From Candidatus Methanoperedens sp. (lineage in GTDB: Archaea; Halobacteriota; Methanosarcinia; Methanosarcinales; Methanoperedenaceae), in NCBI GenBank assembly GCA_028717345.1, contig JAQUNZ010000017.1:1-38172 (forward strand): a stretch of 38,172 nucleotides of DNA, read 5' to 3'. The notes under the pieces are model-generated. The model was not told where the DNA came from, ran no database searches, and worked only from the letters and a program-made list of their open reading frames with translations. This document shows positions 1 to 38,172 of this stretch, in pieces (position 1 is the first letter of the stretch; each line of letters begins with the position of its first letter). Position numbers and translations under genes: made by a program.

Positions 1-2
1 CT

Positions 3-128
3 TCAAAGAAATATTATGCAGCAAAGACACTTCTGAGCGTTACATGGACTGGAATATCGGTTCTTGTTGATCCAGATGAATGGAAAGTGGTACAGGTATG
101 GAATGAAAATGCGGGAGTGAAAATATGA
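3..128 (+). CDS. C-terminal end of an unidentified protein (5' truncated by window)
   Basis: An open frame enters from the left edge and ends at a TGA at 126-128. It would encode about 41 residues ending in DEWKVVQVWNENAGVKI. I do not recognise the family. The frame is supported indirectly: its last 52 bases recur almost perfectly at 5326-5377, where they again lead by an ATGA overlap into a following ATG. This suggests that the tail belonged to a real gene that was duplicated. No start, domain or signal peptide is visible, so the call rests on the open frame and the duplicated end. Confidence 0.35.
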   Translation, partial: SKKYYAAKTLLSVTWTGISVLVDPDEWKVVQVWNENAGVKI

Positions 129-129
129 C
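78..129 (+). repeat. 52-bp direct repeat, copy 1 (partner at 5326-5377)
   Basis: Identical to 5326-5377 except for one base (G at 113 versus A at 5361). It covers the last 16 codons of the truncated upstream frame and the first bases of the overlapping ATGAC start. Downstream of the two copies the sequences differ completely, so the repeat edge marks a recombination junction. Confidence 0.85.
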
Positions 130-199
130 CAGGCTGATCGTGAAAGGATTCAATCCGTCTGCAATTACATCTAGGTCTGCAAAAGTAGATATGAATTAA
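125..199 (+). pseudogene. Remnant of a DUF4386 gene: last ~21 codons only
   Basis: The frame starts at an ATG overlapping the TGA of the upstream frame (ATGA) and encodes MTR followed by LIVKGFNPSAI and a tail ending SAKVDMN. From LIVKGFNPSAI onward this is the C-terminus of the neighbouring DUF4386 proteins (compare residues 210-231 of the gene at 837-1532). The first three codons, MTR, instead match the start of the small gene at 5373. It therefore looks like a fusion scar left after the body of a DUF4386 gene was lost. The 24-residue product would have no membrane segments and is probably not functional. Confidence 0.6.
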
Positions 200-210
200 G
201 GAGATAAAAA

Positions 211-825
211 ATGAATACAAACAGAAAAATTGCGGTAATTGTGGGAGCTTTATTTCTGACCGCAACAATTACATATTATACAGGAAGTGTCCTTATACGT
301 TCATTTTTTATTGATGAAATTCCTAATAAAACCTCATTGGTAATCGGAGTGCTACTTGAGATCGCTGACGGCGTGGCAGTTATTGGCATTGGAGTTTTGA
401 TGTTTCCCATCTTGAAAATGTTTAATAAAAGATTGGCTTTAGGATATGTTATTTTCAGGATTATTGAGTGCGCAATTATTATTGCTGCGGGAATTTACAT
501 GTTGTCCCTATTAAAACTAATGTGGAATTACGAAATGATAATTTTTCTCTTTACTGGTCTAGGAGGGCTGATATTTTCTTATCTATTGTATCAATCAAAA
601 CTCATTCCGCGATTGTTGTCAGCCCTTGGCGTCATAGGATACGCAATGTTGTCAGTAGGAGTTTTGTTAGATATGTTGAGTTATGTTGATATAAATGCTG
701 GTGCGGGAATGCTTTTATTGCTTCCAGGGGGGCTATTTGAATTATTTCTACCACTCTGGCTTTTTGTTAAAGGATTCAATCCATCGGCAATCGTTTCCGG
801 GTCTGCCAAAGTAGATATGAGCTAA
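211..825 (+). CDS. DUF4386 family integral membrane protein
   Basis: A 204-residue, very hydrophobic protein with about six predicted membrane segments. It begins MNTNRKIAVIVGALFLTA, the N-terminal signature of the DUF4386 family, and ends in the tail FVKGFNPSAI...SAKVDMS shared with its neighbours. DUF4386 has no established biochemical function. The start follows a good ribosome binding site (AAGGAGAT, 5 bases before ATG). The stop is followed after 11 bases by the next gene, using the same spacer. It is the first intact member of a tandem family (also 837-1532 and 3622-4326), so gene amplification is likely. Divergence between the copies shows the duplication is not recent. Confidence 0.85.
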   Translation: MNTNRKIAVIVGALFLTATITYYTGSVLIRSFFIDEIPNKTSLVIGVLLEIADGVAVIGIGVLMFPILKMFNKRLALGYVIFRIIECAIIIAAGIYMLSLLKLMWNYEMIIFLFTGLGGLIFSYLLYQSKLIPRLLSALGVIGYAMLSVGVLLDMLSYVDINAGAGMLLLLPGGLFELFLPLWLFVKGFNPSAIVSGSAKVDMS

Positions 826-836
826 GGAGAGAAAAA

Positions 837-1532
837 ATGAATTCATACAGAAAGACAGCGATAATTGTGGGAGTACTATATATTGTTGGGACTGTGGCCG
901 GCATTCTATGGAAAGTTTTGACAGGATCTATTCAAAATGATCTGAATTTACTTACAAAAGTTACTGCCAATGAAAATCAAATCATTATAGGAGCCCTCTT
1001 TTTGTTACTTATGGGTTTGGCACTTGCTATGGTTCCGGTTATGATGTTTCCAATCTTAAGAAAACATAATGAAGCCTTAGCAGTTGGGTATGTTGTGTTC
1101 AGGGGGGCGCTTGAGACCGTTTCCACTATTACAGTGGTAATCGGTTGGTTATTCCTAACAATATTAAGTCACCAATATATTGCAGGAGCTCCAGATGCTT
1201 CATATTTTCAAACTTTGGGCACTTTAACGCTAAAAGGAAATGTTTTGATTGGGACTATTTCGCAAATCGTTTTCCCTCTGGGTGCTTTGATGTTCTACTG
1301 GGTATTGTATCAAGCCAAACTCATTCCCCGATGGATATCCGGTTGGGGTCTCATTGCAGCTATATTGGTGTTAGTCTTGGCCTTTTCAGAATTGTTCGGT
1401 ATCATCACATTCCAGAACGTTTTCGACACTCCGATATTCCTGCAAGAAATGGTTATGGCGGTATGGCTGATCGTGAAGGGATTCAATCCATCTGCAATCG
1501 AATCCGCGTCTGCCAAAGTAGATATGAATTAA
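837..1532 (+). CDS. DUF4386 family integral membrane protein
   Basis: A 231-residue membrane protein, paralogous to the product at 211-825. Shared features are the N-terminal MN-YRKTAIIVGVLY segment, the central MMFPIL motif, YQAKLIPRW in a loop, and the tail VKGFNPSAIESASAKVDMN. About six membrane segments are expected. The start is preceded by AAGGAGAGAAAAA. The 3' end plus spacer (about 1459-1549) is a near copy of 131-216. The family is uncharacterised. Its position beside a methyltransferase and dehydrogenases does not by itself reveal a role. Confidence 0.85.
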   Translation: MNSYRKTAIIVGVLYIVGTVAGILWKVLTGSIQNDLNLLTKVTANENQIIIGALFLLLMGLALAMVPVMMFPILRKHNEALAVGYVVFRGALETVSTITVVIGWLFLTILSHQYIAGAPDASYFQTLGTLTLKGNVLIGTISQIVFPLGALMFYWVLYQAKLIPRWISGWGLIAAILVLVLAFSELFGIITFQNVFDTPIFLQEMVMAVWLIVKGFNPSAIESASAKVDMN

Positions 1533-1543
1533 GGAGATAAAAA

Positions 1544-2161
1544 ATGAATAAATCAGAAAAGTTCTGGGATCGGATGGCGAAGTATTTTGATCGGGAAGAA
1601 AGAAAAGATGAACCGACTAATATTAAGATTATTGAAAAAACTAAAAAATATCTAAAAATTAGTGATACTGTTTTAGATCATGGATGTGGAACCGGAACAG
1701 CAGCCATTGAAATTGCGAGCTGTGTGAAAAAAGTCACAGGTATTGATATCTCATCCAAAATGATTGAAGCTGCGAAAGGAAAAACTGTAGAACGTAAAGT
1801 TAATAACATAGATTTCACGCAAACAATAATATTTGATGAAAAATTAAAAACAGGATCATTTGATGTGATCTTATGTTTCCACTTGCTCCATTTAGTGGAA
1901 GATACGCCAAAGGTTATGCAAAGGATAAACGAATTATTGAAACCGGGTGGATTGATTATTTCTGCAACACCTTGTATCAGAGGGACATTTTTAGGAGTTC
2001 TGTTATGGCCCGTGAGCAAAATAGGATTAATTCCTCCGATAACATTATTTAAAATCTCCGAATTAGAAGATTTAATGACTGATGGAAATTTTGAGATTGT
2101 TGAAACTGAATGTTTGCATAAAAGTGGACAACTATATTTCGTTGTAGCAAAGAAAAAATAG
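1544..2161 (+). CDS. Class I SAM-dependent methyltransferase
   Basis: A 205-residue protein with a Rossmann-type methyltransferase fold. The AdoMet-binding motif I is [16 protein letters not shown] near residues 45-60, followed by [16 protein letters not shown] (motif II acidic Asp) and [15 protein letters not shown] near the motif IV position. Length is typical of small stand-alone methyltransferases of the UbiE/methyltransferase-11 type. The substrate cannot be inferred. The gene follows the DUF4386 gene by 11 bases with the ribosome binding site AAGGAGAT, so it is co-transcribed with the array. The segment just after its stop (2163-2181) is a relic of a dehydrogenase gene tail. Confidence 0.85.
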
Positions 2162-2162
2162 A

Positions 2163-2195
2163 GAACATAATAACAAAACCTTATAAAATTGAAGG
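2163..2195 (+). repeat. Relic of a dehydrogenase gene 3' end (copy of 5294-5323)
   Basis: Nineteen bases at 2163-2181 are identical to 5294-5312, which encode the last residues (EHNNKT) of the second dehydrogenase. Similarity continues weakly into the following spacer and ribosome binding site. Here the segment is non-coding and separates the methyltransferase from the first dehydrogenase. It indicates that the methyltransferase was inserted, or that a dehydrogenase copy was deleted, at this point. Confidence 0.6.
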
Positions 2196-2202
2196 AAAAC
2201 TT

Positions 2203-3147
2203 ATGAAAGCAATTATATACACAAGATACGGACCGCCGGAAGTTCTTCAGCTCAAAGATGTGGAGAAACCTACGCCCAGGGACAGTGAAGTACTGATAAA
2301 AGTGTATACAACAACGGTAACCAGGGGAGATTCCAGAATGCGAAGCTTCACAGTTCCAGTTTTAATGTGGCTCCCGGCCAGAATATATCTGGGTATCAGA
2401 AAACCCAAAAGAGCTATCCTCGGAATGTCGCTGGCCGGGGAAATAGAATCCGTAGGAAAAAACGTAACAAAATTCAAGAAAGGGGACCTCGTTTTTGCAT
2501 CTACCTTCGGGGAGAATTTCGGTGGATATGCTGAATATAAATGCATGCCAGAAAATGGAATGGTATTTATAAAACCCTCTAATGTGTCCTTTGAAGAAGC
2601 CGCTGCAATTCCAGGGGGTAGTAATATGGCATTGAGGTTTCTTAGAAAAGGCAATATCCAAAAAGGACAGAAAGTGCTTATTTATGGAGCTTCTGGCGCA
2701 GTAGGCACAAGTGCCGTGCAGATCGCAAAATACCTTGGTGCAGAAACAACCGGCGTATGCAGTTCTGCGAATATTGAATTAGTAAAATCGTTAGGAGCGG
2801 ATAAAGTAATTGATTATACTAAAAAGGATTTTACCAAAAATGGTGAGACTTATGATGTTATTTTTGATGCAGTAAGTAAAACAACCTATCGGCAAGTTAA
2901 AAAATCGCTTAAAAAGAATGGAATCTATCTTAATGTTCATGATTCATCTGACCATGATGGTGAAAAAACTGAAGAGTATCTATTCATCAACCAGCTTATT
3001 GAGGCAGGGAAGATAAAACCTGTTATTGATAGAACATATCCGCTGGAGCAAATTGTCGAAGCTCACCGGTATGTGGACTTAGGACACAAAAAGGGAAATG
3101 TAGTGATAACTGTGGAACACAACAATAAAAAAGAGAAATTAAAATGA
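2203..3147 (+). CDS. Zinc-independent medium-chain dehydrogenase/quinone oxidoreductase-like protein
   Basis: A 314-residue member of the medium-chain dehydrogenase/reductase superfamily. The N-terminus [20 protein letters not shown] is typical of NAD(P)-dependent alcohol dehydrogenase/quinone reductase proteins. The cofactor loop is seen as [19 protein letters not shown] near residues 160-178. The structural-zinc cysteine cluster of classical alcohol dehydrogenases is absent, so a quinone- or enone-reducing NADPH enzyme is more likely than a zinc alcohol dehydrogenase. Substrate unknown. The start has GAAGG upstream. The stop overlaps the next gene by ATGA at 3144-3147. A close paralogue lies at 4364-5314. 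Confidence 0.85.
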
Positions 3148-3638
3148 CGAACAAAATGCTAAAAGCAGGTTCGACCATTCTCTCAAAGAAGCTGTTCAAA
3201 CTGACTATTGGGGGAGGAATGGTATTCTGGGCAACTACCATCGCAACTTCCTTGCTTCCCATCGCTGCGGAGTATAGAGCTGCCTATTCAAACTGGAGCA
3301 TTCAAACGGTTTGGGTTGCCTCTTTGCCTATGGGTATGATTATCGGATACTGTGTCAGCTATTTCTTGCTTCATTATTTTGATAAGATCCCATCAAAGGA
3401 TCCAATTCTAAAATCAGGGATAATAAGTTTCATCGCCTTAATAATTGCCGTAATCCTGATCGATGTTCCTCAAAGTTTTTTTGGGATGAGTAATTCTTTT
3501 GATGCCTTGTATTACTTCCTCATCGGCGTAATGTTTAATGTAGCAAGGTTTCTCCTTCTTGGAATAGTAATTGGCTATCTATACAATGAACGCGTGCATT
3601 CCCTATTCAAAGGAGAAAGAAATGAATTCAATCAATAA
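3144..3638 (+). CDS. Hypothetical four-helix membrane protein
   Basis: A 164-residue hydrophobic protein with about four predicted membrane helices (near residues 20-40, 53-75, 90-110 and 125-150) and a charged C-terminus. I do not recognise a family. Its ATG overlaps the stop of the upstream dehydrogenase (ATGA), and its 3' end overlaps the start of the next DUF4386 gene by 17 bases. Translational coupling within the array is therefore likely. No catalytic motif is visible. Confidence 0.75.
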
Positions 3639-4326
3639 GACCGCAAGAATGGCAGGGTTCCTGTATTTTATGTACATGTTATTTCACATCTCCGCAGATA
3701 TGATTGGTCGTTCTAAACTTATCGTATACGGAGATGCCGCAGCAACAGCCCAAAATATTATAGCTTCTGGGTGGCAATTTCGTATCGCTATTATGGTCGA
3801 TCTACTTGGGGCTGTGTTATTTTTTTTGACAGCCTGGGCTTTATACGTGTTATTAAAACCGGTTAATAAAAACATCGCTTTGATGTTCTTGTTATTGAAC
3901 CTGGGCGGTGTCGCTGTATATTCTATTAGTTTGCTTAATCAATTTGCTGCTCTGCTGCTTTTGAGCGGCGCTGATTACTTGAAAGTATTTCAGCCGGATC
4001 AGCTACAAGCGCAAGCAATGTTATTTCTGTATATCTACAAAAATGGGTATATGATCGCCCAGATATTCTTTGGCGCCTGGGTCTTTCCTCTGGGTTATTT
4101 AGTTTTCAAGTCGGGCTTCCTTCCCAGAATTTTGGGCATATTACTGATGATTCATTGTTTTACCTGGTTGTTATTTGTCTTTCAGTTCTTCCTCTTCCCA
4201 GGCTTCGTTGGAATAACCTATGTAAGCTTTGCGCTTGGATTTGTTGCGGAAGTTGGACTTACTTTGTGGCTTCTGATTATGGGTGCAAAGGATCCGAAAC
4301 CAACTCTAGCTAATGGTCAGAAATAA
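3622..4326 (+). CDS. DUF4386 family integral membrane protein
   Basis: A 234-residue membrane protein. The frame is open upstream to 3571, but the ATG at 3622 follows an excellent ribosome binding site (AAGGAGA, 3610-3616) and gives the family start [19 protein letters not shown], so this start is preferred. About six membrane segments. It is more distant from the two DUF4386 genes at 211 and 837: it has the loop [11 protein letters not shown] in place of YQAKLIPR and lacks the GFNPSAI tail. It overlaps the preceding gene by 17 bases. Confidence 0.85.
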
Positions 4327-4363
4327 AAATGAATACTGTCAAATAATAAGGAAGGGTACAAAA

Positions 4364-5314
4364 ATGAAAGCGATTATATGTACAAAATACGGTCCTCCTG
4401 AGGTTCTTCAGCTCAAAGAGGTGGAAAAACCTACTCCGAAGGATAATGAAGTGCTGGTAAAAATTCATGCGGCAGCAGTGACAGTCTCGGACTGTATAGT
4501 TCGAAGCGGCAAAGTAAATCTCTTGCTATGGATTCCATTGCGAATATTCGTTGGTTTCAGAAGACCAAGAAAACCTATACTGGGGTTTGAGTTAGCCGGA
4601 GAAATTGAAGCAGTAGGCAAAGATGTAAAACGATTTAAGAAAGGTGATCAGGTTTTTGCATTTACCGGAAAGCGTTTTGGCGCTTATGCCGAGTACATTT
4701 GTCTGCCTGAAGACGGATTGTGTATGCCTGCAGACAGTATTATGGCATTAAAACCATCCAATGTGACCTATGAGGAAGCTGCAGCTGTTCCTTCCAGGGG
4801 GACTTTAGCATTGTATTTTCTTAGAAAAGGAAATATCCGCAAAGGTCAAAAAGTTCTTATCTATGGAGCTTCCGGAGGGGTGGGTACTTTCGCGGTGCAG
4901 CTTGCAAGGTATTTTGGGGCAAAAGTTACCGGGGTATGCAGTACCACAAATTTAGAATTGGTGAAATCTCTGGGAGCAGATAAGGTAATTGATTACACAA
5001 AAGAGGATTTTACGAACAAAGGGGAGTCTTATGATTTTATTTTTGATGCCGTTGGAAAAAGATATAGCTCAAAACTTCAGTGCAAAAAAGCGCTAACTTT
5101 GGACGGAAAATACATATCAGTCGATGACGGAACACCAAAGTTATATCTTGAAGATTTAATTTTACTCAAGGACCTTATTGAGGCGGGAAAGATAAAACCG
5201 GTCATTGATAGACGCTATCCTTTGGAACAGACTGCCGAAGCTCATCGATATGTGGACAAAGGCCACAAAAAGGGAAATGTAGTAATAACTTTGGAACATA
5301 ATAACAAAACCTAA
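4364..5314 (+). CDS. Zinc-independent medium-chain dehydrogenase/quinone oxidoreductase-like protein (paralogue of 2203-3147)
   Basis: A 316-residue paralogue of the dehydrogenase at 2203, sharing long stretches such as [18 protein letters not shown], the cofactor loop [34 protein letters not shown] and the tail [17 protein letters not shown]. The frame extends upstream to 4313, but the ATG at 4364 with AAGGAAGGG before it matches the paralogue exactly and is chosen. Zinc-ligand cysteines are again lacking. There is a small insertion around residue 120 compared with the first copy. Two copies within 2 kb reflect local duplication of the array. Confidence 0.87.
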
Positions 5315-5325
5315 TAAATTAGGAG

Positions 5326-5377
5326 GAATGGAAAGTGGTACAGGTATGGAATGAAAATGCAGGAGTGAAAATATGAC
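5326..5377 (+). repeat. 52-bp direct repeat, copy 2 (partner at 78-129)
   Basis: This near-perfect copy of 78-129 sits between the dehydrogenase stop and the small gene at 5373. In the frame used at the window start it reads EWKVVQVWNENAGVKI then TGA, overlapping the ATG of the next gene. Here it is cut off from its gene body, so the coding remnant is fused 12 bases after the dehydrogenase stop. Confidence 0.85.
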
Positions 5378-5579
5378 TAGAAAAAAATTAATTATAGGTA
5401 TCGTAGTATTGATAGCTGCCGTACTGATAATAAAAGAAATTGTTGCATATTGGCCTTATTTCATGGTGGGTGCTCCTCTTGGAGTTTTTGGGATAAGTAA
5501 TAGAGATTCAATTGACCATAGTGTAAATGTTCAAGTATTTGATTCAATAGTAATGAAAATATTGAAATGGGAAAAATGA
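5373..5579 (+). CDS. Small single-pass membrane protein, possibly frameshifted
   Basis: A 68-residue product: MTRKKLIIGIVVLIAAVLIIKE gives one N-terminal membrane segment or signal anchor, followed by a short extracytoplasmic part with GISNRDSIDHSVNVQVFDS. I do not recognise a family. The polar part reads like the start of a beta-sandwich domain. After VFDS a shift of one base gives NSNENIEMGKMIS then stop, which continues the polar composition better than the IVMKILKWEK actually read. A single-base loss near 5534 is therefore possible. The start overlaps the repeat remnant by ATGA. Confidence 0.5.
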   Translation: MTRKKLIIGIVVLIAAVLIIKEIVAYWPYFMVGAPLGVFGISNRDSIDHSVNVQVFDSIVMKILKWEK

Positions 5580-5729
5580 TCTCATAATGGTTTATTTTAT
5601 TGAACATGATTAAGATAAGGTAAACAGGGAGAAATGATATGGTATCAAGGAATAAAATATACCTGGAAACGAAAGTCACGGATTGCTGAGTTTTATTTAA
5701 AGTAATCTTTTTTGATAATTAAGTATAAA

Positions 5730-5814
5730 TGCGAGGGATGGGATTTGAACCCACGAACCCCTTCGGGATTGGACCCTAAATCCAACGCCTTTGACCGGCC
5801 TGGGCAACCCTCGC
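5730..5814 (-). tRNA. tRNA-Leu (anticodon UAG)
   Basis: Read on the minus strand, a complete class II tRNA folds. The acceptor stem GCGAGGG pairs with CCCTCGC at the 3' end with discriminator A. The D arm contains GGTC. The anticodon stem TTGGA/TCCAA encloses the loop TTTAGGG with anticodon TAG at 5776-5778. A long variable arm (CCC-GAA-GGG) and a T arm with TTCAAAT follow. The long variable arm and A73 fit leucine. CCA is not encoded. A weak TATA-like GCATAAA (plus strand 5841-5847) lies about 30 bases upstream of the 5' end. Confidence 0.95.
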
Positions 5815-5878
5815 ATTGTGAGTCTTAAATGATTTTTATTGCATAAAGCTTTGGTATCTCAAATAAATCCAATATAAA

Positions 5879-6322
5879 ATGAATGAAAAAGGAATTTACG
5901 TTCTTATCCTCAGGCTCCACAATGACATAGATTTAACAGTTGGAAAACTCCATGAGTTAAAATTCAAGAGCGGTTTCTACGCTTATGCAGGCTCAGCGCT
6001 TGGAACAGGAGGCTTCAAGCGTGTAACGCGGCATTTCAATGTTGCATCAGGTAAGAACATGACAAGAAAATGGCACATTGATCATCTTCTTCCTCATACT
6101 GAAGTGATATGCGCCATCCTTATTCAAACAGATGAAACCCTCGAATGTGCAGTGGCAAAAGAACTCGCAATATCGTTGAAGGTTATACCCGGCTTTGGCT
6201 GCACGGATTGCAGATGCAAATCGCATCTTTTCTTCTCTGGAACTGATATCCACAAAAATGTCCTGAATATCTGCAATTGTTTTTCAGGAAACGAAAGTAT
6301 CATAATAAGACCGGACATTTAA
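5879..6322 (+). CDS. DUF123 (GIY-YIG-like) family protein
   Basis: A 147-residue protein of the DUF123/GIY-YIG-like nuclease family. The N-terminal GIYVLILRL stands at the GIY position and FYAYAGSALG at the YIG position. KRVTRHF and KWHIDHLL follow, and the C-terminal CTDCRCKSHLFF contains a conserved cysteine cluster. Members are annotated as possible structure-specific endonucleases; the activity of this group is poorly defined. The gene starts at an ATG with little leader and ends two bases before argC, so both are probably co-transcribed. Confidence 0.85.
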   Translation: MNEKGIYVLILRLHNDIDLTVGKLHELKFKSGFYAYAGSALGTGGFKRVTRHFNVASGKNMTRKWHIDHLLPHTEVICAILIQTDETLECAVAKELAISLKVIPGFGCTDCRCKSHLFFSGTDIHKNVLNICNCFSGNESIIIRPDI

Positions 6323-6324
6323 GT

Positions 6325-7341
6325 ATGAACATGGACATTGGAATTATCGGCGGCTCTGGCTACACAGGCGGTGAACTGATGCGCCTGCTTGCATGCCATC
6401 ATGAGGCAAATGTTGTCGCAGTTACGTCGCGAAGCAGGAAAGGACAGAAAGTTAGCGATACTCATACACATCTTCGCAAAATTTACGACATTGAATTTGA
6501 AGACCTGAGCATGAAAGAGGTGGCATCCCGTTCTGACATCGTGTTCACGGCAGTCCCGCATGGAACTGCAATGCAGGTCGTTCCGGCACTTCTTGCTGAG
6601 GGCGTGAAGGTAATAGACCTCAGCGCAGATTACAGGTTAAAGACCGAAGTTTTCGAAAAAGTGTATAAAATCAAGCACACAGACCCGAGGGACGCAGTAT
6701 ATGGCATCCCCGAACTTCACTCAGAAGTTTCAAAACAGAGCTTTATCGCAAACCCGGGATGCTACCCCACAGGAGCATCACTGGCAGCCGCACCCCTGGC
6801 TGATGCTGGGCTCATCGATCGCGCGGTCTTTGATTCAAAAAGCGGCGTATCAGGCGCAGGCGCAGAACCTTCCATAGTATCCCATTATCCCAACATGGCT
6901 GAGAATATCCAGGCATACAAGCTTACAAATCACCGCCACCGCGCTGAAATTGTGCAGGAACTTACGCGTCTTGATGGGAAGCTAAAAAAGATCAGCTTCA
7001 CCCCCCATGTGATACCTTCAGTCCGCGGGATACTGACTACAGCGCATATTTTTGTTAAAAAAGAAATTGATATAAACGAATTAACAGATATTTATGCTAA
7101 TTTTTATAAAAGCAATCCGTTTATAAGGCTTATTAAAGGAATACCGATGCTGAGCGGCGTGCGCGGTTCAAATTTCTGCGATATCGGTTATGAGGTCGAG
7201 CAGGGTAGTGACCGAATAGTTATTATATCTGCAATAGACAATCTTGTTAAAGGAGCGTCCGGCCAGGCAATACAGAACATGAACCTTATGTTCGGATTGA
7301 ACGAAACGATGGGTCTGTGGACACCTGCGACAGCTCCATGA
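6325..7341 (+). CDS. argC: N-acetyl-gamma-glutamyl-phosphate reductase
   Basis: ArgC catalyses the NADPH-dependent reduction of N-acetylglutamyl phosphate to the semialdehyde, the third step of arginine synthesis. The 338-residue length is normal. The N-terminal nucleotide-binding motif GIIGGSGYTGGELMRLL is present, the catalytic Cys146 lies in NPGCYPTGA, and HRH occurs near residue 206. The frame opens earlier, but the ATG at 6325 places the Rossmann glycines correctly; 6331 is an alternative. The gene is followed without a gap by a CBS gene and then argJ, so it forms an arginine operon segment. Confidence 0.95.
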   Translation: MNMDIGIIGGSGYTGGELMRLLACHHEANVVAVTSRSRKGQKVSDTHTHLRKIYDIEFEDLSMKEVASRSDIVFTAVPHGTAMQVVPALLAEGVKVIDLSADYRLKTEVFEKVYKIKHTDPRDAVYGIPELHSEVSKQSFIANPGCYPTGASLAAAPLADAGLIDRAVFDSKSGVSGAGAEPSIVSHYPNMAENIQAYKLTNHRHRAEIVQELTRLDGKLKKISFTPHVIPSVRGILTTAHIFVKKEIDINELTDIYANFYKSNPFIRLIKGIPMLSGVRGSNFCDIGYEVEQGSDRIVIISAIDNLVKGASGQAIQNMNLMFGLNETMGLWTPATAP

Positions 7342-7349
7342 GGGATTAT

Positions 7350-7823
7350 ATGAAAGTAAAAGATGCAATGAATATCGATGTAATTACATGCAAGCCAGAT
7401 GACCCTGTAAGCACACTCGTGGATTTGTTCAAGAATAACCACATAAGCGGCATGCCTGTTGTAGAAAATGAAAAAGTGGTCGGAATAGTGTCAGAAACAG
7501 ATCTGCTAAAATTATTTAAGACGCCTGATATCTCAGTAGATATGTTACTTCCAAGCCCATTCGAGATAATCGAGATGCCCATAAGGAGCGTAATAAGGTT
7601 TGAAGAATTCAAGAAAGCACTAGAGGACATTCATATGAAGCCAGTGCGGGATATCATGAAAAAGAAAATTTATTCCATATCCCCGGATTCAACTTTAGAG
7701 GATGCATCCATCATGATGGTCAAACACAGGGTAAACAGGCTTCCTGTTATTGAAAAAGGAAAACTGGTCGGAATACTTGTGAGAAGCGATATAATCAGGG
7801 GCTTATCAAAAGAACAGGAATAA
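7350..7823 (+). CDS. Two-CBS-domain protein
   Basis: A 157-residue protein made of a CBS pair. The first CBS starts at MKVKDAMNIDVITC and contains DLFKNNHISGMPVVENEKVVGIVSETDLLKL. The second contains VRDIMKKKIYSISPDSTLEDASIMM and NRLPVIEKGKLVGILVRSDI. CBS pairs bind adenine nucleotides and usually act as energy sensors. I chose the ATG at 7350 because GAGGG lies five bases upstream; the ATG at 7338 overlapping the argC stop is possible. The location between argC and argJ suggests a link to arginine or energy regulation, but the partner is unknown. Confidence 0.88.
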   Translation: MKVKDAMNIDVITCKPDDPVSTLVDLFKNNHISGMPVVENEKVVGIVSETDLLKLFKTPDISVDMLLPSPFEIIEMPIRSVIRFEEFKKALEDIHMKPVRDIMKKKIYSISPDSTLEDASIMMVKHRVNRLPVIEKGKLVGILVRSDIIRGLSKEQE

Positions 7824-7844
7824 ATCTTACAGGAATAATTGTTT

Positions 7845-9020
7845 ATGAAAAACATTGAAGGCGGTATCTGCGCAGTAAAAGGGATCAGGGCGAACGGCGT
7901 CAAGCAGGGAAAGAATGGCATTGCCATAATGGTGGCTGATGCAAGACAACTTTCTTCATCCGGTGTTTTCACACGGAATAAAGTCATAGCTGCTCCCCTT
8001 ATTATTACGCGGGAAGCACTGTCAAAAGGTGAATTGAAAGCCATCATTGCCAACAGCGGATGCGCCAATGCGTTTACGGGGAAAAAAGGCATCCAGGACG
8101 CAAAATGGATGGCAGGTTTATTGTCAAAAAAACTGGAATGCTCTCCTGATGAGATCGGTGTTGCATCAACCGGTGTTATCGGAAGGTATCTTGATAAACA
8201 ATGGCTTGCAGGACATCTTGATGAGGTCTGCGATCATATTTCAAGTTCAAAAGAGGCATCAGCTGCATGCGCCCGTGCCATCATGACAACTGATACCACA
8301 ATGAAAGAAGTCGCTGTAGAACTAAATAACGGTGTGCGAATAGCAGGCATAGCCAAAGGCTCAGGGATGATCGAACCCAATATGGGAACAATGCTTGCAT
8401 TTCTGTTTACTGATGCATGTTTGTCAAAGAAGGCTCTTGATGTCTGCTTGAAAAAAGCAGTTGATAAAAGCTTCAACATGGTAGTAGTGGACGGCGACAC
8501 GAGCACAAATGATATGGCGCTCATTACAGCCACAGGCTACAGTGAATGCGATGAAAAAACGTTCCAGGATGGGCTTGATCATGTGTGCATAAGTCTTGCA
8601 AAGATGATAGCTAAAGACGGCGAAGGCGCGACACGGCTCATTGAGGCACGGGTAAGCGGCGCAAGGTCGGAGGCTGATGCAAGAGCTGCTGCCAAGACAA
8701 TAGTTCGCTCGCCTCTTGTTAAGACTGCAATATATGGAAAAGACCCAAACTGGGGCAGGGTGGTCGCAGCAGCCGGGTATTCAGGCGCTGAGGTTGACCA
8801 GGACAGGATATCGCTCAAGTTCTCTGGGAATAATAAAGAGGCTGTTCTTGTTGATTCTGGTAAAATAATAGAAGGAAAACTTGACGAGCTAAAGAGCATT
8901 ATGGAAAGCAGGGAGATACTCATCGAGGTGGATATTGGTCTTGGTGAAAATAGTGCAACTGCGTGGGGATGCGACCTGACATACGATTATGTCAAGATCA
9001 ATGCCATGTATACGACTTGA
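7845..9020 (+). CDS. argJ: Glutamate N-acetyltransferase / amino-acid acetyltransferase
   Basis: ArgJ recycles the acetyl group from N-acetylornithine to glutamate and in some organisms also uses acetyl-CoA. The 391-residue precursor contains the self-cleavage site NMGTMLAF. Thr182 would become the N-terminal nucleophile of the beta chain. Further family motifs are KGSGMIEPN, DGDTSTNDMALI and AIYGKDPNWGRVVAAAGYSG. The residue before the nucleophile is Gly; the form I know best has Ala. The ATG at 7845 is preferred to the TTG two codons upstream. It belongs to the argC-CBS-argJ group. Confidence 0.95.
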   Translation: MKNIEGGICAVKGIRANGVKQGKNGIAIMVADARQLSSSGVFTRNKVIAAPLIITREALSKGELKAIIANSGCANAFTGKKGIQDAKWMAGLLSKKLECSPDEIGVASTGVIGRYLDKQWLAGHLDEVCDHISSSKEASAACARAIMTTDTTMKEVAVELNNGVRIAGIAKGSGMIEPNMGTMLAFLFTDACLSKKALDVCLKKAVDKSFNMVVVDGDTSTNDMALITATGYSECDEKTFQDGLDHVCISLAKMIAKDGEGATRLIEARVSGARSEADARAAAKTIVRSPLVKTAIYGKDPNWGRVVAAAGYSGAEVDQDRISLKFSGNNKEAVLVDSGKIIEGKLDELKSIMESREILIEVDIGLGENSATAWGCDLTYDYVKINAMYTT

Positions 9021-9041
9021 AAAGCCTTTAAAAGTGGAAAC

Positions 9042-9782
9042 TCACTTTTTATCATCAAAAACGAATTTGCAGTGTTGATACCCTGTTCCGAAGCATTCTG
9101 TCTCTTTGAAAGTATAATCGATGTTAAGCCTGCTTGAAAAGATACCTTCTAAGATCCCTTCGTCCATGGAGCACAGCGTTTTTCCCACGTTGGGCATCTT
9201 ACTGCAGTGGTAGCATCCCGTCACCATTATCGCAGGGCTGTTGTTGATGATATTCATATTCCCCAGCTTATGTGAACTCCAGAATTCAGAAAGTTCATGC
9301 AATAATCCTGATGTATTATTTGATCTGAACTCAGGTCCGAGCCTTGTGCCTATATCCCTTCCCAGCCTTTTCAGGATAGGTTTCGGGTCAAAACCATATG
9401 CTTCCATACCATATCTGAATGTTTGAAAAATATGCGTAATTAAAGAATCCTCATTCATAGCAGATATTTCAAAGGTACCCAGATTCTTTTGATAGTGCGT
9501 CATCATAGGCATTTCCGAAATGGCAAAGCACACCGAATTAAGATAAAAATATTTTTTTCTTTTATCGTTGGGGGATGATTTTTCCAGTATAAGATTTTGT
9601 TCTTCAAGGTCATCCAGGTGCACAGATATGGTTGATTTTGCTTTTCCGGATTGCTCCACAAGGTCATCGAATGAAGCCGCTCCTTTTCTCAACATCTCAA
9701 GTATTTTTAACTTGACTGGACTATCCAGGGCAACAATACCGTTTTCAGTAGAAAAGATCATCATATTCCGGTCGTGACCCAT
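9042..9782 (-). CDS. MsvR-like transcriptional regulator: winged helix plus V4R domain
   Basis: A 246-residue protein with an N-terminal winged-helix DNA-binding domain (residues ~18-75: SPVKLKILEMLRKGAASFDDLVEQ and STISVHLDDLEEQNLI). A C-terminal V4R domain (~100-240) carries five cysteines in TGCYHC, TLC, TEC and YQHC. V4R domains bind small hydrophobic or redox ligands. Methanogen MsvR regulators have this architecture and sense redox state through such cysteines. Assignment to MsvR itself is inference. The ATG at 9782 lies about one TATA-to-start distance from a TATA box, so the transcript is probably leaderless. An inverted repeat just upstream of the TATA box suggests autoregulation. 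Confidence 0.82.
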   Translation of the reverse strand: MGHDRNMMIFSTENGIVALDSPVKLKILEMLRKGAASFDDLVEQSGKAKSTISVHLDDLEEQNLILEKSSPNDKRKKYFYLNSVCFAISEMPMMTHYQKNLGTFEISAMNEDSLITHIFQTFRYGMEAYGFDPKPILKRLGRDIGTRLGPEFRSNNTSGLLHELSEFWSSHKLGNMNIINNSPAIMVTGCYHCSKMPNVGKTLCSMDEGILEGIFSSRLNIDYTFKETECFGTGYQHCKFVFDDKK

Positions 9783-9802
9783 GATTTCTAAATGGTTCTG
9801 GT

Positions 9803-9831
9803 AATATAAATAATGTTCGTTTTTGTACGAA
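9803..9831 (-). promoter_or_regulatory. Promoter with TTCG/CGAA inverted-repeat operator of the V4R regulator
   Basis: The 16-base inverted repeat TTCGTTTTTGTACGAA at 9816-9831 has arms TTCGT/ACGAA around a six-base centre. It lies directly upstream of a minus-strand TATA element (TTTATATTAC, about 9801-9810), so it covers the BRE/TFB position. TTCG half-sites resemble those I recall being reported for MsvR operators. The predicted transcription start falls at about 9782, the first base of the gene. Confidence 0.6.
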
Positions 9832-9860
9832 TATTGACGGAAATATTTATATGCTGGGAA

Positions 9861-10904
9861 TTATTCAAATAACCGGTCAAGCAACCAGTTTGGGTCGAAC
9901 CTGACGAGGTCTTTATAGCTCTGACCCACGCCCAGGAACAGTATTGGCTTGCCAGTTGTGTATGCAATGGATATGGCTGCCCCGCCTTTTGCATCTGCAT
10001 CCTGTTTTGTTAATATGGTACCATTAAATGGCACTGCATTGTTAAACAATCTTGCGCGTTCAACTGCATCGTTCCCTGCAATTGCTTCATCAACGAAAAT
10101 GATAAGGTTCGGATTATTCACCCTGCACACTTTTTTTAACTGGTCCATCAGGTTAATGTTAGTGTGCAGCCTTCCAGCCGTATCAGCAAGCACTACATCT
10201 TTGTGTTTAGCTTTTGCGAACTGGATTGCGTCATATACAATAGCAGCCGGGTCTGCTCCTTCCTGATGTTTTATGAGCTTTATCCCGAGCGACTCGGCAT
10301 GCCTTTCTATCTGCTCAATAGCGCCTGCGCGGAAGGTATCGGCTGCGGCGATCACCACTGAATATCCCTGTTCTTTGAAGCGCTCTGCCATCTTTGCTAT
10401 GGTGGTGGTTTTGCCTGTGCCGTTAACTCCAACAAAAACGATAGTTACAGGCTTGGGAGAACTTTTGATGAATGCATCAAAGTCGAATGAGTCAACCGAA
10501 ATAACTTTTGATATCGCCTGCCTGAGGGCGTTTTCTACGATCTTGCCGGTATCAGAACCGATCTTCCTGCGAGTTCCTATGAGTTCGATCTTGACGTTTT
10601 CCACTATTTTTTCGGTGACTGGAAGAGCAACATCGCTTTCAAGAAGAGCCATCTCAAGTTCCCATAGATGGTCTTTGAGGCTTTTCTCTTCGATGATAAA
10701 TTCCTGTTCGATAACAGCAGCCTTGATCTTCTGGATCAGGCTGATCTTTTCAGGGATTTTGGGCGCTTCTACCTGCGTATCTGCCCGCTCGTCTTCTTTT
10801 CCAACAGGCTTTTCGGCGCTAATTACCGCTTTTTCGTTATTTTCTATTGCTCCGCCGATGAGCTTTTTAAATCCGCCAAGCTTTTCTTTTAGCTTATCAA
10901 ACAT
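9861..10904 (-). CDS. ftsY: Signal recognition particle receptor FtsY
   Basis: FtsY is the membrane-docking SRP receptor GTPase that delivers ribosome-nascent chains to the Sec translocon. The 347-residue protein has an acidic N-terminal segment (residues 20-60), a helical N domain, and a GTPase G domain. The G domain has P-loop GVNGTGKT (159-166), ADTFRAGAIEQ (188-198), DTAGR (241-245), TKQD and a C-terminal GVGQ...DLVRF. It follows pfdA after two bases in the conserved archaeal order rpl18a-pfdA-ftsY. A 78-base gap and a separate promoter divide it from the V4R gene. Confidence 0.96.
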   Translation of the reverse strand: MFDKLKEKLGGFKKLIGGAIENNEKAVISAEKPVGKEDERADTQVEAPKIPEKISLIQKIKAAVIEQEFIIEEKSLKDHLWELEMALLESDVALPVTEKIVENVKIELIGTRRKIGSDTGKIVENALRQAISKVISVDSFDFDAFIKSSPKPVTIVFVGVNGTGKTTTIAKMAERFKEQGYSVVIAAADTFRAGAIEQIERHAESLGIKLIKHQEGADPAAIVYDAIQFAKAKHKDVVLADTAGRLHTNINLMDQLKKVCRVNNPNLIIFVDEAIAGNDAVERARLFNNAVPFNGTILTKQDADAKGGAAISIAYTTGKPILFLGVGQSYKDLVRFDPNWLLDRLFE

Positions 10905-10906
10905 AT

Positions 10907-11362
10907 TTACTGGGCGCTCATTGGCATCTGTTGTTGCTGATGTTGCTGTTGCTGCATCTGAACGGTTTTTTCGATGTTTTGCATTTCCTGCGCTAATTTT
11001 GCAAAGGTGCTGTTCATCTGTTCGAAGTATTTTGTAAGTTCTTCTTTTCTTTTCTCAAGAAAGACCTTGGCATCTTCTGTTTTCTTTTCAACGCTGACCC
11101 CGGCGCCGATACCTATCACGACTTTATCTGTGCTTGCAAGCGTTGCATTGACAAACGACCCAAAACCGATAGGCACAAGCGTTTCTTTTCCAGCTGTTTC
11201 ATCTTTCAGTGCAGTAATTGTCGCAAGAGCGGTTTCAAGGTCTTTTAGGGTCAGCTTTAACATGTTTATCTGCTGACCTATCGCTTCAGCCTGGTACTGG
11301 TACTGCTGATGCAATCCTGCAAGTTCCTGGATCTGCTGCTGTGTCAATACGGCATCAGTCAT
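10907..11362 (-). CDS. pfdA: Prefoldin subunit alpha
   Basis: Prefoldin is a hexameric co-chaperone that holds unfolded proteins for the thermosome. The 151-residue product has the alpha-type organisation: an N-terminal coiled coil (residues 8-60), a central beta region with VPIGFGSFVNATL and VVIGIGAGVSVEK, then a C-terminal coiled coil. It ends in an unusual Gln/Met-rich tail (MQQQQHQQQQMPMSAQ) that may be flexible. The start overlaps the rpl18a stop by ATGA, so translation is coupled. Confidence 0.95.
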   Translation of the reverse strand: MTDAVLTQQQIQELAGLHQQYQYQAEAIGQQINMLKLTLKDLETALATITALKDETAGKETLVPIGFGSFVNATLASTDKVVIGIGAGVSVEKKTEDAKVFLEKRKEELTKYFEQMNSTFAKLAQEMQNIEKTVQMQQQQHQQQQMPMSAQ

Positions 11363-11538
11363 GCTTTGACCTCTTCAGCTCCCTCTATCTTTATCAATCT
11401 GCGCTCAAGCCCGTGTTCGCTTCCTATCAATGAATATGCTTTCTCGATTGCGTTTTTCTTATTCTGGGATGTTACTTTCTTAGAGAAGTGTTCCCATTTT
11501 AATCCTGCTTTGAATGTTCCTTTAACGGTAAAATCCAT
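11359..11538 (-). CDS. rpl18a: Ribosomal protein L18Ae/LX (eL20)
   Basis: A 59-residue protein beginning MDFTVKGTFKAGLKWEHFSK with NAIEKAYSLIGSEHGLERRLIKI, the signature of archaeal LX/L18Ae of the large ribosomal subunit. Length is normal. The ATG at 11538 is preceded three bases away by the near-perfect ribosome binding site AAGGTGAT (plus strand 11542-11549), and the stop overlaps pfdA. It is the first gene of the operon. The eIF6 and L31e/L39e genes that often precede it in archaea are not here; the upstream neighbour is an unrelated divergent lipoprotein. Confidence 0.93.
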   Translation of the reverse strand: MDFTVKGTFKAGLKWEHFSKKVTSQNKKNAIEKAYSLIGSEHGLERRLIKIEGAEEVKA

Positions 11539-11541
11539 AGT

Positions 11542-11587
11542 ATCACCTTAATTGGGCTTTGTCATAGACTCACTCGGATATATAACT
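11542..11587 (-). promoter_or_regulatory. Promoter and ribosome binding site of rpl18a-pfdA-ftsY
   Basis: On the minus strand a TATA element GTTATATATCC (plus 11577-11587) lies about 45 bases before the rpl18a ATG. The ribosome binding site AAGGTGAT at 11542-11549 lies between. A short leader of about 15-20 bases is predicted. A plus-strand TATA-like TTTATAATA at about 11611-11619 probably serves the divergent lipoprotein gene. Confidence 0.6.
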
Positions 11588-11653
11588 AACTTAATAGTAA
11601 AAATCGACATATTTATAATATAAGAAATTATCCGTTAAATAAATAATGGTGAA

Positions 11654-13372
11654 ATGATGATTCAAAGAATAGTAGTCTTGTTGATTATTTCGATTGTAAT
11701 AATTACTGGATGTGTGGAGAAAGATGTCACACTTATTACGCCTGCACCTACACTGACCTCCACACCTGTTTATACACCTCTGCCCACCCAGGTAACTTCC
11801 ACGCCCGTAGAGACATCTTTACCTGCACCTGTTAAGGTCTCTGGTATTGTGGCGGATTGCAGCTATTCCTATGGCTCAAAAGTCAGCATCCCCAATGCTA
11901 TTATTAGTTACGCAGGAAAAAACATCACTACCGACAATGAGGGTCATTTTAGTCTTTCTATACCTGATGCGGAGTCTGATCCGATTCTGGAAATTACTGC
12001 TCCAGGCTATACGCCATATCGTGAGCTTCCATCACGCATGGTTAACGGGGCTTTTTACCTCATTCCAAAGGATCTATATCGGGGTGTTTATCTTGTCCTA
12101 TGGAATCCTGAAAAATACAATCCACGAAACTTGCATAGAAAATGGGAACAGCAAACCGAGTTTGTCATTGTTCAGACAGGAGCAAGTGAAAAACAGATTA
12201 ACACCTTGCGTGCCATCCTTGCTACAGACGAGTATCGCAAGATGACTGGCGGGCGTTTCACAAGCAAAATAAACCCAATCCTGGTTAAAGAAAAACCTAT
12301 GGGGAACGAAGCGATAAATAAGACGATAATTTCCTTTTCCTCAGGGATTGTACCTGGTGGTGTTGCTCACTCAGAAGATATCAATGGTATTATAAATTAT
12401 GCAGAGATTACCTGGGATACCACTCAAGTTCTTGGTGCTAGCAATATTTGGCATGAAATGGTGCATACAGTGACGTCAGGTGGTCATATCAACGAGTGGC
12501 CTAGTGTGGTTAGTGAGATACAAGGTACTGATGGTAAGGTCAGCGAGACGGATGAAAAAATATTTAATTGCATCTACAACAGTCCACCATTACGCGGTGA
12601 GGCAAATCCACCCGATATTTTTTTGCCTTCAAATGTTACAGCACCCATAATTACAAGACAATCTGCCGACTGGGGAAACTTAACAAACTCTATCGGTATG
12701 GAATTTGTAGAGATACCAGAAGGCGAATTTGATATGGGGTCTCCATCATCTGAAAAGTATAGAAAATTTAATGAGGGACCTGTCCATCATGTAAAAATTG
12801 CATATAATTTTTATCTGGGTAAATATGAGGTAACCCAGAAACAGTGGCGGGATATTATGGGAAAAAATCCCTCGTTTAACAAAGGCGATGACCTGCCTGT
12901 TGAGCAGGTCTCATGGAATGATGTACAAGTATTTTTAAGAAAACTCAATGAGATCGAAGGCACTGATAAGTATCGCCTTCCGACAGAGGCAGAATGGGAA
13001 TATGCAGCAAGAGCTGGAACCACGACAATGTATTCCTATGGCAATAACGAATCTGAACTTGGCGATTATGCATGGTACATAGGAAACTCAAACGGAACTT
13101 CGCATGCAGTTGGTCAGAAGAAACCCAATCCATGGGGGCTGTACGATATGCATGGTAATGTTTGGGATTGGGTGCAAGATAGCTGGCATGAAACATATGA
13201 CGGTGCACCCTCGGATGGAAGTGCCTGGGTAAATAAAGATACTCTTTTCAAGGTCAGACGAGGTGGTGTTTTTCGACAAGGGATTGATGAAAGCAGATCA
13301 GCAATGCGCCTCAACGACCATCAGGACGGACGTTACTCAGGGCTAGGCTTCCGCCTTGCAAGGGATATATAA
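11654..13372 (+). CDS. Lipoprotein with carboxypeptidase-regulatory-like, HExxH and FGE-sulfatase (SUMF1-like) domains
   Basis: A 572-residue exported protein. Residues 1-20 form a signal peptide with lipobox ITGC, followed by a Pro/Thr-rich linker. Residues ~58-130 form a carboxypeptidase-regulatory-like beta-sandwich. Residues ~135-320 include HEMVH at 267-271, a possible zinc-peptidase motif, although the downstream GGHINEW does not fit the metzincin spacing. Residues ~345-572 are a formylglycine-generating-enzyme-like domain (MEFVEIPEGEFDMGS, KYEVTQKQW, YRLPTEAEWEYAARAG, WGLYDMHGNVWDWVQD, GLGFRLARD). The paired catalytic cysteines of true FGE enzymes are absent from RRGGVFRQGIDESRSAMR, so oxidation of a sulfatase is not expected. 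Surface binding or peptidase roles are guesses. Confidence 0.8.
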   Translation: MMIQRIVVLLIISIVIITGCVEKDVTLITPAPTLTSTPVYTPLPTQVTSTPVETSLPAPVKVSGIVADCSYSYGSKVSIPNAIISYAGKNITTDNEGHFSLSIPDAESDPILEITAPGYTPYRELPSRMVNGAFYLIPKDLYRGVYLVLWNPEKYNPRNLHRKWEQQTEFVIVQTGASEKQINTLRAILATDEYRKMTGGRFTSKINPILVKEKPMGNEAINKTIISFSSGIVPGGVAHSEDINGIINYAEITWDTTQVLGASNIWHEMVHTVTSGGHINEWPSVVSEIQGTDGKVSETDEKIFNCIYNSPPLRGEANPPDIFLPSNVTAPIITRQSADWGNLTNSIGMEFVEIPEGEFDMGSPSSEKYRKFNEGPVHHVKIAYNFYLGKYEVTQKQWRDIMGKNPSFNKGDDLPVEQVSWNDVQVFLRKLNEIEGTDKYRLPTEAEWEYAARAGTTTMYSYGNNESELGDYAWYIGNSNGTSHAVGQKKPNPWGLYDMHGNVWDWVQDSWHETYDGAPSDGSAWVNKDTLFKVRRGGVFRQGIDESRSAMRLNDHQDGRYSGLGFRLARDI

Positions 13373-13398
13373 CAATGGTCACAAAAATCCACAACCCT

Positions 13399-13443
13399 TA
13401 TATAATATGAACATAATTGTACATCAATGTACTAAAATGTACA
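13399..13443 (+). promoter_or_regulatory. trpCBA promoter with three TGTAC (TRP-box-like) elements at 10-bp spacing
   Basis: A TATA box TTATATAATA lies at 13399-13408. Starting 10 bases downstream are TGTACA (13418-13423), TGTACT (13428-13433) and TGTACA (13438-13443). The three boxes are in perfect 10-bp phase, and the outer two form a palindrome, AATTGTACAT to ATGTACAATT. They cover the expected transcription start near 13430. TGTACA is the TRP-box core bound by TrpY in Methanothermobacter, so tryptophan-responsive repression is likely. Confidence 0.8.
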
Positions 13444-13464
13444 ATTAAAGAATCAAGGAAATCT

Positions 13465-14274
13465 ATGCATCAGATAATCAATGAGATACTGGATTCAACA
13501 AAAAAGAGGCTTCCTACTTCCGGAAACATAAAAAAAGCAAAAGTTGCATCGCGTAATTTCGCAGAGGGCGTAAATGCCAGAAAAAATCAAGATCTTATAC
13601 CTGTCATAGCCGAATTAAAACCCTCATCCCCGACAAAGTTCATAAGGGACGTTACCCCCCAGGATGCGACTGAGATCGCAAAACAGATGGAAGCAGCAGG
13701 TGCAGCAGCCATATCAGTTCTGACAGAGCCGCAGTTTTTCAAGGGAAGCATCCGGAACCTGAAAAGCGTAAGAAGTGCTGTGAAATTACCGGTTCTGCGA
13801 AAGGATTTCATCATAGATAAATCCCAGATATTCGAGGCAGAGAGCGATATGATCCTGATTATTGCAGGGATACTTGGCAGCAGCCTGAACGATTTTGTGA
13901 ATGAGGTTATCGCAAGTGGTCGCGAACCCCTGGTAGAAGTGCATAATGAAATGGAACTGGAAAACGCCCTCTCCACCCGTGCAAATATCATCGGGATAAA
14001 CAACCGCGATCTAACGACCATGAAAGTTGACATATCAACCACAGAAAAGCTTGCGCCTCTAATTAGTGGCAGGATCATTGTCAGCGAAAGCGGGATATCG
14101 TCCCCTGAGGATGCGGTGCGTATGATTGATGCAGGAGTGGATGCGCTCCTTGTGGGAACATCTATTATGCTTGGAAATGTTTATGAAAAGACTTACGAAT
14201 TAGTACACGCATTGAACACTAAAAATAAGAGAACCGCAGTAAACGCAGATAAACGCAGATTTGTTGCAGAATGA
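13465..14274 (+). CDS. trpC: Indole-3-glycerol phosphate synthase
   Basis: TrpC closes the indole ring from carboxyphenylamino-deoxyribulose phosphate. The 269-residue TIM barrel shows AELKPSSPTKF (catalytic Lys/Ser region), LRKDFIID, GINNRDLTTMKVD, ISESG-type VSESGISSPED and DALLVGTSIM. The open frame reaches back to 13417, but the ATG at 13465 follows AAGGAAATCT and lies after the TGTAC boxes. The last ~17 residues (KNKRTAVNADKRRFVAE) are encoded largely by a short tandem repeat and extend past the barrel. First gene of trpCBA. Confidence 0.95.
   Translation: MHQIINEILDSTKKRLPTSGNIKKAKVASRNFAEGVNARKNQDLIPVIAELKPSSPTKFIRDVTPQDATEIAKQMEAAGAAAISVLTEPQFFKGSIRNLKSVRSAVKLPVLRKDFIIDKSQIFEAESDMILIIAGILGSSLNDFVNEVIASGREPLVEVHNEMELENALSTRANIIGINNRDLTTMKVDISTTEKLAPLISGRIIVSESGISSPEDAVRMIDAGVDALLVGTSIMLGNVYEKTYELVHALNTKNKRTAVNADKRRFVAE
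14233..14260 (+). repeat. 10-bp tandem repeat (AAACGCAGAT) inside the trpC 3' end
   Basis: ACCGCAGT is followed by two perfect copies of AAACGCAGAT (14241-14250 and 14251-14260). The unit resembles the CGCAGATAAACGCAGAT-type short dispersed repeat I recall from various prokaryotic genomes. It is read in frame as TAVNADKRRF, adding a tail to TrpC. Confidence 0.6.
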
Positions 14275-14277
14275 ATT

Positions 14278-15465
14278 ATGAAACGAGAACTTAAATCCAC
14301 AAAATTCGGTAAATACGGCGGGCAGTTCGTTCCTGAAGTGCTCATGCCTGCACTTGAAGAACTCACCGAGCAGTACGAAAGATACAAAGACGATTCAGTT
14401 TTTAACGAGGAATTGAATTATTATCTGAAGGATTTTGCAGGACGTCCATCTCCATTATATCATGCAAAGAGGCTCTCCAAAGAATACGGCGTCAAGATAT
14501 ATCTCAAGCGCGAAGACCTTGTTCACGGCGGGGCGCATAAGCTCAACAACACGCTCGGTCAGGCGCTGCTTGCCAGATATATGGGAAAAAAGAGGATAAT
14601 AGCAGAGACTGGCGCAGGTCAGCATGGTACAGCATGCGCAATGGCAGGCGCTGCTTTTGGCATTAAGACCGAGGTATATATGGGCGCAAAGGATACCGTG
14701 CGCCAGCGCATGAACGTGTACAGGATGGAACTGATGGGTACGAAAGTAATTCCTGTCAAAGGCGGCTCGCAGACCCTGAAAGATGCTATCAATGAAGCTA
14801 TGCGTGACTGGGTGGCAAATGTTGAGACCACGCATTACCTGATCGGCTCTGTTGTGGGACCGCATCCATTTCCAACGATAGTGCGCGATTTCCAGAGCGT
14901 TATAGGAAAAGAGGTGCGCACACAGATAATGGAAAAAGAAGGGCGTTTCCCTGATTCCATTGTCGCCTGTACAGGCGGAGGAAGTAATGCGATGGGAATA
15001 TTCCATCCCTTCATTGAAGATGATGTTGACCTTTTTGCCGTGGAAGCAGGCGGAAGCGGGATGAAAGTCACTGATAAAGAAGCGCTTCACTCTGCGACCC
15101 TGTGTACGGGCGAAGATGGCGTGCTTCACGGCATGAGAACGAAGGTGCTGCAGAATAAGTACGGACAGATACTTGAATCAAGTTCTATCGCTGCGGGTCT
15201 TGATTATGCGGGCGTTGGTCCTGAGCTTGCGTATCTTGCAGATATCGGACGTCTCAAGCCATGCAATTCAATGGATGCAGAGGCTCTTGAAGCGTTCAAC
15301 GACCTGTGCATATTCGAGGGCATCATTCCGGCGCTTGAGTCATCTCATGCTGTCGCTTATGTCAAGAAGGTGGCTGCATCCGGCGAACTTGGTGATATCG
15401 TGGTAATAAACCTGTCTGGCAGGGGCGACAAAGACCTTGAGACCGTGATGGGGATGAGAAAATGA
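14278..15465 (+). CDS. trpB: Tryptophan synthase beta chain
   Basis: TrpB condenses indole with serine using PLP. The 395-residue protein is of the TrpB1 type with [11 protein letters not shown] at the N-terminus, [15 protein letters not shown] with PLP lysine Lys88, [12 protein letters not shown], the phosphate-binding [10 protein letters not shown] and the C-terminal [11 protein letters not shown]. It begins three bases after the trpC stop and overlaps trpA by ATGA, so it is co-translated with its partner. Confidence 0.97.
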
Positions 15466-16241
15466 GGATATCAGAAAAATTCAGCGAGCTTAAGAAGAAA
15501 AAAGAAGGCGCGCTTATAGCATACATCTGCGCAGGTGACCCCACACCTTCCGCCACAAAAGAATATGTGACCGCACTTGTCAGGGGCGGCGCAGATATAA
15601 TTGAACTCGGGCTTCCATTCTCAGACCCGACAGCAGACGGACCCACTATCCAGGCTGGCATCGAACGTTCGCTCAACGGCGGGATGACTCCTGATATTTA
15701 TTTCAGGACAGTGGCATCTCTTAAAATGCATATTCCTCTCGTGGTGATGACATACTACAACATCATCTTCAAAAGAGGACATGAGAAGTTCGTAAAGGAC
15801 TGTGCTGCATCCGGGATCTCAGGGATCATTGTCCCGGATCTTCCACCTGAGGAATCGGGCGATCTTGCCGGGTTTTGCAGGAAAAACGATGTTGATCTTA
15901 TTTTTCTTGTTGCGCCAACGACCACGGATGAAAGGTTGAAGCGCATACTGGCAGAGGCAAAGGGCTTTATCTACCTCGTGGCTCGTCTTGGTGTCACGGG
16001 GGCAAGGTCTGATGTTGCATCATCGACTCGCGAACTGATACAGAGGGTCAAGACCACAACTCCAAAAGCAGTGGGATTCGGGATATCAAGCGGAAAGCAG
16101 GCTGCGGAAATTATTTGCGCAGGGGCTGACGGAGTGATAGTTGGCTCTGCTTTTGTGGACATAATCGCAAGTGGTAAGGATGTTCCGGCAAGGCTTGAGG
16201 TACTGGCCAGGGAATTGAAAGAAGCGATATCATTAGGATGA
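15462..16241 (+). CDS. trpA: Tryptophan synthase alpha chain
   Basis: TrpA cleaves indole-3-glycerol phosphate and channels indole to TrpB. The 259-residue TIM barrel includes [27 protein letters not shown] (catalytic Glu and Asp), [29 protein letters not shown] and [10 protein letters not shown], with the phosphate loop [10 protein letters not shown]. Start overlaps the trpB stop. It ends the trpCBA group; trpE, trpG, trpD and trpF are not in this window. Confidence 0.96.
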
Positions 16242-16341
16242 ATGTTAGTTTAAGGTTTTCAGGAAATAATATATATAGCACATATAGATATATTGTTATC
16301 TACAACAAAAAACTAATGGAATTATATCAAGAGAGAAATAA

Positions 16342-16575
16342 ATGGAAACGGTTCACGCTGTCTATGAAGGGAAAACCTTCCGGCTCAAACACCACCTGGA
16401 TTTGAAACCGGGTCAGGAAGTGGAATTAATTGTAAAAGAGTTAGTATCAGTTGAGACTGATCCTTCATTTGATATAGCTTCCTTGGCTGTTGAAACTGAA
16501 ATTACCGACCTCGCTGTCGAGCATGACCATTATCTTTACAGCACGCCGAAACATGGTAAAAAAGATGCCAGGTAG
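16342..16575 (+). CDS. DUF104 (AF2212-like) antitoxin
   Basis: A 77-residue protein beginning METVHAVYEGKTFRLKHHLDLKPGQEV, the conserved DUF104/AF2212-like antitoxin signature. A small beta-barrel N-terminus is followed by an acidic helical tail that would wrap the toxin. The ribosome binding site AAGAGAG lies upstream, and an AT-rich stretch with ATATATAG near 16271-16280 probably includes the promoter. The 3' end overlaps the downstream PIN gene by 11 bases, the usual type II arrangement. Confidence 0.82.
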   Translation: METVHAVYEGKTFRLKHHLDLKPGQEVELIVKELVSVETDPSFDIASLAVETEITDLAVEHDHYLYSTPKHGKKDAR

Positions 16576-16888
16576 AGTCTGCTTCGTTGACTCTGTTTGC
16601 TGGATCGCGCTCCTAAATAGGAATGAATCGATTCATCAGCAGGTTGATACAGTATATAAACAACTTCTGATGAAAGGTTATCATTTAGTTACCACGACCG
16701 CAGTGCTGAATGAAACAGCCAATTCTTTATGCGCTCCAAACTTTCGAAATGCAGTCTCAAGTTTTTATCATCGTATTCAAACCTCAGGGCTTATTAGTAT
16801 TGAATTTGTGGATGAAATGTTATGGGAAGATGGATGGCATCTTTATGAGAAGCATAGTGATAAAGAGTGGAGTCTAACGGATTGGTAG
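16565..16888 (+). CDS. PIN-domain (VapC-like) toxin, C-terminally truncated
   Basis: A PIN ribonuclease toxin partner of the preceding antitoxin. The 107-residue frame contains FVDSVCWIALLNRNE with the first catalytic Asp, VTTTAVLNETANSL with the conserved Glu, and DKEWSLTD with the third acidic residue. It then stops at W/TAG, where related proteins continue about 25-30 residues with the last acidic position (ALTxDxHF). Continuing codons in another frame (from about 16867) do not clearly restore that ending. The toxin is therefore probably inactivated by an indel, though partial activity cannot be excluded. Start is the ATG at 16565 inside the antitoxin end. Confidence 0.7.
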   Translation: MPGRVCFVDSVCWIALLNRNESIHQQVDTVYKQLLMKGYHLVTTTAVLNETANSLCAPNFRNAVSSFYHRIQTSGLISIEFVDEMLWEDGWHLYEKHSDKEWSLTDW

Positions 16889-16920
16889 TTTATTTTATGT
16901 CCACATCCGCGCTGATGACT

Positions 16921-17169
16921 CTATATTTCTTGGTTCATATTCTTCACTTTCTCTATCAGATCCCATGCTATCTTCGCATTCATCAAATAATCATCCACAG
17001 AAGAAAGCATTGTACCTATCTTATCAGCAGAAAAAGTAACTGTCGCAGAATCTTTATCGACTTCTGTTCTTATTCCGGAGACATTGTCAGGTGAAAGTGA
17101 TCGTGCTAAAATACTGACAATTTCCCCGGCATTCTCGCATTTAATAGTGAGCTTCCCTTTTACCTTCAT
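16921..17169 (-). CDS. pcc1: KEOPS complex subunit Pcc1
   Basis: Pcc1 is the dimerising subunit of KEOPS, which makes threonylcarbamoyl-adenosine at tRNA position 37. The 82-residue protein has the small alpha/beta fold MKVKGKLTIKCENAGEIVSILARSLSPDN, TATVTF-like SATVTFSADKIGTMLSSVDDYLMN, and a helical end. It overlaps the RecJ-like gene stop by ATGA and so belongs to the conserved archaeal rpsO-recJ-pcc1 operon. A ribosomal S3Ae gene that often follows in archaea is replaced here by the convergent toxin locus. Confidence 0.9.
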   Translation of the reverse strand: MKVKGKLTIKCENAGEIVSILARSLSPDNVSGIRTEVDKDSATVTFSADKIGTMLSSVDDYLMNAKIAWDLIEKVKNMNQEI

Positions 17170-18485
17170 CCCGCCTTCCGTATCTGTGTTCCTATTACTG
17201 AATCCAGTATCTCTATGAATTTCTCTGCAGTGCCTTTAGGGATCGAAGCGCCTGATGCGACATCATGACCGCCGCCCATACCGCCCACAGACGTTGCAGC
17301 CTCTCTCATGGCAGAAGCAAGATCAAGCCCTGAAGCTACGAGTTTTCTTGTCCCCCGTGCCGATATCTTGATCCTGTCCTCGATATCATTCAGTGTAATG
17401 AACGGCTTATCAGAATATAGATATCGTGTCATCGTCCCCGCTATTGCTCCCGTGCCTCCCGTATCATTAAGCATCACATACCTGATATTCTTTCCAGATA
17501 TTACCTGTTCCTGGGATTTTCTTATTGCATCAATGATCTTTCGCTGATTCTCCCGCGCAGTCGCTATTGCTTCATTAACAGCTGTTGTATCCCGCATGCA
17601 AACAGCAATGCCAGTTCCGGGTTTATCAGCATTCCCGCAGGCGTTGAGGATATTCACAAAATCGTAAACATTTGGAATGATCTCCATATTCAGGATCAGA
17701 ACATCTCCGAACAATGATTCAATAGCAGAGATGCTTCCCTGTTTTGCAAGTTTTAATGCGATCAGGGATGAGAATTTGACCAGTTGCTCTTCTGTAAGAT
17801 CATTTATCCTTCCTTTTATTCCAGCTTCATCAAGGAACGTCCTTATCTTCTCCTTATCACCTGTGATATCAAGAAACGGGTCAAGACTGTAATCAAAAAG
17901 TTCCTCGACAGGGTCTCCGCCCATGCGCAGCCCTTTTTTAACTGTTACTACTTTATTCTTGACAGCTTCGTCCAGGATGAATTTATTGGCGCCCTTCATT
18001 GCCTGCTTATCACCGATAGCTCCCACGAGCGCAAGCCCGGCAAGGTCGATATTATCCCCCATATGCCTTGCCACCATATAGGCGCCGCAGGAAGCGCTGA
18101 ACTCGGTTGAACCGTTAATTCCCACAAGATGAGGATTGAAATGGGTGTGTTCCAGCGTGCCGGTCGGTTTATGATGATCTATTATTATTGCGTTTTTTAC
18201 TTTTGAAGAAAATTCTGTCTGACCGCTTCCCATATCGCAAAGTATCACAGCTTCCTGCGGTGTCTTTTCGATCAGGTCAATAATAGAATTATCGAACTGG
18301 CTTACGATAGTAGTATGGAACAATATCTGCCGCCTGTGCAGTGCATTGCACATGATACCTGCGGCAGACAATCCATCTGCATCGTTATGCGATATTAGCC
18401 TGATGCTGTTATATTCTAAGATAGCAGATGCTGCCTGTTCCCCTAATTTTTCCAGTTGAACAAGGCTCTCATCTTCATCAGTCAT
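17166..18485 (-). CDS. Archaeal RecJ/GAN-like DHH phosphoesterase
   Basis: A 439-residue member of the DHH family. The N-terminal HNDADGLSAAGIM, CDMGSG and IIDHHKPTG are metal-binding motifs. DHHA1 is recognised by NDTGGTGAIAGTM and the C-terminal GGMGGGHDVASGASIPKG. Archaeal members are single-strand nucleases associated with the GINS/MCM replisome. The order S15, RecJ-like, Pcc1 is conserved across archaea. Start is the ATG at 18485, six bases after the rpsO stop; the stop overlaps pcc1. Confidence 0.9.
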   Translation of the reverse strand: MTDEDESLVQLEKLGEQAASAILEYNSIRLISHNDADGLSAAGIMCNALHRRQILFHTTIVSQFDNSIIDLIEKTPQEAVILCDMGSGQTEFSSKVKNAIIIDHHKPTGTLEHTHFNPHLVGINGSTEFSASCGAYMVARHMGDNIDLAGLALVGAIGDKQAMKGANKFILDEAVKNKVVTVKKGLRMGGDPVEELFDYSLDPFLDITGDKEKIRTFLDEAGIKGRINDLTEEQLVKFSSLIALKLAKQGSISAIESLFGDVLILNMEIIPNVYDFVNILNACGNADKPGTGIAVCMRDTTAVNEAIATARENQRKIIDAIRKSQEQVISGKNIRYVMLNDTGGTGAIAGTMTRYLYSDKPFITLNDIEDRIKISARGTRKLVASGLDLASAMREAATSVGGMGGGHDVASGASIPKGTAEKFIEILDSVIGTQIRKAG

Positions 18486-18491
18486 TGCGAC

Positions 18492-18950
18492 TTATCTTGA
18501 AATCAACATCTCGGCTTTCTGTGTGGAAAATTTCCAGTCATCAGGAAGCACGCCTTCCCTGTGGTAATATTTTTCAAGTCTGCGTATCTTGGAAACCATA
18601 TTATTGAGAGAGCGTTTGTTATGTACATCCTTCGGGTTCTTATCGATATGTTTCTTAAGATCAAGCACCTTTACGATAAGGTTATGGATATCTTCAGGAA
18701 TTCCCGATGCCTGTTTGTTCTCTTTTAAGATGGTAACTATCTTTTTCCCGGTCACAAGCGTGACATCAGGAACACCGTAGCGATCCCTTAAAGACATACC
18801 TATCTCGCTTGAAGATTTTCCCTGTGTAGCAAGCTGAAGGATCGTCTTTTCTATTTCATCTTTATTAGTATTCGACCATTTGACAGGCTCTGTCCTGTAA
18901 GGTTTTGTAGAACCCGCCTGTCCTTTTCTGCGTGTATGCATTCGTGCCAA
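18492..18950 (-). CDS. rpsO: 30S ribosomal protein S15 (uS15)
   Basis: A 152-residue archaeal-type uS15 with an N-terminal extension. The sequence is MARMHTRRKGQAGSTKPYR and ends NDMV-like NMVSKIRRLEKYYHREGVLPDDWKF, typical of the small subunit protein. I chose a TTG start at 18950 because GGAGG lies eight bases upstream and the product then begins with the family's MARMHTRRKG. An upstream in-frame TTG at 18965 would overlap that ribosome binding site. First gene of rpsO-recJ-pcc1. Confidence 0.95.
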   Translation of the reverse strand: MARMHTRRKGQAGSTKPYRTEPVKWSNTNKDEIEKTILQLATQGKSSSEIGMSLRDRYGVPDVTLVTGKKIVTILKENKQASGIPEDIHNLIVKVLDLKKHIDKNPKDVHNKRSLNNMVSKIRRLEKYYHREGVLPDDWKFSTQKAEMLISR

Positions 18951-19053
18951 TTGAATTTCCTCCAATGATTATTATTTTATTAATTTTCTTTTATTCATAT
19001 TCTGTAATAGCGAAGGCAAACCTTAATGGAGCATGTATATTAAATAACTTGTG

Positions 19054-20199
19054 ATGAACGATCAATTTCACCACATCCATTTCCGCTATTTCAAGAACAA
19101 TATGCAAAGCATCGCAGTCTTGATGCCGCTTCTCCCTTCTGCGGATATCGTGCATGAACCCTGCGACGGCATAATGCTATACAGCTTTGCAAGCCAGCAA
19201 GCACCAGAGGTTTTCATGGAAGTAAAACGTTCAAAAACCAGTTCCATATTCATAGCCGGAGGACCTCATCCATCCGCACGCCCTGAAGAGACCCTTCGTT
19301 TTTTCGATTACGTTGTGCTCGGGGAAGGTGAAGAAACTCTGCCTGAACTGATAAAAATACTTCAAAAAAAAGGTGATATTTCATCTGTAAGGGGAATTGC
19401 GTTTAAAGATCGAGTATCCAATAATAGCCCTTCAATATCTGAAAATGGCATCTTTTTTACAGAAAAAAGAGAGCATGTCATATTGGACAGATACCCGGCA
19501 TTTGACATCAAGGGTGTTCGAAGCACCATAGAGATAACACGCGGATGCCCATTTTCATGCGCCTACTGCCAGACGCCGCAGCTTTTTGGCAACAGGATGA
19601 GGCACCGCAACATCGATGAGATAGCAATATATGCAAAATATCTTAAGGATGTCAGGTTCACATCGCCGAACGCCTTTGCTTATGGCTCGGATGGTATCCA
19701 CCCGCGAATTGAAAAGATAGAGGCGCTTCTCAAAAACCTTCCTCGCAAAAACATTTTTTTTGGCACATTCCCCTCAGAAGTAAGACCGGAATTCATAAAC
19801 GACAGGATTCTTGAGCTTGTATCGGATTATTGTGCAAACACCACGCTATCGCTTGGTGGTCAGTCAGGAAGCCAGAGAATACTTGATTTGATACACAGGG
19901 GACACACCGTGGAAGATATCATTGTGGGGGTTGAAAAATGCCTTCAGCATGGCTTCACTCCAGTGGTGGATTTCATTTTCGGGCTCCCGGGAGAGACAGA
20001 GGACGAACAGCTTGAAACTCTGCGGCTCATAGAATGGATCACAGGAAAAGGTGGAAAAGTGCATTCGCACTATTTCATGAAGCTGCCAGGCACTGAATTT
20101 GAAAATTCCACTCCTGCCCCATTATCAGGACAGGTGGAAAAGACAATGGGTAAACTTGCTCTACTTGGAAAAACCACAGGCGTATGGTCTAAAGCTTGA
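19054..20199 (+). CDS. B12-binding/radical SAM protein (archaeal MJ_1487-like family)
   Basis: A 381-residue protein. The N-terminal cobalamin-binding-like Rossmann domain (residues 1-140) has IFIAGGPHPSARPEE and VVLGEGEETLPEL. The radical SAM core carries the Fe-S motif CPFSCAYC with Cys165, Cys169 and Cys172. Later come SLGGQSGSQRILD and FIFGLPGETEDEQ. The reaction is unknown; the family is common in methanogens and relatives. The ATG at 19054 fits the conserved N-terminal strand HIHFRYFKNN; a GTG lies one codon upstream. The gene ends 11 bases inside the convergent coiled-coil gene. Confidence 0.87.
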   Translation: MNDQFHHIHFRYFKNNMQSIAVLMPLLPSADIVHEPCDGIMLYSFASQQAPEVFMEVKRSKTSSIFIAGGPHPSARPEETLRFFDYVVLGEGEETLPELIKILQKKGDISSVRGIAFKDRVSNNSPSISENGIFFTEKREHVILDRYPAFDIKGVRSTIEITRGCPFSCAYCQTPQLFGNRMRHRNIDEIAIYAKYLKDVRFTSPNAFAYGSDGIHPRIEKIEALLKNLPRKNIFFGTFPSEVRPEFINDRILELVSDYCANTTLSLGGQSGSQRILDLIHRGHTVEDIIVGVEKCLQHGFTPVVDFIFGLPGETEDEQLETLRLIEWITGKGGKVHSHYFMKLPGTEFENSTPAPLSGQVEKTMGKLALLGKTTGVWSKA

Positions 20200-21184
20200 T
20201 ATCCTTGCTCTCAACAAGGATCCTGAACTCATCAAGGCTCAGTCGCCCTTTCTTGTTTAATTTTTCCTTTGCCTGCTCACGCTTTCCTTCGTTCTTCTGC
20301 TCATCCCTGGCTAATTGGTAGCCCTTCATCTGCTCAAGGTAAACTCCCAGTTCATCCCTGAGTTTTGGCATTTCATTCTTAAGAGCGCTTATTTTTTTCC
20401 TGAGAGGCGATATGTTCTTGAATTTTTCAGACAACTGGGCATGATATGAATCAGCTTCTTTGCGCAGCGTATCGATCTCATTATATATTTTGATCATTTC
20501 CTCATGGTACTTCTGCGACTCCTGTGCAAGCGCCTGTATCTGGGCATGCAGGGAATCCAGGTCAGTATATATCTCTTTTGCCCGGTCATACTCAACAGTG
20601 ATCTCGCCGTGGACTGCATTGGCTTTTTTCGTAGCTTCCAGCCTCTGGCTAAGCTCCAGCAGGCGATTATAAACATTTAACTCATGCTCAAGCGGGATAT
20701 CTGCATTCAAAAAGATGTTAAGTTCTTCAGTGTAAGCCTTCTCAAGTGTCTCAATCCGTCCCCTCGCTGTTGTATTTAATTCGTCGCGGGTTTTCTTGAG
20801 TTCCCCGATCTTATCGTTGAACTCCTTTCCTTTACCCCTTAGATTTTCCCTCATGGCTTTTAATTCAGCGATCTTTGAGTTCGTTTCATCGCGCTTTTTT
20901 CGAAGGTCAGCAGCTTTCGGGGAAAGCTCTTTTACGCGAGAGTTCAATCCGTCACGCTTGGCTTTTAGATCCTGTCCGCCTTCATTGTAAAGAGAGATGT
21001 CCCTGAAAATCGTTTTAAGTTCCCTCTCATTCTGGTCAAGCCTTTGCCTGAGTTGATTGATCTTATCTTTTAATTCCCGCTCTGAAAGTTTGGGATATGA
21101 TTTTGATACTTCTACTTCTTTTTGCTCGGTTTTTTCAGCAGGTTTATCAGTTCCCATATCATTGATCTGAACATCTTCGGTCAT
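20189..21184 (-). CDS. Archaeal coiled-coil protein (COG1340-like)
   Basis: A 331-residue, highly charged protein that is almost all alpha-helical coiled coil from residue ~30 to 310 (heptad-rich stretches such as ELKDKINQLRQRLDQNERELK and KKISALKNEMPKLRDEL). It resembles the uncharacterised archaeal coiled-coil group COG1340. No enzyme motif is visible. It is the last gene of the mcm operon and overlaps the preceding coiled-coil gene by ATGA. A chromosome-structure or replication-linked role is only suggested by the context. Confidence 0.8.
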   Translation of the reverse strand: MTEDVQINDMGTDKPAEKTEQKEVEVSKSYPKLSERELKDKINQLRQRLDQNERELKTIFRDISLYNEGGQDLKAKRDGLNSRVKELSPKAADLRKKRDETNSKIAELKAMRENLRGKGKEFNDKIGELKKTRDELNTTARGRIETLEKAYTEELNIFLNADIPLEHELNVYNRLLELSQRLEATKKANAVHGEITVEYDRAKEIYTDLDSLHAQIQALAQESQKYHEEMIKIYNEIDTLRKEADSYHAQLSEKFKNISPLRKKISALKNEMPKLRDELGVYLEQMKGYQLARDEQKNEGKREQAKEKLNKKGRLSLDEFRILVESKDIKL

Positions 21185-21837
21185 GCTGCTGCCCCTCCTA
21201 TTTGTTTTTCCCAGTGGGCAAGCGCATTATTATGGCTTTCTATCCTGTGCTTCAACCAGTTAAATCTTACTTCAACCTCGTTTTTCTGCCGATCATAATC
21301 CGATAAAGATTCTGTATGCTGTTTTGGTTTATCCTGAAGCGAAAGCAGTTCCCTGTGTGATGAATTTGCATCATTTAATTTATCAATGATCCCTTTGCAT
21401 GTGATAATTATGCCGGCTTTATTTCCTGCTGACTCTATATCGTAAAGAAGTTTTTTTAGTTCAACTATGCTCTTTTCCTCATCTTCAATATGTTTTGAGT
21501 TCTGAAGCTTTTTCTCAAACTCTTCTATCCTGCCATTAAACCTCATTACGTCTTGCAGGTTCGCTGCTTTACTATGGCGCATCTTTTCTAACAACTCATT
21601 AATGGTATCTTCTCTCTGTTTTTTTGCCTGGTAGAAAAGCAGATGATATTTTTCATTAAGAACTTCTATCCTTGATCCCATAGAATCAATTTCTTTCTTA
21701 ATTGCATCAGACTGCTGCTTGAGCAGGTTGAATTTGCTTTCAATTTCTGAAAATTCGCTGCCATATGTTTCAAGAAGCTTTTTATGTTTTTCTATAACAA
21801 GTTCAATTAATCTATTGCTATCCATTATTTCGATCAT
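21181..21837 (-). CDS. Hypothetical coiled-coil protein
   Basis: A 218-residue protein, mostly coiled coil (LVIEKHKKLLETYGSEFSEIESK onwards), with a short C-terminal region NWLKHRIESHNNALAHWEKQIGG. I do not recognise a named domain. Its ATG overlaps the DUF424 stop and its stop overlaps the next coiled-coil gene, so the three are translationally coupled. The two coiled-coil products may pair with one another, which is inference from adjacency. Confidence 0.78.
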   Translation of the reverse strand: MIEIMDSNRLIELVIEKHKKLLETYGSEFSEIESKFNLLKQQSDAIKKEIDSMGSRIEVLNEKYHLLFYQAKKQREDTINELLEKMRHSKAANLQDVMRFNGRIEEFEKKLQNSKHIEDEEKSIVELKKLLYDIESAGNKAGIIITCKGIIDKLNDANSSHRELLSLQDKPKQHTESLSDYDRQKNEVEVRFNWLKHRIESHNNALAHWEKQIGGAAA

Positions 21838-22124
21838 ATTATTACCATCTGGGCATGAGGAATACCGTCAATAAATATAACTGTGTCAGGGTCAACACAC
21901 CCACACTCTACTGCACACGCTATAGCTTTTTCCCCTGCGATATTTGCTATCGTAGCGCATGAAAGGGCTTGTTTTATCTCGTTTTCAGACGCTTCAGCGC
22001 CTTTATAAAAGCTAGTTTCAAGTTTGAGAGTCAGCTCTCCTTCCTGGAATTTCTTCCCGATGATCTCCTTATCACATACCGCAACAATAAGTTTACCCCC
22101 GGTATCGTATTGTTTCATATACAT
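21834..22124 (-). CDS. DUF424 family protein
   Basis: A 96-residue archaeal DUF424 protein. Features are KLIVAVCDKEIIGKKFQEGELTLKLETSFYKGA, then ATIANIAGEKAIACAVECGCVDPDTVIFIDGIPHAQMV. Function is unknown, although the family is nearly confined to archaea and often lies near replication or translation genes. The start at 22124 (or ATG 22118) falls just after the mcm stop; an earlier in-frame start would overlap mcm without gain. Confidence 0.85.
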   Translation of the reverse strand: MYMKQYDTGGKLIVAVCDKEIIGKKFQEGELTLKLETSFYKGAEASENEIKQALSCATIANIAGEKAIACAVECGCVDPDTVIFIDGIPHAQMVII

Positions 22125-22125
22125 A

Positions 22126-24207
22126 TTAAACGATCCTGAACCTCTCGTTTGTTGCTTCAAGTATCTCGCCGACTGTCTTTAATTTCTGTATCATGTCTTC
22201 AACTGTATCTTTTTTGATGCCTGATTCCTCTGCCCTAGATATAATATCTTCTAAAGGAACCGCACTATTATACTCTTTCTGGAGATCCCTTATAATCTCC
22301 TTCAACACCTTTATCTTGTCCCGCTGGCTCTTTCCCATACCCACATTGATAATATCCGCGTCAAGCCTGCCGGTCTCATCAGTCATTACCTGTTTCATGC
22401 TTGCCATAACTATCCTTATTACGCGGTTTGTATCATCCCGGGTGATCACGTTACTCAGGCGAACACGCGCGCTTGCTTCAGCCAGGCGGATTAGAGCCTC
22501 AAGTTGCCTAGCTGTCACCGGGACAGGAGCGTCGGGAGCCTCCCCCTGTTTTCGAAGACCCAGATAAAAGTCTATCAAATGCTTTCTGGCTTCATCCTGA
22601 ATAATAGGAAAGATGTTCCTCTTCGTGTAAGCGATATATTTCCTCAGCATATCTGCCTGGATTACTGGTTGTATGACCTCCATGGCTTTTGTGATTTCAT
22701 TCATGGATATGCCGGAATTGATGATGTTCTCTCTTCTCATTGCAAGTTCACCTGCATAATGAGCCTTGAGTATGTGTTGTGCAATATTTGTGTCCCTTTC
22801 CACTGAGGGTTCGTCAGTGAGAATGAATATCAGGTCAAAACGAGAAAGAAGCGCAGGAGGCATGTTGATCTGCTTTGCAATGGGTTCGTACCTGTCAAAC
22901 CTGCCGAATTTGGGATTGGCTGCACCAAGCAGGGCGCAGCGGGATTTAAGCGTTGCCATGATGCCTGCTTTTGCAATGCTTATGGTCTGCTGTTCCATCG
23001 CTTCGTGCATGGAACTCCTGTCGTCAGCTTCCATCTTGTCAAGTTCGTCCACGCACGCAAGACCCATGTCAGCTAGCACAAGAGCGCCGGCTTCAAGCGT
23101 CCACCTGCCTTCGCCGAAATCGTCCTTTACCGCGGTAGCAGTAAGACCTGCCGATGTCGAGCTTTTGCCGCTTGTATAGATGCCACGGGGCGCAAGACGG
23201 ACACTGTAACGCAAAAGCTGGGATTTTGCAACGCCAGGGTCTCCTACAAGAAGTATATGCACGTCACCTCGTATCCGCGTCCCGTCAGGCAGGGACTTCG
23301 CGATGCCTGAAAAGAGCTGTAACGCCATGGCTTCCTTGACTTCCTCGTAGCCGTAGATCGAAGGCGCGATCGAGTAGATCACTTTCTTATAAACCTCGGG
23401 ATCTTTCCCGAATTTGATTATCTCTTCTATTTCCTCTTTTGATATTTCTATTTCCTCGAATTCCTTGTCCTCTATCTCTATGGATACGCCGTCAAGCACA
23501 AGGTCAAAAAATGTGCTTTTGCCCTGCTGGGTAGTTCTCTGGAAGGAGCGCAAAACCCCGGATATAACAACCCTGTCCCCCGGAGCTACTATCCCTGCAA
23601 GGTCGTCATCCACGTCAACATCCAGCGTCTGCGGCTGCTCTCCGCCCCTCAGGTCATCTGGTGATTCCTGCACGCGCAGCTTTTGAGCATCTATGAATTC
23701 AGATTCTTCGTGTACCAATTTGAAAGGCCCTTTGCGTCCGCATACATCGTTCTCGCATTCAAATGGCTCCACGAACTTGCCTTCTCCCTGGGGCATCATT
23801 GTCACATGGTCGCACCTCTGGCACTTGAAGGCGGCGACGATTACCTTTGGTCTGACCTCTGTGGCTTTCCTTATAAGACCTGATACTGAAATGAACTTGT
23901 TAATATTGGAACTTCGCAGCTCTCTTATCTGGATCCTCTCTGGAAGACCGATTATCCTTACATGTGCATTATCTATGCTCACATCTACGGGAAGGTCTAT
24001 CGAAACAATAGCTTCATTAGCATGTTTTAGCACGGGATCAGGATGATCTATAAGCTCCCTTCCAAGATCAGGGTCGAACTTCTCAATATCTGAGAAATTG
24101 ACCCATAGGCTTCGTTTTTCTGGATAGCTCTCTGCAAGATCATTGATAGCGTCTTTGTAATAGCGTTTGAAGAATTCCTCCCAGAGCTGATGCGATGATT
24201 GTGCCAT
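22126..24207 (-). CDS. mcm: Replicative minichromosome maintenance helicase
   Basis: MCM unwinds DNA at archaeal replication forks as a hexamer. The 693-residue protein has an N-terminal domain with a zinc site (Cys129, Cys132, Cys151, Cys156) and an AAA+ domain. The AAA+ domain has Walker A GDPGVAKS (322-329), Walker B LACVDELDKM, sensor GAANPKFGRF, and the arginine-finger SRFD. A C-terminal winged-helix region (~620-693) follows. No intein or insertion is seen. It is the first gene of mcm-DUF424-coiled coil-coiled coil. Confidence 0.96.
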   Translation of the reverse strand: MAQSSHQLWEEFFKRYYKDAINDLAESYPEKRSLWVNFSDIEKFDPDLGRELIDHPDPVLKHANEAIVSIDLPVDVSIDNAHVRIIGLPERIQIRELRSSNINKFISVSGLIRKATEVRPKVIVAAFKCQRCDHVTMMPQGEGKFVEPFECENDVCGRKGPFKLVHEESEFIDAQKLRVQESPDDLRGGEQPQTLDVDVDDDLAGIVAPGDRVVISGVLRSFQRTTQQGKSTFFDLVLDGVSIEIEDKEFEEIEISKEEIEEIIKFGKDPEVYKKVIYSIAPSIYGYEEVKEAMALQLFSGIAKSLPDGTRIRGDVHILLVGDPGVAKSQLLRYSVRLAPRGIYTSGKSSTSAGLTATAVKDDFGEGRWTLEAGALVLADMGLACVDELDKMEADDRSSMHEAMEQQTISIAKAGIMATLKSRCALLGAANPKFGRFDRYEPIAKQINMPPALLSRFDLIFILTDEPSVERDTNIAQHILKAHYAGELAMRRENIINSGISMNEITKAMEVIQPVIQADMLRKYIAYTKRNIFPIIQDEARKHLIDFYLGLRKQGEAPDAPVPVTARQLEALIRLAEASARVRLSNVITRDDTNRVIRIVMASMKQVMTDETGRLDADIINVGMGKSQRDKIKVLKEIIRDLQKEYNSAVPLEDIISRAEESGIKKDTVEDMIQKLKTVGEILEATNERFRIV

Positions 24208-24616
24208 TTTTTACTACTAAAGCCTGAAAGGTACATCAAGGTTTCGAGTCATTTATTCCTAAGCAGAAAAAAACATTACGTCAACCCCTTTATTTCTTTT
24301 GGAAAAATTAAATAATAATGCGCATGAGTATCATAGATTTTATTACAATTTAACCATCGCTGCTATTTGATTTTTTTAATCTGTCCATCGCTTAATACCG
24401 AATTCAAAATTATTACTTAATTTATTGATCCCCGCATGATAGCCCAACCTTGATTTCCACTGGACGCTGTTTTAAGGATTATAGTAGAATAGTGGGCAGG
24501 TGGGGATTATGGTGGTTTTAAAAAGAGTTCCGCCCATGGAGTAACAATATATAAAAGGAGTTTGCTACATATCAATACAAATAATTTGATACCGCATTGA
24601 TAGCGGAGAACTCCCG
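24208..24616. other. Intergenic region between divergent mcm and cytochrome genes, with a TATA box
   Basis: About 409 bases without a credible gene. The right part carries a clear TATA element AATATATAAA at 24546-24555 for the cytochrome gene at 24617, predicting a start near 24576, and a GGAG ribosome binding site at 24605-24608. AT-rich stretches near 24290-24320 probably hold the mcm promoter. I see no RNA gene or convincing repeat. Confidence 0.6.
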
Positions 24617-25084
24617 ATGAAATTCTCCACGAATGAAAAAAGACTGCTGATGGTGTTGATAGTAGCGCTTGCTATATCAATGGGAATAGTGCTGACATCA
24701 GCTTTCTACCCTGGAAGCCATTCTTTATATCTCAACAAGACCGCCAGCACTCAACCCACATCTGCCGCTGAGTTCTGTGTGAAGTGCCATCAGGTGAGGG
24801 TCGCAAGCGTTGATACAAGCGTTCACAGGAATGCAGGATGTATCTGCCACGGGTATAACCCTAACCTGACCGCAGTGTATAATATCAATCTGGCGCACAA
24901 TCTCACGAAGAATATATACTGCACCAACTGCCATTCTGGATATAATGTAACGTCTGGTGCTATTGATATTCACAGCGGGGTCAGCGGGCTTAACCAGTCT
25001 GCGCATTATATATTGCAGAAAGGGGACAGGGCAGGGGCGTATCAGAGGGCGAAGCAGTTCTTTGATAATGTGTCGGGGGGATAG
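24617..25084 (+). CDS. Small membrane-anchored multiheme cytochrome c
   Basis: A 155-residue protein with one N-terminal membrane segment (LLMVLIVALAISMGIVLTSAF) and an extracellular part. The latter has two canonical heme c motifs, CVKCH and CTNCH, and one CICH, which lacks one spacer residue and may or may not bind heme. Several free histidines (SVHRN, LAHNL, DIHSG, SAHYI) could be distal ligands. The ATG follows GGAG by eight bases. It is followed five bases later by the tetraheme gene at 25090, so the two are co-transcribed. A membrane entry point for the neighbouring cytochromes is plausible. Confidence 0.75.
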   Translation: MKFSTNEKRLLMVLIVALAISMGIVLTSAFYPGSHSLYLNKTASTQPTSAAEFCVKCHQVRVASVDTSVHRNAGCICHGYNPNLTAVYNINLAHNLTKNIYCTNCHSGYNVTSGAIDIHSGVSGLNQSAHYILQKGDRAGAYQRAKQFFDNVSGG

Positions 25085-25089
25085 AAGAT

Positions 25090-25926
25090 ATGGACGGTAA
25101 GAAGCTGGCTCTGTATCTCATACTTATTATTTCCGTAATAGCTATGTTTTCCCAGACGCCAATGATGCAAGCCGTGGGTACAGGGCAGCATAAGTTCATC
25201 AGCGGCAAGATGGTAGATTGCGTTAAATGCCATCGGTATGATGCATTTAACGATATGAATACATCACAGGCTCTTGTTCTTGAGGCGCATAAGAGGGCTG
25301 CAGGAAATAAGAACTACACAACCTACCTTGAGGTGGGGGGGATCAGATACGACCCTTCCGGGATCATCTATACTAATGTTGACAGCGACGGGAACGGGAA
25401 TGATATATGGACATGGAACGGGTCTTTCTGGATATATAACAACACTGCAAAGCTTTATGATCTTGATTTAGACGGTTCCGGGGATATAAAAGAGGCTGAG
25501 ATATGCAAGTTCTGCCACAGCTTAGACCTTATGGGGTTGAGCGGGATCAATAATCCGGGTCATACTACAGGTACGAGGTATTGTGATGATGATAGATGCC
25601 ACGGGAACAGGAATCACACGTATAATGATTACTTATTATTTAGTGGTGGAACAGCAAATTTGACATCAGCAGGTATGATAGTAAGCAATAACAGCGTGCA
25701 CGGAGCTTTTTATAACAAGGCTGCAGGAAAGGATGCAAATGCACCTATGCTTCATTCCTATAATATGACACCGGGAAATGTCGCTCCAGGAAACATCAAC
25801 AATATTTCATCAAGCCCGTATTCTTGCCTTGGATGTCATTCATTCATTAATGTATCAGGTTCTGTTACGCAATCCCCACTGTATAGCCACAATGATCCAA
25901 ATGCATCTAGGGGACGTTATTCCTAA
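25090..25926 (+). CDS. Secreted tetraheme cytochrome c with GTGQHKF N-terminus
   Basis: A 278-residue protein with a cleavable signal peptide (LALYLILIISVIAMFS...MQA). The mature part begins GTGQHKFISGKMVDCVKCH. Heme motifs are CVKCH, CKFCH, the expanded CDDDRCH (CX4CH) and CLGCH, four in total. Seven other histidines offer axial ligands. The N-terminal GTGQHKF plus first heme matches the 225-residue protein at 27503, and the two are probably paralogues; this one has a ~50-residue insertion containing DSDGNGND. It overlaps the convergent 12-heme gene by four bases. Confidence 0.8.
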   Translation: MDGKKLALYLILIISVIAMFSQTPMMQAVGTGQHKFISGKMVDCVKCHRYDAFNDMNTSQALVLEAHKRAAGNKNYTTYLEVGGIRYDPSGIIYTNVDSDGNGNDIWTWNGSFWIYNNTAKLYDLDLDGSGDIKEAEICKFCHSLDLMGLSGINNPGHTTGTRYCDDDRCHGNRNHTYNDYLLFSGGTANLTSAGMIVSNNSVHGAFYNKAAGKDANAPMLHSYNMTPGNVAPGNINNISSSPYSCLGCHSFINVSGSVTQSPLYSHNDPNASRGRYS

Positions 25927-26882
25927 CTGGATGGGCTGGTTGAGGCAGAAAAACCGCTCCATTCGTGTGAGACACCATGACATGCCTGGCAAGATGGTAG
26001 TTTGGTCTCAACTCTATGGCAAATAGAACATTTGAGATCACGATGCTTACTCACGTTCATAGCTGTATGACAGGAGGTACAAGTTGGTATAACGCCATGC
26101 CATTTATGGCATAAAGTGCAGGTTTTCATTTCGGTGTGAAGAGTAAAGGAGTTATTTAATTCATAAAATTGTTTTTCATGGCATGGCTTGCATGCGTCAA
26201 AAGGAAGGTTCTCCGGAAGTTGATTTGTGATTGTTGGCGATATTCCAATTGGGATAATGGGGACATGAGGATCAACATGGCATCCAAGGCAAAGACTGTT
26301 ATCAGGTTTTGTTTCGTAATGTCCCTTATGGCATTGTGTGCATTTTGGTATCTCGAAAGTTGTTCCATGGCAATTCGGACAGCTCTGGTTCTTATGCGGT
26401 CCGTAAGGGATAATGATATCATTGTTCTTGATATTAAATTTATTTACATTTTTATTATAAGGCTTATGAGCCCAGTGGCAATCAGAACAGCTTGCTTCAT
26501 TCTGGACATTGAAATGGCGAAAGGAGTCCAAGCTGTGGCATTTCTTGCAGTTCACTGAAAGAGCAGAAAGGTCGATATTTAGATTGAGCCCAGTTATTTT
26601 ATGCACGGCATAGCCTTTTATTTCATCGATAAGAGCTGATTTTGCATATTTTATACTAGTATTGGAATGGCAATCAAGACATTTAAGGTCATGTTTATTG
26701 ATCACGGAACCATTTACAGGTTCAAGATACGATAACACAAAAGGTTTCATTTCATGACAAAGGCTGCATCTATCTGGATCATCAAGATTTTTCTGGATAA
26801 TAATCCCTGTGAAAAGAGCGATTATAAGTATTAATAGCCCGATAATTAAAACCTGAATAATCCTGTTTTTTTTATTTTCCAT
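25923..26882 (-). CDS. Dodecaheme membrane-anchored cytochrome (NapC/NirT-like N-terminus)
   Basis: A 319-residue protein on the opposite strand to its neighbours. An N-terminal membrane helix (VLIIGLLILIIALFTGIII) is followed by CSLCHEMKPFVLSY, reminiscent of the NapC/NirT quinol-oxidising start. Twelve CxxCH motifs run through the sequence: CSLCH, CLDCH, CKKCH, CSDCH, CPNCH, CTQCH, CLGCH, CKPCH, CTLCH, CTSCH, CSICH, CQACH. Only the N-terminal part looks NapC-like; the remainder is a periplasmic-side heme wire. It may move electrons from membrane carriers to the secreted cytochromes. The ATG at 26882 is preferred over a TTG one codon upstream. Confidence 0.85.
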   Translation of the reverse strand: MENKKNRIIQVLIIGLLILIIALFTGIIIQKNLDDPDRCSLCHEMKPFVLSYLEPVNGSVINKHDLKCLDCHSNTSIKYAKSALIDEIKGYAVHKITGLNLNIDLSALSVNCKKCHSLDSFRHFNVQNEASCSDCHWAHKPYNKNVNKFNIKNNDIIIPYGPHKNQSCPNCHGTTFEIPKCTQCHKGHYETKPDNSLCLGCHVDPHVPIIPIGISPTITNQLPENLPFDACKPCHEKQFYELNNSFTLHTEMKTCTLCHKWHGVIPTCTSCHTAMNVSKHRDLKCSICHRVETKLPSCQACHGVSHEWSGFSASTSPSS

Positions 26883-26976
26883 CAAATCATGTAAAATCTA
26901 CGAACATAAGTCTTTTTTCAAACCGATCAATGTTAAAATGGAAAATGTTATATCACCTGGATATATATGAGATGCT

Positions 26977-27420
26977 ATGAAATTGAAGCTAATAGTACTT
27001 ATTGTTTTTGTCCTGCTGATGAGCGGATGTCTGGATTCCATAAGTTCGAAAGTTCCCGTCTTATATGCAAACATCACAGTGAGCGAGGATGCAAATGGGA
27101 ATCCTACGGTCACGCAAATTGATGCCCGTGCAGGCGAGTTTCCAAAAATTAGAGCAATTGAAGATCAGGTGCCCGATGACTTTCCTGCTATAATTGTTAA
27201 TGTTATTCAGAATATGATGAGGTTAAACTATTATACAGGTAAAGACTATCATGGACCTGGTGTTTACAATTTTGTGATAGGGATGGAACATGAGGTAAAT
27301 ACCAGCGTTCCGATTATAATCAATGCATATGTTTCTTTCAATAATAGTGAAGCACCAATATCAGCCATGCTTTTTAATTGGAGTACAGAAGAACAGAGTT
27401 TAAACAAAACTTTTATATAG
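26977..27420 (+). CDS. Hypothetical lipoprotein
   Basis: A 147-residue secreted protein with signal peptide MKLKLIVLIVFVLLMSGC, where MSGC is a lipobox-like site. The mature part is rich in Asn/Thr and beta strands (VPVLYANITVSEDANGN, VPIIINAYVSFNN) and contains sequons such as NTS and NWS. It has no heme motif or cysteine beyond the lipobox. I do not recognise a family. A TATA-like TTATAT at 26948-26953 would give a nearly leaderless transcript. It sits between the 12-heme gene and the tetraheme gene. Confidence 0.75.
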   Translation: MKLKLIVLIVFVLLMSGCLDSISSKVPVLYANITVSEDANGNPTVTQIDARAGEFPKIRAIEDQVPDDFPAIIVNVIQNMMRLNYYTGKDYHGPGVYNFVIGMEHEVNTSVPIIINAYVSFNNSEAPISAMLFNWSTEEQSLNKTFI

Positions 27421-27498
27421 GTTCAAAGAGTAATAATAAATTATACCCAAATTAAACCCAAATTGGGTAAAATTGAAATGGATAGGAAAAGGAGGTGA
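27411..27498 (+). promoter_or_regulatory. Promoter, operator-like repeat and strong ribosome binding site of the tetraheme gene at 27503
   Basis: TATA element CTTTTATATAG at about 27410-27420 overlaps the stop of the lipoprotein gene; a start near 27441 follows. Right after it come ACCCAAATT (27445-27453) and ACCCAAATTGGGT (27456-27468). These are a direct repeat at 11-base spacing that ends in a perfect inverted repeat with a one-base centre. The ribosome binding site GGAGGTGA at 27491-27498 is near-perfect, four bases before the ATG. The arrangement suggests regulated, high-level expression. Confidence 0.65.
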
Positions 27499-27502
27499 AA
27501 AA

Positions 27503-28180
27503 ATGAAAGATATGAAAAAATTGACAATATTGATGGTGGCAGTTGTAGCAATTGGGGTATTCTCATTGCCTTCAGTATTATCTCTGGGTACAGGTCAGCA
27601 CAAGTTCCTTAATGGTGCATCAGTGCAGTGCGGTAAATGCCACGCAAATTCTGGCGATGGTGTTTTCAATGAATTAATGAGCTCAACCCAGAACGGCTAT
27701 AACGCATCTAATGGTGGTCTAATCACAAATGACCCAAGTCAGGTCCAGGTTGCCGGTGGAACAATCCACAATAGTACTTATTTCTGGACAGCCGGGAAAT
27801 ACGATTGTTCAAAATGCCACACAATTGCAACCGGCGGTAGAGATAAACCTGTAGGAGGCCATACAGGTGTAAAGATTAATGTAGTGTGTAAAGATTGCCA
27901 TGCTCAAGAATACGCTAAAGCAATTGGAACCAATCTTGCATCTGGTGTTGACGCACACAAAGGCTTCGTAGAAAATGGGACGTCAACAAATGGTACCTAT
28001 GCATGTATGGGTTGTCATACAATGGTCAGAGTTGCAGGTTCACCAAGCTATATATATAGCGCAGGTAAAGTTGTTGATGGACTTTCGATTGGAGGCAAAT
28101 ATTCTGGAACAGCAGATTATAGCCAGACATCTAATCCAATGACAGCAGCAGAGAGAGCTCTAGCTTCACCACCCCAGTAA
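27503..28180 (+). CDS. Secreted tetraheme cytochrome c, candidate extracellular filament subunit
   Basis: A 225-residue protein with signal peptide (KLTILMVAVVAIGVFSLPSVLS) and a mature start near GTGQHKFLNGASVQCGKCH. It contains exactly four heme motifs (CGKCH, CSKCH, CKDCH, CMGCH) and exactly four other histidines (QHK, IHN, GHT, AHK), enough for all-bis-His coordination. Four NxS/T sequons are present and there is no C-terminal anchor. Archaeal extracellular cytochrome nanowires described in Pyrobaculum and Archaeoglobus are built of tetraheme subunits; identity with them is an inference from heme count and context. The frame opens at 27473, but the ATG at 27503 follows GGAGGTGA. Confidence 0.85.
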   Translation: MKDMKKLTILMVAVVAIGVFSLPSVLSLGTGQHKFLNGASVQCGKCHANSGDGVFNELMSSTQNGYNASNGGLITNDPSQVQVAGGTIHNSTYFWTAGKYDCSKCHTIATGGRDKPVGGHTGVKINVVCKDCHAQEYAKAIGTNLASGVDAHKGFVENGTSTNGTYACMGCHTMVRVAGSPSYIYSAGKVVDGLSIGGKYSGTADYSQTSNPMTAAERALASPPQ

Positions 28181-28198
28181 TTAAATAAATAATATATT

Positions 28199-28226
28199 GT
28201 GGTGATAATATCACCACTTTTTTTTT
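28199..28226 (+). terminator. Hairpin-poly(T) terminator after the tetraheme gene
   Basis: A perfect 8-base-pair stem GTGGTGAT/ATCACCAC with loop AAT (28199-28217) is followed by nine T residues (28218-28226). It lies 19 bases after the stop. This is the strongest intrinsic terminator seen in the window and separates the tetraheme gene from the signal peptidase gene. Confidence 0.85.
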
Positions 28227-28266
28227 ATTCAAAACTTATTTATCTTTGTGCATCGTAAAAAAAAAT

Positions 28267-29025
28267 ATGCTTGAACATATATTTACTGTATTTCTTAGTA
28301 TTCTGTTACTCCTGATTTATTTCATAATATTTCATCAGGATAAGATATTAAAACTTTTTTCCTCCATTCACCTCCATAAGACCAATAAAACAAGAATTGC
28401 TCCTTACATGGAAGATTTTAAAATACATAAAGAGAGTAGAATGAGCGGAAATATTCTGGCCCAGATAATTCCTTGGTTGTTTGTTCTGGGGTTGGCATAT
28501 GTTCTTTCAAACCAGTATTTCATTTTCGGATCGGTCCTCACAGGCAGTATGGAACCTGAGTTGATGAGAGGAGATCTAGTGCTTATGCAGACATTTGCTT
28601 TAAAAGTCAATGTAGGTGACATTATTATGTTTCCAATGTTTGGTTATTATGAACCGGTGACCCACAGAGTTATAAAAATCACAAAAGAAGGTGAAATAGT
28701 TACAAAAGGAGATGCTAACCCAGATATCGATGGAGTCTTCCCTGCAAATATTGTTGCAGGAAAAGCCATAACGATAAATGGAAGACCAATACTATTAAGA
28801 GGTTGGGGATCTGCGATAAGACCAGAACAATTTGGTGACGTGCGTCTTGTTACAGAATCCACTGTAGATATCGTGGGAGCAAAAGTATTTGAACAGTTCA
28901 GGGCGCTACAACCATTGTTCATTTTTTTTGGAACGATATTTTATTTCTTCCTTCTCATAGAATCCCGAATGGGCAGCAAACGAAGTTCGGGAAATAACAG
29001 AAAAAGTAGAAAAGAAAGCAAATAG
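28267..29025 (+). CDS. Signal peptidase I (archaeal Sec11-like)
   Basis: A 252-residue membrane serine protease that removes signal peptides of secreted proteins. The catalytic Ser94 lies in TGSMEPEL, His133 in THRVIKI, and Asp149 in KGDANPDID, the Ser-His-Asp pattern of archaeal/eukaryotic enzymes. Membrane segments are near residues 5-22, 62-80 and 215-235. The ~55-residue N-terminal extension is unusual. The TATA-like TTATTTATC at 28236-28244 predicts a leaderless transcript starting at about 28266, which supports the ATG at 28267. It lies amid secreted cytochrome genes and may serve them. Confidence 0.85.
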   Translation: MLEHIFTVFLSILLLLIYFIIFHQDKILKLFSSIHLHKTNKTRIAPYMEDFKIHKESRMSGNILAQIIPWLFVLGLAYVLSNQYFIFGSVLTGSMEPELMRGDLVLMQTFALKVNVGDIIMFPMFGYYEPVTHRVIKITKEGEIVTKGDANPDIDGVFPANIVAGKAITINGRPILLRGWGSAIRPEQFGDVRLVTESTVDIVGAKVFEQFRALQPLFIFFGTIFYFFLLIESRMGSKRSSGNNRKSRKESK

Positions 29026-29040
29026 ATAAAAAAGCGATTG

Positions 29041-29235
29041 ATGTCACATTCTGAACCAGGTTTTAAAGAGGGGATATTAATAATGATTCTTGGTATAACA
29101 GGTATAATTAAAGTGATAAATAATTTCGAAGATGCTGGTGAAATGATCACAAGGATGCTTTACACGCTGATTTTCATCTTCGTTTCAATAACCTTAATAG
29201 GTATCAAAATTATAAAGGATGCCAGAAAATGGTGA
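29041..29235 (+). CDS. Small two-helix membrane protein
   Basis: A 64-residue hydrophobic protein, MSHSEPGFKEGILIMILGITGIIKVI then a polar turn and LYTLIFIFVSITLIGIKII. Two membrane helices are predicted. Family unknown. It starts 15 bases after the signal peptidase stop, has no clear ribosome binding site and ends just before the large membrane protein, so it is probably co-transcribed. The call rests on composition and packing only. Confidence 0.5.
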   Translation: MSHSEPGFKEGILIMILGITGIIKVINNFEDAGEMITRMLYTLIFIFVSITLIGIKIIKDARKW

Positions 29236-29248
29236 TAGGGAAAAAGAT

Positions 29249-31003
29249 ATGAAAGGACTGTCAAAAAAGATATTAACTATTATAAATACGGATAACATCC
29301 CTCTGATCATATTTTTTTCATCGTTATTTTTACTGCTCAGTTTTGCTGGAACGCGATTATTTCTTTCAGATGAAGGGGTGATATTAGACCAGTTCTATAA
29401 TCTGCTTCAGGGTTCCTTATCTTTGAAATTTGCAAAAATAAGCACAGCAAAAGGTATGTTCTGGCTTGTTGGCGATGACCTGTATGGGAAATTCAGCCAT
29501 TCATTGTTAATATTATCACTTCCGGCTTATTTTATATTTAGAATCATCGATAGTTTTTATGGCGCACATCTTATTATGCTCCAGTTGTGGGCAGTAAGCG
29601 GCGGTATCATTGTCTATTTGATCGCAAGGATAAAAAAGCATGGCTATGCGATCGTGGGGGGAATGATCGCATATATAATACTTGTCTCTTCGAACCTGTT
29701 CTTCTTTGAATCAATAAATTTTCCCAAATGGGGTGAAGTACTTTCTATTGAATTTACCAATATCATCATCACTTCATTCAGTTTAGTTATCATTTATTAT
29801 TTATTCAGGGATATTTTTGGCAACAGGATCGCGATATTTGCCTCTTTTTTTATCCTTCTTGCAACGCCCATCCCATTTTATGCTTTGACCTTAAAACATC
29901 ACAGCCTGTCTGTATTTTTAACATTATTATCATTCTATTGTTTTCATAAATATCATGAGAAAAAGGATAATAAATTCATATATCTAGCTTATTTATCTGC
30001 AGGGCTCTGCGTATGGACAAGGATTTTTGATGGCGCAGCGCTTCTAATTTCTCTGTTGATAACTGATCTCATTACTTCAAAGAGAGATATTAAATATATC
30101 AGAAATATCGTAATAATTATTTTAATATCACTGGTACCTTTCTTCAGTTTCAATTATTTGATCATGGGAAGTCCATTTTCTGTGATAGAGAATACTCCTG
30201 AACTTGATAAAGAAGTAACATTATTTGCAGCGAAGGATTTCATTTCTTTTGATGAATCCTCTATAAATCCCAAGCAGGTCGAGCTTATGAATAAACTTGG
30301 TTATACATGGAAAACGGACTTTGGGTCGGATTGGATAAAAATGTTTTCAGGTTTGTCATTTCTAAAACTATTAAATACATTCAGTCTCTTTCTTGTCAGT
30401 CCTTTTTTAATTACAGGGATTTTTTCTATTATATCTATCATGAAAAAAAGATTGAAATTTAATTATTTTGAAAAATTCTTATTGATTTTCTCAATATCAC
30501 TTATTTTATTGTATTCTAATTACATTATGTTAATAGTAACACATACCCCAAGCGTGCTTGAGAACAGGTATCTTTTGGTATTTTATATTATAATGCTCTA
30601 TTTTTCTTTAAAAATAGAAAGCATTAGGGAACTGCTAGAAAATAATTTGAAAAAAATAACTATTTTATGGGGATGCATATTATTGATTTTCCTGGCATAT
30701 TTTATTGTGCAGTTCCCGGTCAGGTTCCTGGATATCTATTATTATGCTTCACTTATTGTTGCAGCAGTCCTTATGTTTTCATTAGTCATAAGTTCATTGA
30801 GAAAAAAGGATTGGCATGCAACAGCATCATGGAATAGAATTTTTCTTATTCTTATTGCGTTATCATTCTCTCTTTCTTCCATGTTCATACTTTTTTATTA
30901 CTGGGTTGTCAGTATGACCTATGTTGCAGTATCACAGAATTATCCGGTAATACCAATTCTGGGAATGATCCTGAACTGGATGTATCAAAATATTATTTTA
31001 TGA
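29249..31003 (+). CDS. Large multi-pass membrane protein, GT-C glycosyltransferase-like
   Basis: A 584-residue protein with roughly 12-13 membrane helices. An early loop after the first helix has FLSDEGVILDQFYNLL, the acidic Asp-Glu position typical of GT-C enzymes such as GT39/ArnT/PMT, and a second loop near residue 75 has DDLYGKFSHS. GT-C enzymes use polyprenyl-linked sugars on the outer membrane face. The substrate cannot be told. It may glycosylate the sequon-rich cytochromes next door, which is inference. I chose the ATG at 29249; an in-frame start at 29219 overlaps the small gene. Confidence 0.7.
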   Translation: MKGLSKKILTIINTDNIPLIIFFSSLFLLLSFAGTRLFLSDEGVILDQFYNLLQGSLSLKFAKISTAKGMFWLVGDDLYGKFSHSLLILSLPAYFIFRIIDSFYGAHLIMLQLWAVSGGIIVYLIARIKKHGYAIVGGMIAYIILVSSNLFFFESINFPKWGEVLSIEFTNIIITSFSLVIIYYLFRDIFGNRIAIFASFFILLATPIPFYALTLKHHSLSVFLTLLSFYCFHKYHEKKDNKFIYLAYLSAGLCVWTRIFDGAALLISLLITDLITSKRDIKYIRNIVIIILISLVPFFSFNYLIMGSPFSVIENTPELDKEVTLFAAKDFISFDESSINPKQVELMNKLGYTWKTDFGSDWIKMFSGLSFLKLLNTFSLFLVSPFLITGIFSIISIMKKRLKFNYFEKFLLIFSISLILLYSNYIMLIVTHTPSVLENRYLLVFYIIMLYFSLKIESIRELLENNLKKITILWGCILLIFLAYFIVQFPVRFLDIYYYASLIVAAVLMFSLVISSLRKKDWHATASWNRIFLILIALSFSLSSMFILFYYWVVSMTYVAVSQNYPVIPILGMILNWMYQNIIL

Positions 31004-31119
31004 TAGCTATACTTGATCTTAAAACATTGATCTAATCGTGATATCAAGTTACGAAAACTTTATCAACCAATAATACTATTAAAAACTTACCATCAATTAT
31101 TACTGGATAGGTATTTAAT

Positions 31120-33369
31120 ATGGAGAGAGGATCAATAGTGGGAATAATAGAAAAGATGGGATTTCAGGAAAGGAAAAACCGAATTTTTTCAACTATTTTT
31201 ATTGCAGCCATAGTTATTATATCACTCGTGTCGATATTGATGGTTTTTACCGGAACTCCACAGGGCTATACTCCAGTAACGTTGGTGTGCATATCCTGTC
31301 ATAATGATTCAGGTTTTCCCAGTGATACAGATAATAACAGTATTATTGCTCCATACAAGCGTCCTCATAATGACTCAGTGATGTGTGAAACCTGTCATCG
31401 TTCAAATCCTCATACGATCGGATTTATCCAGCGAAATGGTCTGTTCGGCTTAAGATCAACTGCAGTATCCTGTCCGGAATGCCATCAAACAGGTGTCCCT
31501 AATTTCACAAGCGCCCCCATGATCCCGCCGCGATTCATGCATGGAAATAATATTACGCAAGGTTCGAAATGGGGCAGTTACTGGAACAGTTCACGACTCA
31601 AAACAGCATGTATTTACTGCCACGACAACACTTTGCATAATATAACACCTGTTGGCAGAATACTTGGATTTGCCTTAAGGAACAGCAGTTCATGTTCAAA
31701 TTGTCATTATAAAGGTAATGCGAACTACAGTATTATGATCAATGCATTTTCATCAGCGGGATTAGAAAGACCTCCTGAAATAACAAATGGCACAGGCTGG
31801 AATGGTTCTGAATCCGGCTATTATAATCACACACTGGATCAATACAGTAATGATAGATGCAAGATGTGTCATGGTTCATTTATTAGTTTAAATGCAACCA
31901 TGCCCGAATTTGTCCATAATGTATCAGAAGCCGCTGGTGGAGAGTGTATTGGATGTCATACTTCAAACCAGAATATGACTGGAAGTCTCTTCTTTGAGGG
32001 GATCAATCTATCATCTTTTGGCAAACATATCAATGTTAATACATCGAATGGAACTGATCTCCTTACGAACGATGATTGTACAACCTGCCACTATGATTTC
32101 AATTTCTCAGATATGATGCTTCCAAATTTCACGACCAGGACAAAGACATGCACCGAATGCCATATTTATGGTAACTTCTCTGCACCTGTGATCTCAAACC
32201 ACAGACCGAATGGAACTTCTGTTGGAACAACAACATACTGTTCAACATGCCACAATAACAGTATCAACAAATATGCATATTCAGTGAATGCAAGTGTTGG
32301 TCACTATGGAACAAATGCATCCCTGGTCAAACCTACAGTGAACCAGACAGCAAGACCGGTGAATGGATTTATGGACTCAGCCGATGCATCTTCGTACAAC
32401 AGAGCATGCAATAATTGCCACAATCCAAAGAACACAAGTTACGGAAATCCGCCGCTGATAACAACGCCACATACACCCACAGCAACATGCAATCAGTGCC
32501 ATGTCAATACAAACGCAACTGATCTGCATAATGCTTCCATTATAATACCTGGAGGAGGTTGCATCGATTGCCATTCAGTCAATGCTTCAAGATATAAGGC
32601 GCCGAATCTTACAGGAACGGATATGATTTACTCATCATTTTGTGATTCAAATACCTGCCATGGAACTTATCCTGATAATGGAAATAATGTCATTGATTCA
32701 TTGGGAGAACATAACATAAACAGGTACGAACGCGGGTACACAGGAAGAGGAGGTTATACAGATACGGTATATCTCAATGGACAGGCAGCACTTACGGTGC
32801 CAAAAGGAGCTATTGTCACTATAACTTCAAGAGTAAATGATACATCAGGTTCAGCGAGCAGGGTAGGTGGAGCTGAATATTATTACACCACCACAGATCC
32901 GGGTCAGGGTAAAGGAATACCGATGAACGCAGTTGATGGACAATTTGATGCGGTCAACAGGGCGTGGGAAGATGTTACAGCTACTCTTGATACGAGCGGT
33001 TTACCAGTAGGTACTTATACAATCAACGTCCGCGGTGTGGATATCGGAAAACAGTGGAGCCAGGTAAAGAATGCAACTCTTATAGTGCAGTCGCTGGGTT
33101 ATATCAATGGAACTGTAAAAAGTAGCGGCTCAGGAATTGCAGGTGCTTCGATATCAGCGACAAATGCAAGTACAACATCAGCAGTTGATGGTACCTTTAA
33201 CTTGAGCATATCATCAGGCACATACAATGTTACTGCGAGTAAGCAGCCTGAATATTACGATAACATTACCAGCGGTGTGGTTGTAACTCAATCGAATACC
33301 ACAACTTTGTATATAGTTATAATTGGGAAACCAACCGGTACATTGAGCGGTGTGGTGAGAAGTATATAA
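31120..33369 (+). CDS. Large surface multiheme cytochrome with Ig-like and carboxypeptidase-regulatory-like domains
   Basis: A 749-residue protein with an N-terminal signal anchor (IFSTIFIAAIVIISLVSILMVF). Residues ~55-530 carry 13 CxxCH motifs (from CISCH and CETCH to CNQCH and CIDCH) and one CDSNTCH (CX4CH), 14 potential hemes. Residues ~545-660 form a beta domain with GRGGYTDTVYLNG. Residues ~665-735 are a carboxypeptidase-regulatory-like repeat (GYINGTVKSSGSGIAGASI). The end, GTLSGVVRSI, looks like the beginning of another repeat. By hand I count about 39 NxS/T sequons. It probably sits outside the membrane in the S-layer zone. Its last 1134 bases are duplicated at 34270-35403. Confidence 0.87.
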   Translation: MERGSIVGIIEKMGFQERKNRIFSTIFIAAIVIISLVSILMVFTGTPQGYTPVTLVCISCHNDSGFPSDTDNNSIIAPYKRPHNDSVMCETCHRSNPHTIGFIQRNGLFGLRSTAVSCPECHQTGVPNFTSAPMIPPRFMHGNNITQGSKWGSYWNSSRLKTACIYCHDNTLHNITPVGRILGFALRNSSSCSNCHYKGNANYSIMINAFSSAGLERPPEITNGTGWNGSESGYYNHTLDQYSNDRCKMCHGSFISLNATMPEFVHNVSEAAGGECIGCHTSNQNMTGSLFFEGINLSSFGKHINVNTSNGTDLLTNDDCTTCHYDFNFSDMMLPNFTTRTKTCTECHIYGNFSAPVISNHRPNGTSVGTTTYCSTCHNNSINKYAYSVNASVGHYGTNASLVKPTVNQTARPVNGFMDSADASSYNRACNNCHNPKNTSYGNPPLITTPHTPTATCNQCHVNTNATDLHNASIIIPGGGCIDCHSVNASRYKAPNLTGTDMIYSSFCDSNTCHGTYPDNGNNVIDSLGEHNINRYERGYTGRGGYTDTVYLNGQAALTVPKGAIVTITSRVNDTSGSASRVGGAEYYYTTTDPGQGKGIPMNAVDGQFDAVNRAWEDVTATLDTSGLPVGTYTINVRGVDIGKQWSQVKNATLIVQSLGYINGTVKSSGSGIAGASISATNASTTSAVDGTFNLSISSGTYNVTASKQPEYYDNITSGVVVTQSNTTTLYIVIIGKPTGTLSGVVRSI
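32236..33369 (+). repeat. 1134-bp segmental duplication, copy 1 (partner at 34270-35403)
   Basis: This segment encodes the last five heme motifs plus both C-terminal domains of the 749-residue cytochrome. It aligns with 34270-35403 end to end with the same total length. Identity is very high over the first ~850 bases, and lower in the final domain. Confidence 0.85.
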
Positions 33370-33499
33370 ATATACACCGCGTTATAAATAATTATTTAGA
33401 TTTAATATTGATATTAAATTCTGCAATATAGTATTCGAAACAGGCTCACACAGGAACAGAACATACACTGACTGCCATGCCGGTGCAACCACCACCAAC

Positions 33500-34132
33500 A
33501 TGAACACATATTCAATGACAACTTATGTCCCGCAGAACTGCACCAACTGCCATACAGGCAGTGGCATCCCGGATGCTCCCATAGTATCCGAACATAACCA
33601 GTTCGGTCAGGACGTAATAACCAGTGTCAACTGTACCTTATGCCACAGCAACAGCGGAATGTACCTTAGTAACAATGGAACAAACGGCACCACCACAGCC
33701 ATAGTGCACTATCTCAAAGACGTCACAAATCTCGGCACAAGTCCGGTTGGACATAACGGCACGATCAATACCTCGAACTGTATTGACTGTCACAACGGTC
33801 CTTACACAGGCGTATCATCCTGGGGAGCCCCGGTCAATATCAGCACCAGCACAAAGCGAACACATATCGAGACTCAGACAGGTCAGTGCGATCTTTGTCA
33901 TAAGGACGGCACAGTACAAAGTCTGGCACTGGTTGATTTCCATAATGCATCGATCAAACTTGCATCCACCAATGACTGCATAAGCTGCCATACGCAGGAT
34001 CAGAGAGGTTACCCGGCGATCAATCTCACCTTATTCACCAGACACAGCAACGTCAACACCACAGGCGGTCAGAACAATCTCACCAACGATGACTCACCAC
34101 CTGCCATTACAACTTCAACTACACTGAAATGA
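33500..34132 (+). CDS. 5' fragment of the broken multiheme cytochrome gene
   Basis: The part readable from the first ATG encodes 210 residues with CTNCH, CTLCH, CIDCH, CDLCH and CISCH. It ends in the shifted sequence DDSPPAITTSTTLK. The matching place in the intact neighbour reads DDCTTCHYDFNF. There is no signal peptide, so this piece alone could not be matured as a c-type cytochrome. Base composition is somewhat richer in GC than in the downstream fragment, hinting at a different ancestry. Confidence 0.6.
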   Translation: MNTYSMTTYVPQNCTNCHTGSGIPDAPIVSEHNQFGQDVITSVNCTLCHSNSGMYLSNNGTNGTTTAIVHYLKDVTNLGTSPVGHNGTINTSNCIDCHNGPYTGVSSWGAPVNISTSTKRTHIETQTGQCDLCHKDGTVQSLALVDFHNASIKLASTNDCISCHTQDQRGYPAINLTLFTRHSNVNTTGGQNNLTNDDSPPAITTSTTLK

Positions 34133-35403
34133 ACCAGACCGGGTTCACAACGAACACAAAGGTATGCTCAGACTGCCACATTGACGGCAGCTACCAGGCA
34201 CCAATAATAAGCAATCACAAACCTCCCAAACAGACAATAGTCTCAGGAGGAAATATAATAACAGGTGCATATTGTTCAACCTGCCACAATAACAGCATCA
34301 ACAGATATGCATATTCTGTGAATGCAAGTGTTGGTCACTATGGAACGAACGCATCACTTGTCAAGCCAACCGTTAATCAGACAGCAAGACCGGTGAATGG
34401 ATTTATGAATCCAGGTGATGCATTATCATACAATAAAGAATGCAATAACTGTCACAATCCAGCGAACACAAGTTATGGGAACCCGCAGTTAATATCAACG
34501 CCACACACCCCCACAGCAACATGCAATCAGTGCCATGTGGATACAAGTGCAACCGATCTGCATAATTCATCCCTCAGAATACCTGCGATGGGATGCCTTG
34601 ATTGTCATACAACGAATGCGTCAAGAAATAGAGCTCCAAATCTTACGAATACGTATATGGTGGATTCAACTAATTGCGATTCAACTTCATGCCATGGTAC
34701 TTCCCAGGACAATGGAAATGATTTGCTGGATACTTTGAATGAACATAACATAAACAGGAACGAACGCGGGTTCACAGGAAGAGGAGGTTATACCGATACA
34801 GTATATCTCAATGGACAGACATCACTTACGGTGCCAAAAGGAGCTATTGTCACTATAACATCCAGGGTAAATGATACATCAGGTTCGGCGAGCAGGGTAG
34901 GCGGAGCTGAATATTATTACTCCAGCACAGATCCAGGTAACGGCAGTGGAATACCGATGAACGCAGTTGATGGACAATTTGATGCAGTCAACAGGAACTG
35001 GGAAGATGTTACAGCTACTCTTGATACCAGCAGTTTAACAGCAGGAACATACATCATTAATGTACGCGGTGCAGATATCGGTAAACAGTGGAGTACGACT
35101 AAAACAGCGATATTGACAGTCACTGCAATGGGATACATCAATGGTACGGTCACGAATGGCACTTCACCAGTCAGCGGGGTATATGTATCCACGATCGGAG
35201 ATAACTATACCACAGGTCCTGATGGAAAATATTCATTGAAGGTTGATGCAAATACATACACCGTCACTGCAACAAAACAACCAACACACTACGATAATAT
35301 AACCTCTGGTATTGTAGTTACCCAATCGAATACAACTATATTCGATATCGTTCTAACAGAAAAGCCCAAAGGAACGATAACCGGCACGGTAAGGAATGCC
35401 TGA
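34129..35403 (+). CDS. 3' fragment of the broken multiheme cytochrome gene
   Basis: A 424-residue frame starting at an internal ATG (MNQTGFTTNTKVCSDCH). It carries CSDCH, CSTCH, CNNCH, CNQCH, CLDCH and CDSTSCH (CX4CH), then the GRGGYTDTVYLNG beta domain and one carboxypeptidase-regulatory-like repeat, ending GTITGTVRNA. The true frame continues upstream through an intact TGC CAT to the frameshift at 34094. From 34270 it is colinear with the end of the 749-residue cytochrome. No signal peptide, so it would be functional only as part of the restored gene. Confidence 0.65.
   Translation: MNQTGFTTNTKVCSDCHIDGSYQAPIISNHKPPKQTIVSGGNIITGAYCSTCHNNSINRYAYSVNASVGHYGTNASLVKPTVNQTARPVNGFMNPGDALSYNKECNNCHNPANTSYGNPQLISTPHTPTATCNQCHVDTSATDLHNSSLRIPAMGCLDCHTTNASRNRAPNLTNTYMVDSTNCDSTSCHGTSQDNGNDLLDTLNEHNINRNERGFTGRGGYTDTVYLNGQTSLTVPKGAIVTITSRVNDTSGSASRVGGAEYYYSSTDPGNGSGIPMNAVDGQFDAVNRNWEDVTATLDTSSLTAGTYIINVRGADIGKQWSTTKTAILTVTAMGYINGTVTNGTSPVSGVYVSTIGDNYTTGPDGKYSLKVDANTYTVTATKQPTHYDNITSGIVVTQSNTTIFDIVLTEKPKGTITGTVRNA
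34270..35403 (+). repeat. 1134-bp segmental duplication, copy 2 (partner at 32236-33369)
   Basis: Same length and order as 32236-33369, beginning at the CSTCHNNSIN codons. Differences are mostly silent in the heme part (for example AATAACAGT versus AATAACAGC), which points to selection on protein after the duplication. Confidence 0.85.
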
Positions 35404-35682
35404 TACATAATGATAAAATAAATGGTAAGTTCGAAAATAAATATAGCCTATGTATGATCGCTTTTTTTATGGTTATTACGATAGGAACGGTATCTTCCTT
35501 AACTAGACATCTAATTGATGATAGTATTTATTCAGACGTCAGATTGACGCCATAGCGAAGATTCTTCAAAAACAAAGTTAATTTATATCTTGAGCGCATT
35601 TCACGATAGAGTAATTATATAAATCATACGATATGTTTATGTTTGAAAATCATGTTAACAGAATGCTCTGAATGAGGTAATA
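35404..35682. other. Intergenic region before the radical SAM gene, with its promoter
   Basis: About 279 bases. A TATA element ATTATATAAATC at about 35613-35624 predicts a start near 35645 and a leader of about 38 bases, with GAGGT upstream of the radical SAM ATG. A signal-peptide-like stretch MIAFFMVITIGTVSSL can be read near 35450-35500, but it stops after 33 codons and may be a relic. No gene is called. Confidence 0.5.
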
Positions 35683-37140
35683 ATGCCCAGAAAAATCCTT
35701 TTAATCACCCCCCCTTATCACTGCGGCGTTCTTGAATCCGCAGGGACATGGATGCCTCTTGGCCTCGTATATGTAGCAGGTGGCCTGCAAAATGCTGGAT
35801 ATGAAGTGAAAATATACGATGCCATGTCGAAATTCCATACTATTGAGGAAATCCGGAACCATATAAAAGATTACGAGCCGGATGCAGTAGGGACAGCAGC
35901 ATACACGTCAAGCTTACATGATGCGATCCATGTTCTCAAGATAGCCAAAGATGTCAACCCTGAAATAATTACATTTCTTGGCGGGATACACTCTAATTTC
36001 TGCTGGGAAGAGATACTTCAAAAAGAAAGCAAATCAGTTGATTATATTATACGCGGTGAAGGTGAGATAACAACAACAGAACTTCTTGACCGTATTTTTT
36101 CTGGTCATAATCCTGATGTTCCCGGAATCGCATATTCTAAGGATGGAAAGATAATAGCCACAAGGGAAAGGTCACTTATTACTGATCTTGACGCTCTTCC
36201 TATGGCATGGAACCTGGTAGAATGGAAGGATTATTCATTCAAGACCAAGAGAAATTCAACTCTTGCCGTGGTCAGTTCATCCAGAGGCTGTACACAAAAA
36301 TGCACATTCTGTTCCCAGAGATTGTTCTGGAAAGAGAAATGGAGAGCCAGGAGCCCGGAAAATTTTGTATCCGAACTGGAATATTTGAATACCAAATATG
36401 GAGTGGACGTTGCCATGATCGCGGATGAGACTCCAACTTTTGACAGGGAACGCTGGGAAAAAATCCTTGACCTTCTGATAGAGAAAAAACTTGATCTTGA
36501 GATACTTATGGAAACAAGGGTAGATGACATCCTTCGAGATAAGGATATTATAGATAAATATGCGAAAGCTGGCATCCTTCATATCTATGTAGGAGCTGAA
36601 GCTGCAAGCCAGGATACTCTTGACAGATATCAGAAAAACCTCAAGATAGAGCAATCCAAAGAGGCGATAGATATGATCAATAAGGCAGGGATCATTTCAG
36701 AAACATCATTTGTTCTCGGGATGCCTGATGAAACCCCAGCTTCGATAGAAGCTGCCATTAAACTGGCGAAGTATTATGATCCGGATCTTGCATTTTTCCT
36801 TGCCATTGCCCCCTGGCCATATTCTGATATTTATCCAGAACTTGAGCCTTATATTGAAGAATTCGATTATTCAAAATACAACCTTATTGAACCGATAGTG
36901 AAACCAGTCAATATGACCCGGGAAGAGCTTAATAGATATCTTCTTAAAGCATTCAGGGAGTTTTACATGGAGAAACTCTCAAGGATCGAAGAAATGAGCG
37001 ATTTCAAAAAGAATTACATGATCGATGTAACGCGATTACTTTTAAATGATTCATATCTGGCAAGCCAGATGAAAGGGGAAATGCCTCCTGAAGCGAAACG
37101 GTTCATGGAGAAGTATATAACTAAACCTGAGAGGCTTTAG
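35683..37140 (+). CDS. B12-binding domain radical SAM enzyme (BchE/P-methylase-like class B architecture)
   Basis: A 485-residue protein. Residues ~1-140 are a cobalamin-binding-type Rossmann domain (LLITPPYHCGV, PLGLVYVAGGLQNAGYEV, FLGGIHSNFCWEEIL). The radical SAM core begins SSSRGCTQKCTFCSQ with Cys203, Cys207 and Cys210. IYVGAEAASQDTLDRYQKNL and SFVLGMPDETPASIEAA follow. The usual DxHxxG cobalamin histidine motif is not evident. Members methylate unreactive carbon or phosphorus or cyclise rings; the substrate here is unknown. Start has GAGGT eight bases upstream. It lies alone between cytochrome genes. Confidence 0.85.
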   Translation: MPRKILLITPPYHCGVLESAGTWMPLGLVYVAGGLQNAGYEVKIYDAMSKFHTIEEIRNHIKDYEPDAVGTAAYTSSLHDAIHVLKIAKDVNPEIITFLGGIHSNFCWEEILQKESKSVDYIIRGEGEITTTELLDRIFSGHNPDVPGIAYSKDGKIIATRERSLITDLDALPMAWNLVEWKDYSFKTKRNSTLAVVSSSRGCTQKCTFCSQRLFWKEKWRARSPENFVSELEYLNTKYGVDVAMIADETPTFDRERWEKILDLLIEKKLDLEILMETRVDDILRDKDIIDKYAKAGILHIYVGAEAASQDTLDRYQKNLKIEQSKEAIDMINKAGIISETSFVLGMPDETPASIEAAIKLAKYYDPDLAFFLAIAPWPYSDIYPELEPYIEEFDYSKYNLIEPIVKPVNMTREELNRYLLKAFREFYMEKLSRIEEMSDFKKNYMIDVTRLLLNDSYLASQMKGEMPPEAKRFMEKYITKPERL

Positions 37141-37411
37141 TCGCTTCAAAACCTCGTTCAGTTTAACCTGAAAATAGGGTAATGTCCTAATATTACAACC
37201 TTATTCCGTTTTCGAGAAGACGGGTATATAAGGCCAAAGATTTCAGGACTACATAATAATAATGAAGGAAACGTATATATTGAATGGAGTTATAGTGATA
37301 TCGATGGATAGGCAAAATATGTATTTTGTAAATTATCCTAAATGTTATTAAACAGTAATTAACATCAATATAATTTATCAAACGCTTGATGAGATCGGAG
37401 ATAGGAAACAA
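37141..37411. other. Intergenic region with promoter of the following secreted cytochrome
   Basis: About 271 AT-rich bases. A TATA-like AATATAATTT near 37367-37376 predicts a start near 37398. A weak GGAG/AGG ribosome binding site precedes the ATG at 37412. No gene or RNA structure is convincing. Confidence 0.45.
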
Positions 37412-38172
37412 ATGTTTTCAAAAGATAATAACAAATGTTGCAGGTCAGTCAGGTCAGGTGTCGTTTTAAGTCTATTGTTAATTGTTTTGTTTCTTATGAG
37501 CAATGTTGCCAGCGCAGCCAATGAAACTATCAAGGTTGCAACCGATAGGTATGTTGTTCTCGATGATCCTGCTGCCGGAACAGCATCCACGAATTTCGTC
37601 AACCCAAATTCAGCAGATTATACAAGTAATATCTGGGATGGAAAGCAGACAACAATAGGCGTGAAGACATTATTTATTGACAGTAATGGCACACCTCTTA
37701 CGGGGCGAACTGTTAACTTCACAATATATAGACCAGGTGGTACATACGCCACAGGAACAAACTTAACCGATTCTAATGGCGTTTCAAGTTTCTACAAAGA
37801 TCTGAACGGCGCGAATTTCTGGGGGAACTGGACAGTCAGGGCAGAATCCGGCGGTGTCTACCAAAATACCACATTTATCTATAACTGGTGGGGCTGCGCA
37901 TGGTCTTCAGGTGGTTGCCAGGGCCAGCATTCGGGGCAAAACCGGGCGAGTGCAGGTACGCAAGCAACTGCAAATTCACCATATACATATAGTTCTGAAA
38001 GGGTAACCGGGCTAAGGACTGACCACAATTTAGACATATCCTTGAATGGTTGGGCGGGAGATTACTGTACAGTATGCCACCAGAACTACGATGGCAATCC
38101 CACAACCAGTAATGCGGGAGGCGGTCCAGCAAAAGATTTTACTACAACCGATACCCACAGGAACATACGCTG
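37412..38172 (+). CDS. Secreted multiheme cytochrome with N-terminal Ig-like domain (3' truncated by window)
   Basis: The frame is open from the ATG at 37412 to the window end (253 codons). Residues ~10-37 are a signal peptide ending in SNVASA-A. An Ig-like extracellular domain follows (GVKTLFIDSNGTPLTGRTVNFTIYRPGG and TDSNGVSSFYKDLNGANFWGNWTVRAE). A Trp/Cys-rich segment WWGCAWSSGGC precedes the first heme motif, CTVCHQNYDGN, and the frame ends in TDTHRNIRC/W at the edge. HRN plus the next cysteine matches the start of the decayed gene (HRNRTYTDCH), so this is probably an intact relative of it. More hemes are expected beyond the window. Confidence 0.85.
   Translation, partial: MFSKDNNKCCRSVRSGVVLSLLLIVLFLMSNVASAANETIKVATDRYVVLDDPAAGTASTNFVNPNSADYTSNIWDGKQTTIGVKTLFIDSNGTPLTGRTVNFTIYRPGGTYATGTNLTDSNGVSSFYKDLNGANFWGNWTVRAESGGVYQNTTFIYNWWGCAWSSGGCQGQHSGQNRASAGTQATANSPYTYSSERVTGLRTDHNLDISLNGWAGDYCTVCHQNYDGNPTTSNAGGGPAKDFTTTDTHRNIR

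Follow-up and report, generated by a model that had tools for sequence, protein, structure and literature searches.

A candidate extracellular cytochrome nanowire subunit of 'Candidatus Methanoperedens' and a recurrent control element ahead of its gene

Does the tetraheme cytochrome gene at positions 27503-28180 of a 'Candidatus Methanoperedens' sp. contig encode a subunit of an extracellular cytochrome nanowire, and what governs its expression? The window analyzed is the whole 38,172-nucleotide stretch of contig JAQUNZ010000017.1 (assembly GCA_028717345.1). An initial annotation of the window had described a secreted protein of 225 residues with four CxxCH motifs and exactly four other histidines, and proposed it as a filament subunit. 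The open reading frame at 27503-28180 (+ strand) confirms the protein, with export as a prediction; homology and heme motifs identify it as an ECN-family tetraheme c-type cytochrome and candidate filament subunit. The CxxCH motifs begin at residues 43, 102, 129, and 168 and are CGKCH (27629-27643), CSKCH (27806-27820), CKDCH (27887-27901), and CMGCH (28004-28018), all on the + strand. The histidines outside these motifs are residues 33, 89, 120, and 152. A hydrophobic signal peptide of approximately residues 1-27 (27503-27583, + strand) was unusually conserved in alignments; this conserved N-terminus is a putative export signal that would be cleaved off. It is followed by a GQH motif at the mature N-terminus, in which the invariant His33 (27599-27601, + strand) is a candidate ligand shared with an adjacent subunit. 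The nearest named relatives were from uncultured archaea LFW-280 and 'Candidatus Methanoperedens' sp., and the genome of the window falls in the genus of those records; one related genome used here, G030, is JAPZAV010000170.

Kinship with the filament cytochromes of Pyrobaculum and Archaeoglobus had been suggested at the outset, and it held for Archaeoglobus. A lack of any similarity to filament cytochromes had been named as a refuting outcome, and the search contradicts it. The closest protein in the PDB was 8E5G, which is F2KMU8, the filament cytochrome AvECN of Archaeoglobus veneficus (PMC11936953). It was the best match of the single protein (phmmer E 4e-7), and a profile of 27 homologs matched it over its full length at E 3.2e-39 (next PDB match, 3.7e-8), spanning the signal peptide, GQH, and all four hemes. 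Pairwise identity to AvECN was only about 28%. The Pyrobaculum part of the suggestion did not hold up, as PcECN (8E5F) was absent from the single-protein PDB hits and from the best 60 profile hits. His33 and His152 were invariant among the 27 homologs and His120 was at least 90% conserved, and in a 12-sequence alignment that included AvECN the GQH motif (His33), all four CxxCH motifs, His120, and His152 were invariant. His89, the fourth extra histidine, falls where the alignment to AvECN is insecure. The homologs first aligned had 8 to 13 histidines in total, and several had 8; possession of exactly four extra histidines was therefore rejected as proof by itself. As read from the alignments, the diagnostic point is the conservation of the extra histidines rather than their number. 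In AvECN the distal histidine of three of the four hemes comes from another subunit (reviewed in PMC12203936). Since the protein has only four spare histidines and at least three of them occupy AvECN positions, an AvECN-like assembly would be the simplest reading. An AlphaFold2 model of the mature protein built from six input sequences (pLDDT 33, pTM 0.25) was discarded.

The protein and AvECN thus share full-length homology, a conserved signal region, GQH, four CxxCH motifs, and three further histidines, whereas they differ in the region between hemes 1 and 2 and at the C-terminus. A C-terminal VNITWxR stretch that is usual in the family is missing from the closest ECN group, so subunit packing may differ there. 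By published description, MmcX of Met12 (Methanocellales) is alike in its four hemes and AvECN homology, and Methanoperedenaceae proteins share the MmcX clade of the published tree; the MmcX gene ranks with the most strongly expressed ones of its host, and the protein takes electrons when made in Shewanella (PMC11176372). An ECN has also been named in 'Ca. Methanoperedens' BLZ2 (WP_097300794.1; PMC12246660), which we liken to the present protein by genus and name rather than by sequence. With a Methanoperedens ECN already named, a member here is not unexpected, and this candidate subunit adds to a kind already known from AvECN, MmcX, and the named Methanoperedens ECN. The OmcZ-like cluster of Methanoperedens and Borgs (PMC10874420, PMC11208441) also contains a proposed nanowire subunit in the same genus, but it has eight hemes and a subtilisin-type protease, OzpA, and is unrelated. 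Neither OmcS nor OmcZ was among the best 60 PDB profile hits. Geobacter OmcE (7TFS) likewise forms a tetraheme filament in which a neighboring subunit gives a histidine ligand; however, it is described as unrelated to AvECN and PcECN (PMC12203936), and our profile matched it only weakly and partially (E 0.0037, positions 66-122, 57 positions).

ECN homologs were present in 45 of 60 related genomes and, by profile search, in 37 of 197 genomes of a phylum sample; none of the listed genomes of family f5, which has many large single-contig genomes and is probably the methanogenic Methanosarcinaceae, was positive. Published work reports such small cytochromes from ANME, Syntrophoarchaeum, and some Archaeoglobales but not from methanogens (PMC9012536), and the distribution found in these genomes agrees. 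Small cytochromes that are apparently of the ECN group were among the most transcribed ANME genes in the same study (PMC9012536). A separate ECN branch (for example L071:7808-9115 and L045:6630-7940) consists of proteins of 418-445 amino acids with five CxxCH motifs; the control element described below is mostly present ahead of their genes, and several have a long leader of about 130 nucleotides. AvECN was nearest to this branch on the tree, but through a long branch. In another family of the order (genome G036, L042:9848-15259), four near-tandem ECN-family genes preceded those for a 9-heme cytochrome and a signal peptidase.

The gene was also said to have a TATA box, a ribosome binding site, and a hairpin-T9 terminator of its own, and each of these was found. 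On its + strand the window has a single copy each of the TATA-like box TTTATATA (27412-27419) and the strong ribosome binding site GGAGGTGA (27491-27498). The box overlaps the stop codon of the preceding gene (26977-27420), so a separate ECN transcript is likely. The binding site is part of a leader, GGATAGGAAAAGGAGGTGA (27480-27498, + strand), and leader alignment of relatives showed that a GGRTAGGA-type sequence is kept beside the control element. The intrinsic terminator at 28199-28226 (+ strand) consists of the 8-bp hairpin GTGGTGATAATATCACCAC and T9; the hairpin folded at about -11 kcal/mol (z -3.1), and a hairpin with a T-run was present downstream of all 5 genes of the closest group. 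The gene's own promoter and terminator, as predicted, suggest heavy production of the protein.

The genes around the cytochrome are conserved as well. The next gene downstream (28246-29025, + strand) encodes an archaeal type I signal peptidase by TIGR02228 (66.9 bits against a cut-off of 51.85, E 1.8e-18) and carries the catalytic-type motifs GSMEP, THRVI, and KGDAN. A type I signal peptidase was the next gene in 5 of 5 members of the closest ECN group, ECN genes of other families in the order also have signal peptidases beside them, and earlier work remarked on one close to cytochrome genes of ANME (PMC9012536). Upstream are a small anchored cytochrome with two CxxCH motifs and weak NapC/NirT similarity (24617-25084, + strand), a 278-residue ECN paralog with three CxxCH motifs, one CX4CH motif, and its own GQH (25090-25926, + strand), a 12-heme membrane-anchored cytochrome (25923-26885, - strand), and a lipoprotein-like protein with the lipobox ...LLMSGC (26977-27420, + strand). 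In the closest group and at many Methanoperedens loci, ECN occurs with the two-CxxCH cytochrome, the CX4CH paralog (260-280 amino acids), the 12-heme cytochrome on the opposite strand, and this protein of about 140 amino acids. Elsewhere in the window, a frameshift seems to have split one multiheme gene into 33500-34132 and 34129-35403, because the motif expected past TNDD continues in the other frame; 31120-33369 and this split gene (33500-35403) resemble tandem copies of a large cytochrome.

The family of the lipoprotein-like protein has no Pfam assignment. Within 3 kb of an ECN-family gene we found 48 of its 56 members, and none occurred in an ECN-negative genome among the 60 relatives. In the phylum sample of 197 genomes, 20 of 22 carriers had ECN, and the two ECN-less carriers (G162 and G220) are incomplete genomes. 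AlphaFold predicted a beta-sandwich (pLDDT 83.7). In a Foldseek comparison of this model with the PDB, no hit fell below E 1e-3 (best 0.016, with low TM-scores), and we therefore call the protein a beta-sandwich only and transfer no function to it. We propose a role in anchoring or assembly. The partner marks another difference from AvECN, as its family was not seen in f9, a family of the phylum sample that we take as Archaeoglobaceae; the notion that the partner is needed for polymerization everywhere is weakened, because f9 has ECN and seems to be without it.

One ECN-family gene was found on a tailed-virus contig (L072:6001-9637; IMG/VR 3300020045_010174, 74,458 bases; G060) that carries a terminase, a portal, a tail tube, DNA polymerase B, and an anaerobic NTP reductase. 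Its cytochrome has 374 amino acids and five CxxCH motifs and is nested inside a Methanoperedens clade on the tree. A second GQH protein is encoded next, and then a lipoprotein-like partner and a type I signal peptidase, a gene set that is possibly a viral nanowire cassette. A scan of viral contigs for the ECN group of the window itself found none.

Between promoter and leader lies the element ATACCCAAATT-AA-ACCCAAATT-GGGT (27443-27468, + strand), identified by its recurrence in relatives and a covarying dyad. The ACCCAA repeat block ACCCAAATTAAACCCAAATTGGGT (27445-27468) within it is the most significant of the features noted initially. The two units are 11 bp apart, the second belongs to a 13-bp dyad, and the element sits at or just past the predicted transcription start; relatives too have a TATA-like sequence about 28 nucleotides ahead of it. 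We searched 60 related genomes with ACCCAAATTAANCCCAAATTGGG, allowing up to two mismatches, and used the reversed pattern as the control. There were 21 matches in 20 of the 60 genomes (19 of 31 of the genus and 1 of a sister genus), whereas the reversed pattern gave 0 matches. Each of the 21 preceded, on the same strand and at a distance of no more than about 150 nucleotides, an ECN-family gene whose product has four or five CxxCH motifs. A sequence-only model built from these sites added genomes G008 and G003, both ahead of ECN-family genes, and two further ECN genes were preceded by longer, diverged versions. A control region of the gene's own, as initially described, is thus real and conserved. 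Viral contigs scanned for the exact element yielded none. Weaker matches (E 1e-8 downwards) occurred near other genes, and several of them shared TTATACCCAAATT about 28 nucleotides past a TATA-like sequence; the absolute claim that the element stands only before ECN genes was rejected for this reason. Copies of this weaker type, TTATACCCAAATT-n-CCAAAT, were seen at L124 (G000:C1:9405-9456), L126, L130, L131, L134, and L135, about 28 nucleotides past TATA-like sequences, for instance beside an FtsZ-like gene and ahead of a CxRCGWCCR protein. In these genomes, then, the element recurs almost only ahead of ECN-family genes. With strong sites at ECN genes and weak ones elsewhere, the strong form is tied to ECN, and the weaker copies hint that the unit could be part of a wider regulon.

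The ACCCAA repeat had been called operator-like. The repeat proved conserved, and we favor a site on the DNA for an operator or activator over a leader hairpin, judging by the 11-bp repeat and by a first unit that does not vary. The other reading, in which the element acts as RNA through a leader hairpin or alternative hairpins at the start of the mRNA, is somewhat unlikely, though not without evidence: the predicted start is just ahead of the element, which would place it within the mRNA; the outermost dyad position of the second unit shows A-U, C-G, U-A, and G-C pairs, with six doubly changed sequences; the covariation score was reached by 0 of 500 shuffles; and one extra base is tolerated in the dyad. 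The same covariation would be expected of a symmetric DNA site, however, and a direct repeat at 11 bp fits one DNA turn. The consensus energy from RNAalifold was only -0.7 kcal/mol, and no Rfam family reached threshold (for a CRISPR-repeat match at 27482 the score was 19.1 bits and the cut-off 39). Because the first ACCCAA unit never varies, its pairing with the GGG arm was unsupported. Mere inheritance of the element with one ECN lineage, with no regulatory meaning, seems quite improbable to us. The genomes are related and intergenic DNA can persist by descent, but the carriers fall in several distant paralog clades that force at least 11 gains or losses on the tree, a count in which a few element-negative genes may be truncated or have degenerate sites. 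Near-identical 23-mers also precede proteins only about 30% identical, and the intergenic DNA around the element is much less conserved than the element itself.

For the protein, a resemblance to ECN through heme motifs alone would leave an unrelated tetraheme cytochrome. CxxCH does inflate cytochrome scores, and other multiheme proteins matched at 1e-8 to 1e-3; at E 3e-39, however, 8E5G is about 31 orders of magnitude ahead of the next protein, which makes this explanation scarcely credible. A non-polymerizing shuttle, in which the tetraheme protein would remain between membrane and S-layer, taking electrons from the membrane cytochromes (24617, 25923) and handing them on to giant cytochromes of the S-layer, is unlikely but has more in its favor. 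The neighbors are membrane-anchored multiheme cytochromes, a role as intermediate carriers has been suggested for small cytochromes of ANME (PMC9012536), and the C-terminus has diverged in the closest group. Against this stand the full-length homology to a polymerizing protein, the retention of the N-terminal GQH and the ligand histidines, and the heavy production that promoter and terminator suggest. The gene probably encodes an AvECN/MmcX-family cytochrome that forms the subunit of an extracellular nanowire in 'Candidatus Methanoperedens'. Full-length homology to AvECN with invariant hemes and histidines supports the proposed filament reading well at the level of the family, while polymerization itself, like ligand exchange, the direction of regulation, and the roles of the neighbors, is what we infer from these sequences.

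In the mechanism that we propose, the protein would be exported and its signal peptide cut off, plausibly by the adjacent type I signal peptidase. Four hemes would be attached, and the subunits would then stack, with some distal ligands supplied by adjacent subunits; His33, in the exposed N-terminal GQH, would probably be one of them. Along the resulting continuous heme chain, electrons released in methane oxidation would leave the cell. Expression would be set by the gene's own promoter with the conserved element at the transcription start. Some workers dispute cytochrome filaments as the physiological conduits, even in Geobacter (PMC11077965).

A broader proposal, which we hold only tentatively, is that Methanoperedens has a dedicated module for nanowire control and assembly. 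The element (ATACCCAAATT repeated at 11 bp, the GGG dyad, and the GGATAGGA leader) would set the expression of ECN-family genes, the controlled gene varying by species, and the anchored beta-sandwich protein, signal peptidase, CX4CH paralog, and 12-heme cytochrome would prepare, anchor, and feed the filament. The literature searched, which did not extend to the original ECN paper, gave no description of the element or of the partner family, and both appear to be new. The route by which anaerobic methanotrophs dispose of electrons outside the cell has yet to be settled, and it matters for a major sink of methane. The element offers a sequence with which to fish for the regulator and a marker of the ECN gene under this control, and the partner protein is a candidate for anchoring or assembling archaeal nanowires.
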